A DNA stretch of 64,000 nt from Mitsuaria chitosanitabida ATCC BAA-476 = NBRC 102408 (GTDB lineage: Bacteria > Pseudomonadota > Gammaproteobacteria > Burkholderiales > Burkholderiaceae_C), in assembly GCF_001598255.1 (NCBI RefSeq), contig NZ_BCYP01000040.1:62001-126000 (forward strand), read 5' to 3'. Position numbers and translations under genes: made by a program. This document shows, one piece after another, positions 1 to 64,000 of the stretch (position 1 is its first letter; each line of letters begins with the position of its first letter). A model generated the notes under the pieces. That model searched no databases. It worked only from the letters and a program-made list of their open reading frames with translations, and had not been told where the DNA came from.

Positions 1-154
1 CATCGCCGAGTCTCACATCGCCGATCTGGACCGCCGCATGGCCGAGATGCAGGCCATGCGCCGCGCGCTGGCCGGCCTGGCGCATTGCTGCCACGGCGAC
101 GATCGCCCCGACTGCCCCATCCTCGACGACCTTTCGCAAGGAGCCGCCCCATGA
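1..154 (+). CDS. MerR-family regulator, C-terminal end (partial)
   Basis: Only the last 50 residues lie in the window, read from base 2. The tail contains a dimerisation-helix stretch (HIADLDRRMAEMQAMRRAL) followed by CCHGDDRPDCPIL, the cysteine-containing end typical of metal- or redox-responsive MerR proteins of the CadR/PbrR/HmrR type. The DNA-binding domain is outside the window, so the ligand cannot be named. Its stop codon overlaps the start of the next gene (ATGA), so the two are probably co-translated. An AAGGAG ribosome site for that next gene lies inside this coding end. Confidence 0.75.
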   Translation, partial: IAESHIADLDRRMAEMQAMRRALAGLAHCCHGDDRPDCPILDDLSQGAAP

Positions 155-1083
155 GCGACACATCCCCCTTCGACCCGCGACCCGCCCGCTGGGAGCGCCT
201 GACCGCGCACCTGGGCGACGTCGGCGGCCTGACCATCCGCCGCGCGCTGCCGACCGCCAGGCGACGCATGGTCGGCGCCTGGTGCTTCCTGGACCACGCC
301 GGCCCGGCGGACCTGACGCCGACCACGGCGATGCGCGTCGGTCCGCATCCGCACACCGGCCTGCAGACCTTCAGCTGGATGATCGAGGGCGAGGTGCTGC
401 ATCGCGACAGCCTGGGCTCCGAGCAGATGCTGCGCCCCGGTCAGGTGAACCTCATGACGGCCGGCCGCGGCATCAGCCATACCGAGGAGTCGCAGTCCGA
501 TCGCCTGCAGCTGGCCCAGCTGTGGATCGCGCTGCCCGACGCGGTGCGCGACTGTCCCCCCGCCTTCGAGCACTTCCCCGAGCTGCCGTCCTTCGCGACC
601 GGCGGCTTCGACACCATGCTGCTGGTGGGCGAGTCCGGCGGCCGGCGCTCGCCGGTGCCCAGCCACACGCCGCTGCTGGCCATGGACCTGAGCGCCGCCC
701 GCGCCGCCGAGGCGACGCTGGCGCTGCATCCCGACCACGAGTACGGGCTGATGGTGCTCGAGGGCGAGCTCTCGGTGACCGTCGATGGCGAATCCACCGG
801 CATGAGCAAGCCCGGCGAGCTGCTCTACGTCGCGCCGGGCGCGCAGTCGCTGCACCTGCTCTCGGGCGGCGGCAAGAGCCGCGCGCTGCTGCTGGGCGGC
901 CCGCCCTTCGATGAGCCGGTGCTGCTGTTCTGGAACTTCGTCGGCCGCTCGCGCGAGGAGATGCTCGCCTACGCCGAGGAGTGGAACGCCCGCGAGGACG
1001 GCGGCCGCTTCGGCGCCGTGCACGGCTTCGACGGTCCGCGGCTCAAGGCCCCGGTCGTGCCGCCGCTGAAGGCGCCGCAGTAA
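151..1083 (+). CDS. Pirin family protein (first copy)
   Basis: A 310-residue bicupin of the pirin family. The metal-binding set of pirins is visible: H66 and H68 in GPHPHTGLQ, then H110 and E112 in GISHTEES. Bacterial pirins are cytosolic iron-binding proteins, some with quercetinase activity, others modulating metabolic enzymes; nothing here tells which. The start was chosen at the ATG that overlaps the MerR stop and has AAGGAG 8 bases upstream; a longer frame to base 85 has no such support. It converges on a second pirin gene (1219-2091), with a shared hairpin terminator between them. Confidence 0.88.
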   Translation: MSDTSPFDPRPARWERLTAHLGDVGGLTIRRALPTARRRMVGAWCFLDHAGPADLTPTTAMRVGPHPHTGLQTFSWMIEGEVLHRDSLGSEQMLRPGQVNLMTAGRGISHTEESQSDRLQLAQLWIALPDAVRDCPPAFEHFPELPSFATGGFDTMLLVGESGGRRSPVPSHTPLLAMDLSAARAAEATLALHPDHEYGLMVLEGELSVTVDGESTGMSKPGELLYVAPGAQSLHLLSGGGKSRALLLGGPPFDEPVLLFWNFVGRSREEMLAYAEEWNAREDGGRFGAVHGFDGPRLKAPVVPPLKAPQ

Positions 1084-1124
1084 GGGCCGTCCCGGCCGCG
1101 AGGCCCGGGGACGCCGGACGCAAG

Positions 1125-1149
1125 AAGGCCGTCGCATCGCGACGGCCTT
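1125..1149. terminator. Bidirectional hairpin terminator between two pirins
   Basis: A perfect 11-bp stem (AAGGCCGTCGC / GCGACGGCCTT) with a 3-base loop sits between two convergent genes. The A/T pairs at the base of the stem give a short T-run on each strand, so it can serve both directions. Confidence 0.6.
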
Positions 1150-1218
1150 CCACTGTCATCGAGGCGCCGGGGGCCGGCCCTCGCGGACCGGTCCTGGCGC
1201 GCCACGGGTGCCCACGGC

Positions 1219-2091
1219 TCAAGCGAACTTGCCCGCCTGGAAGTCCCGCACCGCCTGGAGCAGCTCGCCCTCGGTGTTCATGACGAACGGACCGTACTGC
1301 GCGATCGGCTCGCCCAGCGGCTGGCCGGCGATCAGGATCACGCGGGCGCCTTCGTCCGACGCGGTCAGCCGCACGCCGTCCGAGCCCGGCGTGTTGGCCA
1401 GGATCGCCATGCGGCCGCTGTTGACCAGGCAGCCGGTGTCGAAGCGCAGCGCGCCCCGATACACGTAGACGAAGGCGTTGTGCGTCGCGGGCAGCGCCTG
1501 CTCGAAGCTGACGCCCGGCTCCAGATGGATGTCCAGGTAGGTCGGCAGCGTCGCGTCGCGTTGCACCGCGCCGGCCACGCCGTGGCTCTCGCCGGCGATG
1601 ACACGCACCTGGGCGCCGGGCAGCGCGAGCTCGGGGATCTCCTCGCTCGGGATGTCGCGGTACCAGGGGTCGCGCATCTTGTCGCGACCGGGCAGGTTCA
1701 GCCACAGCTGGAAGCCTTCCATCCGGCCCTCCTGCTGCTCGGGCAGTTCCGAATGGATGACGCCACGGCCGGCGGTCATCCACTGCACGCCGCCGGGACC
1801 GAGCAGGCCTTCATTGCCGGCCGAGTCGCGATGGCGCATGCGGCCGTCCAGCATGTAGGTCACGGTCTCGAAGCCGCGGTGCGGGTGGTCGGGGAAACCG
1901 GCGATGTAGTCGTCGGCGTTGTCGGTGCCGAAGGCGTCCAGCATCAGGAAGGGATCCAGCCGCCGCTGCAGGTCGTGCGTGAGCACGCGCGTCAGCTTGA
2001 CGCCCGCGCCGTCGCGCGTGGCGGTTCCCTGCACCAGGCGCTCGACCTGGCGGGGCGTCGTGATGGTGGTGACAGGGGTGGCGGCGGTCAT
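1219..2091 (-). CDS. Pirin family protein (second copy)
   Basis: A 290-residue pirin. The four cupin ligands are present: H69 and H71 in PDHPHRGFE, H113 and E115 in GVIHSELPE. It belongs to the longer YhhW-like type with the conserved GPGGVQWMTAGRG block. The start is the ATG at 2091, preceded on the minus strand by AGGAAAGGAA; an upstream in-frame Met at 2151 has no ribosome site. It is clearly not a recent duplicate of the neighbouring pirin, since similarity is limited to the motif blocks. It lies just downstream of azoR (about 100 bp), so pirin and azoreductase may be co-expressed in quinone or aromatic stress, which is inference. Confidence 0.88.
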   Translation of the reverse strand: MTAATPVTTITTPRQVERLVQGTATRDGAGVKLTRVLTHDLQRRLDPFLMLDAFGTDNADDYIAGFPDHPHRGFETVTYMLDGRMRHRDSAGNEGLLGPGGVQWMTAGRGVIHSELPEQQEGRMEGFQLWLNLPGRDKMRDPWYRDIPSEEIPELALPGAQVRVIAGESHGVAGAVQRDATLPTYLDIHLEPGVSFEQALPATHNAFVYVYRGALRFDTGCLVNSGRMAILANTPGSDGVRLTASDEGARVILIAGQPLGEPIAQYGPFVMNTEGELLQAVRDFQAGKFA

Positions 2092-2190
2092 GATGGATTC
2101 CTTTCCTCGATTACCTTGAATGCGGACGTCTCGCTCCGACGGTCGGAGCACGCGCCAGTCCCGCGGGACGCACGACTGGCGCGAGGGCGA

Positions 2191-2817
2191 TCAGGCCGGC
2201 TGGGTTTCGCCCAGGATGGCCGCGATCTCTTCGCGGGCGGTGGCCAGGCCCTTGGCCGCGGCTTCCTCGCCCATGTTCAGGCCTTCGGCCAGCACGAAGT
2301 CCACGTCCTTCATGCCCAGGAAGGCCAGCGTGACCTTCAGGTAGGGGACGATGTTGTCGGTCGGCTGGTCGCGGTGGACGCCACCGCGGCTGCTCACCAC
2401 GATGACCTTCTTGCCGGTCAGCAGGCCTTCCGGACCCGTGGCGGTGTAGCGGAAGGTCACGCCGGCGCGCGCCACCGCGTCGATCCAGTTCTTCAGCTGC
2501 GAGGACACGCCGAAGTTGATCATCGGGGCGGTCAGCACGACGACGTCGGCGGCCTGCAGCTCGGCGATCAGTTGGTCGTTGAAGGCGACGCGGTCGGCTT
2601 GCGCCTGGGTGCGGGCGTCGGCCGGGGTGAACAGCGCGCCCAGCGTGGCCTCGTCCATGGCCGGCAGCGGACGCACGGCCAGGTCATGGACGTGGACTTG
2701 GGCGCCGGCGTTGCGCTCGACCAGGCCTTGCACGACCTCGTTGGCCAGCAGGGTCGACACGGAACCCTGGCCTTCATGCAGACGGCGGGCGCTGGAATTG
2801 ATTTGCAGGATGTTCAT
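2191..2817 (-). CDS. azoR: FMN-dependent NADH-azoreductase
   Basis: A 208-residue flavodoxin-fold quinone/azo reductase. The family pattern is clear: N-terminal [11 protein letters not shown] phosphate-binding loop, [17 protein letters not shown] (the PM-NF...LK-WID flavin-binding block) and the SSRGG loop. Family members use NADH and FMN to reduce quinones and azo dyes by two electrons, protecting against quinone stress. The gene is divergent from a LysR regulator with a 136-bp spacer containing an inverted repeat; this arrangement usually means the LysR protein controls azoR. The start is the first Met fitting the family N-terminus; longer upstream frames overlap the regulator. Confidence 0.9.
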
Positions 2818-2922
2818 GGTGCGTTGCTCCGGGTTCGGTGGTGGCCGGTCAGGGCCGGTGAGAGGGGATGACTGAACTGTATTGATCGCCCCATGCGCCC
2901 GGAAGCCATCGATCTGGATAAG

Positions 2923-2944
2923 ATTGTTCCATTGGACGAACAAT
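2923..2944. promoter_or_regulatory. Inverted repeat, likely LysR operator
   Basis: ATTGTTC and GAACAAT form a perfect 7-bp inverted repeat with an 8-bp spacer, in the azoR-lysR spacer 9 bp upstream of the LysR start. A second overlapping repeat, CCATTG/CAATGG, shares the same centre region. The size and placement fit autoregulation of the LysR gene and control of azoR. Confidence 0.5.
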
Positions 2945-2953
2945 GGACCTGCC

Positions 2954-3895
2954 ATGAGCCTCGACGCCGATGACCTGCTCGTATTCGCCCGCGTGATGGA
3001 AAGCGGCAGCTTCAGCCGCGCGGCCGAGCGTCTGCAGCTGCCCAAGTCCACGGTGTCGCGCCGGATCGCGGCGCTGGAGGAACGGCTGGGGGAGAAGCTC
3101 CTGCAACGCAGCACCCGGCGGCTGACGCTGACCGACTTCGGCCAGGGCGTGCTGGAGCACGCGCGGGTGCTGGCCGGCGAGGTGGATGGGGCCCTGGCCC
3201 TGGCGCTGCACCGGCAGCAGCGGCCCACCGGCCGGCTGCGGGTGTCGATGCCCGCGGACTTCGCGCACCAGATGCTGGTGGCCATGCTGAGCCGGTTCGT
3301 CGGCGACTATCCCGAGGTGCAGCTGGAGCTGGACCTGTCGCCGCGCCGGGTGGACCTGATCGCCGAGGGCTTCGACATCGCGCTGCGCATGGGCACGCTG
3401 CCGCCGGACAGCCAGTTGGCGGCGCGCCGGATGGCGATGTTCAGCAGCGGGCTGTACGCCTCGCCCGACTACCTGCGCCGGCATGGCGAGCCGCAGTTGC
3501 CGGAAGGCCTGATCAGCATGCACGGCCTGATGATCCTGAGCCGCGCCGGCGAGCCGCTGCCCTGGCGGCTGTTCGGCATCGTCGATGGCCAGGCCGATCA
3601 GCGCCAGGAATGGGTGGGCGTGCCGGAGAGCCGCACGCTGGTGAACGCGCCCGACATGCTGCTGCAGATGGCGCGCGCGGGGCTGGGCATCACCTGGGTC
3701 GGCAACCAGTACGCGCAGGCCTTCGTCGACCGGGGCGAGCTGGTGCGCGTGCTGCCGGGCTGGTGCGCGGAGCCCTCGACCTGCTGGGCCGTGTTCCCGC
3801 AGCGCCGGCTGATGCCGCTGCGCACGCGCCTGTTCCTGGACGCGCTCGCGGCGGAGCTCACGCCCTTCGACCAGGCGGCGATGTACGGGATGTGA
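2954..3895 (+). CDS. LysR-family transcriptional regulator
   Basis: A 313-residue LysR regulator. Residues 1-60 form the winged helix-turn-helix ([20 protein letters not shown], then [17 protein letters not shown]), followed by the periplasmic-binding-like effector domain. It belongs to the large group that represses or activates divergent quinone-reductase/azoreductase genes, and it sits divergent to azoR. The start is the ATG placed right before the HTH; a frame extending 24 residues further upstream would cover the inverted-repeat operator and is rejected. Effector unknown. The 3' end is only 19 bp from the convergent TonB-like gene, with a small GC-rich hairpin between. Confidence 0.88.
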
Positions 3896-3911
3896 GGCGC
3901 GCGGGCGCGCC
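3896..3911. terminator. Short GC hairpin between convergent genes
   Basis: GGCGCGC/GCGCGCC flanks two bases (effectively a 6-bp stem and 4-base loop). It fills the 19-bp gap between LysR and the TonB-like gene and can act on either strand. There is no T-run, so it is only a weak call. Confidence 0.35.
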
Positions 3912-3914
3912 GGG

Positions 3915-4796
3915 TCAGTCGACCTGGAAGCCGATCTCCACGCTCACCTGGCGCGGCCGGTTCACGGGCTCGAAGCGCCACTGCTTGACCGCGTTGACCA
4001 CGGCGGCCGCGACCTTGCGGTCCGGCGCGCGCAGCGCCTCGGCCGATTCGATGGAGCCGTCCGGGCGCACGGTGAAGCGCACCTCCACCGAGCCGTTGCG
4101 CTGCTGCTGGAGCCAGTTGCGCGGGTATTCCGGATCGACCTTGCGGATCAGCTTGAGCGGCGCGTCCTCCTCGGGCTCGGCGACCTTGGGCGTCGGCGCG
4201 GGCATGGCGGCGGGCGGCTTCCCGGCCGGCGCCGTGGTCGCCGGCGCGGCCATGGCCACGACCTGGGGCGGCTCGGTCGCCTGCGCCACGGCGGGCGATG
4301 GCGCGCCGCCCGAAGGAGCGGCCGCGGTCTGCGTCGCGGGCGGCGGCGTCACGAGGGGCGCGGGCGACGCGGTCCCGCGCTCGGCCTGGGCGCGCTCGGC
4401 GAGCGCGCGTTCCGCGACCGGATCGAGGTCCTGCCGCTTGGCGGTCACCGCGGGCGCCGCGGGCGCGGTCGCCGGCTTGGCGACGGCCTTGGGCGGCTCG
4501 GTCCTGGCCTCGTGCTGCTTCTCGGCGGCCTTGCGCGCCTCGCCCTTCTCGGCGTGGAACTTGATCCACTGGAAGACCTTGTCGGCGTCGCGCTTGGCGC
4601 GGTCGACGTCGCTCAGCGGGGCCTTGGGATCGGCGGTCGCGGCACCGACGGTGCCCTGCGCGGCCTGGGCGCCCGTGGCGGTCTGCGCCTGCGCGGCACC
4701 GGCGGCCATCAGCATGGCGAGCACCAGGGCCGGGACCGGCATGGGACGCCGTGCCGGGTCTTGCCGGCGCGGGGACTGGGGACTTCTGCGGCTCAT
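3915..4796 (-). CDS. TonB family C-terminal domain protein, secreted or membrane-anchored
   Basis: A 293-residue protein. An arginine-rich start leads into a hydrophobic stretch ending in AGAAQAQ, which could be a cleaved signal peptide. The middle (about 60-200) is rich in Ala, Pro and Lys, and the last 80 residues are a TonB-C domain (YPRNWLQQQRNGSVEVRFTV, then VVNAVKQWRFEPV). Real TonB energises outer-membrane receptors through ExbBD; this protein lacks a neighbouring exbBD, and its possible signal peptide suggests a periplasmic TonB-like role such as cell-envelope scaffolding instead. The start was chosen for its ribosome site (AGAGGGTGGAGTG) on the minus strand; 32 extra residues upstream are possible but unsupported. 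Confidence 0.75.
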   Translation of the reverse strand: MSRRSPQSPRRQDPARRPMPVPALVLAMLMAAGAAQAQTATGAQAAQGTVGAATADPKAPLSDVDRAKRDADKVFQWIKFHAEKGEARKAAEKQHEARTEPPKAVAKPATAPAAPAVTAKRQDLDPVAERALAERAQAERGTASPAPLVTPPPATQTAAAPSGGAPSPAVAQATEPPQVVAMAAPATTAPAGKPPAAMPAPTPKVAEPEEDAPLKLIRKVDPEYPRNWLQQQRNGSVEVRFTVRPDGSIESAEALRAPDRKVAAAVVNAVKQWRFEPVNRPRQVSVEIGFQVD

Positions 4797-4968
4797 CACT
4801 CCACCCTCTTGGAGCGCGCGGGTCTGTTGATTTCTTGGTTTGTCGTTCTGCAGATCGCACCCGAGCGCGAGCGCCGCAGTGTATGAAGTCACGTGCGTGA
4901 CGGACCCTCGGGGTTTGCCCGGGCTGGCGGCGGTCGCGGCTGCCGGCCGTCCACGATTTCACGAACCG

Positions 4969-4998
4969 TTCACGGATGCGCCGGGCCGCGCCTATACT
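4969..4998 (+). promoter_or_regulatory. Sigma-70 promoter of the thi operon
   Basis: TTCACG at 4969 and TATACT at 4993 with an 18-bp spacer. The predicted transcript start falls about 5 bases before the TPP aptamer begins, so the RNA would open directly with the riboswitch. Confidence 0.6.
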
Positions 4999-5007
4999 GC
5001 GCGCCTG

Positions 5008-7264
<2,257 letters not shown>

Positions 7265-7269
7265 GCGCG

Positions 7270-8313
7270 ATGGCCACCATCGCCATCGCGGGCGCCGGCC
7301 TGGCCGGTCGCCTGTGCGCGTGGGCGCTGGCGCGGGCCGGGCATCGTGTCGACGTGTTCGAAGCGGCGCCCGAGCCCGCGCCGTCCTTCGACGCGCGGGG
7401 CGCGGCCGCCTTCAGCGCGGCGGGCATGCTGAGTCCGCTCGCCGAGCAGGAACAGGGCGGCGCGGAGATCGCCGCGCTGGGCTGGCGCTCGCTGGCCCTG
7501 TGGCCGCGCATCGTCGCGGCGCTGCCGCGGCCGGTGCCGCTGTGCGCCGACGGCAGCCTGCTGCTGGCGCATCGCGCCGACCTGGGCGCGGCGCAACGCG
7601 CGCTGATGCGGATGCCGGGCGCCGAGCCCCTGAGCGCGGACGAGCTGGCCACGCTCGAACCCATGCTCGCGCCGGGCCTGCGCGGCTGGCACCTGCCGCG
7701 CGAGGGACTGATCGCCCCCGTGCCCGCGATGGCCGCGCTGCACGCGGGCGCCGAGGGCGCGCGCTGGCACTGGGCGCGCGCCGTGGACCAGGTCTTGCCC
7801 GGCGAGATCCACTTCGCCGATGGCGGCCGCTGGTCGGGCGACTGGGCGCTGGACACGCGCGGGCTGGGCGCGCGGCCTCCGCTGCCGCTGCGCGGCGTGC
7901 GGGGCGAGATCGTCACCCTGTCGCTGGACGGTCACGGCCTGCGACGTCCCGCGCGGCTGCTGCATCCGCGGCACCGGGTCTACCTCGTGCCGCGCAGCGA
8001 CAGCGAGCTCGTCGTCGGCGCCAGCGAGATCGAGAGCGAGGACCGCAGCCCGGTCTCGCTGCGCTCGGCGGTGGAGCTGATGGCCGCGGCGCAGAGCGTG
8101 CTGCCGGCGCTGTCGGAGGCGCGCATCGTGCGCCTGGACCGGCACCTGCGCCCGGCGCTGCCCGACAACCTGCCCTTCCTCCATCACGAGCCCGGCCTGC
8201 TGCGGCTCAACGGCCTGTACCGCCACGGCTGGCTGCTCGCGCCCGCCCTGGTCGAGCGTCTGCTCGGCGACGCGGGACTGGCCGCCCTCACCGATCTGGA
8301 GATGTCTTCATGA
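7270..8313 (+). CDS. thiO: Glycine oxidase ThiO (FAD-dependent)
   Basis: A 347-residue DAO-type flavoprotein. The N-terminal Rossmann dinucleotide motif is GAGLAGRLCAWALARAGH, followed by an acidic residue at the end of the second strand (VDVFE). ThiO oxidises glycine to the dehydroglycine imine consumed by ThiG when the thiazole ring is built, the route used by bacteria lacking ThiH. Placement between thiC and thiS, five bases after the thiC stop, makes this role very likely. Its last codon overlaps the thiS start. Confidence 0.88.
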   Translation: MATIAIAGAGLAGRLCAWALARAGHRVDVFEAAPEPAPSFDARGAAAFSAAGMLSPLAEQEQGGAEIAALGWRSLALWPRIVAALPRPVPLCADGSLLLAHRADLGAAQRALMRMPGAEPLSADELATLEPMLAPGLRGWHLPREGLIAPVPAMAALHAGAEGARWHWARAVDQVLPGEIHFADGGRWSGDWALDTRGLGARPPLPLRGVRGEIVTLSLDGHGLRRPARLLHPRHRVYLVPRSDSELVVGASEIESEDRSPVSLRSAVELMAAAQSVLPALSEARIVRLDRHLRPALPDNLPFLHHEPGLLRLNGLYRHGWLLAPALVERLLGDAGLAALTDLEMSS

Positions 8314-8639
8314 GCAAATCCGACCGCGCGTCGTCTCCCGCCGGCCCCGGCGCGACCACCGTCGTCCCGTCACCCGGCTCGTCGCCGGCCCCGTCATTCC
8401 CGTCGTTTCCGCCGTCCTCGACGACCTCGATGGACTCGATGACGGTGCGTCTCGACGACCGCGCGTTGACCCTGGCCCGGGGCACGACGCTGGCGCAGTT
8501 GCTCGATCAGGAGCGCCGTGCGCCCGAGGCGGTCGCGACCGCGCTCAACGGCCACTTCGTCGCCCGCGGTGCGCGCGCGTCCACGCCCTTGCGCGACGGC
8601 GATCAGGTGCTGTTCTTCCAACCCATCGTCGGAGGCTGA
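8310..8639 (+). CDS. thiS: Sulfur carrier protein ThiS with N-terminal extension
   Basis: The last 66 residues (from the Met encoded at 8439) are a normal ubiquitin-like ThiS ending in IVGG; the terminal glycine is adenylated and thiocarboxylated to deliver sulfur to ThiG. The reading frame continues upstream to an ATG that overlaps the thiO stop and has GGAG at a good distance. This predicts 109 residues with a 43-residue Ser/Pro-rich tail. The inner Met at 8439 has no ribosome site. Either the protein carries an unusual flexible leader or the start is internal; coupling evidence favours the long form. Confidence 0.88.
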   Translation: MSKSDRASSPAGPGATTVVPSPGSSPAPSFPSFPPSSTTSMDSMTVRLDDRALTLARGTTLAQLLDQERRAPEAVATALNGHFVARGARASTPLRDGDQVLFFQPIVGG

Positions 8640-8640
8640 G

Positions 8641-9510
8641 ATGCCCCTCCCCACTTCTCCCACTTGCACGACGCAGGCCGCCGGCATCGAGGGCCCGCCG
8701 AGCGGCGCATCCATCGAGGCGGAACTGGTCATCGACGGTGTGGCCCTGGCGAGCCGCTTCTTCCTCGGCACCGCTGGCTATCCCAGCCCGTCGGTGCTGT
8801 GCGACGCGATCCGCGCGTCGTCGACGCAGCTGCTGACGGTCGGCCTGAAGCGCACGTTGCAGGCGGGCGACAACGGCGCGCTGGCGCAGGCGCTGAGCGT
8901 CGGTCGCGAGCAAGGCGCTCGCCTGCTGCCCAACACCGCCGGCTGCCGCAGCGCGCGCGAGGCGGTGCAGCTCGCCCACATGGCGCGCGAGCTCTACGGC
9001 ACGGCGTGGATCAAGCTCGAGGTCGTCGGCGACGAGCACACGCTGCAGCCCGATCCCTTCGAGCTGGTCACCGCCGCGACCGAGCTGGTCCGCGAGGGCT
9101 TCGTCGTCTTCCCCTACTGCACCGAGGACCTGATCCTGGGCCGGCGCCTGCTGGACGCCGGCTGCCCGCTGCTCATGCCCTGGGGCGCGCCGATCGGTTC
9201 GGGTCAGGGCCTGCTGAATCTCCACGGCCTGCGCACCCTGCGCGAGCGCCTGCCCGACACGGTGCTGGTGATCGACGCCGGCCTGGGCGCGCCCTCGCAG
9301 GCGGCGCGGGCGATGGAACTGGGCTTCGACGCGGTGCTGCTGAACAGCGCGGTCGCGCAGGCCGGTGATCCGGCGACGATGGCCGGCGCCTTCCGCGACG
9401 CCGTGCGATCGGGCCGCGCGGCCTTCCACGCCGGCCTGATGCCGACGCAATCCTTCGCCGTCGCGAGCACGCCAGTCAGCGGTCACGCCTTCCTGCTGGG
9501 GGACGCATGA
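8641..9510 (+). CDS. thiG: Thiazole synthase ThiG
   Basis: A 289-residue TIM-barrel enzyme that condenses deoxyxylulose 5-phosphate, dehydroglycine and ThiS-thiocarboxylate into thiazole phosphate. The Schiff-base lysine is K125 in TAWIKLEVVGD; the MPWGAPIGSGQG phosphate-binding loop and the DAGLGAPSQAA block are conserved. The N-terminus is about 25 residues longer than usual. It starts one base after the thiS stop, and its own stop overlaps the thiDE start (ATGA). Confidence 0.95.
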   Translation: MPLPTSPTCTTQAAGIEGPPSGASIEAELVIDGVALASRFFLGTAGYPSPSVLCDAIRASSTQLLTVGLKRTLQAGDNGALAQALSVGREQGARLLPNTAGCRSAREAVQLAHMARELYGTAWIKLEVVGDEHTLQPDPFELVTAATELVREGFVVFPYCTEDLILGRRLLDAGCPLLMPWGAPIGSGQGLLNLHGLRTLRERLPDTVLVIDAGLGAPSQAARAMELGFDAVLLNSAVAQAGDPATMAGAFRDAVRSGRAAFHAGLMPTQSFAVASTPVSGHAFLLGDA

Positions 9511-11297
9511 ACACACGCATCGACGCCGCCCCGTCGCCTCGCCGGGATGACCGCGCCGCCGCTGCCGCGGAGTCCCGTCACGCGGCTCGAGGCGCGGAAG
9601 GCGGCACCTCACCCGCGGACGACCGTTCCGCCGACCGACGCGATGCCGGGATCGGCGCGGGATCGGCGGGACCGTGCACCGTGCTCGTCCCGCATCCCAG
9701 CCTGCCTTCGCCCTGGGCGCCGGACGTCGATCCCGACGCGAGCGCGCTGCAGCCCTGGACCGACGATCCCCACCCGCCGGTGATCTGGAGCGTCGCCGGC
9801 ACGGACAGCGGCGGCGGCGCGGGCCTGAGCGCCGACACGCGCGCGGCGGCCGCGATGGGCGTGCACCTGTGCCCGGTGGTCGCGGCGGTGACGGCGCAGC
9901 ACTCGCTGGGCGTGTGCGCGGTGTTCCCGCTCGATGTCGCGCAGATTCGCGCGCAGCTGAGCGCGCTGAAGCAAGACCTGCCCCCTCGGGTGATCAAGAC
10001 GGGGCTGCTCGCGAGCGCGGCCGCCGCGGACGCCCTGCTCGCGCAGCGCGGCGACGCGCTGCTGGTGGTCGATCCGGTGCTCGGCGCGACGGCGGGGGGC
10101 TCGGGCTTCTGCGACGACGCGCTGCTCGACGCCTATCGCCATCAGCTGCTGCCGCAGGCGACGCTCATCACCCCGAACCGCCGCGAGGCGGAACGGCTGC
10201 TCGGCGTCGCCAGCGGCCAGCATCCGGTGCCGGCGCTCGCGGCGATGCTGCGCGGCCTGGGGGCGCAGGCGGTGTGCATCACCGGCGGCGACGACACCTC
10301 GCAGGCGGACGGCCTGGCGATGGACTGGCTGGACAGCGCGCTGGCGACCGGCTGGATCGCGATGCCGCGCCTCGTCCCGGGCCAGGGCGAACCGCTCCAT
10401 CACCACGGCAGCGGCTGCACCTTCGCGACCGCCGCGGCGGCGGCGCTGGCGCGCGGCTTCGCGGTGCCGGACGCGGTCGTGCTGGCCAAGATGCTGACCT
10501 GGACCGCGCTGCGCGACGGTCATGCGGCGGGCGCCGGCGCGGGCCCGCTGCGGCCGGACCGCCGCTTCGTCGACGATCCGCGCGCGCTGCCGGTGATGGG
10601 GTTCGACGACGAGGCCTCGCCCGATCGCGCGACGCTGTCGCGCTGGCGCGAGGTGCTGTCGACGGCGCGCCGTCCGTCGCCCTTCGCGCGCGGCCTGTAC
10701 GCGATCACCGATCGGCCGGAGCGGATCGCGGCGCTCGCGGTCAGCGGGCATTTCGAGCACGTGCAGCTGCGGGTCAAGCGCGGCGACGGTCCGGCGCGGC
10801 GCTCCGACGACGCCCTGCGCGCCGCGATCCGCGAGGCGGTGCGGGACATGGCGGGCCGCTCGTCGACGCTGTGGATCAACGACCACTGGCAACTGGCGCT
10901 CGACGAGGGCGCGCGGGCGCTGCACCTGGGCCAGGAGGACTGGGCCGCGATGGACGCCGCGTCCCGCGAGGACCTGCAGCAGCGCCGCGCCAGACACGGC
11001 GTGCGGCTGGGCCTGTCCAGCCACAGCCTGTGGGAGCTGTGCCGGGCGCGCGGCGTCGCGCCCGACTACATCGCCTGCGGTCCGCTCTGGGCGACGACGA
11101 CCAAGGACATGCCCTGGCTGCCGCAAGGCCTGGCGCAACTGCGCTGGTGGTCACGAATGGCGGGCACGCCGGTGGTGGGCATCGGTGGCGTGCTGACGGA
11201 CCGCCAATGGCGCGCCGGCATCGCCGCCGGCGCCTCCGCCATGTGCCTGGTCCGTGCGGCGGAGGAGATGGTGGAGAAGGGACGCTTGAGGGAATAA
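9507..11297 (+). CDS. ThiD-ThiE fusion: HMP(-P) kinase / thiamine phosphate synthase
   Basis: A 596-residue two-domain protein. After about 90 low-complexity residues comes a ThiD kinase (about 90-345: SVAGTDSGGGAGLSADTRA, LITPNRREAERLLG, HHHGSGCTFA). The second half (about 390-590) is ThiE-like: LYAITDR, QLRVKRG, NDHW, HLGQED, GLSSHS, ACGPLW-T-TK and GIGGV. ThiD phosphorylates the pyrimidine and ThiE joins it to the thiazole, so the fusion performs consecutive steps. Such fusions are known in Burkholderiales. It closes the thi operon; a single start, overlapping the thiG stop, is apparent. Confidence 0.92.
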   Translation: MNTRIDAAPSPRRDDRAAAAAESRHAARGAEGGTSPADDRSADRRDAGIGAGSAGPCTVLVPHPSLPSPWAPDVDPDASALQPWTDDPHPPVIWSVAGTDSGGGAGLSADTRAAAAMGVHLCPVVAAVTAQHSLGVCAVFPLDVAQIRAQLSALKQDLPPRVIKTGLLASAAAADALLAQRGDALLVVDPVLGATAGGSGFCDDALLDAYRHQLLPQATLITPNRREAERLLGVASGQHPVPALAAMLRGLGAQAVCITGGDDTSQADGLAMDWLDSALATGWIAMPRLVPGQGEPLHHHGSGCTFATAAAAALARGFAVPDAVVLAKMLTWTALRDGHAAGAGAGPLRPDRRFVDDPRALPVMGFDDEASPDRATLSRWREVLSTARRPSPFARGLYAITDRPERIAALAVSGHFEHVQLRVKRGDGPARRSDDALRAAIREAVRDMAGRSSTLWINDHWQLALDEGARALHLGQEDWAAMDAASREDLQQRRARHGVRLGLSSHSLWELCRARGVAPDYIACGPLWATTTKDMPWLPQGLAQLRWWSRMAGTPVVGIGGVLTDRQWRAGIAAGASAMCLVRAAEEMVEKGRLRE

Positions 11298-11325
11298 TGG
11301 CCCGGTCCCCACCGCAGCGACCGCC

Positions 11326-13053
11326 GTGGCCACCTCCCCCTACCTGAAGCCGGTCCCCGACTGGCAGGAGCACGAGAAGCCCAGCATGCCGGGCTCTCCG
11401 TCGATGCCCTGGCATCCGCCCTGGCGCCGCGTGGCCTATGCCTTCGTCGCCATCCTGGTGGGCATCACCGGCGCGCTCGGCAACGGCCTGGTCACCGCCA
11501 ACCTCCCCGTCCTGCAAGGCCAGCTCGGCCTCACCCCGTCCGAAGGCGCCTGGCTCTCCGCCGCCTACGTGATGGTCAACGTCACGGCCAACCTGCTGGT
11601 CTTCAAGTGCCGCCAGCAATTCGGCATGCGCTGGTTCGCCGAGATCGGCCTGGGCGTCTACGCCGTGCTCACGCTGCTCCACCTGGCCGTCGGCACCTTC
11701 GAGACCACCCTCGCCGTGCGCGCCGCCAGCGGGCTGGCCGGCGCCGCCTGCTCCACGCTCTGCCTGCTCTACATGCTGCAGAGCATGCCCCGCACCCACA
11801 CCGGCAAGATGCTGGTCATCGGCGTGGGCATCGGCCAGCTCGCCGCCCCGCTGGCCTGGGTCGTGTCACCCGCGCTGCTCAACCAGGGCGGAGGGTCCTG
11901 GCACAACCTCTATCTCTTCGAGGCCGGCCTCGCGCTGTGCAGCTTCGCCGCCGTGGTCATGCTCAAGCTGCCGCCCGGCATCCAGATCAAGGTCTTCGAG
12001 CGCGCCGACTTCCTCACCTTCGCCCTGGTCGCGCCCGCCGTCGCCATGGTCTGCGCGGTGCTCGTGCAGGGCTACCTGCACTGGTGGTTCGACACCCCCT
12101 GGCTCGCCTGGCTGCTCATCGCCGCCCTGCTGCTCCTGGTGATCGCGGTGTTCATCGAGCACCACCGCGCCAACCCCTTGATCCAGACCCGCTGGTTCTT
12201 CAACGGCGCCACGGTGCGCTTCGTCATCGGCGGGATGATCCTGCGCTTCCTGACCGCCGAGCAGTCGGTGGGCGCGGTCAGCTTCCTGCGCGCGCAAGGC
12301 ATGGGGCCGGACCAGCTGCAACCGCTGTTCGCGGTCGTCCTGGTCGGGATGATCGTCGGCATGCTGGCCTGCTCGCTGACCTTCACGCCCAGGACCATGG
12401 TCCCGCAGATCCTGCTGTCCATCGTGCTGTTCGCGATCGCCGGCCTGCTGGACCATCACCGCACCAGCCTGGATCGGCCGCAGGACTTCTACGTCAGCCA
12501 GTTCCTGCTCTCCATCGGCGCCGGCATGTTCATGGGGCCGCTGATGCTGATCGGCATCGGTCAGGCACTCAAGAACGGGCCGGCCTACATGGTCACCTTC
12601 TCGGTGATGTTCTCGATCACGCAGACGCTGGGCGGACTGGTCGGTTCCGCCGTGCTCAACACCTATCAGCTCTATCGCGAGCACGAGTTCTCCGCCTCCA
12701 TCGTCGCCGGCCTCGATCGCACGGATCCCCAGGTGGCGATGCGCATGGCGCAGCAGAGCGCGGCGCTCAGCGGCGTGATCGGCGACCCGGTGCTGCGTTC
12801 GGCGCAGGGCACGGCACAGCTCGCGGCCGCCGCGCGGCGCGAGTCCAACGTCCGCGCCTACAACGACGTCTTCATGTTCAGCGCCGTGACCGCCATCGGC
12901 TTCCTGATCTGGCTGCTCGCATTGCTGGGCCGCACCGCCCTGCGTGACCGTCTCACCCGACACCATGCCGCGGCCGAGCCGCCCGTCTCCGCGAGTCCGG
13001 CCGCGATCCCCTCCCCCCTGCCGGCCCTTCCATCGCCGACCGCACGACCATGA
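11326..13053 (+). CDS. DHA2-type MFS drug efflux transporter (EmrB-like)
   Basis: A 575-residue inner-membrane protein with about 14 hydrophobic segments, beginning at GALGNGLVTANLPVLQGQLG, and the DHA2-type conserved loop SEGAWLSAAYVMVN. It should export drugs or metabolites with proton coupling, partnered with the HlyD and outer-membrane genes that follow. The proposed start is GTG; no good ribosome site is visible and the start could be a few residues off. It begins 28 bp after thiDE with no evident promoter, so it is probably transcribed with the thiamine operon. Its stop overlaps the next start. Confidence 0.88.
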   Translation: MATSPYLKPVPDWQEHEKPSMPGSPSMPWHPPWRRVAYAFVAILVGITGALGNGLVTANLPVLQGQLGLTPSEGAWLSAAYVMVNVTANLLVFKCRQQFGMRWFAEIGLGVYAVLTLLHLAVGTFETTLAVRAASGLAGAACSTLCLLYMLQSMPRTHTGKMLVIGVGIGQLAAPLAWVVSPALLNQGGGSWHNLYLFEAGLALCSFAAVVMLKLPPGIQIKVFERADFLTFALVAPAVAMVCAVLVQGYLHWWFDTPWLAWLLIAALLLLVIAVFIEHHRANPLIQTRWFFNGATVRFVIGGMILRFLTAEQSVGAVSFLRAQGMGPDQLQPLFAVVLVGMIVGMLACSLTFTPRTMVPQILLSIVLFAIAGLLDHHRTSLDRPQDFYVSQFLLSIGAGMFMGPLMLIGIGQALKNGPAYMVTFSVMFSITQTLGGLVGSAVLNTYQLYREHEFSASIVAGLDRTDPQVAMRMAQQSAALSGVIGDPVLRSAQGTAQLAAAARRESNVRAYNDVFMFSAVTAIGFLIWLLALLGRTALRDRLTRHHAAAEPPVSASPAAIPSPLPALPSPTARP

Positions 13054-14465
13054 GCCCAGCGCCGACTCCGTCCGACCCCGCTCGCCCCGACGCGCCGTCC
13101 GGCCCCCGGCCTCCGATCGCGCCGGCCCCGACGCCCGCCCATCCGCCCGGTTATCCGCCGCCGCCGGTCCCTCCGAGCGTCGCGATGGCCCCCTCCGCCA
13201 CCGGCACCGCGGGCGCGGACCTGCCCTTGCCCACCGACGGCGAGGGGGCCGGCCAGCCCATGCCGCCGCCGGCCGCGGCTTCCGGGACGCCGACGATGCC
13301 GCCACCGCCCGCCGCCACGCCCGCGCCCGACGCGCCGCCCAAGTACCTGAAGGCCTCGATGACGGCGATCGTCGCGATGGCGCTGGTGGCGATCGTCGGC
13401 GTGACGCTGATCCTGCGGGCCTGGGAGCTGGGGCCCTTCGACACCAGCAACGAGACCACCGACAACGCCTACGTGCGCGGCGCGGTGACGGTGCTGTCGC
13501 CGCAGGTCAACGGCTATGTGGTGGAGGTGCTGGTCAAGGACTTCGAACGGGTGAAGGCCGGCCAGCCGCTGGTGCGCATCGATGACCGGCTCTATGCCGC
13601 CGCCGTCGCGCAGGTCGAGGCCCAGCGCGCCAACGCCGCCGCGCAGTTCGACAACTTCGATCAGACGCAGGCGCAGAACCGGGCGACGCTCGCCGCCTCG
13701 CGCGCGACCCTGGCCTCGGCCGAGGGCGAGCTGGCGCGCTCGAACGCGGAGCTGGCGCGGGTGGAGGATCTCGCGGGACGCGGTTCGGTGTCGCTGAACG
13801 AGCGCGACCGCGTGCGTGCCAGCAACCGGCTGGCGTCGGCCAATGTCGAGAAGGCCCGCGCCGACATCCGCATCGGCGAGGAACGCATCAAGGCCACCAG
13901 CGTCAGCCGCGGCGGCCTGCATGCCGGCGTGCAGGCCGCGGACGCGCAGCTCGCCACCGCGCGCATCAACCTGGCCAACACCGTCGTCCGCGCGCCCATC
14001 GACGGGCAGGTCAGCGAGGTCTCGGTGCGGCTGGGGCAGTACGTCAGCGCGGGCTCGCAGCTGATGTTCGTGGTGCCGCAGCAGCTCTGGGTCGTCGCCA
14101 ACTTCAAGGAGACGCAGACCGGCCGCATGCAGGTGGGCCAGGCCGCCTCGTTCAAGGCCGACGCGCTCAAGGGCGTGCGCTTCACCGGCCAGGTGCAGCA
14201 GATCGCGCCGGCGACGGGCTCGGAGTTCAGCGTGCTCAAGGCCGACAACGCGACCGGCAACTTCACCAAGGTCGTGCAGCGCCTCCCGGTGCGGATCGCG
14301 CTGGATCCGGGACAGGCCGCGCTGGAGCGGCTGCGCCCCGGCATGTCGGTCGTGGTGACCGTCGAGACCAACGCGCCGGAGGCGGGATCGGCCGCCGCAT
14401 CCGCGTCGTCCACGACGTCCGCGCCATCCACGCCGACCGCGACCGCGACCGGAGTCTCGCGATGA
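13050..14465 (+). CDS. HlyD-family periplasmic adaptor (EmrA-like)
   Basis: A 471-residue membrane fusion protein. One transmembrane helix (about 105-130) anchors it; the periplasmic part has the DNAYVRGAVTVLSPQVNGYV biotinyl-lipoyl half, a helical hairpin rich in Ala/Glu/Arg (about 180-290), and the second half VVRAPIDGQVSEVSVRLGQY. It links the MFS pump to the outer-membrane channel. The cytosolic N-terminal tail of about 100 residues is proline-rich and much longer than in EmrA. Translationally coupled (ATGA) on both sides. Confidence 0.9.
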   Translation: MSPAPTPSDPARPDAPSGPRPPIAPAPTPAHPPGYPPPPVPPSVAMAPSATGTAGADLPLPTDGEGAGQPMPPPAAASGTPTMPPPPAATPAPDAPPKYLKASMTAIVAMALVAIVGVTLILRAWELGPFDTSNETTDNAYVRGAVTVLSPQVNGYVVEVLVKDFERVKAGQPLVRIDDRLYAAAVAQVEAQRANAAAQFDNFDQTQAQNRATLAASRATLASAEGELARSNAELARVEDLAGRGSVSLNERDRVRASNRLASANVEKARADIRIGEERIKATSVSRGGLHAGVQAADAQLATARINLANTVVRAPIDGQVSEVSVRLGQYVSAGSQLMFVVPQQLWVVANFKETQTGRMQVGQAASFKADALKGVRFTGQVQQIAPATGSEFSVLKADNATGNFTKVVQRLPVRIALDPGQAALERLRPGMSVVVTVETNAPEAGSAAASASSTTSAPSTPTATATGVSR

Positions 14466-15991
14466 GGTGGGGAATACCGCGACTGGCGGTGCCGGAGCGC
14501 GCGCCCTCGCCCGGGATCTCCGTGGCCATCGGACTTCTCGGGGGGGCGCTGCTCGCCGGGTGCGCGCCCGCCTTGCGCGCGCCGCCCGAGGCCGCGCGGC
14601 CCGAACTGCCCGCCGGCTGGCGCGAACAGCCGGTGTCGAGCGCCTCCACGGTCTCCGCGCCCGCGGTCGACGCCGCCGCGCGCGAGCGCATCCGTCCCGA
14701 CTGGTGGCAGGACTTCGGCGATCCGGTGCTGAGCGGCCTGGTGCTGCGCGCGCTCGATCGCAACAACGACCTGCTGCTGGCCGGCGCGCGGCTGGACGAG
14801 GCCCGCGCCACGCTCGCCGCGAGCCGGGCCGCCGAGGGCCCGCAGCTCAACGCGACGCTGGTCGCGCAGGGATCGCGGACGCTGCAGGTGACCGGCATCT
14901 CCGAGTCGCACATCGTGCAGCCGGGGCTCTCGGCCTCCTGGGAGCTGGACCTCTGGGATCGCCTGACCGCCCTCACCCGCGCGGCGCGCCTGCGCGTCGC
15001 CGCCAGCGAGGCCGACCGCGACGGTGCCGCGCTGAGCGTGGCGGCGACCACGGTGCAGTCCTACATCGCGCTGCTGGCGCTGGAATCCCAGCTGGCCTTG
15101 TCCAAGGCCACGCTGGACTCGCGCGCCGAGGCGCTGCGGCTGGCGCAGGACCAGGCGCGCATCGGCTACATCTCGCAGCTGCAGCTCACGCAGGCGCAGG
15201 CCGAGTACGCCTCCGTCGCGCAGCAGGTGCCGCAGCTGGAGCTCACCATCCGGCGGCAGGAGAACGCGCTCGCGCAGCTGACCGGCCAGTCGCCCGGCGA
15301 CATGCCGCGCGGCCGGCGCTTCGAGGAACTCGACCTGCCGGCGCCGCCAGTAGTGCTGCCCTCGGCGCTGCTGGAGCGGCGTCCGGATCTCGCGCAAGCC
15401 TCGCTGACGCTCGCCGCCAGCGACGCGACCCTGGCCGCGCGGCGGGCCGCCTTCATGCCGCAGATCTCGTTCAGCGCGACGGGCGGCAAGCTCTACGTGG
15501 CGGCGCTCGACTACAACCCGCTGCGCGTCTGGAGCATCGGCGGCAGCGTGCTCGCGCCGATCTTCGACGCGGGCCGTCTGCAGGCGCAGTTCGACACCGC
15601 GACCGCGCAGCGCGACCAGGCCGCCTATGCGTACCGCGGCCGCGTGCTGACGGCGATCACCGAGGTGGAGAACGCGCTGGCCGGCATCGAGCGCCTGGAC
15701 CGCCAGCGCCGCTTCGCGCAGGAACGCCGCGAAGTGCTGGCGCGCTCGCTGCAGTACGCGCATGACCGCTACGACGCGGGCTACGCGAGCTACCTCGAGG
15801 AGCTCGACGCCCAGCGCAACCTCTTCGCGCAGGACAACGACCTGATCCGCATCCGCCAGGGCGAGCTGGAGAACCGGCTCGCTTTGATCCGCGCGCTGGG
15901 CGGCGGTTGGCGCGGCACCACGGTACCGGTGGCGCCAGCCGCCGCCGCATCGCCGTCGACATCGGCGCCAGCGCCCTCGACATCCCCATGA
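14462..15991 (+). CDS. Outer-membrane efflux lipoprotein, NodT/OprM type
   Basis: A 509-residue TolC-like channel. The N-terminus is a lipoprotein signal with lipobox LLAG-C, so the mature protein is acylated and anchored in the outer membrane. Two OMF repeats follow, with typical segments WWQDFGDPVL, SASWELDLWDR, RRPDLAQA and AYRGRVLTAITEVENALAG. It completes a tripartite pump with the two upstream genes. A strong hairpin overlaps the end of the gene and ends the operon. Confidence 0.93.
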   Translation: MRWGIPRLAVPERAPSPGISVAIGLLGGALLAGCAPALRAPPEAARPELPAGWREQPVSSASTVSAPAVDAAARERIRPDWWQDFGDPVLSGLVLRALDRNNDLLLAGARLDEARATLAASRAAEGPQLNATLVAQGSRTLQVTGISESHIVQPGLSASWELDLWDRLTALTRAARLRVAASEADRDGAALSVAATTVQSYIALLALESQLALSKATLDSRAEALRLAQDQARIGYISQLQLTQAQAEYASVAQQVPQLELTIRRQENALAQLTGQSPGDMPRGRRFEELDLPAPPVVLPSALLERRPDLAQASLTLAASDATLAARRAAFMPQISFSATGGKLYVAALDYNPLRVWSIGGSVLAPIFDAGRLQAQFDTATAQRDQAAYAYRGRVLTAITEVENALAGIERLDRQRRFAQERREVLARSLQYAHDRYDAGYASYLEELDAQRNLFAQDNDLIRIRQGELENRLALIRALGGGWRGTTVPVAPAAAASPSTSAPAPSTSP

Positions 15992-15993
15992 AA

Positions 15994-16017
15994 AATGGGG
16001 ACCTCGTGGTCCCCATT
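15994..16017. terminator. Intrinsic terminator at the end of the efflux operon
   Basis: A perfect 10-bp stem (AATGGGGACC/GGTCCCCATT) with loop TCGT starts right after the OMF stop codon and lies between convergent genes. It is preceded by five A on the plus strand, which gives the minus-strand transcript a T-run, so the alkaline phosphatase gene may use it too. Confidence 0.65.
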
Positions 16018-16067
16018 CGATGCGTCATCGCGCCACGGTGCCTGGCCCGTGCCGCCGATCGGCGCGC

Positions 16068-18110
16068 TTACTTCGCCGACTTCGCCGGCTTCTTCGCGCC
16101 GGTGGCGTCGGCCGGGGCGGTGACGCCCTTGACCGCCGCCTGCGCGACCTTGAAGAACACATCCGTGTTGTCGATCACGCCGGTGAAGGCCAGCGCGCCC
16201 GGGCCGAAGGCCGACAGCGGAATGTCGGTCGCCGTGTGCACGGCCTGCTCGCCGGGCACCTGGCCGGTGACCAGGTACTCGCCCAGCGCGTCGTCGCGCT
16301 CGGCCGCGTTCGCCGGGTACCACTTCAGCGGCTCGCTCTTGGCCATCGGCTGCTGCGTGTCACGCAGCGGCGTGTTGTTGGTGCGCCAGTCTTCGTAGCG
16401 GTCCGCGTTCGCGCCGTAGCCCACCAGCAGGCGGTAGTCGATGTCGGTCGCTTCCGGATAGCCGTCGGCCGCGATGCGATAGCGCGGGAAGCCGGCCTTC
16501 TCGTAGACGCCGACGACCTTGTCGCGCAGGTTGGCCGCGCCCTTCTTGGTCGCCGCTTCCTGCAGCGCCTTGTCCGTCAGCATCGAGCCGCCGATCAGCG
16601 CCGCGCCCGAGCACTCGTGGTCCGCGGTCACGATGACCAGGGTGTCGCCGTTCTCGCGCGCGAAGTCCTGCGCCACCTGCACCGCGCGGTCGAACTCGAT
16701 GGTGTCCAGCATCCAGCGCTCGCTGTCCATGTTGTGCGCCTGCTTGTCGATGGACGCGCCCTCGATCATCAGCACGAAGCCCTTGGACTGCTTCTTCAGC
16801 GTCGCGATCGCGGCCTTGGCCATCTCGTCCAGCATCGGCTGGTCGGGGAAGCCGTAGTCGTCGACCACGCTGCCGCCGCCCAGACCCTTCTTCACGCCAC
16901 GGCGGCCGTCGATCTTGTCCAGCGCCACATTCATGTTGGAGAACGCGAACAGGCCCAGCAGCTTGTCGGCGCCCTTGCCCGCGATGGCGGCGTCCAGCTC
17001 GGACTTCGTCGGCGCGTAGCGATAGCCGGCGGCCTGGAATTCCTGGATCAGGTCGCGGTCCTTGTCCTTCGCGCCCGGGGCCGCGCCCCAGCGCTTGACG
17101 ATCTCGGCGGTGTGCGGGTCGGTGGCGGAGAAGGCGTAGTCGTTGGCCTCCGCGCGCTCCGAGCCCGGCGTGCCGGCCGGCAGGAACCACTTGCGGCCGC
17201 CCCCCATCAGCACGGTCAGGCCGGTGCGCGAGCGGTCGTCGAAGAACTGGTCGACGATGCCGGTGCCCGCGCCGCGGTTGCTGGTGTGCACCGCGTTGCC
17301 TGCGGGCGTGGCGTCGAAGACGTCGGCCGTGGTCACGATGCCCAGCGCCTTGCCCTGCGTGCGGTGCAGGTACTCGGACAGGTACTCGATGCGCGGGTTG
17401 TCGAAGGCGTCGACGGTGTCGTCGGGGAACACGCCCTCTTCATTGTTGTTGTTCTTGTTGCCGGAGACGTAGGACGTCATGCCCGGCGAGGAGTCGGTGA
17501 CGATGGAGTTCAGCGACGAGGTCTTCACCAGCGCGGTCGCCGGGAAGGTGTCCATCGCCAGCGGGTGGATGGCCTTGCCCTGCGCGTAGCCGCCCTTGAC
17601 GATGCGCGCCGCGGTGCGCTGCGCCGCGCCCATGCCGTCGCCCAGCAGGATGATGACGTTCTTGATCTTGGGGCCCATCGCGGCGGCGAAGGGGATCACG
17701 TCGAAGTTGCCGGTGGCGGTGACCTTCTGGCCGTCGGCCTGGGTGGCCTCGACGCTGAACTCGTGGCGGCCGGCCTTCTCGATGCCGACGGCGCGCACGG
17801 TGGCGATGGCGGTCTCGGCGCTCAGGCCCTTGACGCAGCCGCTGGCGCAGTCACGCAGCGCGACGGTCGCGTCGACCGGCTTGCCGTCGATCAGGAAGCG
17901 CGCGGCGGTGATGCGCTGGCCGGCGTCCGGCTTGATCGTCGCCTGTAGGTCGAAGCGCTGGCCGGGCAGGAAGCGCGCGATCACGGGCTCGGGCTGGCCG
18001 CTGGAGAACAGCTCGCTGGGCGGCGTCAGGCGGGTGACCGTCGGGGCCGCTTGCGCGGACAACGCCAGCAACGCGCAGGCGCCGGCGAGCAGGGTGGGCA
18101 GGGGTTTCAT
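16068..18110 (-). CDS. Alkaline phosphatase, secreted
   Basis: A 680-residue periplasmic phosphomonoesterase of the PhoA fold. A Sec signal peptide ends near residue 21 (LSAQA-A). Residues 22-140 form an extra N-terminal beta-rich domain, then the catalytic domain starts: D158 in LLGDGMG, nucleophile S207 in VTDSSPGMTSY, the metal-site segment IEGASIDKQAHNMD, TADHECSG, and a late VHTATDIP histidine. These residues match the zinc and magnesium ligands of PhoA. It would liberate phosphate from organic esters. No Pho box was recognised. The gene follows a secreted hypothetical protein on the same strand. Confidence 0.92.
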   Translation of the reverse strand: MKPLPTLLAGACALLALSAQAAPTVTRLTPPSELFSSGQPEPVIARFLPGQRFDLQATIKPDAGQRITAARFLIDGKPVDATVALRDCASGCVKGLSAETAIATVRAVGIEKAGRHEFSVEATQADGQKVTATGNFDVIPFAAAMGPKIKNVIILLGDGMGAAQRTAARIVKGGYAQGKAIHPLAMDTFPATALVKTSSLNSIVTDSSPGMTSYVSGNKNNNNEEGVFPDDTVDAFDNPRIEYLSEYLHRTQGKALGIVTTADVFDATPAGNAVHTSNRGAGTGIVDQFFDDRSRTGLTVLMGGGRKWFLPAGTPGSERAEANDYAFSATDPHTAEIVKRWGAAPGAKDKDRDLIQEFQAAGYRYAPTKSELDAAIAGKGADKLLGLFAFSNMNVALDKIDGRRGVKKGLGGGSVVDDYGFPDQPMLDEMAKAAIATLKKQSKGFVLMIEGASIDKQAHNMDSERWMLDTIEFDRAVQVAQDFARENGDTLVIVTADHECSGAALIGGSMLTDKALQEAATKKGAANLRDKVVGVYEKAGFPRYRIAADGYPEATDIDYRLLVGYGANADRYEDWRTNNTPLRDTQQPMAKSEPLKWYPANAAERDDALGEYLVTGQVPGEQAVHTATDIPLSAFGPGALAFTGVIDNTDVFFKVAQAAVKGVTAPADATGAKKPAKSAK

Positions 18111-18254
18111 CGATGTGGACTCGAGTCGGAGAAATCGGCGGGCCGCGCGTCGATCGCGGGCCCGGGAATCGGCAGCCCGCCGTCGGCGACGGCCCGAGCG
18201 GCGGGGGTGGCGGCCCTCAGGGCCGCGGAAGATCGGAGGATCGGGGCGACGGGC

Positions 18255-18821
18255 TCAATGCCCGTGGCCGGCGGGCTTGGCGTCGGCGCTGGCCTGGGTC
18301 TCGAGCGCGCCGGGGGCCAACTGCAGACGGACCCAGGACACGCGCCCGGTCTCGTCCTCGAAGCGGCCCACCGACAGCGTGCCGGTCAGCACCACCAGGC
18401 CGTCGCGGTGCGCGACCAGGCGCTCCTTCTGGGCGGGGTCCAGCAGCACGGTCACGGTCGACGCGGGCAGGTCGTCGGCCTCGCCGTCCGCGTGCTCGCT
18501 CATGCGCACCGGGCGCGGCGTGAACCAGAAGCGGCCCGGCTTGGCGTCCTCCTGGGCGACCATGTAGCCCACCAGGCGCACCTGGCGGCCATCGGCGCCG
18601 CGCAGAGCGTCCGACAACGCCAGACCCGCGGGGCCGATCGGCGTCGTGAAGAACTGGGAGAACTTGAGGTCCAGAGCCGCCTCGGCGGCGGCCGGAGCGG
18701 CCTGGGCTTGGGCGGCGGGCTCGGCCTGGAGCAGGGGGGAAGCGGCGATCGCGGCGACGGCCGCGGCCAGCAGAGCGGCACGGCGGGCAATCCGCGGGCC
18801 TGTGGGGTGTTCTACGCGCAT
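18255..18821 (-). CDS. Secreted hypothetical protein, upstream of the phosphatase
   Basis: A 188-residue protein with a long N-terminal signal sequence (arginines, then an Ala-rich hydrophobic run ending near LLQAEPAAQA). The mature part has the pattern GRQVRLVGYMVAQE and STVTVLLDPAQ, then VVLTGTLSVGRFEDETGRVSWVR. This looks like a small beta-barrel (OB-like) domain as in DUF3299-type periplasmic proteins. The C-terminus ends in HGH, which might bind metal. The family was not firmly identified. The start at 18821 was chosen because the signal peptide begins there; an extra 29 residues upstream look non-coding. Confidence 0.65.
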   Translation of the reverse strand: MRVEHPTGPRIARRAALLAAAVAAIAASPLLQAEPAAQAQAAPAAAEAALDLKFSQFFTTPIGPAGLALSDALRGADGRQVRLVGYMVAQEDAKPGRFWFTPRPVRMSEHADGEADDLPASTVTVLLDPAQKERLVAHRDGLVVLTGTLSVGRFEDETGRVSWVRLQLAPGALETQASADAKPAGHGH

Positions 18822-19021
18822 GGGCGCGGATTCTTTCGGTCGCGCATGACGATTCCGTGACGGCGAGCAATGACTTGCTTTTCCAGCTTGACCCGGCGGT
18901 CGCATCACGCGAAGCTGGGCCGCGCCTCCGCCCTCGCCGACGGGGCCGCGAAGACGCCGTCAGAGCGCTCTCCCCAGTTTCGACGCCCTGCCGGCGTCCT
19001 CGGCGACGGCAAAGGGAGCCC

Positions 19022-19672
19022 ATGAACACGCATGACGAGCGGCCCGCGCTGCACGCGCTGAACGCCCTCTACGGCCGCCGCGCGGCGGTCTACGACTACG
19101 AGCTGATGCCGGTGGCGCCGCTGCGCCGCGAGGCGATCGCGGCGCTGGCGCTGCGGCCCGGCGACACGGTGCTGGACATCGGCGCCGGCACCGGTCTGAG
19201 CCTGCCCGGGCTGTGCGAGGCGGTCGGCCCGGCCGGCCGCGTCGTCGCCGTCGAGCCCTGCGAGGCCATGATGCGTCAGGCCCGGCAACGCTCCCGCGCC
19301 GGCCACTTGGGCGCCCCGGTGGACTTCCTGGCCGCCGCGGCCGAGGACGCGCCTTATGAGGCCGTGCTCGGCGACCGGCGCGCGGACGCCGCGCTGTTCT
19401 TCTTCACCCACGACGTGCTGCAGAGCCTGGCGGCGCTGGAGCGCGCGCTGGCGGTGCTCAAGCCGGGCGGGCGCGTCGTCGCCGCGGGGCTGGTCTGGGC
19501 GCCCCCCTGGCTCCCGCTGAGCAACCTGTTCGTGCTGGGGGCGGCGGTGCATTCGGTGACACGCATGGACGGACTGGACTGCCCGTGGCGGCAGCTCGAG
19601 GCCCGGATGAAAGAAGCGGAGGTCGAGCGCCGCTGGCTCGCCTCCGCTTATCTGCTGCGGGGACGGCGCTGA
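19022..19672 (+). CDS. Class I SAM-dependent methyltransferase
   Basis: A 216-residue protein with the UbiE-like methyltransferase fold. Motif I is VLDIGAGTGLSLPGL; the acidic end of strand 2 is VVAVEP, and the post-II segment reads LKPGGRVVAAG. The substrate cannot be told from sequence. A phospholipid or small-molecule acceptor is suggested by the N-terminal ALYGRRAAVYDYELMPVAP, reminiscent of phosphatidylethanolamine methyltransferases, but this is weak. The ribosome site AAAGGGAG precedes the ATG. It is divergent from the secreted hypothetical protein. Confidence 0.82.
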   Translation: MNTHDERPALHALNALYGRRAAVYDYELMPVAPLRREAIAALALRPGDTVLDIGAGTGLSLPGLCEAVGPAGRVVAVEPCEAMMRQARQRSRAGHLGAPVDFLAAAAEDAPYEAVLGDRRADAALFFFTHDVLQSLAALERALAVLKPGGRVVAAGLVWAPPWLPLSNLFVLGAAVHSVTRMDGLDCPWRQLEARMKEAEVERRWLASAYLLRGRR

Positions 19673-19714
19673 GCCGTCCCGCCTGCCGTCGCGTCCCGGG
19701 GGCCCGGTCCTCGT

Positions 19715-20128
19715 TCAATCCTCCAGCGGGATGAAGATCCACATCAGCAGGTAGAGCAGCGGCCCGACGCCCGCGCACAGCGTCAGTCCGACGAAGACGA
19801 TGCGCCAGAACCAGGACGCGATGCCGGTGAGCCGCGCGATGCCGCCGCACACGCCGCCCAGCCAGCGATCGTCACGGCTGCGGCGCAGCGCGTTGATCGC
19901 GTTGACGGCGGGCGCGCCGCCCTGCGGGGTCGCGTAGCGCGCCGAGCCGTGGGCCGCGCTGCCGGGGCCGTAGGCGGTGCCGTCGGGACCGGTGGCGGTC
20001 CAGGCCCCGGAGGCGCTGGCGCCCTCGCCGCCCAGCACGCGGGCCTTGGCCTTGGCGAACTCCTCGTCGCTGAGGATGCCGCGCTGATGCAGATCGGCCA
20101 GTCGGTTGAGTTCTTCGCTGTCGGACAT
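19715..20128 (-). CDS. SHOCT and PspC domain membrane protein
   Basis: A 137-residue protein. Residues 1-33 form a SHOCT helix pair (LADLHQRGILSDEEFAKAKA); a Gly/Ala/Ser-rich linker follows. The C-terminal half is a PspC domain (WLGGVCGGIARLTGI, then two hydrophobic segments ending in LLMWIFIPLED). PspC-type proteins act at the inner membrane in envelope stress. No psp neighbours are seen. The start at the SHOCT Met has AAAGGAGCCCC upstream on the minus strand. Confidence 0.85.
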   Translation of the reverse strand: MSDSEELNRLADLHQRGILSDEEFAKAKARVLGGEGASASGAWTATGPDGTAYGPGSAAHGSARYATPQGGAPAVNAINALRRSRDDRWLGGVCGGIARLTGIASWFWRIVFVGLTLCAGVGPLLYLLMWIFIPLED

Positions 20129-20297
20129 GGGGCTCCTTTCGATGTCGGCGGCATCTGCTGATGCCATGTGGCGAAGACTACGCATCGGGTTCCCTCGGCG
20201 CGCGGCGCATGCGACCAACTGCAGCGAGGCGCGATACGGCGCGGGGACCGCGCGACGGGCGACACGACGAGCGGCGCCAGGGCCTACGATGCGCGCC

Positions 20298-20987
20298 ATG
20301 ACCTCCCTCGCCACCATCGAACTGCAAACCCGCGAGACCCCTCGCTTCAGCATCCTCGTGCTGCACGGCCTGGGCGCGGACGGCAACGACTTCGTGCCGG
20401 TGTGCCAGGCGCTGGACCTGCGTCCGGTGCTGGCCCATGGCGGCCTGCGATTCGTCCTGCCGACCGCGCCGGAGATCCCGGTGACCCTCAACGGCGGCAT
20501 GCGCATGCGCGCCTGGTACGACATCCGCAACGGCGACCTGACCCGGCGCGAGGACGCCGACGGCGTGCGCGCCTCGCAGGCGCTGATCGAGGACCTGATC
20601 GCCCGCGAGGAGCGCGAGCACGGCATCCCGCCGGAGCGCGTCGTGCTGATGGGCTTCTCGCAGGGCTGCGCGATGACGCTGATGACCGGGCTGCGCCACC
20701 CGCGCAAGCTCGCTGGGCTGGTGGGCCTCTCCGGCTACCTGCCGCTGCTGGAGACCACCGAGGCCGAACGCCACGCCGCCAACGCGGACACCCCCATCTT
20801 CATGGCGCACGGCACGAACGACGGTGTCGTGGTGCCGGCCCGCGCGCAGGCCTCGCTGGCCGAGCTGCGCCGCCTCGGCCACGAGGTCGAATGGCACGAG
20901 TACCCGATGGCCCACGAGGTCAGCATGGACGAGATCCAGGCCCTGCAGGCCTGGCTGGAGAAGACGCTGACGGCCGCCGCCGGCTGA
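20298..20987 (+). CDS. Carboxylesterase / phospholipase (alpha/beta hydrolase)
   Basis: A 229-residue esterase of the EstB/acyl-protein thioesterase family. The oxyanion block LHGLGADGNDF, nucleophile elbow GFSQGC, aspartate in HGTNDGVV and histidine in PMAHEVS complete the catalytic triad. No signal peptide, so it is cytosolic. An in-frame ATG lies 9 bases earlier; the later one is used because it begins the family N-terminus. A TACGAT box ends only 8 bases before it, so the message may have almost no leader. Substrate unknown. Confidence 0.88.
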   Translation: MTSLATIELQTRETPRFSILVLHGLGADGNDFVPVCQALDLRPVLAHGGLRFVLPTAPEIPVTLNGGMRMRAWYDIRNGDLTRREDADGVRASQALIEDLIAREEREHGIPPERVVLMGFSQGCAMTLMTGLRHPRKLAGLVGLSGYLPLLETTEAERHAANADTPIFMAHGTNDGVVVPARAQASLAELRRLGHEVEWHEYPMAHEVSMDEIQALQAWLEKTLTAAAG

Positions 20988-21124
20988 GCCCGCGCGGGCG
21001 CAGAGCCGATCGCGCGAGCGGCCTCCGGCCGCTTGCGGCGAGCACCGCACAACCGAGGCCCGCGGCCCCGGGATCGGGCCCGAAACCTCGGGAATGTCTT
21101 TGTTCCGGACAGGGGGGCGCTTGC

Positions 21125-21130
21125 TATAAC
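21125..21130 (+). promoter_or_regulatory. -10 box immediately before the S9 peptidase start
   Basis: TATAAC ends 8 bases before the ATG, with TTGTTC 19 bp upstream as a possible -35. If used, the transcript would start one or two bases from the ATG, making a leaderless message. Confidence 0.4.
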
Positions 21131-21138
21131 CCCGCCCC

Positions 21139-24447
<3,309 letters not shown>

Positions 24448-24471
24448 GCCGCGACGCAGGCCGCTCGGAAG

Positions 24472-24618
24472 CCCCTCGCCCGCTGGCGGGAGAGGGGTTG
24501 GGGTGAGGGCCGGTGAGTGGCCAGAGCGCGAGTCGATGCCAAGCCGACTGCGATTGGCGCTCCGCAGCCTGCGACGGCCCTCACCCCCCGCCCTCTCCCA
24601 CTTCGTGGGCGAGGGAGC
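24472..24618. repeat. Pair of REP-like palindromes
   Basis: Two GC-rich elements in opposite orientation, at about 24472-24512 and 24573-24618. Each has a hairpin core (CCCTCGCCC..GGGAGAGGG type) and an arm reading GGTTGGGGTGAGGGC or its complement. They follow the S9 peptidase and may act as its terminator. The family recurs four more times in this window. From 24620 to 24700 there is a short degenerate direct repeat (TGCCTGCTCAA and variants) of no clear function. Confidence 0.75.
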
Positions 24619-24703
24619 CTTGAGCACCTTGCCTGCTCAAGTGCCTTGCCTGCTCAAATGCCGCGCTTGCTCAAATGCCGTGCCATTCAAGCGCCGCGCC
24701 GAC

Positions 24704-25096
24704 TCAAGCGACCGCGTCTTCACCCAGCCGCCCACGCCCCAGGCGCTGCCTCAGCGCTTGCGCCGGTGAGAACATCTCGATCAGCGCCGCCATCATGGCC
24801 TCGGCTTTGACGCTGTTGTCCCCGCCGTAGTTGCAGACGTACACGTCCAGCGTCACCGAGGCGATCTCCGGCCAGGTGTGGAGCGCCGCGTGGGACTCCG
24901 CCAGCAGCAACATGCCCGTCACCCCTCCGGGCTGGCCGTCGAGCGCATCGGGGAAGCGATGCCATTGCTCGCCGACGACGCTCAGCCCGGCGGCTTCGGC
25001 GGCGGCCCGGGTGCGTGACGCGAGCTCGTGCTCATCGAGCAGCAGCGCGGACAGGGTGCAGCCGGACAGGTCGGCGGTGAGATGCAGGCCGTTCAT
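24704..25096 (-). CDS. speD: S-adenosylmethionine decarboxylase proenzyme
   Basis: A 130-residue class 1B (SpeH-like) enzyme. The self-cleavage site is E67-S68 in LLLAESHAALHTWPE; the serine becomes the pyruvoyl cofactor after the chain splits. It produces decarboxylated SAM for spermidine synthesis. The VYVCNYGG cysteine downstream is the family catalytic acid candidate. No speE is adjacent. The N-terminus MNGLHLTADLSGC fits the family, with a somewhat extended C-terminus. Confidence 0.9.
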   Translation of the reverse strand: MNGLHLTADLSGCTLSALLLDEHELASRTRAAAEAAGLSVVGEQWHRFPDALDGQPGGVTGMLLLAESHAALHTWPEIASVTLDVYVCNYGGDNSVKAEAMMAALIEMFSPAQALRQRLGRGRLGEDAVA

Positions 25097-25153
25097 GGCG
25101 GCGCAGTGTAGGGCCGCGGTGAGGGTCTTCGAGCGCTCCGAACAGCCCCGAAC

Positions 25154-25651
25154 TCAGTCGGCGGGCTGGCCGGCCTCGGCGAGCAGCGCGCGGCAGCGCT
25201 CTTCGTGCTGAGCAATCTCCGCCATCGTCACTTCGATGTCGCTGAGCTGCTGGTGCAGCTGCCGGCGATGCTGCTGCAGCACGCCCAGGAAGGCGCGCAG
25301 CTGCGGCACGGTGTCGGCCTGGCTGTCGTACATGTCGACCAGCTGCTTGATCTCCTGCAACGCCAGGCCCAGGCGTTTGCCGCGCAGCGTCAGCTTCAGC
25401 CGCGTGCGGTCGCGCTGCGTGTAGACGCGGTTGCGGCCGGCGCGCGCCGGCGTCAGCAGGCCCATGTCCTCGTAGAAGCGGATCGCGCGGGGGGTGATGT
25501 CGAACTCGGCCGCCAGCTCGGTGATCGTGAACAGCGGACCGGCAGGCTCGCCGCCGTCGGCCGCGTCGCCGGGGCCCGGCAGCGCCTCGTCGGCGGGACC
25601 GCCCGCGGTGGGCGAGGTGTCACCTAGGCTCGGACGCGATTCGGTGCTCAT
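25154..25651 (-). CDS. MerR-family regulator, LiuR-like
   Basis: A 165-residue protein. After about 38 Pro/Gly-rich residues comes the MerR DNA-binding domain: FTITELAAEFDITPRAIRFY, then GRNRVYTQRDRTRLKLTL and RGKRLGLALQEIKQLVDMYD. This sequence is close to LiuR, the repressor of leucine/isovalerate degradation genes in proteobacteria. A coiled coil follows. No metal-binding cysteine cluster is present. It diverges from a metallo-hydrolase, and the spacer contains a LiuR-type operator. The start at 25651 avoids running over that operator. The true regulon is not visible in the window. Confidence 0.82.
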   Translation of the reverse strand: MSTESRPSLGDTSPTAGGPADEALPGPGDAADGGEPAGPLFTITELAAEFDITPRAIRFYEDMGLLTPARAGRNRVYTQRDRTRLKLTLRGKRLGLALQEIKQLVDMYDSQADTVPQLRAFLGVLQQHRRQLHQQLSDIEVTMAEIAQHEERCRALLAEAGQPAD

Positions 25652-25671
25652 GGCTACACTGGCAAATGACG

Positions 25672-25686
25672 TTGACGTAAACGTAA
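25672..25686. promoter_or_regulatory. LiuR-type operator
   Basis: TTGACGT-AA-ACGTAA is a near-perfect inverted repeat around two bases, in the 61-bp spacer between the regulator and the metallo-hydrolase. It matches the TTACGT-NN-ACGTAA style of LiuR sites. A second TGACGT half-site overlaps its left edge, and the direct repeat GTCTAAA GTCTAAA follows. Confidence 0.6.
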
Positions 25687-25712
25687 GTCTAAAGTCTAAA
25701 GAGTCCTCAGCC

Positions 25713-26768
25713 ATGGCCAATCCTCGCGAATCGGAACTCTCCTACCCCCTGGGCGACGCGCTGCCGGCGCCCGGCACGGTCCTCGAGGTCGCCCCCGGGG
25801 TGCGATGGGTCCGGATGGGCTTGCCCTTCGCGCTGGATCACATCAACCTCTGGCTGCTGCGCGACACCCTGGACGGTCGGGAAGGCTGGTCCATCGTGGA
25901 TTGCGGCATCCACAGCGACGCCACGAAGGAGAACTGGGAGCGCGTCTTCGACGCCCACCTGGACGGCCTCCCGGTGCTGCGGGTGCTGGTCACCCACTTC
26001 CATCCCGACCACATGGGCCTGGCGCACTGGCTGACCGAGCGCTGGCAGTGCCGGCTGTGGATCAGCGCGACGGACTACCAACTGGCCAAGCTGGCCTCGT
26101 CCTCGACGGTGGGCATGGGCGGCGACGCGGCGGCGGCCTTCTTCGGCAGCCACGGGCTGAGCGATCCCGAGGCACTGGCCAAGATCCGAGGCCGCGCGAG
26201 CTACTACCCGAGCATGGTGCCCGCGGTGCCGTCGGCTTTCCGGCGGCTGCTGGACGGGATGACGGTCGAGATCGGCGGACACCGCTGGCGCTGCCTGGTC
26301 GGCTACGGCCACGCGCCCGAGCACATCAGCCTGTTCAGCGAGTCCCTGGGGATCCTGATCTCCGGCGACATGGTGCTGCCGCGCATCTCGACCAACGTCT
26401 CGGTGGTGGACGTCGAGCCCGAGGCCGATCCGCTGACGCTGTACCTGGACTCGCTCGAGCGCCTGCTGCCGCTGCCCGAGGACACGCTGGTGCTGCCGGC
26501 GCACGGCAAGCCCTTCCGCGGCCTGCGCGCGCGCATCGACCAGCTGCAGGAACACCACGCCGAGCGCCTGGCCGAGGTCGTCGAGGCCTGCAGCGCCAAG
26601 CCTTGCCATGCGGCGGAGTTGCTGCCGATGATGTTCCGGCGTCCGCTGGACCTGCATCAGACGACCTTCGCCATGGGCGAGGCCGTCGCCCACCTGAACC
26701 GGCTGTGGCTGGCGGGCACGCTGACGCGGTCGCTGGACCCGGATGGCGTCTACCGCTTCTCGGCCTGA
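25713..26768 (+). CDS. MBL-fold metallo-hydrolase
   Basis: A 351-residue metallo-beta-lactamase-fold hydrolase. The metal motif THFHPDHMG (HXHXDH) lies near residue 96, GHAPEHIS supplies a further ligand, and SGDMVLP and LPAHGKPF complete the set. The C-terminal segment forms the helical domain seen in LACTB2-like thioester or glyoxalase-type enzymes. The substrate is unknown; its position beside a LiuR-like regulator and operator suggests acyl-CoA or branched-chain catabolism. The start at ATG 25713 lies right after the shared operator. Confidence 0.85.
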   Translation: MANPRESELSYPLGDALPAPGTVLEVAPGVRWVRMGLPFALDHINLWLLRDTLDGREGWSIVDCGIHSDATKENWERVFDAHLDGLPVLRVLVTHFHPDHMGLAHWLTERWQCRLWISATDYQLAKLASSSTVGMGGDAAAAFFGSHGLSDPEALAKIRGRASYYPSMVPAVPSAFRRLLDGMTVEIGGHRWRCLVGYGHAPEHISLFSESLGILISGDMVLPRISTNVSVVDVEPEADPLTLYLDSLERLLPLPEDTLVLPAHGKPFRGLRARIDQLQEHHAERLAEVVEACSAKPCHAAELLPMMFRRPLDLHQTTFAMGEAVAHLNRLWLAGTLTRSLDPDGVYRFSA

Positions 26769-27115
26769 GCACGGTCGAGCACGGTCGAGCGCGATCGGCC
26801 CGTCGCCTGATCGGCGGTGGGCGCGTGGTGTCGGTGGGGGATCTGTCCGAGAGAGGAATCAGTCGCCGCCACCCCGATCGGGGCAGCGGCGCTGAGCCTT
26901 GTATGCATCAGTTTGTCGGTTGTCGGCGCGGGTCGACCGGAGCAGCCTGGCGGCTGGGGGACCCTGGCGCCGCCGGGAGGAAACCGCTTTCGCGACAGAC
27001 CTCAGATGCGGTGATGACAGCGCTGGCGAGTGTGCTCGCCACTCATTTGAGCTACAAGCCCCCCCAAAGGGGGAAACAAGAACTCCTCACGTTACCGTCG
27101 TAAGTTATTGACGGG
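26769..27115. other. Gene-free 347-bp spacer
   Basis: No credible gene is seen. It opens with a 10-bp direct repeat (CGAGCACGGT, two and a half copies). Two small hairpins lie near the right end: GGCGAG/CTCGCC at 27025-27040 and CCCCC-AAA-GGGGG near 27061-27073. The latter pair sits between convergent genes and may help termination. Confidence 0.4.
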
Positions 27116-28015
27116 TCAGGCCTCGTCCATCAGCGGCAGCACCGCCTGCTTGAGGCGGTCGCGAGCGAGTTCGTAATCCGGCATCACCGAGCGCACCACC
27201 GCCCAGAAGCGCGGGCTGTGGTTCATCTCCTTGAGATGGGCCAGTTCATGCGCGACGACGTAGTCGATCAGCGCCGGAGAGAAATGGATGAGCCGCCAGT
27301 TCAGCCGGATCATCCCGTCGGCGCTGGCGCTGCCCCAGCGCGTCTGCGCCGAGGACAGCCTCAGCCCGGCCATGGTCACGCCCAGCGGCTCGGCGAAGTG
27401 GCGGCAGCGCTGCTCGAAGCGCTGGCGCGCCTGGCGCTGCAGCCAGGCCTGCACCGTGTCGCGGATCTGGTCGGGTGCCGCGTCCTGCGGCAGACCCACG
27501 TAGAGCATGCGACGCGCGACGCTGGCCAGCGTCGGCTGGGGATCGGCCTGACCCTCGTCGAGCCGGACGCCCGTCAGCGACGGATCCAGCACCACGATCA
27601 GCGGCTCGCCCAGATACGGGAGCGAGCAGCCGTCGCCCCAGTGCACGCGCGCGGCCTGCGTGCGGCGAGCGCGCTCACGCTGCTCGACCAGCTTGCGCAG
27701 GATCCACTCACCCTTCTGCTGGAGCGCGTTGTCGATGTCGCCCAGCGGCACCCATTTCGGGGCGGACACGCGCAGGCCGTCCTCGCTCACCGTGAAGCCA
27801 ATGCTGCGGCGACGCGCGCGCTTGAGTTCGTAGGGAATCGCCTGCCCCTGCAGCAAGACCTGGCGCGTACTGGCGCCGTCGGCGCGCGCGCGGGGCGGCG
27901 GGACGACGGGTTCAGGCGCGGGACGCGGCGGCGTGGGCTCGGGCTCGCTGTCGAAGAGCGACAGCTGGGTGAAGTTCAGCAGTCCGGCCAGGCCCCGCAG
28001 TTTGGAGGGGAGCAT
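27116..28015 (-). CDS. YgjP/SprT-like zinc metallopeptidase (DUF45)
   Basis: A 299-residue cytosolic protein. The zinc motif is HELAHLKEMNHSPRFW near the C-terminus (HExxH with a downstream histidine), the signature of the YgjP/DUF45 group, often linked to restriction or DNA-repair contexts. The preceding LSSAQTRWGSASADGMIRLN block is also characteristic. The N-terminal 45 residues are Pro-rich. It is the last gene of a leftward series starting at corC, 15 bp after plsC. Its protein substrate is unknown. Confidence 0.85.
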   Translation of the reverse strand: MLPSKLRGLAGLLNFTQLSLFDSEPEPTPPRPAPEPVVPPPRARADGASTRQVLLQGQAIPYELKRARRRSIGFTVSEDGLRVSAPKWVPLGDIDNALQQKGEWILRKLVEQRERARRTQAARVHWGDGCSLPYLGEPLIVVLDPSLTGVRLDEGQADPQPTLASVARRMLYVGLPQDAAPDQIRDTVQAWLQRQARQRFEQRCRHFAEPLGVTMAGLRLSSAQTRWGSASADGMIRLNWRLIHFSPALIDYVVAHELAHLKEMNHSPRFWAVVRSVMPDYELARDRLKQAVLPLMDEA

Positions 28016-28030
28016 GGTCTGCGAGTGTAG

Positions 28031-28822
28031 TCAGGCCTTCGCCGGAGCGGGAGGCGGCGCCGAGGTCGCGGTGCCCGCCTCGCCCGCCGGATAGGCGGCC
28101 GGATCGAGCACGCGCATCTCGGTCTCGATCCACTGCTGCACGTCCTTCATCAGCTCGGCCGGGGTGCGGCCGGCGCTGGGGATCATCGGGCCGATCGACA
28201 CGTCGATCACGCCCGGGCGCAGCAGGAAGCTCTTGCGCGGCCAGCACACGGCGGAGTTCATCGCGATGGGCACGACCGGCTGGCCGGTCTCGACCGCCAG
28301 GCGGGTGCCGCCGCTCTTGTATTCGCCGGCCTTGCCACGCGCCACGCGCGTGCCTTCCGGGAACATGATCACCCAGTTGCCCTGGGCGGTGATGCGCTTG
28401 CCCTGCGCGGCCACCTTGTTCCAGGCCTCGCTGCGCTTGCTGCGGTCGATGTGGATCATGTCCAGCCGCGCCATGGCCCAGCCGAAGAAGGGGATGTAGA
28501 TCAGCTCGCGCTTGAAGACGTAGGCCAGCGGGCGCGGCATCAGCATCGGGTAGGCGAAGGTCTCCCAGGTCGACTGGTGCTTGGACAGCAGGATGGCCGA
28601 CTGCTGGGGGTCGCTGGGCAGGTTGTCCATGCCGCGCACGCGCCAGTGCACGCCGCAGATCAGCTTGGCGCCCCAGATGGCCACGCGCAGCCAGCCGGCG
28701 CACATCCAGTAGAGCTGGGTGCTGTTCAGGAACAGCGAGCACACCACGACCGCGGTGCCCCAGGGGACGACGGTGACGATCAGGTAGAGGACGAAGAGAA
28801 GGGAACGCAGGGCGATGAGCAT
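28031..28822 (-). CDS. plsC: 1-acyl-sn-glycerol-3-phosphate acyltransferase
   Basis: A 263-residue inner-membrane acyltransferase that makes phosphatidic acid from lysophosphatidic acid. An N-terminal hydrophobic segment (3-35) precedes motif I SKHQSTWE (an HX4E variant common in this order), motif II YVFKRELIYIPFFGW, motif III FPEGTR and motif IV VVPIAMNS. The C-terminus is a Pro/Ala-rich tail. The start shares an A with the upstream stop (TGATG), so translation is coupled to gmhB. Confidence 0.92.
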   Translation of the reverse strand: MLIALRSLLFVLYLIVTVVPWGTAVVVCSLFLNSTQLYWMCAGWLRVAIWGAKLICGVHWRVRGMDNLPSDPQQSAILLSKHQSTWETFAYPMLMPRPLAYVFKRELIYIPFFGWAMARLDMIHIDRSKRSEAWNKVAAQGKRITAQGNWVIMFPEGTRVARGKAGEYKSGGTRLAVETGQPVVPIAMNSAVCWPRKSFLLRPGVIDVSIGPMIPSAGRTPAELMKDVQQWIETEMRVLDPAAYPAGEAGTATSAPPPAPAKA

Positions 28823-29472
28823 CAGCTCAGATCTCCGGGGCCGGTGGACGGTTCGATGGATTCGCCGCGCGACTCGGCGCGCGCGCGGCGGTCCTGGAGG
28901 ATGAGCGCGTCGGCGAACGCGGCCAGGTCCTGATGCACGCGGGTGCCGGGCACCAGCGCGAGCTGCTCTTGCAATTGCGCCTCGTCGACGTCGCCCAGCC
29001 GGTCGCCGCGCAGCAGGTGTGGCACGCAGCCCGCGTTGCGCGCGGTCTGCACGTCGCGCACGCTGGCGCCGACCATGTGCACCTGCGGGAGGTCCACGCT
29101 GAAGCGCTCGCCGATCTGCTCCAGCAGGCCGGGCAACGGCTTGCGGCAGTTGCAGTTCTCTTCCGGCGCATGCGGGCAGAAGAAGGCGGCGTCCAGACGA
29201 CCGCCCTTCTCCGCCAGCAGCTGGTTCAGCCGGAGGTGGACCGCGTTCAGCGAGGCCATGTCCAGCAGGCCGCGGCCGATGCCGGGCTGGTTCGTCGCCA
29301 GCACCGTGTGCCAGCCCGCGTGGTTCAGCCGCGCGACGGCCTCGAGCGCGCCGGGCAGCGGCTCAAGTTCCTCGGGCGATTTGACGTGGTCGTCGCGGTA
29401 GCGGTTGATCGTGCCGTCGCGGCCCAGGATCACCAGCTTCATGCCATGCGGATGGTCGGACCGGGTGGGCAT
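28822..29472 (-). CDS. GmhB-like HAD protein with missing catalytic aspartates
   Basis: A 216-residue member of the heptose 1,7-bisphosphate phosphatase family, which normally dephosphorylates the LPS heptose precursor. The fold markers are present: ATNQPGIGRG, the zinc site C99-P-H101 and C107-N-C109, and the CRKPLPG lysine. But HAD motif I reads ILGRDGT, with Gly17 where the nucleophilic Asp belongs, and motif IV reads MVGASVRD, with Ala136 for the magnesium-binding Asp. Both codons (GGC, GCC) are one step from GAC. As read, the protein should be catalytically dead. The start has GGAG upstream. Gene position between glyS and plsC is the standard one for gmhB. Confidence 0.85.
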   Translation of the reverse strand: MPTRSDHPHGMKLVILGRDGTINRYRDDHVKSPEELEPLPGALEAVARLNHAGWHTVLATNQPGIGRGLLDMASLNAVHLRLNQLLAEKGGRLDAAFFCPHAPEENCNCRKPLPGLLEQIGERFSVDLPQVHMVGASVRDVQTARNAGCVPHLLRGDRLGDVDEAQLQEQLALVPGTRVHQDLAAFADALILQDRRARAESRGESIEPSTGPGDLS

Positions 29473-29532
29473 CGAGGTCTCCGGTGAGCGTGGATCAGAG
29501 GGTCAGTGGAACGACGACGGACGATCCAGGGA

Positions 29533-31674
29533 TCAGACCGCCAGACGCGACAGGTCGGCGACGCGGTTCATCGCCTCGTGCAGCTGCTTGAGCAGCGCCT
29601 GGCGATTGGCGCGCAGCGCGGCGTCCTCGGCGTTGACCATCACGTCGTCGAAGAACGCGTCGACCGGCGCCTTCAGCGCGGCCAGCGCCTTCAGCGAGCC
29701 GGCGTAGTCGTGCTGCTCGAAGAGCTGATCCGCCTGCGGCTTCACGCCGGCCAGCGCGTCGGCCAGGGCCTTCTCGGCGGCCTCGACCAGCAGCGCGGGC
29801 TTCACCTCGGTCGGGAGCTCGCCCTCGACCTTCTTGAGGATGTTGCCCACGCGCTTGTTGGCCGCGGCCAGCGAAGCAGACTCGGGCAGCGCGGCGAATG
29901 CACGCACCGCTTCCAGGCGCTTGGGCACGTCGCCCAGGCGGGTCGGGTTGAGCGCCAGCACCGCGTCGACTTCCTGGGCGCTGTAGCCCTGGTCGCGCAG
30001 GCTCACGGCCAGCCGGTCGGAGAAGAAGCTCAGCAGCGCCTCGCTCGGATCCTGGATCAGCTCGCCGAAGGCGGGCAGCGCGCCGCGGATCAGCTCCGGG
30101 AGCTCCAGGTGCATGTGGTTCTCGACCAGGATGCGGATCACGCCCAGCGCATGGCGGCGCAGCGCAAACGGGTCCTTGTCGCCGGTGGGCAGCTGGCCGA
30201 TGCCGAACAGACCGATCAGGGTCTCCAGCTTGTCGGCCAGCGCGACCACCGTGCCGGTGTGGTTGCGCGGCAGCGCGTCACCGGCGAAGCGGGGCTTGTA
30301 GTGGTCCTCGATGGCCTTGGCCACGCCGTCGCGCAGGCCCTCATGGCGCGCGTAGTAGCCGCCCATGACGCCTTGCAGCTCGGGGAACTCGCCCACCATG
30401 TCGGTCAGCAGGTCGGCCTTGGCCAGCAGCGCGGCCTCCTTGACCTTGCTGTCCAGCACGTCGAACTCGTCCTTGGCCTCGACGGTGTACGGGAGCTGCG
30501 CCATGCGCAGCTGGTTCACGATCGCATGCGAGATCGCGACCACGCGCTGCGTGCGCTCGCCCTGGCTGCCCAGCTTGCCGTGATAGACGACCTTGTCCAG
30601 GCCCTCGACGCGGGACGCCAGCGTCTTCTTGCGGTCCTGGTCGAAGAAGAACTTGGCGTCGGCCAGGCGCGGGCGCACGACGCGCTCGTTGCCCTCGACG
30701 ACCTTGGACGCGTCGTCCGGATGCACGTTGCTGACCACCAGGAAGCGGTGGGTCAGCTTGCCGTGGCCGTCCAGCAGCGGGAAGTACTTCTGGTTGGCCT
30801 TCATCGTCAGGATCAGGCATTCCTGCGGGACGGCCAGGAAGTCGGGCTCGAACTGGCACGAGAGCACGTTGGGCAGCTCGACCAGCGCGTTCACCTCGTC
30901 CAGCAGCTCGGGCGCGTCGATGGGCGTCAGGCCCAGCGGGGCGGCCTGGGCCTGCAGCTGGCGCACGATCTCGTTGCGGCGCTGCTCGAAGCCGGCGATC
31001 ACGCCGCCCTCTTCCCGCAGCTGCTGCTCGTAGCTGTCGGCGTTCCTGATCTCGATCGTCGCGGTCTTGGACTCGAAGCGGTGACCGCGCGTGACGCGGC
31101 CCGACTTCAGGCCCAGCGCGGTCACGGCCACCACCTCGTCGCCGTGCAGGGCGACCAGGCCGTGGGCCGGGCGCACGAACTTGACGTCGCTCCAGCCGTC
31201 GGCCAGCTGGTAGGTCATGACCTTGGGGATCGGCAGCTTGGCGATCGCCTCGTCGACCGCCTTCTGCAGACCGTCCTGCAGCGAGGCGCCGGCGACGACG
31301 GTGTCCAGGAACAGGGCCTCGGCCTTGCCGTCCGGCGCGCGCTTGAGCGAAGGCACGACCGAGGCGTCCGCGCCGACCGCGGCCAGCTTCTTCAGCAGCG
31401 CCGGGGTGGGATTGCCCGAGGCGTCCAGCGCCACGGCGACGGGCATCAGCTTCTGCTGCACGGCGCGATCGGCCGCCTTGGCGGCCACGCCGGCGATGTG
31501 CACGGCCAGGCGACGCGGAGTGGCGAAGGCGGTCACCGCGGCGTCGGCCGGGGTCAGGCCTTGCGCCTTGAGCGCGTCGGCCAGCACCGTCGAGAAGGCT
31601 TCGCCCAGCTTCTTCAGCGCCTTGGGCGGGAGTTCCTCGACGAACAGTTCAACGAGAAGATTCTTGGTGCTCAT
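29533..31674 (-). CDS. glyS: Glycyl-tRNA synthetase beta subunit
   Basis: A 713-residue subunit of the tetrameric bacterial glycyl-tRNA synthetase, responsible for tRNA binding. The opening LLVELFVEELPPKALKKLGE and GLTPADAAVTAFATPRRLAV are family signatures. The HD-like segment and the C-terminal anticodon-binding helical domain are complete. Length matches the family. It follows glyQ by 17 bases and is cotranscribed with it. On the opposite strand a very long open frame exists but it is only GC-driven shadow. Confidence 0.96.
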   Translation of the reverse strand: MSTKNLLVELFVEELPPKALKKLGEAFSTVLADALKAQGLTPADAAVTAFATPRRLAVHIAGVAAKAADRAVQQKLMPVAVALDASGNPTPALLKKLAAVGADASVVPSLKRAPDGKAEALFLDTVVAGASLQDGLQKAVDEAIAKLPIPKVMTYQLADGWSDVKFVRPAHGLVALHGDEVVAVTALGLKSGRVTRGHRFESKTATIEIRNADSYEQQLREEGGVIAGFEQRRNEIVRQLQAQAAPLGLTPIDAPELLDEVNALVELPNVLSCQFEPDFLAVPQECLILTMKANQKYFPLLDGHGKLTHRFLVVSNVHPDDASKVVEGNERVVRPRLADAKFFFDQDRKKTLASRVEGLDKVVYHGKLGSQGERTQRVVAISHAIVNQLRMAQLPYTVEAKDEFDVLDSKVKEAALLAKADLLTDMVGEFPELQGVMGGYYARHEGLRDGVAKAIEDHYKPRFAGDALPRNHTGTVVALADKLETLIGLFGIGQLPTGDKDPFALRRHALGVIRILVENHMHLELPELIRGALPAFGELIQDPSEALLSFFSDRLAVSLRDQGYSAQEVDAVLALNPTRLGDVPKRLEAVRAFAALPESASLAAANKRVGNILKKVEGELPTEVKPALLVEAAEKALADALAGVKPQADQLFEQHDYAGSLKALAALKAPVDAFFDDVMVNAEDAALRANRQALLKQLHEAMNRVADLSRLAV

Positions 31675-31691
31675 GCTGCTGCTTCCCCGGC

Positions 31692-32657
31692 TCAGGCGGC
31701 GGCCTTCTTGTCCGCGGACTTCTCCGCCTTCGCCGACTGCTCGGCGTTCTTCTTCTCGATCTGGGCGATCACCTCGTCGGCCCAGTCCTTGGGCGCCATC
31801 GGGAAGCCCAGGCGCGCGCGGCTGTCGACGTAACCCTGCGCGACGGCGCGCGCCAGGTTGCGGATGCGGCCGATGTAGGCGGCGCGCTCGGTGACGCTGA
31901 TCGCGCCGCGCGCGTCCAGCAGGTTGAACGTGTGCGCGGCCTTGAGCAGCTGCTCATACGCGGGCAGCGCCAGCTGCACGTCCATCAGGTCCTTGGACTT
32001 GCGCTCGTAGGCGCCGAAGGCGCCCAGCAGGAAGTCCACGTCGCTGTGCTCGAAGTTGTAGGTCGACTGCTCGACCTCGTTCTGATGGAACACGTCGCCA
32101 TAGGTCAGGCCGTCGGTGTAGACCAGGTCGTACACGGACTCCTTGCCCTGCAGGTACATGGCCAGGCGTTCCAGGCCGTAGGTGATCTCGCCGGTGATGG
32201 GCTTGCAGTCGATGCCGCCGACCTGCTGGAAGTAGGTGAACTGCGTCACCTCCATGCCGTTGAGCCAGACCTCCCAGCCCAGGCCCCAGCAGCCCAGCGT
32301 GGGGTTCTCCCAGTCGTCCTCGACGAAGCGCACGTCGTTCTGCTTCAGGTCGAAGCCCAGCGCCTCCAGCGAGCCGAGATAGAGCTCCAGGATGTTGGCG
32401 GGCGCCGGCTTGAGCACGACCTGGAACTGGTAATAGTGCTGCAGGCGGTTGGGGTTCTCGCCGTAGCGGCCGTCCTTGGGGCGGCGGCTGGGCTGGACGT
32501 AGGCGGCCTTCCACGGCTCCGGACCGAGCGCGCGCAGGAAGGTCGCGGTGTGGCTGGTGCCGGCGCCGACCTCCATGTCGTAGGGCTGCAGCAGCGCGCA
32601 GCCTTGCTTGGACCAGTACTCCTGCAGGCGGAGGATCAGTTGCTGGAAAGTCAGCAT
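31692..32657 (-). CDS. glyQ: Glycyl-tRNA synthetase alpha subunit
   Basis: A 321-residue class II catalytic subunit that charges tRNA-Gly. It shows motif 2 [18 protein letters not shown] and the long conserved [20 protein letters not shown] stretch. The C-terminal 20 residues form a Lys/Ala-rich tail not found in E. coli. The start at 32657 begins the family N-terminus [14 protein letters not shown]. It lies 109 bp downstream of lnt, enough for a separate promoter; a TAGAAT box can be seen around 32700 on the minus strand. Confidence 0.96.
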
Positions 32658-32766
32658 GGACGTCGGGCCGTGGATCGGGCGTTGGGGGAAAGCGCCCGAT
32701 TCTATGTGTCCTCGGGGGAGCACCCGGGGAGCGCGGCCGCCTTGTTGCGGCGGGCCCGCAGCCGAT

Positions 32767-34317
32767 TCAGGCGGCGCGCGGATCCCCCGGTCGGCGGCCG
32801 GCCTTTCGCGCGGTCCGACGGGCCAGGACGGCCGGGACGATCAGCAGGGCCACCAGCCCCCACAGCGGCCACAGCCCGAGCGCGGACAGCCAGCGCGCGT
32901 ACGGCGTCACGCCGGCGCGGCCCTCCACCGTCACCTCCAGCACGCCGGCCTGCTCGGCGGGCAGCCGGGCGACGACGCGGCCCCGGTGGTCGACCTGCGC
33001 GGTGGCGCCGGTATTGGTCGCGCGGACGATGGGGCGCTGGAACTCCAGCGCGCGCATCTGCGAGAACTGCAGATGCTGGTCCTGCACCATGCGCGGCCCG
33101 AACCAGGCCAGGTTGCTGGCGTTGACCAGCACCGTCGCGGCCGGGTCGCCATGGTCGAGCGCGCTGGCCACCACGTCCTCGCCGAACAGATCCTCGTAGC
33201 AGATCAGCGGCCGCAGGCGCTGGCCGGCGAAGGGCAGCGCGCGCTGGTGCGTGCCGCTGCCCTGGTCGTCCATGGGGATGTTCATCGCCCTGACGAACCA
33301 GTGGAAGCCCGGCGGAATGAACTCGCCGAAGGGCAGCAGGTGGCGCTTGCCGTAGTCGTAGGACTGGTCGAAGCCCAGCCCCACCAGCGAGTTGACGAAG
33401 CCGTCGCGCTCGTTGCCCAGGAAGGTGCCCAGCAGCAGTGGACGCACGCGCGCGTCGCGCGTCAGGCGCTGGACCTGCTCGTCTTCCAGATAGGCCAGCG
33501 GCAGCGGGAGCACCGATTCCGGTGTGATCACGACCTGACCGCGCGCCGAGTCGATCAGCGAGATCAGACGGTCGAAGTTGTCCTCGAAACGGGCACGGTC
33601 GAACTTCTGGTCCTGCGGGATGTTGGGCTGCACCAGCGAGACCGTCAGCGTGCCGGTGGCGTGGGTGAACTCCCGCGGCAGCCAATGCGCGCCGCCGACG
33701 GCGGCGACCAGCGCGATCAGCAGCGGCCAGCGCCGCATCGCCAGCGCCGCCGCGATCAGCGCCGCGACCGCGGTGATGCCGTAGACACCGACATACGGCG
33801 CCAGCGCGGCCAACGGGCCCTGCGCATGCGCGTAGCCGCTGGCGATCCAGGGGAAGCCGGTGAACAGCGTGGCGCGGGCGAGTTCCGCCCCGAGCCACAG
33901 TCCGGCGAAGGCGAGCACCCGCCGGATCGGCCCGACCGGGGTGATCGACGGGCCCGGCGCCGTGTCGACGCCGGCGACGCGCGCCGCCAGCCCCATCGCG
34001 AGCGCGTAATAGAGCGACAGGAACAGCGCCAGCAGCAGCACCGAGGCGGCGGAGACGACCACGGGCAGGTGCCCGAAGTCGTGCATGCTGATGTAGAGCC
34101 ACCACAGCCCCGAGGCCAGCCAGCCGGTGCCGAAGAGCGCGCCGGTGACGGCGGCCCGGCGCGGGCGCGCCGCGGCGCAGGCCCAGAACAGCCAGGCCAG
34201 CGCCAGCGGCTGCAGCCACCAGGCGGGGCTGGGGGAGAAGGACGCGGTATGCAACGCGCCAGCGACCAGGGCCAGCGCCGGGTGCCGCGCCGACCGGAGC
34301 CAGGACGCGCCGCGCAT
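32767..34317 (-). CDS. lnt: Apolipoprotein N-acyltransferase
   Basis: A 516-residue inner-membrane enzyme that adds the third acyl chain to lipoproteins. Several N-terminal transmembrane helices (about 12-210) precede a nitrilase-like domain. The triad is visible: E267 in ITPESVLP, K324 in [12 protein letters not shown] and C373 in [11 protein letters not shown]. One more membrane helix lies near the end. The start codon overlaps the corC stop (TGATG), so the two are coupled. Confidence 0.94.
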
Positions 34318-35255
34318 CAGCCGCTGCGGTCGTCGGCCTCGGGAGCCGGCGCGCGGGTCACCTTGAACCAGCGCACCGCGCCGCCGCGGTTGATCATCAC
34401 CGCGAAGCGCAGTCCCGCCACCTCGACCGTCTCGCCCCGGCGCGGCACGCGGCCGTGCTCATGGGCGACCAGGCCGCCGATGGTGTCGAAGTCGTCCAGC
34501 GGGAACGACAGGCCGAAGGCGTGGTTCACCGCCTCGATCTGCGCATCGCCCGCGACGCGGTAGCTGCCGTCAGCCAGGGTGTAGATGCCGGCGTCGCCGT
34601 CGGCGACGTCGAACTCGTCCTCGATCTCGCCGACGATCTCCTCGAGCACGTCCTCGATGGTGATCAGGCCCGCCGTGTTGCCGAATTCGTCGATGACGAT
34701 GGCCAGGTGATTGCGGTTGGACCGGAAGTCCCGCAGCAATTCGTTCAGGCCCTTGCTCTCGGGCACGAAAACTGCCGGGCGCAGGAGCGCGCGCAGGTTC
34801 AGTTCCGGGGCGCGCTGGAGCTTGAGCAGGTCCTTGGCCAGCAGGATGCCGATGATGTTGTCCCGCTGCCCGTCGTAGACCGGGAACCGGGAGTGCCCGG
34901 AGTCGATCACGGCGGCCAGCAGCTCGTCGGTGCCGGCGCCGATGTCCAGCAGGTCCATCCGCGGGGCGGCGACCATGACATCACCGGCGCTGAGCTCGGC
35001 CATGCGCAGGACGCCCTCGAGCATCTGGCGCGATTCGGGCGCGATCAGGTCGCGCTCTTCCGCTTCGGCGAAGTTCTCGATCAGCTCGCTGGTCGAGTCG
35101 GGACCCGGATGGAGGAATTCCAGGACGCGGTCCAGCAGACCGCGATGGTCGTTGCCACGCCCGCCATGTTTGGCGGGCCGACTAGGCTGAGGTTCAGACA
35201 CTGCGGTGTGTGCCGTCGTTGAGGAGGCGCCAGAATAACCGATTGACATTGACAT
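34317..35255 (-). CDS. corC: CorC/HlyC-family CBS-domain protein
   Basis: A 312-residue protein with two CBS domains (about 85-205; AAPRMDLLDIGAGTDELLAAV and NHLAIVIDEFGNTAGLITIED) and a C-terminal CorC_HlyC transporter-associated domain (GLSFPLDDFDTIGGLVAHEHG). It lacks the N-terminal membrane domain, so it is the soluble CorC type, linked to magnesium/cobalt handling and membrane stress. It is coupled to lnt, a conserved pairing with the ybeZYX-corC-lnt cluster of other bacteria. Met1 and Met3 are both possible starts. Confidence 0.9.
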   Translation of the reverse strand: MSMSIGYSGASSTTAHTAVSEPQPSRPAKHGGRGNDHRGLLDRVLEFLHPGPDSTSELIENFAEAEERDLIAPESRQMLEGVLRMAELSAGDVMVAAPRMDLLDIGAGTDELLAAVIDSGHSRFPVYDGQRDNIIGILLAKDLLKLQRAPELNLRALLRPAVFVPESKGLNELLRDFRSNRNHLAIVIDEFGNTAGLITIEDVLEEIVGEIEDEFDVADGDAGIYTLADGSYRVAGDAQIEAVNHAFGLSFPLDDFDTIGGLVAHEHGRVPRRGETVEVAGLRFAVMINRGGAVRWFKVTRAPAPEADDRSG

Positions 35256-35335
35256 TCGCTTGAAACACAGTCGTCCGCCCTCAGATGCCGAGGCCCGGGC
35301 ATTGTCCGAAGCTCCTCTCTCACTGGCTGTACATC

Positions 35336-36436
35336 ATGTCGACCGCTGAATCCACCACGACTCCCGGGCTCATCCCCGCCACCATCCTCACGGGCTTCCT
35401 CGGCTCGGGCAAGACGACGCTGCTCAAGCGCGTGCTGACCGAGACCCACGGCCAGAAGATCGCCGTCATCGAGAACGAGTTCGGCGAGGAGAACATCGAC
35501 AACGACATCCTGGTCAGCGAGACGCAGGAACAGATCATCCAGCTGAGCAACGGCTGCGTCTGCTGCACCATCCGCGAGGACCTGCGCACCACGCTGGCCG
35601 ACCTGGCCAGCCGCCGCCGCAAGGGCGAGCTGGACTTCGAGCGCGTCGTCATCGAGACCACCGGCCTGGCCGATCCCGGTCCGGTCGCGCAGACCTTCTT
35701 CATGGACGACGAGATCGCGGAAACCTTCCTGCTGGACTCGATCCTGACGCTGGTCGACGCCAAGCACGCCAACGAGCAGCTGGACACGCGCCAGGAAGCG
35801 CGCCGCCAGGTCGGCTTCGCCGATCAGATCTTCCTGAGCAAGACCGACCTGGTGGACGACCAGGCGGTGGAGGCGCTGTCGCACCGCCTCAAGCACATGA
35901 ACCCGCGCGCCCCGCAGCAGCGGGTGCATTTCGGCGAAGTGCCGATCAAGGACGTCTTCGACCTGCGCGGCTTCAACCTGAACGCCAAGCTGGAGATCGA
36001 TCCGGACTTCCTGTCCGCCGACGATCACGATCACGCGCATGACCATGGTCACCATGGCCACGATCACGACCATGGTCACGAGGGCCACGACCACGCGCCC
36101 GGCGAGGCCTGCAACCACCCGCACCACCACCATCACGACGACGACGTGAAGTCCTTCGTCTTCCGCTCGGAGCGCCCGTTCAATCCGGCCAAGCTGGAGG
36201 ACTTCCTGGGCGCGATCGTGCAGGTGTACGGCCCCAAGATGCTGCGCTACAAGGGCGTGCTGAACATGAACGGCACCGACAAGAAGGTGATCTTCCAGGG
36301 CGTCCATCAGCTGATGGGATCGGATCTCGGACCGAAATGGATGCCGGGGGAGAAGAAGGTCAGCAAGATGGTGTTCATCGGCATTGATCTGCCCAAGGAC
36401 ATCCTGTTGCAGGGACTGGAAGGGTGCCTGGCTTAG
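35336..36436 (+). CDS. CobW/COG0523 GTPase metallochaperone with His-rich region
   Basis: A 366-residue G3E-family GTPase. Walker A is GFLGSGKT (residues 20-27), the metal site is CVCC (74-77), and the G4 motif LSKTDL is present. Between about 226 and 268 lies a run of His, Asp and Gly (DHDHAHDHGHHGHDHDHGH and HPHHHHHDD), a metal-binding spacer. A C-terminal CobW domain follows. Such proteins insert or shuttle zinc or cobalt. No cobalamin genes are near; no Zur box was recognised. It is divergent from corC with 80 bp between. Confidence 0.9.
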   Translation: MSTAESTTTPGLIPATILTGFLGSGKTTLLKRVLTETHGQKIAVIENEFGEENIDNDILVSETQEQIIQLSNGCVCCTIREDLRTTLADLASRRRKGELDFERVVIETTGLADPGPVAQTFFMDDEIAETFLLDSILTLVDAKHANEQLDTRQEARRQVGFADQIFLSKTDLVDDQAVEALSHRLKHMNPRAPQQRVHFGEVPIKDVFDLRGFNLNAKLEIDPDFLSADDHDHAHDHGHHGHDHDHGHEGHDHAPGEACNHPHHHHHDDDVKSFVFRSERPFNPAKLEDFLGAIVQVYGPKMLRYKGVLNMNGTDKKVIFQGVHQLMGSDLGPKWMPGEKKVSKMVFIGIDLPKDILLQGLEGCLA

Positions 36437-36477
36437 TGCCACACTCGGCGACGATCTCGGGCGGCGGCGGAGGTGGC

Positions 36478-36483
36478 TACAAT
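36478..36483 (+). promoter_or_regulatory. -10 box of the dksA promoter
   Basis: TACAAT is followed by a GC-rich discriminator (CCGCCGCGCCC) before dksA. No convincing -35 is seen. A GC-rich discriminator is the kind of sequence that makes a promoter sensitive to ppGpp/DksA, so feedback control is possible. Confidence 0.4.
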
Positions 36484-36573
36484 CCGCCGCGCCCGAACCA
36501 GGCCCTTGCGCATCGGTGGGAGGCTCCGGCCCCTCATCCCGAGCAGGTATAAAGAGCCGCTAGGAGAGCGAAC

Positions 36574-37215
36574 GTGAGCAAGACACCGGCTTCCAAGACC
36601 GCAGCGCCCAAGGCCAGCTCCAAGCCCGCGAAGGCCGCGTCCTCCGCGGCCAAGTCCGAGGCGACCGACGCGCCGGACAGCACGGTCTCGCTGCTGGACA
36701 CGCCCGTCCGGCCCGCGACTCCGACTTCAACCTCGAACCCGAACAGCCGACCCGCCGTGAAGCCTGATCCCAAACTCTCCTCCGCCTGGAAGTCCAAGCC
36801 TGGCGCCGAACTGACCGACGCCGAAGTCCTGGCGATGCCGGACAGCGAGTACATGAACGACAAGCAGGTGGACTTCTTCCGCGCCAAGCTGACGCAGCTG
36901 AAGGAGGACATCCTGTCCAACGCGGGCGAAACCACCGAGCACCTGCGCGAGGACACCTCCATCGTCCCCGATCCGGCCGACCGCGCCACGATCGAGGAAG
37001 AGCACGCGCTGGAACTGCGCACCCGCGACCGCGAGCGCAAGCTGCTCAAGAAGATCATGCAGTCCCTGCAGCGTCTGGACAGCGGCGAGTACGGCTACTG
37101 CGACGAGACCGGCGAGCCCATCGGCCTGGGCCGACTGATCGCCCGCCCGACCGCCACGCTGTCGCTGGAAGCCCAGCAGCGTCGCGAGCTCAAGCAGAAG
37201 ATGTTCGGCGACTGA
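36574..37215 (+). CDS. dksA: RNA polymerase-binding transcription factor DksA
   Basis: A 213-residue protein that acts with ppGpp on RNA polymerase through its secondary channel. After an Ala/Lys/Ser-rich tail of about 70 residues comes the coiled coil (VDFFRAKLTQLKEDILSN, then ADRATIEEEHALELRTRDRE) with the acidic tip DPADRA. The zinc-finger region reads YGYCDETGEPIGLGRLIARP and keeps just one of four cysteines, a state common in alpha- and betaproteobacterial DksA. Start codon is GTG with AGGAGAG upstream. It is 20 bp from the next gene. Confidence 0.93.
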   Translation: MSKTPASKTAAPKASSKPAKAASSAAKSEATDAPDSTVSLLDTPVRPATPTSTSNPNSRPAVKPDPKLSSAWKSKPGAELTDAEVLAMPDSEYMNDKQVDFFRAKLTQLKEDILSNAGETTEHLREDTSIVPDPADRATIEEEHALELRTRDRERKLLKKIMQSLQRLDSGEYGYCDETGEPIGLGRLIARPTATLSLEAQQRRELKQKMFGD

Positions 37216-37234
37216 GCCGACGGCCCGAGCGAGC

Positions 37235-38999
37235 ATGTCCGACCCCAAAGACCTCAACAGCAAGGACGGCGAGAGCTTCTTCCGCAAGGTGGCGCGCTTC
37301 GTCGCCAATCCGACGACCGACTGGGCGGAGATCAACTCCCGCCAGGACGATCCGGAAGCGGACGCGGCCAAGGCCGAGTTGCGGGCGATGGTCGAGCGCA
37401 AGCGCCGCAACGACTTCGTGCGCAAGCGCGAGCTCGACATGCTGCGCAAGATCCGGCGCGAGGGCCTGACGCCCGAGCAGCTGGCGGCGCTGGGCGGCCA
37501 TGCCACCTCGGGCATCGATGAACTGGGCCGCATCAGCGAGATCCAGGGCGCCCGCCGCGACGAAGCCAGCGTCAAGGCCAAGATCGACCAGATCGAGCAG
37601 CAGATGGTGGGCGAGTCCTTCGCCCCCACGCAGGTGCAGGGCCAGCACCCGCCCGGCTTCTTCGAGACCAGCACGCGTCCGGTGAACTTCGCCATGACGC
37701 AGCCCGCCGACCAGATCGTGGCGCGCGTCTCCGATTTCGCGCCCCCGGACGAGATGGAGCGGCTGGACCTGGCCCCGCCGCCCGCCGCGGCCTCGATGGG
37801 AGGCGGCATGGCCCCCCTGTCGTCCTCGGCGGCGGCCCCGATCCCGCAGCTCAAGCAGGAGATCCCGACCCTGAGCTTCCGCGTCGCGGATCCGCAGGTC
37901 GAGGTCAGCGAGGTCGTGCACGACGCCGAGCTGGACGAGGCGGTCATCGCCTTCGCCAACGGCGACTACGAGCACTGCGAGCGCAGCCTGTCCGACCTGA
38001 CCGGCGCCCACGGCCCGCGTCACGACCATCCCGAGACCTGGCTGGTGCTGTTCGACCTGTACCGGGCCACCGGCCAGCAGGGCAAGTTCGAGCACCTGGC
38101 CAACGACTACGCCCAGCAGTTCAGCCTGTCCTCCCCGCAGTGGTTCTCGCTGCCCAAGCTCGTGGCCGAGGCCGTGCAGCAGGAGCGCGCCCCGCGCGGC
38201 CGCGCGAGCAGCGTGTCCTGGACCAGCCCGGAGTACCTGGACGTCGAGGCGGTCACGCAGATGCGCACGCGCTGCGAGAACCTGCCCATGCCCTGGGTGC
38301 TGGACTGGTCCTCTCTCCTCTCTCAAGCAGATCGACACCGAGGCCTGCGCGCGCCTGCGCGAGCTGTTCCGGCTCTGGGCCCAGCAGACGCTGGACCTGC
38401 GCTGGCTGTCGGGCGACCACTTCTTCCAGGTCCTGAAGGACCAGGCCCCGGTCGGCAACCGCGACGCGGACCCCATCGTCTGGATGCTGCGCCTGGAGGC
38501 GCTGCGCCTGGCCAACCGCCCGGACCAGTTCGACGAGGTCGCGATCGACTACTGCGTGACCTACGAGGTCTCCCCGCCCAGCTGGGAGAAGGCGCAGGTC
38601 CATCTGCGCATCAGCGGCAACGCGCTGTCGACCAGCTCGCCGCAATCGACGGTGCAGCCCGCGGGACTGGACACCGGCATCGCCTTCCTCGAGTCGACGA
38701 TGACCGACGCGATGAACACCGCGGCGCTGATGGAACTCTCCGGCCAGCTGAGCGGCGACATCAGCGAGACCCTGCAGCTCATGACCGACCAGCTGGGTGG
38801 CGCGTCGCTGGTGACCATCGCCTGCCCCAAGCTGATCCGCCTGGACTTCATGGCCGCCGGCGACCTGCTGAACTGGGTGCTGGCACGGCGCAGCGAGAAC
38901 CGCGCCGTCGTCTTCACCGACGCGCATCGGCTGGTGGCGCTGTTCTTCGGCGCCATGGGCATCAACGAACACGCCAAGGTCAAGGTGCGGCACGTCTGA
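37235..38999 (+). pseudogene. STAS-domain protein gene with a 7-bp duplication frameshift
   Basis: The N-terminal part (37235 to about 38324) encodes a 363-residue Asp/Glu/Arg-rich protein with a coiled-coil stretch and a repeat-like helical segment (FANGDYEHCERSLSDLTGA). The frame then changes; the sensible continuation (QIDTEACARLRELFRLWAQQ and a C-terminal STAS-like domain, SLVTIACPKLIRLDFMAAGD) lies in another frame and ends at 38999. At 38309-38322 the 7-mer TCCTCTC occurs twice in tandem; removing one copy restores one reading frame of about 585 residues. Without correction the first frame would run on to 39112. Possibly inactive, phase-variable, or an assembly error. Sits in the usual place between dksA and hslV. 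Confidence 0.8.
38309..38322 (+). repeat. 7-bp tandem duplication causing a frameshift
   Basis: TCCTCTC is repeated twice, followed by a further TC. The extra seven bases shift the frame by +1 inside the STAS-domain gene. The motif is a CT-rich slip-prone sequence. Confidence 0.85.
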
Positions 39000-39023
39000 C
39001 GGACGTCCTCACGACCTTCGCAG

Positions 39024-39054
39024 CGACGGGGCCTCTGGCCCCGTCGTGCTTTCC
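39024..39054 (+). terminator. Intrinsic terminator after the STAS gene
   Basis: A perfect 10-bp stem (CGACGGGGCC/GGCCCCGTCG) with loop TCT, followed by TGCTTTCC. It lies 25 bp after the restored stop codon at 38999, which supports that stop being the genuine end of the ancestral gene. Confidence 0.7.
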
Positions 39055-39100
39055 GATGGCCCATCATCGGCATTCGCACACGCGGCGCGACAGCTTTTTT

Positions 39101-39134
39101 CTCACCTTGTGATTCGGCCCACGGATCCCACGTG
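39101..39134 (+). promoter_or_regulatory. Possible sigma-32 heat-shock promoter of hslVU
   Basis: CTCACCTTGTGA, 14 bases, then CCCACGTG resembles the sigma-32 pattern (CTTGAA, 13-14 bp, CCCCAT). It lies about 60 bp before hslV, a gene pair that is a classic heat-shock operon. The match is imperfect. Confidence 0.45.
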
Positions 39135-39195
39135 TGCTGTTCGCGACCTTGACCGCCCCCGGGGCCAAGCGTCTCCGACCCTCAGGAATTCCGAC

Positions 39196-39752
39196 ATGTC
39201 CCAAGACCATTCCTCCCCGCTCCCGCCCTATCACGGCACCACCATCGTCAGCGTGCGGCGCGGCAACCAGGTCGCGATCGGCGGCGACGGCCAGGTGACG
39301 CTGGGCTCCATCGTCGTCAAGTCGACCGCGCGCAAGGTGCGCAAGCTCCACAAGAACCAGGTGCTGGCGGGCTTCGCCGGCGCGACGGCGGACGCGTTCA
39401 CGCTGTTCGAGCGCTTCGAGGCCAAGCTCGAGAAGCACCAGGGCAACCTGGTGCGCGCGGCGGTGGACCTGACGCGGGACTGGCGCACCGACCGCGTGCT
39501 GCGGCGGCTGGAGGCGATGCTGGCGGTGGCCGATCGCACGGCCTCGCTGATCATCACCGGCAACGGCGACGTGCTGGAGCCCGAGCAGGGCATCGTCGCC
39601 ATCGGCAGCGGCGGCGCGTACGCGCAGGCGGCGGCCAAGGCGCTGCTCAACCACAGCGAGCTGAGCGCGGTGGACATCGTCAAGCAGTCGCTGGTGATCG
39701 CCGGCGAGATCTGCATCTACACCAACGGCAATCACACGATCGAGGTTCTGGA

Positions 39753-39756
<4 letters not shown>
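39196..39756 (+). CDS. hslV: ATP-dependent protease subunit HslV
   Basis: A 186-residue threonine protease related to proteasome beta subunits. The mature enzyme begins at the catalytic threonine in [10 protein letters not shown] (T15 or T16) after removal of the leader, and GDGQVTLG is the typical core block. Two hexamers stack and are capped by HslU. It overlaps hslU by an ATGA, so the subunits are made together. Confidence 0.96.
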
Positions 39757-41099
<1,343 letters not shown>

Positions 41100-41143
41100 T
41101 GTCCGGTGGTTCGACGCCCCCACGCCGGGGGCCCGAAAGGGAC

Positions 41144-41176
41144 GAAGGGCGCCGTGAGGCGCCCTTCCCGCTTTTG
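41144..41176 (+). terminator. Intrinsic terminator of hslVU
   Basis: A perfect 10-bp stem (GAAGGGCGCC/GGCGCCCTTC) with GTGA loop, then CCGCTTTT. It lies 45 bp after the hslU stop. Confidence 0.8.
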
Positions 41177-41193
41177 GCGCCGCGACGGCGCCC

Positions 41194-41700
41194 TTACTCG
41201 AACAGCACCTGCACCGTCAGGACGGGGGCCTCGTCGAGGCTGGCCTTGCATTGGCGGCCCAGCTCGACGCTGCTGAAGCCCGAGGACATCAGTTCGACCA
41301 GTTCCTTGGTCTTGTCGGCCGGGTAGCCCGGGACGATGCGCTGGATATCTTCCGCGCTGGCCTTGGGCGGGATGTTCTGCGGCGCGCAGACCAGCGTCAC
41401 GGCCTTGCCGTCACGGGTGCCTCGCAAGCCTTTGGTGGTCTCGTCGTCGATGCCCTTGAGCACCAGGGCACCGTCGAGCTTCAGCTGGTAGACGTCGTGC
41501 GAGAAGCTGCCGCCGGTGACGCAGAGCTCGGCACGCAGCGCCTTGTCGGCGACCGTCGTCGGCACGACGACGCAGGCGGCCTTGCCGGGCGTGGGCCTGA
41601 GCGTGGGCACCGCGGCGGCGTCTTGCGCCTGGGCAGGCGCGGCCATGACGGCAACGACGGCGGCCAGCAGGGCGCCAAGCGCCTGGATCTTGTGGTTCAT
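41194..41700 (-). CDS. Hypothetical periplasmic protein
   Basis: A 168-residue protein with a clean Sec signal peptide (MNHKIQALGALLAAVVAVMA, cleavage after AQA near 24). The mature part has three or four cysteines (KAACVV, AELCVTGG, TLVCAP, RQCKAS) that could form disulfides, and a segment SFSHDVYQLKLDGALVLKGIDD. No family was recognised. It runs convergent to hslU, ending just after its terminator. The start was chosen for the signal peptide. Confidence 0.6.
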   Translation of the reverse strand: MNHKIQALGALLAAVVAVMAAPAQAQDAAAVPTLRPTPGKAACVVVPTTVADKALRAELCVTGGSFSHDVYQLKLDGALVLKGIDDETTKGLRGTRDGKAVTLVCAPQNIPPKASAEDIQRIVPGYPADKTKELVELMSSGFSSVELGRQCKASLDEAPVLTVQVLFE

Positions 41701-41842
41701 GTCTGTCCTCTCCTGTGAACTGCATGCGCCGAAGGGCGCGGCGAGGAGTATGGACAGGGATCTCGCCCCGACCGGACGCCGACCCGGCGCCCGCGGGCAA
41801 TCCTTCACGAGGACGACTGCCGCGTACGGCGGACGCCGACGC

Positions 41843-42070
41843 TCAATGCCCGCCGTGGCTGTCGCTGAAGTCGATGTCCCAATTCGTCGTGTCGCGGTGT
41901 CCGTCGGGTTCGCGTTGCCGGCTCCAGAGATAGAGCCACATCACCAGGGCGATCAGCGACAGCGCGAAGATCAAGGGATAGACCACCGAGGGCAGGATCT
42001 TCGGTGAGCGCACGTCGCTGGGCATGTAGGACGCCCAGGCGACGAAGAGGACGACGAGCAGCGATCGCAT
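41843..42070 (-). CDS. Small predicted membrane protein
   Basis: A 75-residue frame with two hydrophobic stretches (2-15 and about 30-50, VVYPLIFALSLIALVMWLYLW) and a charged tail ending in HGGH. No homologue is recognised and no ribosome site is clear. It sits in a gap on the same strand as the periplasmic hypothetical, so it may be a real small gene, but the evidence is composition only. Confidence 0.45.
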   Translation of the reverse strand: MRSLLVVLFVAWASYMPSDVRSPKILPSVVYPLIFALSLIALVMWLYLWSRQREPDGHRDTTNWDIDFSDSHGGH

Positions 42071-42207
42071 ACGGGGCGAGTATCAGCGGTAGAACCGCCT
42101 CGGCGGGATGACATCGTCCCCGGCAGACCGCCCGATTCGGGAGCGTGTCGATCCGAGCCACGCTCGATCGTCGTCCTGCACGACCTCGTCCACACCAGGA
42201 GCCCGTC

Positions 42208-42639
42208 ATGTCCCTCGATCCCGTCCACGCCTTCCTGCGCGACTACGCCGCGGCCGTCCACGATCGCGACCTGGAGCGCTTCATGGCGCTCTACGCCGAC
42301 GATCTGCAGGTCTTCGACAGCTGGAGCACCTGGGAGCACCGCGGCGCCGATCCCTGGCGCCAGATGGCGGCGGCGTGGTTCGGGGGTCTGGGTGACGAGC
42401 GCGTCCGGGTGACCGCGAGCGAGGTCGTGAGCTGGGTCGACACCCAGGTGGCGGGCGGCTCGGCGACCTGGGAGTTCGCCGCCATCGACCCGTCGGGCAA
42501 GCCACTCCGCTCGATCGAGAACCGCCTCACCGTGCTGCTGCGCAAGAACGGCCCGCAGTGGCGCGTCGTGCATCAGCACACCTCGGTGCCGATCGACTTC
42601 GGCACCAAGCACGTGGCGCGGCCGTCGACGCCGACCTGA
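42208..42639 (+). CDS. SnoaL/NTF2-like protein (DUF4440 type)
   Basis: A 143-residue protein with the cone-shaped NTF2-like fold: helix VHAFLRDYAAAVHDRDLERF, then LYADDLQVFD, and late strands ENRLTVLLRKNGPQWRVVHQ. These proteins often act as isomerases, small-molecule binders or are orphans. The ribosome site CAGGAG precedes the ATG. Function unknown. Confidence 0.78.
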   Translation: MSLDPVHAFLRDYAAAVHDRDLERFMALYADDLQVFDSWSTWEHRGADPWRQMAAAWFGGLGDERVRVTASEVVSWVDTQVAGGSATWEFAAIDPSGKPLRSIENRLTVLLRKNGPQWRVVHQHTSVPIDFGTKHVARPSTPT

Positions 42640-42713
42640 CCCCGCATTCGGCACGCGCCACGGGTCCGATGTCGAGGGCGGACGATGCGCCCGCCGCCGC
42701 CGGCCCGCGGCGC

Positions 42714-43490
42714 TCAGAGCGCCAGACGGTGCGCCTGCAGCGCGAGCAGGCCGTCGAAGATCAGCGAGTCCACCAGCTCGTGCGGGATGTCCAGCGCGGG
42801 CGAGACCTTCCAGCCCGCGCCGCCGGTCATCAGCGTGACCGGCTCCTGGCCGCAGCGCTTGACGATGTGGCGATGCATGCGCTCGATCGCGCCGGTGATG
42901 GCGTAGTTGCCGCCGCTGGTGAGCGCGTCCGAGGTGTTGGTCGGGAACTCCCGCACCTCGCCCGTGGGCACGCGCAGGCCCGCGGTGCCGCCTTCCAGCG
43001 AGCGCAGCATGATCCCGTGCCCCGGCAGGATCAGCCCGCCGAGGAAGCGTCCGTCGGCGTCCAGCGCATCCACCGTCACCGCCGTGCCCACCATCACCAC
43101 CAGCGCCGGCCGGGGCGAATGGCCGCGCAGCCGCGACAGCACGTGATGCCGCGCGCCGATCAGCGCGACGAAGCGGTCCGCGCCCAGGCGACCGGGATGG
43201 TCGTAGCCGTTGGTGACGCCGCCGGCCTGCGTCGTCGACGCGACCCAGCGGGTCTCCAGGTCCCAGAGCTCCATCTGCTCCTCGACCCGGTGACGCATCC
43301 CGTCGCCGGCCACGTTGCAGCCCAGCATGGTGCCGGGTACCGGCAGCTGGGCCCAATCCGTCTCGGCCAGCTTCTCGACGTTCTCGAGGAACTGCGCGCC
43401 GTGCGCCAGCATCGCGCTGCCAGGCTGGGGCCCCGCGTAGAGCGCCCACTTGAGCCGGGTGTTGCCGATGTCGATCGCCAGAAATGTCAT
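42714..43490 (-). CDS. coaX: Type III pantothenate kinase
   Basis: A 258-residue ASKHA-fold kinase that carries out the first step of CoA synthesis, with no feedback by CoA. The opening [15 protein letters not shown] holds the first phosphate loop; [12 protein letters not shown] and the GGLILPGHG block are typical. The start at 43490 begins the conserved N-terminus; 42 more residues upstream are not needed. In relatives birA sits next to it; here it does not. It is divergent from a chemoreceptor. Confidence 0.93.
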
Positions 43491-43540
43491 GGTTCGAGGG
43501 GTCTGCGAGGGACTGGGCGGCAGGTTAGCAGTGTTTATCC

Positions 43541-43568
43541 TCAAGCCGGTGCGGGTTACGGCCGATTT
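43541..43568 (+). promoter_or_regulatory. Putative FliA (sigma-28) flagellar promoter
   Basis: TCAAG, 15 bp, GCCGATTT closely resembles the flagellar-class promoter (TAAAG/TCAAG ... GCCGATAA). It lies 63 bp upstream of a chemoreceptor gene, which is where such promoters belong. Confidence 0.55.
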
Positions 43569-43630
43569 AGGATGAGATGCAGTCTGGTCGCACCATCCCG
43601 GGGCGACACCTGCCACAAGACAAGGCTCCG

Positions 43631-45496
43631 ATGAAGTTCTCCATCGCCACGCGACTCTGGATCCCCGTCGTCGTCATGGCCACCATGACGGTGGTGATGT
43701 CGCTGGGGGCCGCCTCCCGCACACGGGCCCTGCTCGTCGTCGCCCAGGCGACACAGGAAAAGCAGCAGCAGCGTTTCGAGCTCGCCCTGCGCTGGCGCGG
43801 CTTGACCGAGGCCAACGCCAGCCGCGTGCAGGCCGGCCTGGCGGCCAACGACAACGCCGTGGCCGACGCGATGAAGGCGGACATCGCCCGCACCACCGAA
43901 TCCATCAACGAGGTGCAGAAGCAGCTCGAGGCCCTGGCGGAGACGGACGAGGACAAGGCCGCGATGGCCAAGATCGCCGACCGCCGCAAGGACTACATCG
44001 CGGCGCGCAACGACGCGTCCAAGCTGAAGTCCGGCGGCGACGTCGAGGGCTCGCATGCGGCGCTCAGGCAGAAGGTGGTGCCGGCCATCGACCAGTACCT
44101 GGCCGCGCAGCAGGACTTCGTCACGCTGCAGCAGGGCAAGTCCGCCGCGCTGCGCGAGGCGGCCGGCGCCGAGCGCATGCGCACCGTGTGGGGCGTGGCG
44201 GGCGTGATGTCGCTGATCGTGGGACTGCTGGCGCTGGCCACGGCGTACTTCGTGCGGACCATCTCCGCCCCGCTGAAGTCGCTGGTGTCGGAGGCCGAGC
44301 GCATCGGCGAGGGCGACCTGTTCCACGTCGACCGCGAGTACCGTGCCGACGAGATCGGGGACGTGCAGCGCGCGCTGGCCGCGATGAAGAGCGCGTTGCG
44401 CAAGGTGATCCGCGAGGTGCGGGCCAGCGCCGACGGCATGCAGACCGCGAGCCAGGAGATCGCCAGCGGCAACCAGGACCTGAGCGTGCGGACCGAGCAG
44501 ACCGCGTCCAACCTGCAGCATGCGGCCTCGTCGCTGGCGCAGCTCACGGGCACGGTGCAGCAGAGCGCCGACAGCGCGCGCACCGCGAATCAGCTGGCCG
44601 GCAGCGCCGCCGAGGTGGCGGAGCGCGGCGGCACGGTGGTGTCGGAGGTCGTGGGCACGATGGTGCAGATCGACGACTCGGCCAAGAAGATCCACGACAT
44701 CATCGGCACGATCGACGGGATCGCGTTCCAGACCAACATCCTGGCGTTGAACGCGGCCGTCGAGGCGGCGCGCGCCGGCGAGCACGGCAAGGGCTTCGCG
44801 GTGGTGGCGTCGGAGGTGCGGTCGCTGGCGCAGCGCAGCGCCACGGCGGCGCGCGAGATCAAGGCGCTGATCGGCGACAGCGTGGCGAAGGTGGAGACCG
44901 GCTCGCAGCTGGTGCGCGACGCCGGCGCGACGATGACGGAGATCGTCGCGAGCGTGCAGCGGGTGTCGGACATCATCGGCGAGATCAGCGCCAGCACGGT
45001 GGAGCAGAGCCAGGGCATCGGGAACGTGAACGGCTCGGTGGCGCATCTGGATCAGATGACGCAGCAGAACGCCGCGCTGGTCGAGGAATCGGCCGCGGCG
45101 GCGGAGTCGCTCAGCGAGCAGGCCCGGAAGCTGGCCGCGCTGGTGGGGCACTTCAAGGTGAGCGAGCCCAAGTCGGCGGGCGGCGTGGCGGCAGTCGCGG
45201 CGCCAGTCGTGGCGCCAGTCGCGGCGCCAGTCGCGGCGAAGGCCGCGATGCCGGTGAATTCGGGCGCGAGGGCGCCGATGGCGACGACGCCGGCGAAGAA
45301 GGCCGCAACGACGACCGCGAAGAAGGCGGTCATCAAGCCCGCGACCGCGGCGAAGCCGTCGACCGCGAAGGCGCCAGCAGCGAAGCCTGTCGCACGCGCC
45401 ACGCCGAGCGCGGCACCGGCGCCCAAGGCGGCACCTCCGGCGCCTGCTGGACCGAGCGCGACGTCAGCGCCCGGAGATGATTGGGAGACGTTCTGA
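43631..45496 (+). CDS. Methyl-accepting chemotaxis protein with C-terminal WETF tether
   Basis: A 621-residue membrane chemoreceptor: one helix at 7-30, a helical periplasmic domain (about 31-195), a second helix (about 198-218), HAMP, and a long cytosolic signalling coil with tip [20 protein letters not shown]. After about residue 515 comes a flexible Ala/Pro/Lys linker with 12-bp repeats (VAAP/VVAP) and histone-H1-like AKKA stretches. It ends in DDWETF, the pentapeptide-type docking site for CheR and CheB. So it can probably recruit adaptation enzymes like E. coli Tar/Tsr. Ligand unknown. Confidence 0.92.
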
Positions 45497-45515
45497 CGAG
45501 GTCTCGCTGCATGCG

Positions 45516-45608
45516 ACGGCCCTCACCCCAACCCCTCTCCCACTTCATGGGAGAGGGGCTCCTTTGCCCCTCGCCCGCTTGCGGGAGAGGGGTTGGGGTG
45601 AGGGCCGT
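45516..45608. repeat. REP-like palindrome pair (perfect 26-bp arms)
   Basis: The ends at 45516-45541 and 45583-45608 are perfect inverted repeats of 26 bases (outer part ACGGCCCTCACCCCAACC). Two smaller hairpins occupy the middle. It separates the chemoreceptor from convergent cobA and probably ends both transcripts. Confidence 0.85.
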
Positions 45609-45625
45609 TGAAGCTACGCAGAGCC

Positions 45626-46549
45626 TCAGGCCGTCTTCGCCAGTCCCCTTGCCTCCTCAATCGCCCCGTCCAGCGCGACCTCCTCCCGCCACCGCGCGGA
45701 CAGCGCGACAACCTCCCCGATCACCAGCAGCGCCGGGCTCATCATCCCTTCCCTGGCGACCGCACCGGCCAGTTCCTCCAGCGTCGTGAAGCACTCGCGC
45801 TGCCTCTGCGTATGCGCCGCGCTCACGATCACGGCCGGCGTCGCCGCCGCCAGTCCGCCCGCCTGCAGAGCCTTGGCGATCGCCGCGGCGCGCGTCAGGC
45901 CCATGTAGACCACCAGCGTCAATCGGCTGCGCGCCAGCGCCTCCCAGTCCGGCGCGATCCCCCCATCGCCGTTGTGCCCCGTCACGAAGGCCACGCCCGG
46001 CGTGCAGCGCCGATCCGTGACCGGCACGCCGACCGACGCCGGCGCGGCGATCCCCGCCGACAGGCCGTTGATCACCTCGACCTCGATGCCCGCCTCCCGC
46101 AGCGCGTCGACCTCTTCGCCGCCGCGACCGAACACGAACGGATCTCCGCCCTTCAGCCGCACCACGCGCGCCCCCGCCTTCGCCTCGCGAATCATCAGCT
46201 CGTGGATGAAGCGCTGTTCCGTCGATACGCAGCCCCCGCGCTTGCCCACGCGCAGCACGCGCGCGGTCGGAGGCAGGCACTCGAGCACGCGCGCATCGAC
46301 GAGGTCATCCGTCAGCACCACCTCCGCCTGCTCCAGGCGCCGCAGCGCCTTGACCGTCAGCAGCTCCGGATCCCCCGGCCCCGCGCCGACGAGCGCCACC
46401 CTCGGACGGGCCGGCTCGCGCGCCCCGTCCGCATCGCGCATGGCGCGGCTTCCGCGGCCAGCCTCGGAGCTGGCCGCAGGACGGGCATCCCGGCGGATCT
46501 CGGCGTCGGCGACGCGGCGGGCATCAAGGCGGGCATCCATCGTGTTCAT
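45626..46549 (-). CDS. cobA: Uroporphyrinogen-III C-methyltransferase (siroheme synthesis)
   Basis: A 307-residue SUMT enzyme, making precorrin-2 for siroheme, the cofactor of NirB. Motifs: VALVGAGPGDPELLTVKA, LKGGDPFVFGRGGEE, VINGLSAGIAAPASVGVPVT and TGHNGDGG. The first 50 residues are an Arg/Ala-rich extension. There is no CysG-type dehydrogenase/chelatase domain, so those steps must come from elsewhere. It is the last gene of the nitrate operon, overlapping nasA by ATGA. Confidence 0.92.
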   Translation of the reverse strand: MNTMDARLDARRVADAEIRRDARPAASSEAGRGSRAMRDADGAREPARPRVALVGAGPGDPELLTVKALRRLEQAEVVLTDDLVDARVLECLPPTARVLRVGKRGGCVSTEQRFIHELMIREAKAGARVVRLKGGDPFVFGRGGEEVDALREAGIEVEVINGLSAGIAAPASVGVPVTDRRCTPGVAFVTGHNGDGGIAPDWEALARSRLTLVVYMGLTRAAAIAKALQAGGLAAATPAVIVSAAHTQRQRECFTTLEELAGAVAREGMMSPALLVIGEVVALSARWREEVALDGAIEEARGLAKTA

Positions 46550-49347
46550 GTCGCTTCCTTCACTTCCTGGGAGACCGTCATCGCCGCCACCGCGGCGGGC
46601 GCCGCGTTCACGAGACGCCGCAGCGCCGGCAGGCAGGAGCCGCATTGCGTGCCGCAGCGCAGCTCGCCCTGCAAGCCCGCGAGGCGCTCTTCCGGCGATC
46701 CCGCCGGCTGTCGCTGGAGGCAGGCCGAGATGGCGTCCTCCCGCACGTTGAAGCAGTTGCAGACCTGCGGACTCGCGGGCGTGCCGGGTTGATCCGCGTC
46801 CGGCGCGAGCAGCCGCCGCCCGAAGGGCATCACCGGCGAGCGCTCGCGCCACAGCGCGTCGAGCCATGCCCCTTCGCTGCCCTCGCCCACGCGCAGCAGC
46901 GATTCCAGGCGCGCCTGCGCGCCCTCCCCGTCCAGCCGCAGCGAGCGGCTGCGTCCGCGCCGTCCATCGGCATACCGCAGCACGCCGACGCCATTGAGCC
47001 GCAGCACCGTCGACAGCGCCTGCACCACCGGCGCGGGGGGAGCCTCGGCGAACGCGAGCTCCAGGCTCCAGCCTTCGAACGCCTCCTGCGCCGGTCCCGG
47101 CAGGCAGCAGGCGTACTCGGCCTGATCCATCAGCACCCGCAGCTGGGCGCGCAGCGCGGCGCCCTCGCCCGGCCGCACCCAGGCCGCGCCAAAGACCCGC
47201 CACGGCAAGCGCACCGCCTCCACCGAGATGGCCGCGAACTTGAGCTCCGGCTGCCGCGCGTCCGGACAGAAGGCCGGCTGCGTGAGCGCATTGACGCCGA
47301 GCTGGCCGCGTCCGCCCAGGAACTCGCTGCCCCAGTGCATCGGCAGCCAGGCGCGCTGCGGGCCCACGCGCTCGTCCGCCCGCAGCGGCACGATCAGCGG
47401 CCCGCGCCGCGACTGCACCCGCACCAGCGCGCCCGGCTCCAGCCGCCGCCGCGCGATGTCCTGCGGATGCATGGACAGCGCCGGCGCCGGCTCGCCGGCG
47501 AAGAGCCGCGCCACCGTGCCGCTGCGGCTCATGCCATGCCACTGGTCGCGCAGGCGGCCGGTGTTCAGCGCGATCGGGTACTTCGCGTCCTGCGTCTCCG
47601 CCGGCGGCACGAAGGGCTTGGCGATGAAGCGCGCGCGGCCGTCCGCATGCGCGAACAGTCCGTCCTCGTAGAGCCGCGACTTGCCCGCGCTCGCGCCCTC
47701 GGGCCAGGGCCATTGCCGCGGCGCCTCCTCGATCAACGCGTAGCTGAGCCCACCGATGTCCAGATCCCGGCCGCGCGTCGCCTCGCGATGCTCGATCCAC
47801 AGCTGCTCGGCCCGCTCCCACGCGAAGAGGCTCGCCTTCCCCGGTCGCAGCACCGCTTCCATCCGCTGCGCGACGTCGCGCACGATGCGCCAGTCCGCGC
47901 GCGATTCGCCGGCGGGTGGCAGCACCGCGCGCACGCGGCTGATGCGACGCTCGCTGTTGGTGACCGTGCCTTCCTTCTCCGCCCAGGTCGTCGCCGGCAG
48001 CACGACATCGGCGAACTCCGCCGTCGCCGTGCCGGCGAAGGCCTCCTGCAGGATGACGAGCTCGCAGCGCCGCAGCGCCTCGCGCACCAGCGCCTGGTCC
48101 GGCAGCGACTGCGCCGGATTCGTGCACGCGATCCACAGCGCCTTGATCTCGCCGCGCGCCGCCGCCTGGAACATCTCCACCGCGGTGCGGCCGGGCCGCT
48201 CGGGCATCGCGTCCACGCCCCACAGCGCGGCGACCTCCGCGCGATGCGTCGCGTTGCCGGGGTCGCGATGACCGGGCAGCAGGGTCGCCATGCCGCCACT
48301 CTCGCGCCCGCCCATCGCGTTGGGCTGCCCGGTCAGCGAGAACGGCCCCGCGCCCGCGCGCCCGATCTGACCGGTCGCCAGATGCAGGTTGATCAGCGAG
48401 GTGTTCTTGGCCGCGCCGCTGCTGCTCTGGTTCAGCCCCATGCAGTACAGCGACAGCGTCGACGGCGACTGCGCGAACCACTGCGCGGCCTGCAGGATCT
48501 GGTCCTCCTTGAGCCCCGTGAGCCGCGCCGACTCGCTGGGCGTCATGCCCCGCACCAGCGCCTTGAGCGACGCGAACCCGGCCGTGTGCCGCTCGATGAA
48601 GGCGGCGTCGATCCACCCTTCCCAGATGCAGGCGTGCAGCATGCCGTGGAACAGCGCCACGTCGCTGCCGGGCCGCAGCGCCAGATGCAGGTCGGCGAAC
48701 TCCGCCGTCTCCGTGCGGCGCGGATCGACGACGATGACCTTCATGTCCGGTCGCTCCGCATGCGCCGCCTCGATGCGCCGGAACAGGATGGGGTGCGCCC
48801 ACGCGGTGTTGGCGCCGGCGATGAACAGGCAGTCCGTCCGCTCCAGGTCCTCGTAGCAGGTCGGCGGTGCATCCGCGCCCAGCGACTGCTTGTAGCCCAC
48901 CACCGCCGAGCTCATGCACAGGCGCGAGTTGCTGTCGATGTCGTTGGTGCCGACCAGCCCGCGCGCCAGCTTGTTGAAGGCGTGATAGTCCTCGGTCAGC
49001 AGCTGGCCCGAGACATAGAAGCCGATCGCCTGCGGGCCGTGCTGCGCGCGGATGGCCAGCAGCTGATCGGCGAGGCGCCGCGTTGTCGTGTCCCAGTCCT
49101 GCGGCTGCAGCGCTTCCTCGCGCGTGGGCCGCCAGGCCGGGCGCAGCAGGCGTTGCTCGCGCCTCACCAGCGGCGTGGCCGTCAGGTGCAGCGTCGAGCC
49201 CTTGGTGCACAGCCGGCCGAAGTTGGCCGGGTGGTCGGGGTCGCCGCGCAGGCCGACGACGCGCGAGTCCGCGCCCTCGCCCGCCGTCTCGATGAGCACC
49301 CCGCAGCCGACGCCGCAGTACGGGCAGGTCGATCGCGTTTCGGCCAT
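46546..49347 (-). CDS. nasA: Assimilatory nitrate reductase, catalytic subunit
   Basis: A 933-residue cytosolic molybdopterin enzyme reducing nitrate to nitrite. The N-terminal iron-sulfur motif is CPYCGVGCGV with a later LCTKG cysteine; Mo-bis-MGD blocks follow (GTNDIDSNSRLCMSSAV, TGQPNAMGGRESGGM). The end carries a BFD-like [2Fe-2S] motif (CNCFNV, then CGTQCGSC), as in NasA proteins that take electrons from a reductase or ferredoxin. The start at 49347 was chosen because it directly precedes the cluster; 28 further residues upstream would overlap nirD. Confidence 0.94.
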   Translation of the reverse strand: MAETRSTCPYCGVGCGVLIETAGEGADSRVVGLRGDPDHPANFGRLCTKGSTLHLTATPLVRREQRLLRPAWRPTREEALQPQDWDTTTRRLADQLLAIRAQHGPQAIGFYVSGQLLTEDYHAFNKLARGLVGTNDIDSNSRLCMSSAVVGYKQSLGADAPPTCYEDLERTDCLFIAGANTAWAHPILFRRIEAAHAERPDMKVIVVDPRRTETAEFADLHLALRPGSDVALFHGMLHACIWEGWIDAAFIERHTAGFASLKALVRGMTPSESARLTGLKEDQILQAAQWFAQSPSTLSLYCMGLNQSSSGAAKNTSLINLHLATGQIGRAGAGPFSLTGQPNAMGGRESGGMATLLPGHRDPGNATHRAEVAALWGVDAMPERPGRTAVEMFQAAARGEIKALWIACTNPAQSLPDQALVREALRRCELVILQEAFAGTATAEFADVVLPATTWAEKEGTVTNSERRISRVRAVLPPAGESRADWRIVRDVAQRMEAVLRPGKASLFAWERAEQLWIEHREATRGRDLDIGGLSYALIEEAPRQWPWPEGASAGKSRLYEDGLFAHADGRARFIAKPFVPPAETQDAKYPIALNTGRLRDQWHGMSRSGTVARLFAGEPAPALSMHPQDIARRRLEPGALVRVQSRRGPLIVPLRADERVGPQRAWLPMHWGSEFLGGRGQLGVNALTQPAFCPDARQPELKFAAISVEAVRLPWRVFGAAWVRPGEGAALRAQLRVLMDQAEYACCLPGPAQEAFEGWSLELAFAEAPPAPVVQALSTVLRLNGVGVLRYADGRRGRSRSLRLDGEGAQARLESLLRVGEGSEGAWLDALWRERSPVMPFGRRLLAPDADQPGTPASPQVCNCFNVREDAISACLQRQPAGSPEERLAGLQGELRCGTQCGSCLPALRRLVNAAPAAVAAMTVSQEVKEAT

Positions 49348-49360
49348 CGTGGCGCCCCGC

Positions 49361-49741
49361 TCAGCAGGCCACGCGGGTGCAGGGCCCGGCTTTGACCGGC
49401 GGCAGGTCGATGCCCACCGTGTCCAGCTCATGGCGGTCCAGCAGCACCTGACCGTCCTCGACCTTGACCTGGAACACGGGCGTGCGGCCCTCGTCGGGCT
49501 CGCGCGCGCAGCCGTTGTCCAGCGCGATGGTCCAGTTGTGCAGCGGGCAGGCCACCGCGTTGCCGAAGACGATGCCCTGACTCAGCGGCCCGGCCTTGTG
49601 GGGGCAGCGGTCCAGCAGCGCATGGACGCGATCGTCGGCGGTGCGGAACAGCGCCACTTGCGGGCCCTTCTCGCGGGACACGCGGCGCGAGCCCAGCACG
49701 GGGATGTCGGTGACGGCGCAGATGGTGATCCAGTGGGTCAT
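49361..49741 (-). CDS. nirD: Nitrite reductase small subunit NirD
   Basis: A 126-residue Rieske-like subunit of the NADH-dependent assimilatory nitrite reductase. The Rieske-type pairs are present: CPHKAGPLSQG and CPLHNW. It partners with NirB to form the enzyme. It is 11 bp after nirB and 13 bp before nasA. Confidence 0.93.
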   Translation of the reverse strand: MTHWITICAVTDIPVLGSRRVSREKGPQVALFRTADDRVHALLDRCPHKAGPLSQGIVFGNAVACPLHNWTIALDNGCAREPDEGRTPVFQVKVEDGQVLLDRHELDTVGIDLPPVKAGPCTRVAC

Positions 49742-49752
49742 GTCGTTCCTCC

Positions 49753-52254
49753 TCAACCCAGGACGCTGGCGACCGGCTCGAACTGGCGCACGTCCACCTG
49801 CGCCTTCGCGAACTCGAACCACGGATCCGGCTCCCCGTCGAGCGCATGCTGCAGCTCGGCCCACAGGGCCTGGCGACCCTCGTGGTCATCGAGGATGCGC
49901 CGCTTCACATGGTCCAGCCCGACGCGACCGACGTAATGCACGGTGCGCTCGAGGTACCAGCCCTCCTTGCGATACAGCTGCATGAAGGCGCCGGTGTATT
50001 CCATGACCTCCTCAGCCGTCTTGAGCTTCACCAGGAAGTGCGCGACCTCGGTCTTGATGCCGCCGTTGCCGGCGACGTACATCTCCCAGCCCGAGTCCAC
50101 GCCGATGATGCCGACGTCCTTGATGCCGGCCTCGGCGCAGTTGCGCGGGCAGCCGCTGACCGCGAACTTGACCTTGTGCGGCGCGTACATGCGCCACATC
50201 GCGCGCTCCAGATCCTTGCCCATCTGCGTGCTGTCCTGCGTACCCATGCGGCACCACTCGGAGCCCACGCAGGTCTTCACCGTGCGCAGCGCCTTCGCGT
50301 AGGCATGGCCGCTGGGCATGCCGATGTCGCGCCAGACGTCGACCAGATCCTCTTTTCGCACGCCCAGCAAGTCGATGCGCTGGCCGCCGGTCACCTTGAC
50401 CGTGGGGATCTTGTACTTGTCGACGGCGTCGGCAATCCGACGCAGCTCATCGGCGGTTGTCTCCCCGCCCCACATCCGCGGGATCACCGAGTAGGTCCCG
50501 TCCTTCTGGATATTCGCGTGACTGCGCTCGTTGATGTAGCGCGATTGCGGATCGTCCACCGCCTCCTTGGGCCAGGACGAGATCAGGTAGTAGTTCAGCG
50601 CGGGACGGCAGGTCGCGCAGCCGTTGGGCGTCTTCCAGTTGAGCCGCTCGAAGACGTCGCCCATCTTCACCAGATGTTCCTTGAAGATGGCGTCGCGCAC
50701 CTCCTGGTGGCTGAGCTCGGTGCAGCCGCAGACGGCCTTCTTCTTCGGCGTGGCCGAGTAGTCCCCGCCCGCGGTGAACATCAGCAGCTGCTCGACCAGG
50801 CCGGTGCAGGAGCCGCAACTGGCGCTGGCCTTGGTGTGCTTGCGCACCTCCTCCAGCGTGAACAGGCCCTTCTCCTTGATCGCCTTGCAGACGGCGCCCT
50901 TGGTCACGCCGTTGCAGCCGCAGACCTCGTCGCTGTCGTCCATCGCCGCGGCCTTGTTGTGGCCCTGGTGACCGACGTCGCCGATGTTGGACTCGCCGAA
51001 CATGAGCTTGTCCCGGATGTCGGCGATCTTGCGGCCCTCGCGCAGCAGCTTGAAGTACCAGCTGCCGTCGACGGTGTCGCCGTAGAGGCAGGCGCCGACC
51101 AGTTGATCGTCCTTGATCACGAGCTTCTTGTAGACGCCGGCGAAGGGATCGCTCATCACGATCTCCTCGGTGCCGTCGCCGCCCATGAAGTCGCCGGCGG
51201 AGAACAGGTCGATCCCCGTGACCTTGAGCTTGGTGCTGGTCTGGCTGCCCAGATAGCGGCCGATGCCGAACTGCGCCAGGTGATTCGCGCAGACCTTGCC
51301 CTGCTCGAACAGCGGCGCCACCAGGCCGTAGGCGATGCCGCGATGCGCGGCGCATTCGCCCACCGCGTAGATGCGGGGATCGGTGACCGTCTGCAGCGTG
51401 TCGGTGACGACGATGCCGCGATGGCAGTGCAGGCCGGCGCTTTCGGCCAGCGCGGTGTTGGGGCGGATGCCGGCGGCCATCACGACCAGGTCGGCGGGGA
51501 TCTCCTCGCCGTCCTTGAAGCGGACGGCCATCACGCGGCCATCCTTGTCGCCGATCAGCGCCTCGGTCTGCGCGCCCATGCGGAAGCGCAGGCCGCGCTC
51601 CTGCAGCGACTTGCGCAGCAGATCACCGGCCTGATCGTCGAGCTGGCGTTCCATCAGCCAGCCGCCGATGTGCACGACCGTGACCTGCATGCCGCGCAGC
51701 ATCAGGCCGTTGGCCGCCTCCAGGCCCAGCAGGCCGCCGCCGATGACGACGGCGTGCTGGTACTTGGTCGCCGCCTCGATCATCGTGTTGGTGTCGGTGA
51801 TGTCGCGGTAGCCGATCACTCCCTCGAGCTCCTTGCCGGGCACCGGCAGGATGAAGGGGTTCGAGCCGGTGGCGATCAGCAGGCGGTCGTAGTCGGCCAC
51901 GGTACCGTCGTCGGCGATCACCTGGCGCTTCACGCGATCGATCCTCGTGATGGTCTTGCCCAGGTGCAGCGTGATGCCGTGCTCCTCGTACCAGCTGAGC
52001 GGGTTGAGGATGATCTCGTCCAGGGTCTGCTCGCCGGCCAGCACCGGGCTGAGCAGGATGCGGTTGTAGTTGGGATGGTGCTCGGCGCCGAAGACGGTGA
52101 CGTCGTAGAGATCGGGGGAGATCTTGAGCAGCTCCTCCAGGGTACGGACGCCGGCCATGCCGTTGCCGACCATCACGAGCTTCATCTTCTTGAGCGGGAT
52201 CGGTGTGGTGGAGGCCGTCGCCGACAGCGGCGCGAGTTCGGTCGGGGCATTCAT
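49753..52254 (-). CDS. nirB: Nitrite reductase large subunit NirB
   Basis: An 833-residue NADH-dependent nitrite reductase making ammonium. The FAD part begins MVGNGMAGVRTLEELL; two BFD-like [2Fe-2S] domains follow (CGCNGVTKG..CGSC and CGCTELS..CATC). The siroheme/4Fe-4S ligands are CVGSEWC (CX5C) and CPRNC (CX3C). Siroheme needs the cobA gene downstream. The start overlaps the transporter stop (ATGA), with AGGAG at a good distance. Confidence 0.96.
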   Translation of the reverse strand: MNAPTELAPLSATASTTPIPLKKMKLVMVGNGMAGVRTLEELLKISPDLYDVTVFGAEHHPNYNRILLSPVLAGEQTLDEIILNPLSWYEEHGITLHLGKTITRIDRVKRQVIADDGTVADYDRLLIATGSNPFILPVPGKELEGVIGYRDITDTNTMIEAATKYQHAVVIGGGLLGLEAANGLMLRGMQVTVVHIGGWLMERQLDDQAGDLLRKSLQERGLRFRMGAQTEALIGDKDGRVMAVRFKDGEEIPADLVVMAAGIRPNTALAESAGLHCHRGIVVTDTLQTVTDPRIYAVGECAAHRGIAYGLVAPLFEQGKVCANHLAQFGIGRYLGSQTSTKLKVTGIDLFSAGDFMGGDGTEEIVMSDPFAGVYKKLVIKDDQLVGACLYGDTVDGSWYFKLLREGRKIADIRDKLMFGESNIGDVGHQGHNKAAAMDDSDEVCGCNGVTKGAVCKAIKEKGLFTLEEVRKHTKASASCGSCTGLVEQLLMFTAGGDYSATPKKKAVCGCTELSHQEVRDAIFKEHLVKMGDVFERLNWKTPNGCATCRPALNYYLISSWPKEAVDDPQSRYINERSHANIQKDGTYSVIPRMWGGETTADELRRIADAVDKYKIPTVKVTGGQRIDLLGVRKEDLVDVWRDIGMPSGHAYAKALRTVKTCVGSEWCRMGTQDSTQMGKDLERAMWRMYAPHKVKFAVSGCPRNCAEAGIKDVGIIGVDSGWEMYVAGNGGIKTEVAHFLVKLKTAEEVMEYTGAFMQLYRKEGWYLERTVHYVGRVGLDHVKRRILDDHEGRQALWAELQHALDGEPDPWFEFAKAQVDVRQFEPVASVLG

Positions 52255-53696
52255 GCGGCACGCTCCTGGGGGAAATGAAGACCCTCACCCCCGCCCTCTC
52301 CCGCAAGCGGGAGAGGGAGTTGACTGGGGATGGGGGCGGTGGCGGGGCGGGAGCCCGGAAGACCCTCTCCCCTGCCCTCTCCCGCAAGCGGGAGAGGGGG
52401 CAAGACGGGGGACAGGGGGGCGGTGATCGGGTGGGGAGTCGCGGGAGAGGTGGCGGGCGAAGTGGCGGGCGAGGTCGACTCGTCGACCACGTGGGCGCGG
52501 CCGCCATCGGTGGCCCAGGTGCTCGTCCAGCGGCGCTGCATCACGCGCAGCACGCCGAGCATCACGAGCGCGAAGCCGGCGAAGGCGACGAAGCCCCAGG
52601 CGTAGGTGCCGGCCGTCTGCTTGGACAGGCCCATCAGGTTGGGCACCGCGCCACCGCCGAGGGCGCCGATCTCGCCGATCATGGAACCCGCCACCGCGGT
52701 GGCCGCGGGCCAGCGCAGCGGCACCAGCTGGAACAGCGCGCCGTTGCCCGCGCCCAGACCGGCGAAGCAGATCACCAGCAGCAGCGTCGTCAGCGCGATC
52801 GAGCCGTTGGCCGGTCCGATCAGCAGCAGCGAGACGGTCACCACGCCCAGCACGGTGGTCAGCGCGTTGACGCCGCCCCAGCGGTCCGACAGCGCGCCGC
52901 CGACCACCCGCACCGCCGCGCCCATGAAGGCCGCCAGCATGGTCAGTTGCCCGGCGGCGACCTTGGAGACGCCGAACTGGTCGTGGTAGTAGGTCGGCAG
53001 GAAAGTGGTCAGGCCGATGAAGCCGCCGAAGGTCACCGCATAGAGCAGGCTGAAGGCCCAGCCGTCCTTCTCGAACAGGCAGGCGACGTGGTCGCGCAGG
53101 CCGGTGTGGCGTCCGACGTCGGGCGGCTCCTTGGCGAAGACGATCATCACCCCCATGGGCACGGCGATCGCGGCGGCCGCGATCGCGTAGACGCTCTGCC
53201 AGCCCAGCCACTGCGCCAGCGGCGGCGCGACCAGCACGGACACCGCGGTGCCGACGTTGCCCGCGCCGACCAGGCCCATGGCCAGGCCCTTGTACTTCGG
53301 CGGGTACCAGCCCGAGCCCAGCGACATCGCCACGCCGAAGCTGGCGCCGGCGATGCCCAGCAGCACGCCCATCGCGAGCAGGTCGTCGTAGCCGTCGACC
53401 ATGAAGTAGCCGTAGCTCATGGCCACGGCGATCAGCGCCATCTCCACCAGCGTCGCATTCTTCCTGCCGATGTACTGGGAGAGCAACCCCAGCGGGAATC
53501 GCATCAGCGCGCCGGCCATGATGGGGATGGAGAGCATCAGGCCCTTCTGCGCGGCGGTGAGCTGGTAGGCCTCGCTGATGAAGGGCGCGAGCGCGCCGTT
53601 CAGCACCCAGATGCAGCACGAGAACGCGAAGTACAGGAACGCGGCGCCGAGGGTCGGGGCGTGGCCTGATCTCAGGAAGGTGCGGAACGCTGCCAT
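52251..53696 (-). CDS. NarK/NasA-family nitrate/nitrite MFS transporter with REP-encoded tail
   Basis: A 481-residue MFS transporter, first gene of the nitrate operon. About 12 hydrophobic segments occupy residues 1-395; conserved blocks include GASFGVAMSLGSGWYPPKYK and GLGAGNGALFQLVPLRW, the NNP-family region. It should import nitrate. The C-terminal 80 residues are not transporter-like: a TSPATSPATSPAT repeat, then LPPLPLAGEGRGEGL and LPLPLAGEGGGEGL, which are translations of two REP-like elements read in frame. The stop overlaps the nirB start, so the tail is probably translated. A leader attenuator lies upstream. Confidence 0.92.
   Translation of the reverse strand: MAAFRTFLRSGHAPTLGAAFLYFAFSCCIWVLNGALAPFISEAYQLTAAQKGLMLSIPIMAGALMRFPLGLLSQYIGRKNATLVEMALIAVAMSYGYFMVDGYDDLLAMGVLLGIAGASFGVAMSLGSGWYPPKYKGLAMGLVGAGNVGTAVSVLVAPPLAQWLGWQSVYAIAAAAIAVPMGVMIVFAKEPPDVGRHTGLRDHVACLFEKDGWAFSLLYAVTFGGFIGLTTFLPTYYHDQFGVSKVAAGQLTMLAAFMGAAVRVVGGALSDRWGGVNALTTVLGVVTVSLLLIGPANGSIALTTLLLVICFAGLGAGNGALFQLVPLRWPAATAVAGSMIGEIGALGGGAVPNLMGLSKQTAGTYAWGFVAFAGFALVMLGVLRVMQRRWTSTWATDGGRAHVVDESTSPATSPATSPATPHPITAPLSPVLPPLPLAGEGRGEGLPGSRPATAPIPSQLPLPLAGEGGGEGLHFPQERAA
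52281..52400. repeat. Two REP-like elements inside the narK coding end
   Basis: Direct copies at about 52281-52320 and 52362-52400, each with CCCTCTCCCGCAAGCGGGAG as hairpin core. Translated as LPLAGEGRGEG-type tails of the transporter. In the mRNA they lie between narK and nirB and may slow decay. Confidence 0.8.
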
Positions 53697-53724
53697 GGCG
53701 GAAAGGCTCTGGTGAAGCGGAACG

Positions 53725-53761
53725 AAAAAAGGCCGCGATCAGCACCGGGCTGGTCGTGGCC
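53725..53761 (-). terminator. Leader terminator of the narK-nirBD-nasA operon
   Basis: On the minus strand a 13-pair hairpin with two mismatches (GGCCACGACCAGC, loop CCGGT, GCTGATCGCGGCC) ends in six T. It lies 30 bp before the narK start, so transcription must pass it to make the operon: an attenuator. Stop/go control fits the ANTAR proteins nearby. Confidence 0.75.
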
Positions 53762-53802
53762 TTCAAGCGGTGCCGATGTCGCGGGACGACCTCGGCGGCG
53801 AT

Positions 53803-53874
53803 GACACCGCCGGGGCGGTGTCGGAGATCGCGGGGACGAGGCCCCGCGGGAGCGCGGCGCGTCGTTGCGCCACG
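53803..53874 (-). promoter_or_regulatory. Candidate ANTAR target hairpins in the narK leader
   Basis: Read on the minus strand: hairpin one (53853-53874) is CGTGGCGC-AACGAC-GCGCCGCG, an 8-pair stem with one wobble and a six-base loop with A1 and G4, as required by ANTAR RNA motifs. Four bases later hairpin two (53829-53848), CGCGGGG-CCTCGT-CCCCGCG, has a six-base loop without A1/G4. A third (53803-53822), GACACCGC-CCCG-GCGGTGTC, comes before the terminator. Confidence 0.6.
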
Positions 53875-54040
53875 GGCTCTCTTTCGCAAGTCGCGTGCCA
53901 GATGGCCGCGGTGCGGCGAGGTCGGCCGCCTCGCCGGCGTCGGCCGAGCACTGGACGGGCGATGGGCTTATGCTGCGACGCCCCCGCGCGGCGGCACGAT
54001 CCGTGCGCGTGGGATCGTGTGTCTTCCCTCTGTAGCGACC

Positions 54041-55417
54041 ATGTCCGAGCCGACCGCGCCCGCCGCCGCTGACGCCCTCTCCGCCGACGACGACCTGCCC
54101 CGCCGCGTGCTGCGGCTGGGCCCGGCGCCGCGTCCGGCCGCGGGCACGGGATCGGCCTCGCCGCACTGGATCGCGGCGTCCGTGCACCAGCCCGGACGCG
54201 ACAGCTTGGTGCGCGCCGCACAAGAACAGGGGGCGCAGGCGCTGCTGTTGATTCCGGATGAGACGGCGGTCGGCGGCGATGCCGGGCTGGGCTTGGCCAC
54301 GGGCCAGGCATCGGCCTCGGGGAGCCCCGGTTCGACGGGCGCGGCGCTCGATGGCTGGCTGGATGCGCTGGAGGCCGCGGCGCTGGCCCTGCCGGTCGTG
54401 TGCGTGGCGCCGGGCGGCACGGCGGCGCAGCGGCGCCGGGCGGCCGGGCTCGGCATCCAGGTCTGGCTGGCCTCGATGCCCGACCCCGACGCGCTGCATT
54501 GGCAACTCGGCTGGGCCGTCGCGCTGAACGAGCGCCAGGCCGCGCTGCGGGCGCAACTGGACGACCGCAAGTGGACCGAGCGCGCGAAGGGCCTGCTGAT
54601 GTCGGCGCGCGAGCTCGACGAGGACAGCGCCTTCCGTCTGCTGCGCGAGGCGGCGATGCACGCGCATCTCAGGCTGGGTGAGGTGGCGCGATCGGTGGTG
54701 CATTCGGCGCAGCTGGCGGAGGCGGTCAACCTCGCCGGCCAGCAGCGGATGCTGAGCCAGCGCCTGGTGAAGCTGATGGCGCAGCGTGCGGCCGGCATCG
54801 AGCCCAAGCGCGCGAAGACGCTGCAGGATGAGTCCTGCGCACGTGTGACGGCGAATCTGGCGAGATTGCCGGGCTTGCTGTCGGCGCAGGCGGCGCCGGG
54901 GCCGGACCTGGAGGGCATCCTCGAGGCCTGGAGGCGCTTGGAGCCGCTGCTTGTGGGGAAGCCCAGCGTGGAGGCGCTGGTCGCGGCGGACGATGCGGCG
55001 CAGGACCTGCTGGGCCGGTCCGATGCGCTGGCGACGGCGCTGGCCGCCAGCGGCGCGGGCAAGCCGCTGCAGGTGGTGAACCTCTGCGGTCGGCAACGGA
55101 TGCTGAGCCAGCAGCTGGCCAAGGAAGCGCTGCTGGCGGACCTGCTGCCAGGACGGGATCCGGGGGGGCTGCTCGACAGCCTGGATCGCTTCGCGGCGGG
55201 ACTGGCGGCGCTGGAGGCATCGCCGCTGTCGAGCGACGCGATCCGCGCGCTGCTCGCGGAAGTGAGCGCGGAGTGGCTGCGATTGATGCGGAGCTTGCGC
55301 GACGCCCATGGCCGCGAAGCGGCCGGCGGCCTGGCCCGCAGCAGCGAGGTGCTGCTCGATCGGCTGGATCTGCTCACCGGGCACTATCAGCAGAGCTTGC
55401 AGATCATCTTGGGGTGA
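54041..55417 (+). CDS. Pseudo-receiver/ANTAR/double PilJ nitrate-sensor antiterminator
   Basis: A 458-residue soluble protein. Residues 42-160 look like a degenerate receiver (ALLLIPDET, LPVVCVAP, IQVWLASMPD). A coiled coil leads to an ANTAR domain (168-221; DRKWTERAKGLLMS, DSAFRLLREAAM), the RNA-hairpin-binding module. Then come two PilJ-like repeats with NLAGQQRMLSQRL (230-242) and NLCGRQRMLSQQL (347-359), the type that binds nitrate in NarX/NarQ. No membrane helix. The domain order is opposite to NasR (sensor then ANTAR). It is divergent from the narK operon, so it most likely senses nitrate and releases the terminator in that leader. It lacks a phosphorylatable Asp in the receiver, as far as can be seen. 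Confidence 0.85.
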   Translation: MSEPTAPAAADALSADDDLPRRVLRLGPAPRPAAGTGSASPHWIAASVHQPGRDSLVRAAQEQGAQALLLIPDETAVGGDAGLGLATGQASASGSPGSTGAALDGWLDALEAAALALPVVCVAPGGTAAQRRRAAGLGIQVWLASMPDPDALHWQLGWAVALNERQAALRAQLDDRKWTERAKGLLMSARELDEDSAFRLLREAAMHAHLRLGEVARSVVHSAQLAEAVNLAGQQRMLSQRLVKLMAQRAAGIEPKRAKTLQDESCARVTANLARLPGLLSAQAAPGPDLEGILEAWRRLEPLLVGKPSVEALVAADDAAQDLLGRSDALATALAASGAGKPLQVVNLCGRQRMLSQQLAKEALLADLLPGRDPGGLLDSLDRFAAGLAALEASPLSSDAIRALLAEVSAEWLRLMRSLRDAHGREAAGGLARSSEVLLDRLDLLTGHYQQSLQIILG

Positions 55418-55590
55418 GGGCTCTCGCTGCCTGCGACGGCCCTCACCCCCGCCCTCTCCCGCGCAGCGGGAGAGGGGGCCACCGGCACCGCGCATGCCCG
55501 CCGGCTCTCTCCGCTGCGCGCGCCTTTCCCCTCTCCCGCTACGCGGGAGAGGGAGGGGTGAGGGCGGTGGCAGGCAGCGAGCCCCAAGAC
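55408..55590. repeat. REP-like pair framed by an outer inverted repeat
   Basis: Two elements face each other (about 55435-55478 and 55526-55566), each with a CCCTCTCCCGC..GCGGGAGAGGG core. They are framed by CTTGGGG near 55409 and TCGCTGCCTGC at 55424-55434, matched by GCAGGCAGCGA and CCCCAAG at 55570-55589. It fills the gap between the convergent sensor gene and nrtD. Confidence 0.75.
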
Positions 55591-56394
55591 TCAAGCCGCC
55601 CGCGCCTCCGCGTGGCGATGCCGCGTGTAGAGGAAATCGATCACCGCCTTGCGCGCATGCACGTAGTTCGGATCCTCGGCGAGCGCCACCCGATCCCGCG
55701 GCCGCGGCAGCTCGACCGGCAACACCTGCCCGATCGTCGCCGCCGGCCCGTTGGTCATCATCACGATGCGATCCGACAGCAGCACCGCCTCGTCCACGTC
55801 GTGCGTGACCATCACCACCGTGCTGTGCGTCGCCGCCACGATCTTGAGCAGCTCATCCTGCAGATGCGCCCGCGTCAGCGCATCCAGCGCGCCGAAGGGC
55901 TCATCCATCAGCAGCACCTTGGGCGCCATCGCCAAGGCCCGCGCGATGCCCACCCGCTGCTTCATCCCGCCCGAGATCTCATGCGGCCGCTTGAACATCG
56001 CATGACTCATGCCCACCAGATGCAGCGCCTCCTCGGCGCGCGCCATCAGCCTCGGCTTGAGCTCGCGCCCGCCGAAGACCGACTCGACCGCCAGCAGCAC
56101 GTTGTCGAAGCAGGTCAGCCAGGGCAGCAGCGAGTGGTTCTGGAACACCACCGCCCGCTCGGGCCCGGGTCCGGCGATCTCGCGCCCGTCGCACAGCAGC
56201 CCCCCGCCGGTGGGCCGCAGCAGCCCCGCGATCAGGTTCAGCAGCGTCGACTTGCCGCAGCCCGAGTGGCCGATCAGCGTCACGAACTCGCCCTTGGCGA
56301 TGTCCAGGTCGATCTCGCGCAGCGCATGGAAGCGGCCCTGGCGGGTCGCGAAGACCATCTCGGCCTGCTGCACACGGATGAACGGCGTGTTCAT
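55591..56394 (-). CDS. nrtD: Nitrate ABC transporter ATP-binding protein
   Basis: A 267-residue ATPase. Walker A is GHSGCGKST, Q-loop VVFQNHSLLPW, signature EISGGMKQR, Walker B VLLMDEPF, and the switch histidine THDVDEA. The NrtD/SsuB type drives nitrate import with the adjacent permease. It has no extra NrtA-like domain, so it is not NrtC. The ATG at 56394 has GGAG in front; a TTG start four codons earlier is possible. Confidence 0.92.
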   Translation of the reverse strand: MNTPFIRVQQAEMVFATRQGRFHALREIDLDIAKGEFVTLIGHSGCGKSTLLNLIAGLLRPTGGGLLCDGREIAGPGPERAVVFQNHSLLPWLTCFDNVLLAVESVFGGRELKPRLMARAEEALHLVGMSHAMFKRPHEISGGMKQRVGIARALAMAPKVLLMDEPFGALDALTRAHLQDELLKIVAATHSTVVMVTHDVDEAVLLSDRIVMMTNGPAATIGQVLPVELPRPRDRVALAEDPNYVHARKAVIDFLYTRHRHAEARAA

Positions 56395-56406
56395 GGGGAT
56401 CTCCAA

Positions 56407-57330
56407 TCAGTCGTCGAAGGAGAAGCGCCTGGCCAGGGCCATCAGCGCCCACTCGAGCACCAGACCCACGATCCCGATCACGAAGATCGCGATCAGGATG
56501 TGCTGCACGTTGAGGTTGTTCCACTCGTCCCAGACCCAGAAGCCGATGCCCACGCCACCGGTGAGCATCTCCGCCGCGACGATCACCAGCCAGGCCGTCC
56601 CCACGGACAGCCGCACGCCGGTCAGCATGTAGGGCAGCACCGCCGGGAACAGGATGCGGGTGACGAGCTTCCACTCCGACAGCCGCAGCACCCGCGCGAC
56701 GTTCAGGTAGTCCTGCGGCACGCGCTGAACGCCCACCGCGGTGTTCACCACCATCGGCCAGATCGAGCAGATGAAGATGGTCCAGATGGCCGCGGGGTTG
56801 GCGCTCTTGAAGACCAGCAGACCGATCGGCAGCCAGGCCAGCGGCGACACCGGCTTGAGCAGGCTGATCAGCGGCGACAGCATGCGGCTCGCGAATTCGA
56901 AGCGGCCGATGACGAAGCCCAGCGGAATGCCCACCGCCGCCGCCAGCCCGAAGCCCAGCGCCACCCGCTGCAGCGAGTTCAGGATGTTCCACCCGATGCC
57001 CTGGTCGTTCGGGCCGTTGCGATAGAACGGGTCGGCGAAGAGCTTGACCGCGGCCTCCCAGGTCGCGCCCGGCGTCGGGAAGGACCCGCCCTTGAGCGTG
57101 GCCAGGAACCAGACCAGCCACAGCAGGCCCAGCCCGAGCACCGGCGGCAGCACGCGCATCCACAGCGCGCGCCAGTCCAGGCCGGCACGCGGCGCGGCGG
57201 CGGGTGTCGCCTTCACCTCGGCGGGAGACGTCGATCCCGCGTCGCGCGCGAGCGGCCGGGGCGTGGCGACCGAGACGGTCATCGGCTCGCCGGACGCATC
57301 GTCCGGCGCGTGGAAGACAGCACTGACCAT
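56407..57330 (-). CDS. nrtB: Nitrate ABC transporter permease
   Basis: A 307-residue inner-membrane permease of the NrtB/SsuC family. About six or seven hydrophobic segments; the EAA loop region reads VGVQRVPQDYLNVARVLRLS and GTAWLVIVAAEMLTGGVGIG is family-typical. Residues 1-50 are a Pro/Ala-rich cytosolic tail. The start at 57330 follows GGAGGTCCCC. It lies 25 bp downstream of nrtA. Confidence 0.92.
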   Translation of the reverse strand: MVSAVFHAPDDASGEPMTVSVATPRPLARDAGSTSPAEVKATPAAAPRAGLDWRALWMRVLPPVLGLGLLWLVWFLATLKGGSFPTPGATWEAAVKLFADPFYRNGPNDQGIGWNILNSLQRVALGFGLAAAVGIPLGFVIGRFEFASRMLSPLISLLKPVSPLAWLPIGLLVFKSANPAAIWTIFICSIWPMVVNTAVGVQRVPQDYLNVARVLRLSEWKLVTRILFPAVLPYMLTGVRLSVGTAWLVIVAAEMLTGGVGIGFWVWDEWNNLNVQHILIAIFVIGIVGLVLEWALMALARRFSFDD

Positions 57331-57355
57331 GGGGACCTCCTGATCGGGGCGCGCC

Positions 57356-58579
57356 TCAGGCGCGGACCTTGAAGCTGTCGGCGTACCTGGCGGGATCCTT
57401 GGCATCCCAGACCACGCCGTCGAAGAGCTTGGAGCTGCGCATGGAGTCCTTGGGCACCGCGACGCCCAGCGCCGAGGCCGCCTGGCGGTAGAGGTCGATC
57501 TGGTTGATCTGGCGCGCGACGCCGAGGTAGTCGGGGTGCTCCTTGATCAGGCCCCAGCGCTTGTGCTGCGTCAGGAACCACATGCCGTCCGACAGCCAGG
57601 GATAGTTCACCAGCCCGTCGTTGAAGAACTTCATGTGGTTGGGATCGTCCCAGGTCTTGCCCAGGCCGTTCTGGTAGCGGCCCAGGATGCGCTGGTTGAT
57701 CGCGTCCACGCTGGTGTTGACATAGGCCTTGTCGGCGATGGTCTCGGCCATCTTCTGCTTGTTGGACAGGCTGGCGTCGATCCAGCGGCTGGCCTCCAGC
57801 ACCGCCATCACCACGGCGCGCGCCGTGTTGGGGTACTTCTTGACGAAGTCGCCGGTGGTGCCCAGCACCTTCTCCGGATGGTCCTTCCAGATGTCCTGCG
57901 TGGTCGCGGCGGTGATACCGATGCCGTCGATGATGGCCCGGTGGTTCCAGGGCTCGCCGACGCAGAAGCCGTCCATGTTGCCCACCCGCATGTTGGCCAC
58001 CATCTGCGGCGGCGGCACGGTGATGACCTTGGCCTGCTTCATCGGATTCACGCCCGCCGCGGCCAGCCAGTAGTAGAGCCACATCGCGTGCGTGCCCGTG
58101 GGGAAGGTCTGCGCGAAGGTGTAGTCGCGCGGGGCCTTGGCCATGACCTTGGCCAGCGAGGCCCCGTCCACCGCGCCCGCGTCGGCCAGCTTCTTCGACA
58201 GCGTGATCGCCTGGCCGTTGTTGTTCAGCGTCATCAGCACGGCCATGTCCTTCCTGGGACCGGCCACGCCCAGGTGCACGCCGTAGACCAGGCCGTAGAG
58301 GACATGGGCCATGTCGAGCTCGCCGTTGACCAGCTTGTCCCGCACGCCGGCCCAGGAGGCCTCCTTGGTCGGGACGATCCTGATGCCGTACTTCCTGTCG
58401 AAGCCCAGCGCCGCGGCCATCACCACGGAGGCGCAGTCGGTCAGCGGGATGAAGCCGATGCGGACCTCCTCCTTCTCCGGCTTGTCCGAGCCGGCGGCGA
58501 AGGCGCCCCCTCCCGGCAACGCGGACAACCCGCCCCATGCCGCGCCCGTGGCGAGCAGCTGACGACGCTCAGCGCTCAT
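57356..58579 (-). CDS. nrtA: Nitrate ABC transporter substrate-binding protein
   Basis: A 407-residue periplasmic binding protein. An ERRQLLATGAAWGG start suggests a Tat signal, common for NrtA-type proteins. Segments VRIGFIPLTDCASVVMAAAL, FPTGTHAMWLYYWLAAAG, and NMDGFCVGEPWNHRAI are typical of the nitrate-binding family. Two starts are possible: 58579 (AAGGAGGG upstream) and 58606 (GGAGG upstream), 9 codons longer. The first keeps the Tat motif near the N-terminus. Confidence 0.92.
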   Translation of the reverse strand: MSAERRQLLATGAAWGGLSALPGGGAFAAGSDKPEKEEVRIGFIPLTDCASVVMAAALGFDRKYGIRIVPTKEASWAGVRDKLVNGELDMAHVLYGLVYGVHLGVAGPRKDMAVLMTLNNNGQAITLSKKLADAGAVDGASLAKVMAKAPRDYTFAQTFPTGTHAMWLYYWLAAAGVNPMKQAKVITVPPPQMVANMRVGNMDGFCVGEPWNHRAIIDGIGITAATTQDIWKDHPEKVLGTTGDFVKKYPNTARAVVMAVLEASRWIDASLSNKQKMAETIADKAYVNTSVDAINQRILGRYQNGLGKTWDDPNHMKFFNDGLVNYPWLSDGMWFLTQHKRWGLIKEHPDYLGVARQINQIDLYRQAASALGVAVPKDSMRSSKLFDGVVWDAKDPARYADSFKVRA

Positions 58580-58671
58580 CAAACCCTCCTTGGAACCGAG
58601 ACTCATGCAGGACCTCCAGATGGCGCGATCGGGACGCGCCGTGCTGTTCGACGACGGATGGAGCCGGAAAC

Positions 58672-58729
58672 GACAAAGGCGCCGCGATCGGACCCGCGCG
58701 CTGCGCGGGCTCGATCGGACGCCTTTGTC
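58672..58729 (-). terminator. Leader terminator of the nrtABD operon
   Basis: A long imperfect hairpin: outer arms GACAAAGGCG/CGCCTTTGTC, then CGATCG paired to CGATCG, and an apical CCCGCGC/GCGCGGG stem. On the minus strand it ends CGCCTTTGTCGTTT, a loose T-run, 92 bp before the nrtA start. Its inner GCCCGCGC can pair with the 3' arm of the upstream AACGGC hairpin, giving exclusive structures. Confidence 0.55.
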
Positions 58730-58746
58730 CGGACCTTGCTGGTGCG

Positions 58747-58768
58747 GCCCGCACGCCGTTGTGCGGGC
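58747..58768 (-). promoter_or_regulatory. Candidate ANTAR target hairpin in the nrtA leader
   Basis: On the minus strand: GCCCGCAC-AACGGC-GTGCGGGC, a perfect 8-pair stem and a six-base loop with A1 and G4, nearly identical to the loop in the narK leader. It lies 17 bases before the terminator. A second hairpin upstream (58804-58830) has a five-base loop and does not fit the rule. Confidence 0.6.
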
Positions 58769-58845
58769 TTGACCGGGGAGTCGCAGGAAGCGTGCCAAGA
58801 CGCGTCGAACCGGCGCTCCCGGCTTGCGACGACCCTCACCCCCCG

Positions 58846-59053
58846 CCCTCTCCCGCTCCGCGGGCGAGGGGGCCGTACGGCGCTCGATGGCACGACGCCC
58901 TCCCCCAATCCGCAGGCGGGGGGACCGCATGGCGCTCGATGGCACGACTCCCTCTCCCGCTCCGCAGGCGGGGGGACCGCATGGCGCTCGATGGCACGAC
59001 TCCCTCTCCCGCTCCGCGGGCGGGGGGGCCGCATGGCGCTCGATGGCACGACT
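58846..59053. repeat. Four 52-bp tandem repeats made from a REP-like element
   Basis: CGCTCGATGGCACGAC recurs at 58881, 58933, 58985 and 59037, exactly 52 bp apart. Four full units (from 58846, 58898, 58950 and 59002) each contain a CCCTC..CCGC..GGCGGGGG hairpin core. The block is bounded by half REP-like elements at 58832 and 59054-59090. It separates the NasT-type gene from nrtA; units differ at only a few bases. Confidence 0.9.
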
Positions 59054-59142
59054 CCCTCGCCCGCTTGCGGGAGAGGGTTGGGGTGAGGGTCTTCGGGCTC
59101 CCACGCACTGTCTCGCGGCGCCGCTGCGCCGATCCGGTGCGT

Positions 59143-59793
59143 TCAGCCCCGCAGCAGGTCGTGCGCGTCGATCACGCGCCGAGCGACCTGCGCAATCGGC
59201 TCCCCCCGATCCATCGCCAGCTTGCGCAGACGCTGATAGGCCTGCTCCTCATCCAGCCCCTGCTCGCGCATCAGGATGCCCTTGGCCCGGTCCACCTGCT
59301 TGCGCGACGCCAGCTGCGCCTGCGCCTTGCTGAGCTCCTCCCGCAACGCCAGGTCCTGCTCGAACCGCGCGATGGCCACATGCAGGACCGGCGCCAGACG
59401 CCCCGGCTGCAGACCCGCCACCACATAGGCGCTCACCCCCGCCTGGATCGCGCGCCGCATCGGTCCCTGATCGCCGTCCTCGGCGAAGACCACGACCGGA
59501 CGTGGCATCCGCGCGGACAGCGTGGCCAGGTTCTCCAGGGTGTCGCGGGTGGGGGACTCCGCATCGACGATCACCACGTCCGGCCGCAGGCGCAGCACGC
59601 AGTCGTGGATCAGCGTCGCCTGCTCGACCACGCCGACCACCTCGCAGCCCTGGCGCGCCAGCGCGTCGCGCAGCAGGTCGACGCGATGCGCGCCGTCATC
59701 GATCAGCAGCACCCGCAGGCCGGGCGCGGCCGGACCCGCGCCGTCGTCGGCGGACGCGGGCGGCGGGCTGGCGGGTGCGGGCGGAGCGGTCAC
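59143..59793 (-). CDS. nasT: NasT-type response regulator: receiver plus ANTAR
   Basis: A 216-residue antiterminator. After a Pro/Ala-rich start, residues 26-140 are a receiver (VLLIDDGAHR, phosphoacceptor D77 in VVIVDAES); a coiled coil and ANTAR domain follow (155-212; RKQVDRAKGILMREQGLDEE and AYQRLRKLAMDRG). NasT proteins bind paired hairpins in nitrate operon leaders and are held back by NasS in other bacteria; no nasS is seen, though NrtA may stand in. It is upstream of nrtA on the same strand. Start uncertain: a GTG at 59793 is proposed; the frame is open to 59955. Confidence 0.85.
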   Translation of the reverse strand: MTAPPAPASPPPASADDGAGPAAPGLRVLLIDDGAHRVDLLRDALARQGCEVVGVVEQATLIHDCVLRLRPDVVIVDAESPTRDTLENLATLSARMPRPVVVFAEDGDQGPMRRAIQAGVSAYVVAGLQPGRLAPVLHVAIARFEQDLALREELSKAQAQLASRKQVDRAKGILMREQGLDEEQAYQRLRKLAMDRGEPIAQVARRVIDAHDLLRG

Positions 59794-60002
59794 GCCGGAC
59801 GCGGCGCAAGTTTCGTGCCTCGGCCGCGCGCCCGGAACAGCGCCGGGGAGCGCCCGGCGGGCAGCCCGGCGCCGACCCGTGACCGAATCCGCGCGCGCGC
59901 CGGATTCATGGCCCCCGGGTACGGGACTTCCCTTCCGATGGCACATGGCGTGCAATCGACAACGGCACGTCCATCCCCCCGAGACCCGCAGGAGACCTCC
60001 CC

Positions 60003-61547
60003 ATGTCCATCCTCCGACGCTTCACGACGGGCCTGCGCCTGTCGCTCGCCTTCGGTCTGATGCTGCTGCTGATCGTCGTCATCGCGGCGGTCGGCATCAC
60101 CGGCAGCGCCCGCGTCTACGCCGAGCTCAAGACGCTCTACGAGGACCGCACCGTCCCCCTCAAGCAGATCGGTGACATCGACAGCCTGATGCTGCGCAAC
60201 CGCATCCTGGTGATGGAGATGGTCCGCGACCCGGCGCAGCTGCCGGCGCTGGACCAGCAGCTGCAGACCAACATCGGCCAGGTCTCCGCGCTGTGGAAGG
60301 CCTACATGGACACCTACCTCACCGACGAGGAGAAGCGCCTGGCCACGACCTTCGCCGAGGTCCGCGCGAGCTACGTGCGCGACGGCCTGCTCGCCACGCG
60401 CGACGCGGTCCGGGCCGGCGACCTCGCGCGCGCCAACCAGCTCTACGGCGAGCGCATCGTGCCGCTGGGCGCCAAGGCCAAGGACGCGGTGGACGCGCTG
60501 CTGGCGCTCCAGGTACGCGTCGGCGCCGAGGCCTACGAGAGCGCCGGCGGCACCAACGCCTCGGTGCGCTGGTGGAGCCTGGCAGCGACCGCCGCGGCGA
60601 TGCTGGTGGCGCTGCTCGCGGGCGTCTTCACGACGCGCTCCATCACCGCGCCGATGGCCGAGGCGGTGAGCTTCGCCGAAGCCGTCGCGCAAGGCGACCT
60701 GCGCAACCGCCAGGCCGCGCCGGGCCAGGACGAGGCCGCGCGCCTGATCGCGGCGCTGGGCGCGATGGCGGGCTCGCTGCGCGACATCGTCAGTCGCGTG
60801 CGCAACAGCAGCGAGAGCATCGCCACCGGCTCCAGCGAGATCGCCACCGGCAGCCTCGACCTGAGCCAGCGTACCGAGGAGCAGGCCAGCAGCCTGCAGC
60901 AGACGGCCGCCTCGATGGAGGAGCTGTCGAGCACGGTGCAGAACAACGCCTCGACCGCGGGCCAGGCCGATACGCTGGCCACGCAGGCGGCCGCGGCCGC
61001 CGGCCAGGGTGGTGGCGTGGTGCAGCAGGTGGTGCGGACCATGCAGGACATCAGCCACTCGTCCCGCCAGATCGCCGACATCATCGGGGTCATCGACGGC
61101 ATCGCCTTCCAGACCAACATCCTGGCGCTGAACGCGGCGGTGGAGGCCGCGCGCGCCGGCGAGCAGGGCAAGGGCTTCGCCGTGGTGGCCAGCGAGGTGC
61201 GCGCGCTGGCGCAGCGCTCGGCGCAGGCGGCGCGCGAGATCAAGGCGCTGATCGGCCGCAGCGTGCAGCAGGTGGAGTCCGGCTCCGGCCTGGCCGACGA
61301 GGCCGGCGCCGCGATGCAGGGCATCGTCGAGCAGGTGCGGCAGGTCAGTGTGCTGATCGGCGAGATCGCCTCGGCCAGCCAGGAGCAGACGCGCGGCATC
61401 GTGCAGATCGGCCAGGCCGTCACCCAGCTGGACCAGGTCACGCAGCAGAACGCCGCGCTGGTCGAGGAAAGCAGCGCCGCCGCCGACAGCCTGCAGCAAC
61501 AGGCCAGCGAGCTGGCGGAGCTGGTCCGGGTGTTCCGCCTGGCCTGA
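60003..61547 (+). CDS. Methyl-accepting chemotaxis protein (4HB sensor)
   Basis: A 514-residue chemoreceptor. Two transmembrane helices (about 12-34 and 191-211) flank a four-helix sensor domain ([20 protein letters not shown]). HAMP and a signalling domain with tip [20 protein letters not shown] follow. It ends in VRVFRLA, with no CheR tether. Ligand unknown. Divergent from nasT with about 210 bp between. Confidence 0.93.
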
Positions 61548-61628
61548 GCTCCCGCCTCGGCGTCCCTCGCGTGACCGGGGATGGCCGCGCTCCCCCGCGC
61601 CTCGGGGGAAGCCCCCGGCCGTCCCGGC

Positions 61629-61657
61629 TTGCCCGGCCTTGGGGGCACTCCCATAAT
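61629..61657 (+). promoter_or_regulatory. Sigma-70 promoter of the second chemoreceptor
   Basis: TTGCCC at 61629 and CATAAT at 61652 with a 17-bp spacer, ending 28 bp before the start codon at 61686. Confidence 0.6.
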
Positions 61658-61685
61658 CGACTGAACACCGTCGTTGGAGTCCCTC

Positions 61686-63236
61686 ATGCTGCAGACGCTG
61701 AACCGGATGAAGATCACCACGCTGTTGCAGGTCGGCTTCGCCGCCGTGCTGGCGATGGCGGCGCTGATGGCGGGCGTGGGCGTGTGGAAGCTGCGCGAGC
61801 TGGTGCGGCTCGGCGAGGAGCTGAACCAGCAGGAGCAGCGCCGGCTGATGGCCACGAACTGGCGTGCCGCGACCGAGCTCAACCTCACCCGCGTGATGGC
61901 GCTCGCGCGCTCCGACGGCCACGAGGGCCTGACGCGCTTCATGTCCGGCGAGATGAGCCGCACCACCGAGCGCATCAACCAGCTGCAGAAGGAGCTGGAG
62001 CAGGCCATCGACGATCCCGAGCAGAAGGCGCAGCTGCCGGTGATCGCCGCGGCGCGGCAGCGCTACGTGGACATGCGCAAGGGCGTGATGGGGACGATCA
62101 AGTCGGACCCCGAGGCGGGGCGGCGGCAGGTCGACCAGAGTCTCGCGCCGGCCGCGGCCGCGTACCTGGGCGAGGTCGAGAAGCTGGTCCGGCTGATCTC
62201 CGAGGACACCGAGTCCTTCGCCACCACGCAGCGCGAGCAGGCGCGCCACGCGTCCATGGTGCTGTTGGGCCTGGCCGGCGTCGCGATCGGCCTGGGGATC
62301 CTGATCGCGTGGCGCATCACGGTGTCGGTGCGGGCGCCGATGGTGCAGGCCGGCGAAGTCGCCCAGACCATTGCCAGCGGCGACCTGAGCCGCGACATCC
62401 GCGTGGATCGCAGCGACGAGATCGGGGTGCTGCTGCGGCAGCTCAGCGTGATGCAGGAGGCGCTGCGGCGCATGGTGCGGCAGGTCCGCGACGGCACCGA
62501 GACCATCAACGTCGCCACGCAGGAGATCGCCACCGGCAACCAGGACCTGTCGGCGCGCACCGAGGCCACCGCCTCCAACCTGCAGCAGACGGCCTCGTCG
62601 ATGGAGGAGCTGACCGGCACGGTCGCGCACACCGCGAGTTCCGCGCAGCAGGCCAACGACCTGGTGAACGCGACCCGCATGTCGGCGTCCAAGGGCGGCG
62701 AGGTGGTGGGCGAGGTGGTGGCGGTGATGCAGCAGATCGAGTCCAGCTCCCGCCGCATCAGCGACATCATCGGCGTCATCGACGGGATCGCCTTCCAGAC
62801 CAACATCCTGGCGCTGAATGCCGCGGTGGAGGCCGCGCGCGCCGGCGAGCAGGGCCGGGGCTTCGCGGTGGTGGCCGGCGAGGTGCGGGCGCTGGCCCAG
62901 CGCAGCGCCGCGGCGGCCAAGGAGATCAAGGCCCTGATCGGCGAGAGCGTGTCGCGCGTGGACGCCGGCACGCGGCTGGTGCAGGACGCGGGATCGACCA
63001 TGGGCGAGATCGTCTCGGGCGTGCGCCGCGTGGCCGACATCGTGGGCGAGATCGCCACGGCGGCGGCGGAGCAGAAGGACGGGATCGGCCAGGTCAACGT
63101 GGCCGTGCAGCGCCTGGACGAGATGACGCAGCAGAACGCCGCGCTGGTGGAGGAGTCCGCCGCGGCGGCCGGCAGCCTGCGCTCGCAGGCGGAGCAGTTG
63201 AACGCGCTGGTCAGCGCCTTCCGGCTCGCCGCATGA
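61686..63236 (+). CDS. Methyl-accepting chemotaxis protein
   Basis: A 516-residue chemoreceptor. The helical sensor ([36 protein letters not shown]) is the same family as that of the receptor at 43631 ([29 protein letters not shown]), so these two are paralogues. HAMP and the tip [20 protein letters not shown] follow; no WETF end. The ATG at 61686 has GGAG upstream; a TTG four codons earlier is open. Its stop overlaps the next start. Confidence 0.93.
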
Positions 63237-64000
63237 CCGGCGCGCCGCGATCGATCGGCCTGGTGGCGCTGGTACTCGGCGCGACCTTGCCGTGGCTCGC
63301 CGCCTGCGGCGGCCCGACCCGCCAGCAGGACGCCGCCGCCACGTCCCGCTCCGGCAATGGCGCCGCGGTGGTCATCGCCGACGCGCCAGGACGCGCGCCC
63401 GATCCTGGACGCGCGGTCGACGCCGCCGACGCCCTGATCACCCAGGCGATCCAGTCACACACCATCGAAGCGCTGGCCATGGCCTACATCGAGGACGGCC
63501 GGATCGTCTCGGTGCGCGCCTACGGCCACCGCAACGCGGCGGGCCAGGCCTTGCAGACCGGCACGGTGATGTATGGCGCCTCGCTGACCAAGGCCGTGTT
63601 CGCCTACACCGTGATGCAGCTGGTGGACGAGGGCCTCGTCGACCTCGACGCGCCGATCGAGCGCTACCTCGACCGACCGCTGCCCGACTATCCGAACGAC
63701 TCGCGCTACGGCCCGTGGCGCGACCTGCGCGGCGACGAGCGCTGGCGCCAGCTGACGCCCCGCATCCTGCTGACGCACCGCAGCGGCTTCGGCAACTTCG
63801 CCTTCCTGGAGCCGGATCGCAAGCTGCGCCTTCACTTCGACCCGGGCAGCCGCTACGCCTATTCGGGCGAGGGCCTGATCCTGCTGCAGTTCGTGCTCGA
63901 GCAAGGCACGCCGCGGCTGGACCTCGGCCGCGAGATGCAACGCCGGGTCTTCGACCGCTTCGGCATGGCGACGACCAGCATGATGTGGCGGCCCGACTTC
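63233..64000 (+). CDS. Beta-lactamase-fold serine hydrolase lipoprotein (partial, runs off the window)
   Basis: The first 256 residues are visible. The signal ends in LPWLAAC, a lipobox, so it is probably a lipoprotein. The serine motif is GASLTKAV (SxxK) and the second motif is YAYSGEG (Y-S-G). This is the class C beta-lactamase/esterase-type fold (Pfam Beta-lactamase), not necessarily a resistance enzyme. The start overlaps the chemoreceptor stop. The C-terminal HTG-like motif would be beyond the window. Confidence 0.85.

Follow-up and report, generated by a model that had tools for sequence, protein, structure and literature searches.

The ANTAR antiterminators are the closest described systems to the leader RNA analysed here. 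Excerpts of PMC3369931 describe how an ANTAR dimer binds hexaloops with A at position 1 and G at position 4 (A1/G4), the second hexaloop competing with the terminator, and how deletion of the second hairpin abolished binding of ANTARcc. For EutV, parts of PMC8934654 state that the dimer is in contact with a single hexaloop at any time and binds each of them alone with similar affinity; the first hairpin (P1) was there proposed as a recruitment hairpin, and the existence of single hexaloops as natural targets was left open. In the case of NasR, an excerpt of PMC7496416 reports that read-through of the nasF leader in vitro rises from 5 to 52% with nitrate.

In this regard, a 64,000-nucleotide stretch of the Mitsuaria chitosanitabida genome (the window, in what follows) contains an operon for nitrate and nitrite assimilation whose leader, just upstream of narK, resembles these systems. 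It shares with the leaders of EutV/eutP, NasR/nasF, AmiR/amiE and NasT an A1/G4 hexaloop with a C-G or U-G closing pair and, with the two-hexaloop ANTAR leaders as a group, a downstream terminator, a linked ANTAR gene and a connection with nitrogen metabolism. The narK leader differs from this group, however, in lacking the second hexaloop and in having a P1 and a terminator that are not mutually exclusive. A further related case would be the NalA/NasT system of Pseudomonas, where nirBD is likewise controlled by an ANTAR protein through attenuation in the leader (PMC12830290, in excerpt), with a NasS-NasT pair in place of the one-piece ANTAR-PilJ protein and the single hexaloop found here. With moderate confidence, we propose that the narK leader is a single-hexaloop variant of ANTAR attenuation, in which the divergently encoded ANTAR-PilJ protein would act from P1. 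We set it apart as a variant and not as a member of the class because two of the two-hexaloop features that we looked for fail, namely a second hairpin with an A1/G4 hexaloop, and a second hairpin overlapping and excluding the terminator, as seen in the nrtA leader of the same locus.

The narK leader and its surroundings

The narK leader and its flanks span positions 53900-53697 of the minus strand, where the order is σ54-type site, P1, hairpins 2 to 4, terminator and narK (Table 1). The -24/-12 consensus of σ54 promoters is TGGCAC-N5-TTGC, and a promoter of this type is predicted from the element before P1, also written TGGCACgcgacTTGC. Counting both strands, the window has only two sites of the strict form TGGCA[CT]N5[TC]TGC, one preceding narK and the other nrtA, and an A1/G4 hairpin follows each of them, 11 and 14 bases behind, respectively; A1/G4 hairpins with at least seven pairs (at most one G-U) number only seven in the window, both strands included. 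A previous sequence-only reading had placed before narK a terminator, an AACGAC hairpin about 90 bases earlier and a second hairpin with a six-base loop 4 bases after it, all of which are present on the minus strand: the distance from P1 to the terminator is 88 bases, and hairpin 2, with its CCTCGT loop, starts 4 bases after P1. The six T claimed for the terminator were also found. In the minimum free energy structure its stem has 14 pairs, interrupted by two internal mismatches, instead of the 13 pairs proposed, and hairpins 3 and 4, the σ54-type site and the nrtA leader were missing from that list of otherwise real elements.

Table 1. Features of the narK and nrtA leaders and of the neighbouring genes in the window
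Feature	Position	Strand	Basis
σ54-type -24/-12 site, TGGCACGCGACTTGC (narK leader)	53886-53900	minus	sequence match to TGGCAC-N5-TTGC
P1, 8-bp ANTAR-type hairpin, hexaloop with A1 and G4: CGTGGCGC[AACGAC]GCGCCGCG	53853-53874	minus	fold, pattern, covariation
Hairpin 2, CGCGGGG[CCTCGT]CCCCGCG, not an ANTAR hexaloop	53829-53848	minus	fold, relatives
Hairpin 3, loop CCCG, leader spacer hairpin	53803-53822	minus	fold, relatives
Hairpin 4, among nine aligned leaders only in the window	53772-53796	minus	fold, alignment
Intrinsic terminator, U6, counterpart in 10/10 leaders of this type	53725-53764	minus	fold, relatives
narK, MFS nitrate/nitrite transporter, first gene of the operon, ATG at 53696	52251-53696	minus	
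nirB	49753-52254	minus	
Open frame containing nirD (start not fixed)	49361-49864	minus	
nasA-type assimilatory nitrate reductase with BFD-like domain	46546-49431	minus	
Divergent regulator, 458 residues: degenerate receiver-like domain, long helix, ANTAR, two PilJ-type four-helix bundles	54041-55417	plus	
σ54-type site, nrtA leader	58783-58797	minus	second strict site of the window
P1 of nrtA leader, loop AACGGC	58747-58768	minus	
P2 of nrtA leader, CGGAC[AAAGGC]GTCCG, overlapping the terminator	58716-58731	minus	
Terminator of nrtA leader, mutually exclusive with P2	58668-58729	minus	fold
NasT-like protein with receiver and ANTAR domains, encoded by the window's second ANTAR gene	59143-59793	minus	
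Putative nrtA, nitrate ABC-transporter binding protein	57356-58606	minus	

The 261 nt between 53700 and 53960 fold 4 SD better than shuffled versions, none of 200 shuffles being as good. Ensemble pair probabilities are 0.99-1.0 for the upper seven pairs of P1 (0.23 for the lowest), 0.96-0.99 for hairpin 2 and 0.44-0.84 for the lower terminator stem, and P1 and the terminator are compatible in the predicted fold. The presence of an intrinsic terminator between the promoter element and the first gene supports the earlier claim of an attenuated leader. No Rfam family matched the narK leader at E values up to 5 (only chance matches elsewhere). Downstream of nasA, an overlapping open frame of the same operon encodes a uroporphyrinogen-III methyltransferase domain. 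Mitsuaria sp. PDC51 and Roseateles noduli are close named relatives (93-95% for narK over 240 residues).

Two repetitive elements were also observed in the region. The 3' part of narK (52294-52400) contains two copies of the palindromic repeat CCCTCTCCCGCTTGCGGGAGAGGG, through which the frame reads as a LPLAGEG-type peptide. For most relatives the match ends near residue 402, and the window's protein exceeds it by about 80 residues. The other element lies at 58846-59065, between the nasT gene and the promoter of nrtA, where a 52-base unit containing a palindrome similar to the narK 3' repeat is repeated in tandem about 4.2 times.

P1 among relatives

A homologue search, in which the four best candidates per genome were scored, found the divergent regulator in at least 77 of 399 genomes of the family. 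From 80 named loci and further genomes, we obtained 146 loci with the regulator divergent from narK or nirB, and removal of 17 identical leaders left 129 distinct ones (106 of narK and 23 of nirB), which share kinship (42 are Variovorax-like) and among which the same genome may recur. A strict P1 pattern, which itself requires A or G at loop position 1 and G at position 4, matches 107 of the 129 leaders at 9-20 bases behind a σ54-like site, the distance being 12 bases in 55 of the 107; the other 22 leaders were omitted from the leader comparisons, including the counts on the regulator tree. Position 1 of the loop is A in 84 of these leaders and G in 23, which makes the rule loose with respect to A1. 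Moreover, a scan blind to the letters, with loops of 3 to 9 bases allowed, was applied to 117 leaders (12 of the 129 lack the σ54-like pattern and were left out), and the strongest stem behind the σ54-like site was hexalooped in 78, with A1 in 73 and G4 in 74 of those hexaloops; 24 tetraloops were also obtained, many of them the same hairpin with one extra possible pair.

Stem covariation among relatives had been set beforehand as a test, and P1 passes it. From 106 leaders anchored on the promoter only, 53 representatives were aligned without structure, and in the result 85.3% of the P1 cells are paired, compared with 68.2 ± 1.4% in shuffles (none of 500 as high), and the covariation score is 0.535 versus 0.244, with controls slid along the alignment reaching at most 55.7% of paired cells. 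The consensus fold recovers the six inner pairs of the helix. With a first hairpin whose six-base loop, AACGAC, carries A1 and G4, with covariation and with its recurrence behind σ54-like sites, P1 is, as far as comparison of sequences can tell, a genuine ANTAR-type element, as had been claimed for the first hairpin. The expectation that the same loops would be seen before narK in relatives held for P1, while the CCTCGT loop varies.

A P1 covariance model run on the genome of the window, where it scored the best 150 of 15019 first-look candidates, gave the narK leader as best match (E 0.008) and 15 others with E values of 0.18-7.6; these matches did not include the nrtA leader, and none of the nine of these 15 that were read as loci has a σ54-like site nearby. 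As a separate observation, Variovorax-type narK leaders (e.g., L040) show a conserved GCACC-N5-GGTGA dyad after the 3' arm of P1, located behind the promoter and overlapping P1, which resembles an NtrC site.

The divergent ANTAR-PilJ regulator

The gene divergent from the operon encodes, as originally indicated, an ANTAR protein (residues 168-220, PF03861, 60 bits, the curated cut-off being 27.3). In the Pfam scan the ANTAR domain is followed by two PilJ stretches, and the scan gave no receiver match for this protein and no NIT domain, a domain that the same scan does detect in a Pseudorhodoferax protein (L083). In an AlphaFold2 model built with 29 relatives (mean pLDDT of 88.6), the N-terminal domain is small and of the alpha-beta type, and the rest comprises a long helix at residues 149-190, the ANTAR helices and two bundles. 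The best PDB matches of this model in a fold search were those of EutV, RNA-free (E 1.5e-4) and RNA-bound (E 2.1e-4), followed by NasR and PilJ entries with E values of 0.07-0.26. In sequence comparison, EutV, Rv1626 and NasR were matched by the ANTAR part, and 6gcv, which we take to be the nitrate-binding PilJ domain of McpN, by the second bundle (E 0.003). A close-up view of the seven RNA-contact residues of EutV indicates that five are kept or conservatively replaced, with K143, R168, M172 and R177 retained and K147 changed to Arg, and that N173 and R175 are His in the regulator. R168 and M172 do not vary across 121 distinct relatives, and the position of R177 holds Arg in 105 of them and Lys in 13.

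Like the NIT-ANTAR protein NasR of Klebsiella (4akk, E 0.07), the regulator is a one-component nitrate-sensor candidate fused to ANTAR, but its sensor is of the PilJ type and comes after the ANTAR domain, with the degenerate receiver-like domain before it and no NIT match. It also shares with the PilJ sensor of McpN a P-box-like GxQRMLSQ motif, present in both bundles of the regulator, whereas its PilJ part is fused to a putatively RNA-binding ANTAR domain and does not belong to a chemoreceptor. Based on the predicted fold, the protein is a candidate for a one-piece nitrate-sensing antiterminator.

A predicted two-hexaloop leader before nrtA

A second ANTAR gene, nasT, and a second leader are found about 5 kb away. 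Judged by its predicted folding, the region 58668-58797 before nrtA is a textbook two-hexaloop ANTAR attenuator: the full length folds into the terminator and a truncated form into P2. Its P1 loop is like that of narK (AACGGC versus AACGAC). A P2 with an AAAGG-type loop is present in 43 of the 46 nrtA leaders read, and 41 of these 43 also have P1, the linker between them being of 10-16 bases in 40 of the 41 and of 36 bases in one, whose P1 is probably misassigned. The nrtA leader of L083, outside those 43, shows by eye a P2 with loop AACGGC; in this genome (Pseudorhodoferax sp. Leaf267) a NIT-ANTAR, NasR-like gene (L083:1279-2490) lies upstream of nrtA and is the only ANTAR gene found. Regarding other components in the genome of the window, only one NrtA/NasS-like gene was found at E 1e-5 when a NasS partner was sought, the putative nrtA itself, and a further ANTAR gene (G000:C34:21714-21833) is a weak match of 28.5 bits.

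Two sides of the regulator tree

In a tree of 129 regulators, built with column 178 left out and rooted at the midpoint, a branch with SH-aLRT support of 100 splits the family into 47 and 82 proteins. A second hexaloop occurs 30-35 bases after P1 in 32 of the 34 P1-containing leaders on the side of the 47, where 1.1 would be expected, and in none of the 73 on the side of the 82, which is that of the window and where 3.4 would be expected, both expectations coming from shuffles that preserve letters only. For this count, loops with A or G first and G fourth were sought 24-40 bases after P1, allowing one mismatch or bulge; under a stricter rule of five unbroken pairs, 25 of 107 leaders are of the two-hexaloop kind, all belonging to the same side. 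From their sequences, genomes that fall with the window in this tree retain the two-hexaloop motif before nrtA, together with a single hexaloop before narK.

The residue after the position of EutV K143 follows the same split, with Trp in 78 of the 82 regulators on the window's side and in 1 of 47 on the other, where it is mostly Leu, Val or Met. A looser scan of 95 bases found a second hexaloop in 3 of 71 leaders of Trp-bearing regulators (3.6 expected from shuffles of the same kind). We considered this Trp as the cause of the loss of P2, but such a causal link lies beyond the comparative test, since there is one main split only and the test on independent pairs is powerless. We would suggest, tentatively, that the ANTAR-PilJ branch with Trp next to K143 might have dispensed with the second hexaloop and might stop termination from a single one, without competition between P2 and terminator.

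The leaders of the window's side are themselves diverse. A terminator was found in nine leaders of the window's branch and in L008, while the Variovorax- and Pelomonas-type leaders have P1 and no clear terminator; since none is evident there, P1 may have another output in these leaders. Among the two-hexaloop leaders, many of the Rhizobacter type (e.g., L016) keep CATGTGCC or a similar sequence after P2 and lack a U-tract. Pairing between CATGTGC and the GCACATG at the start codon of narK is possible in L016, so that control of narK may be translational in this case.

Leaders of the window's type

Ten leaders (L004, which is the window, L109, L028, L029, L030, L115, L116, L006, L005 and L008) combine P1 with a terminator of the form GGCCnCGnCnAGC...GCTnGnCGCGGCCTTTT, and nine of them, all but L008, make up the entire branch of the window in the regulator tree. 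The terminator stem varies among them with compensation by eye (e.g., CGAGC/GCTCG and CAAGC/GCTTG). Between P1 and the U-tract, no A1/G4 hexaloop with at least three pairs was found in nine of the ten leaders, the window included; the tenth, L109, has a weak one of three pairs, and L006 has at the terminator arm a four-pair hairpin with loop TCAGGC, which has G4 and not A1.

Other arrangements were considered and rejected. The AAGGCC sequence at the 5' arm of the terminator, comparable to the AAAGGC loop of nrtA, could have been a hidden P2 loop, but it lacks a three-pair stem except in L109. Pairing of P1 or hairpin 2 with the 5' arm of the terminator, as an antiterminator, appears by eye in single leaders and in some truncated folds, and is not conserved. 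A constant spacing between P1 and terminator is likewise not observed: the linker is of 28 unstructured bases in L005 and L008, and of 59-91 bases in the other eight, where it holds two or three hairpins that leave 11-31 bases unpaired. Compared with shuffles of the letters, this linker figure lies above the mean in all eight, by at least 2 SD in four of them, ten leaders being too few for a rule. From these sequences, no ANTAR partner hairpin is evident in the narK leader, hairpin 2 not being one either.

Proposed mechanism and alternatives

In the mechanism that we propose, the narK-nirBD-nasA operon would be transcribed from the σ54 promoter, with NtrC as the presumed activator. The control of nirBD by NalA in Pseudomonas reportedly depends on σ54 and NtrC. 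By default, transcription of the leader would end at the intrinsic terminator just before narK. When nitrate or nitrite is present, the divergent ANTAR-PilJ protein would bind the nascent RNA at the P1 hexaloop, close to the 5' end, and the bound protein would let the polymerase through the terminator. In two-hexaloop leaders the second hexaloop overlaps the terminator; lacking it, the protein held at P1 would itself oppose the terminator, which we propose because no antitermination hairpin was found and P1 and the terminator coexist. The terminator starts 28 bases after P1 in the two leaders without extra hairpins, L005 and L008, and the extra length elsewhere is mostly taken up by hairpins, which is no more than suggestive. 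Some data speak against a single-hexaloop mechanism. In excerpts of the published work, EutV needs both hairpins in vivo (PMC3369931) and NasR is about 12-fold weaker on one hairpin than on two (PMC7496416). Moreover, the Variovorax- and Pelomonas-type leaders, the looseness of A1, the TCAGGC hairpin of L006 and the loss of N173 and R175 in the regulator all fit this reading poorly, as does L083, where a narK P1 coexists with NIT-ANTAR as the only ANTAR gene found.

A first alternative, which we regard as rather unlikely, is that NasT acts on the narK P1 instead of the ANTAR-PilJ protein, or that both do, as could happen with two ANTAR proteins in one locus and two P1 loops that are alike. However, P1 goes together with the divergent gene. 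Of 79 named loci that could be used (one more, L051, being excluded as too short), 67 carry the divergent regulator, and P1 was called in 61 of these; among the 12 that do not carry it, P1 was called in 1 (Fisher p 1.5e-8, with kinship not corrected). The six misses (L032, L033, L038, L042, L093 and L095) have P1-like hairpins by eye that failed the pattern for stem or promoter, and the exception without a divergent regulator is the already mentioned L083. Conversely, in L064, a 3.3-Mb MAG that may be incomplete, the one ANTAR gene found is NasT-like, the P2 of nrtA is present and the P1 of narK is absent. This pattern of co-occurrence points to ANTAR-PilJ for narK and NasT for nrtA, and we favour the ANTAR-PilJ protein at narK because P1 tracks the divergent gene and because of what is seen in L064.

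A second possibility is that P1 is a capture site without antitermination, within an sRNA that sequesters the ANTAR protein or as an element acting on translation, Rho or RNA stability, the terminator being constitutive. The compatibility of P1 and terminator in the fold would suit such a role, and so would the Variovorax- and Pelomonas-type leaders, with P1 and no evident terminator; as described in an excerpt of PMC8934654, EutX, an sRNA that sequesters EutV, has an extra single hexaloop. We find this quite unlikely, given that L008 and all nine members of the window's branch retain P1 together with the terminator, and that the nrtA leader of the same locus appears to be a plain attenuator.

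It also seems improbable that a protein dimer reads P1 together with hairpin 2 as an odd-looped partner, as the sequence-only reading had supposed in spite of its rule-breaking CCTCGT loop. The hairpin does lie only four bases after P1, its stem is kept, with compensation by eye, in eight of the ten leaders, and five of these eight stems can be read with a six-base loop. Its loop letters vary freely, however (CCTCGT, CTCCGG, TTCCGG, CTCAGG and CTCCGC), and three of the eight leaders have loops of only four or five bases. Furthermore, L005 and L008 lack hairpin 2 despite having P1 and terminator, and hairpin 2 does not overlap the terminator, so its formation would not block termination. With a variable loop and two leaders where it is absent, hairpin 2 was therefore rejected as the ANTAR partner. 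Finally, that the inverted repeat of P1, which lies some 9-20 bases behind the promoter element, is a DNA operator for a transcription factor and not an RNA hairpin is highly improbable, as letters change on both sides of the stem while pairing stays (79 of 422 cells), and the loop is more constant than the stem and fits the known ANTAR rule.

Implications

The accepted mechanism of the ANTAR proteins requires two hexaloops, the second of them competing with the terminator, and the narK leader lacks that second one; genome surveys that require two hairpins would overlook it. Its regulator is a nitrate-sensor candidate, and neither this ANTAR-PilJ order of domains nor a single-hexaloop ANTAR leader was found described in the open-licence PMC literature. 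One family of regulators appears to be divided into a two-hexaloop and a one-hexaloop branch and, with leaders of one and two hexaloops about 5 kb apart and two ANTAR proteins in one genome, the question of whether a single hexaloop is a natural target becomes directly testable in this organism.
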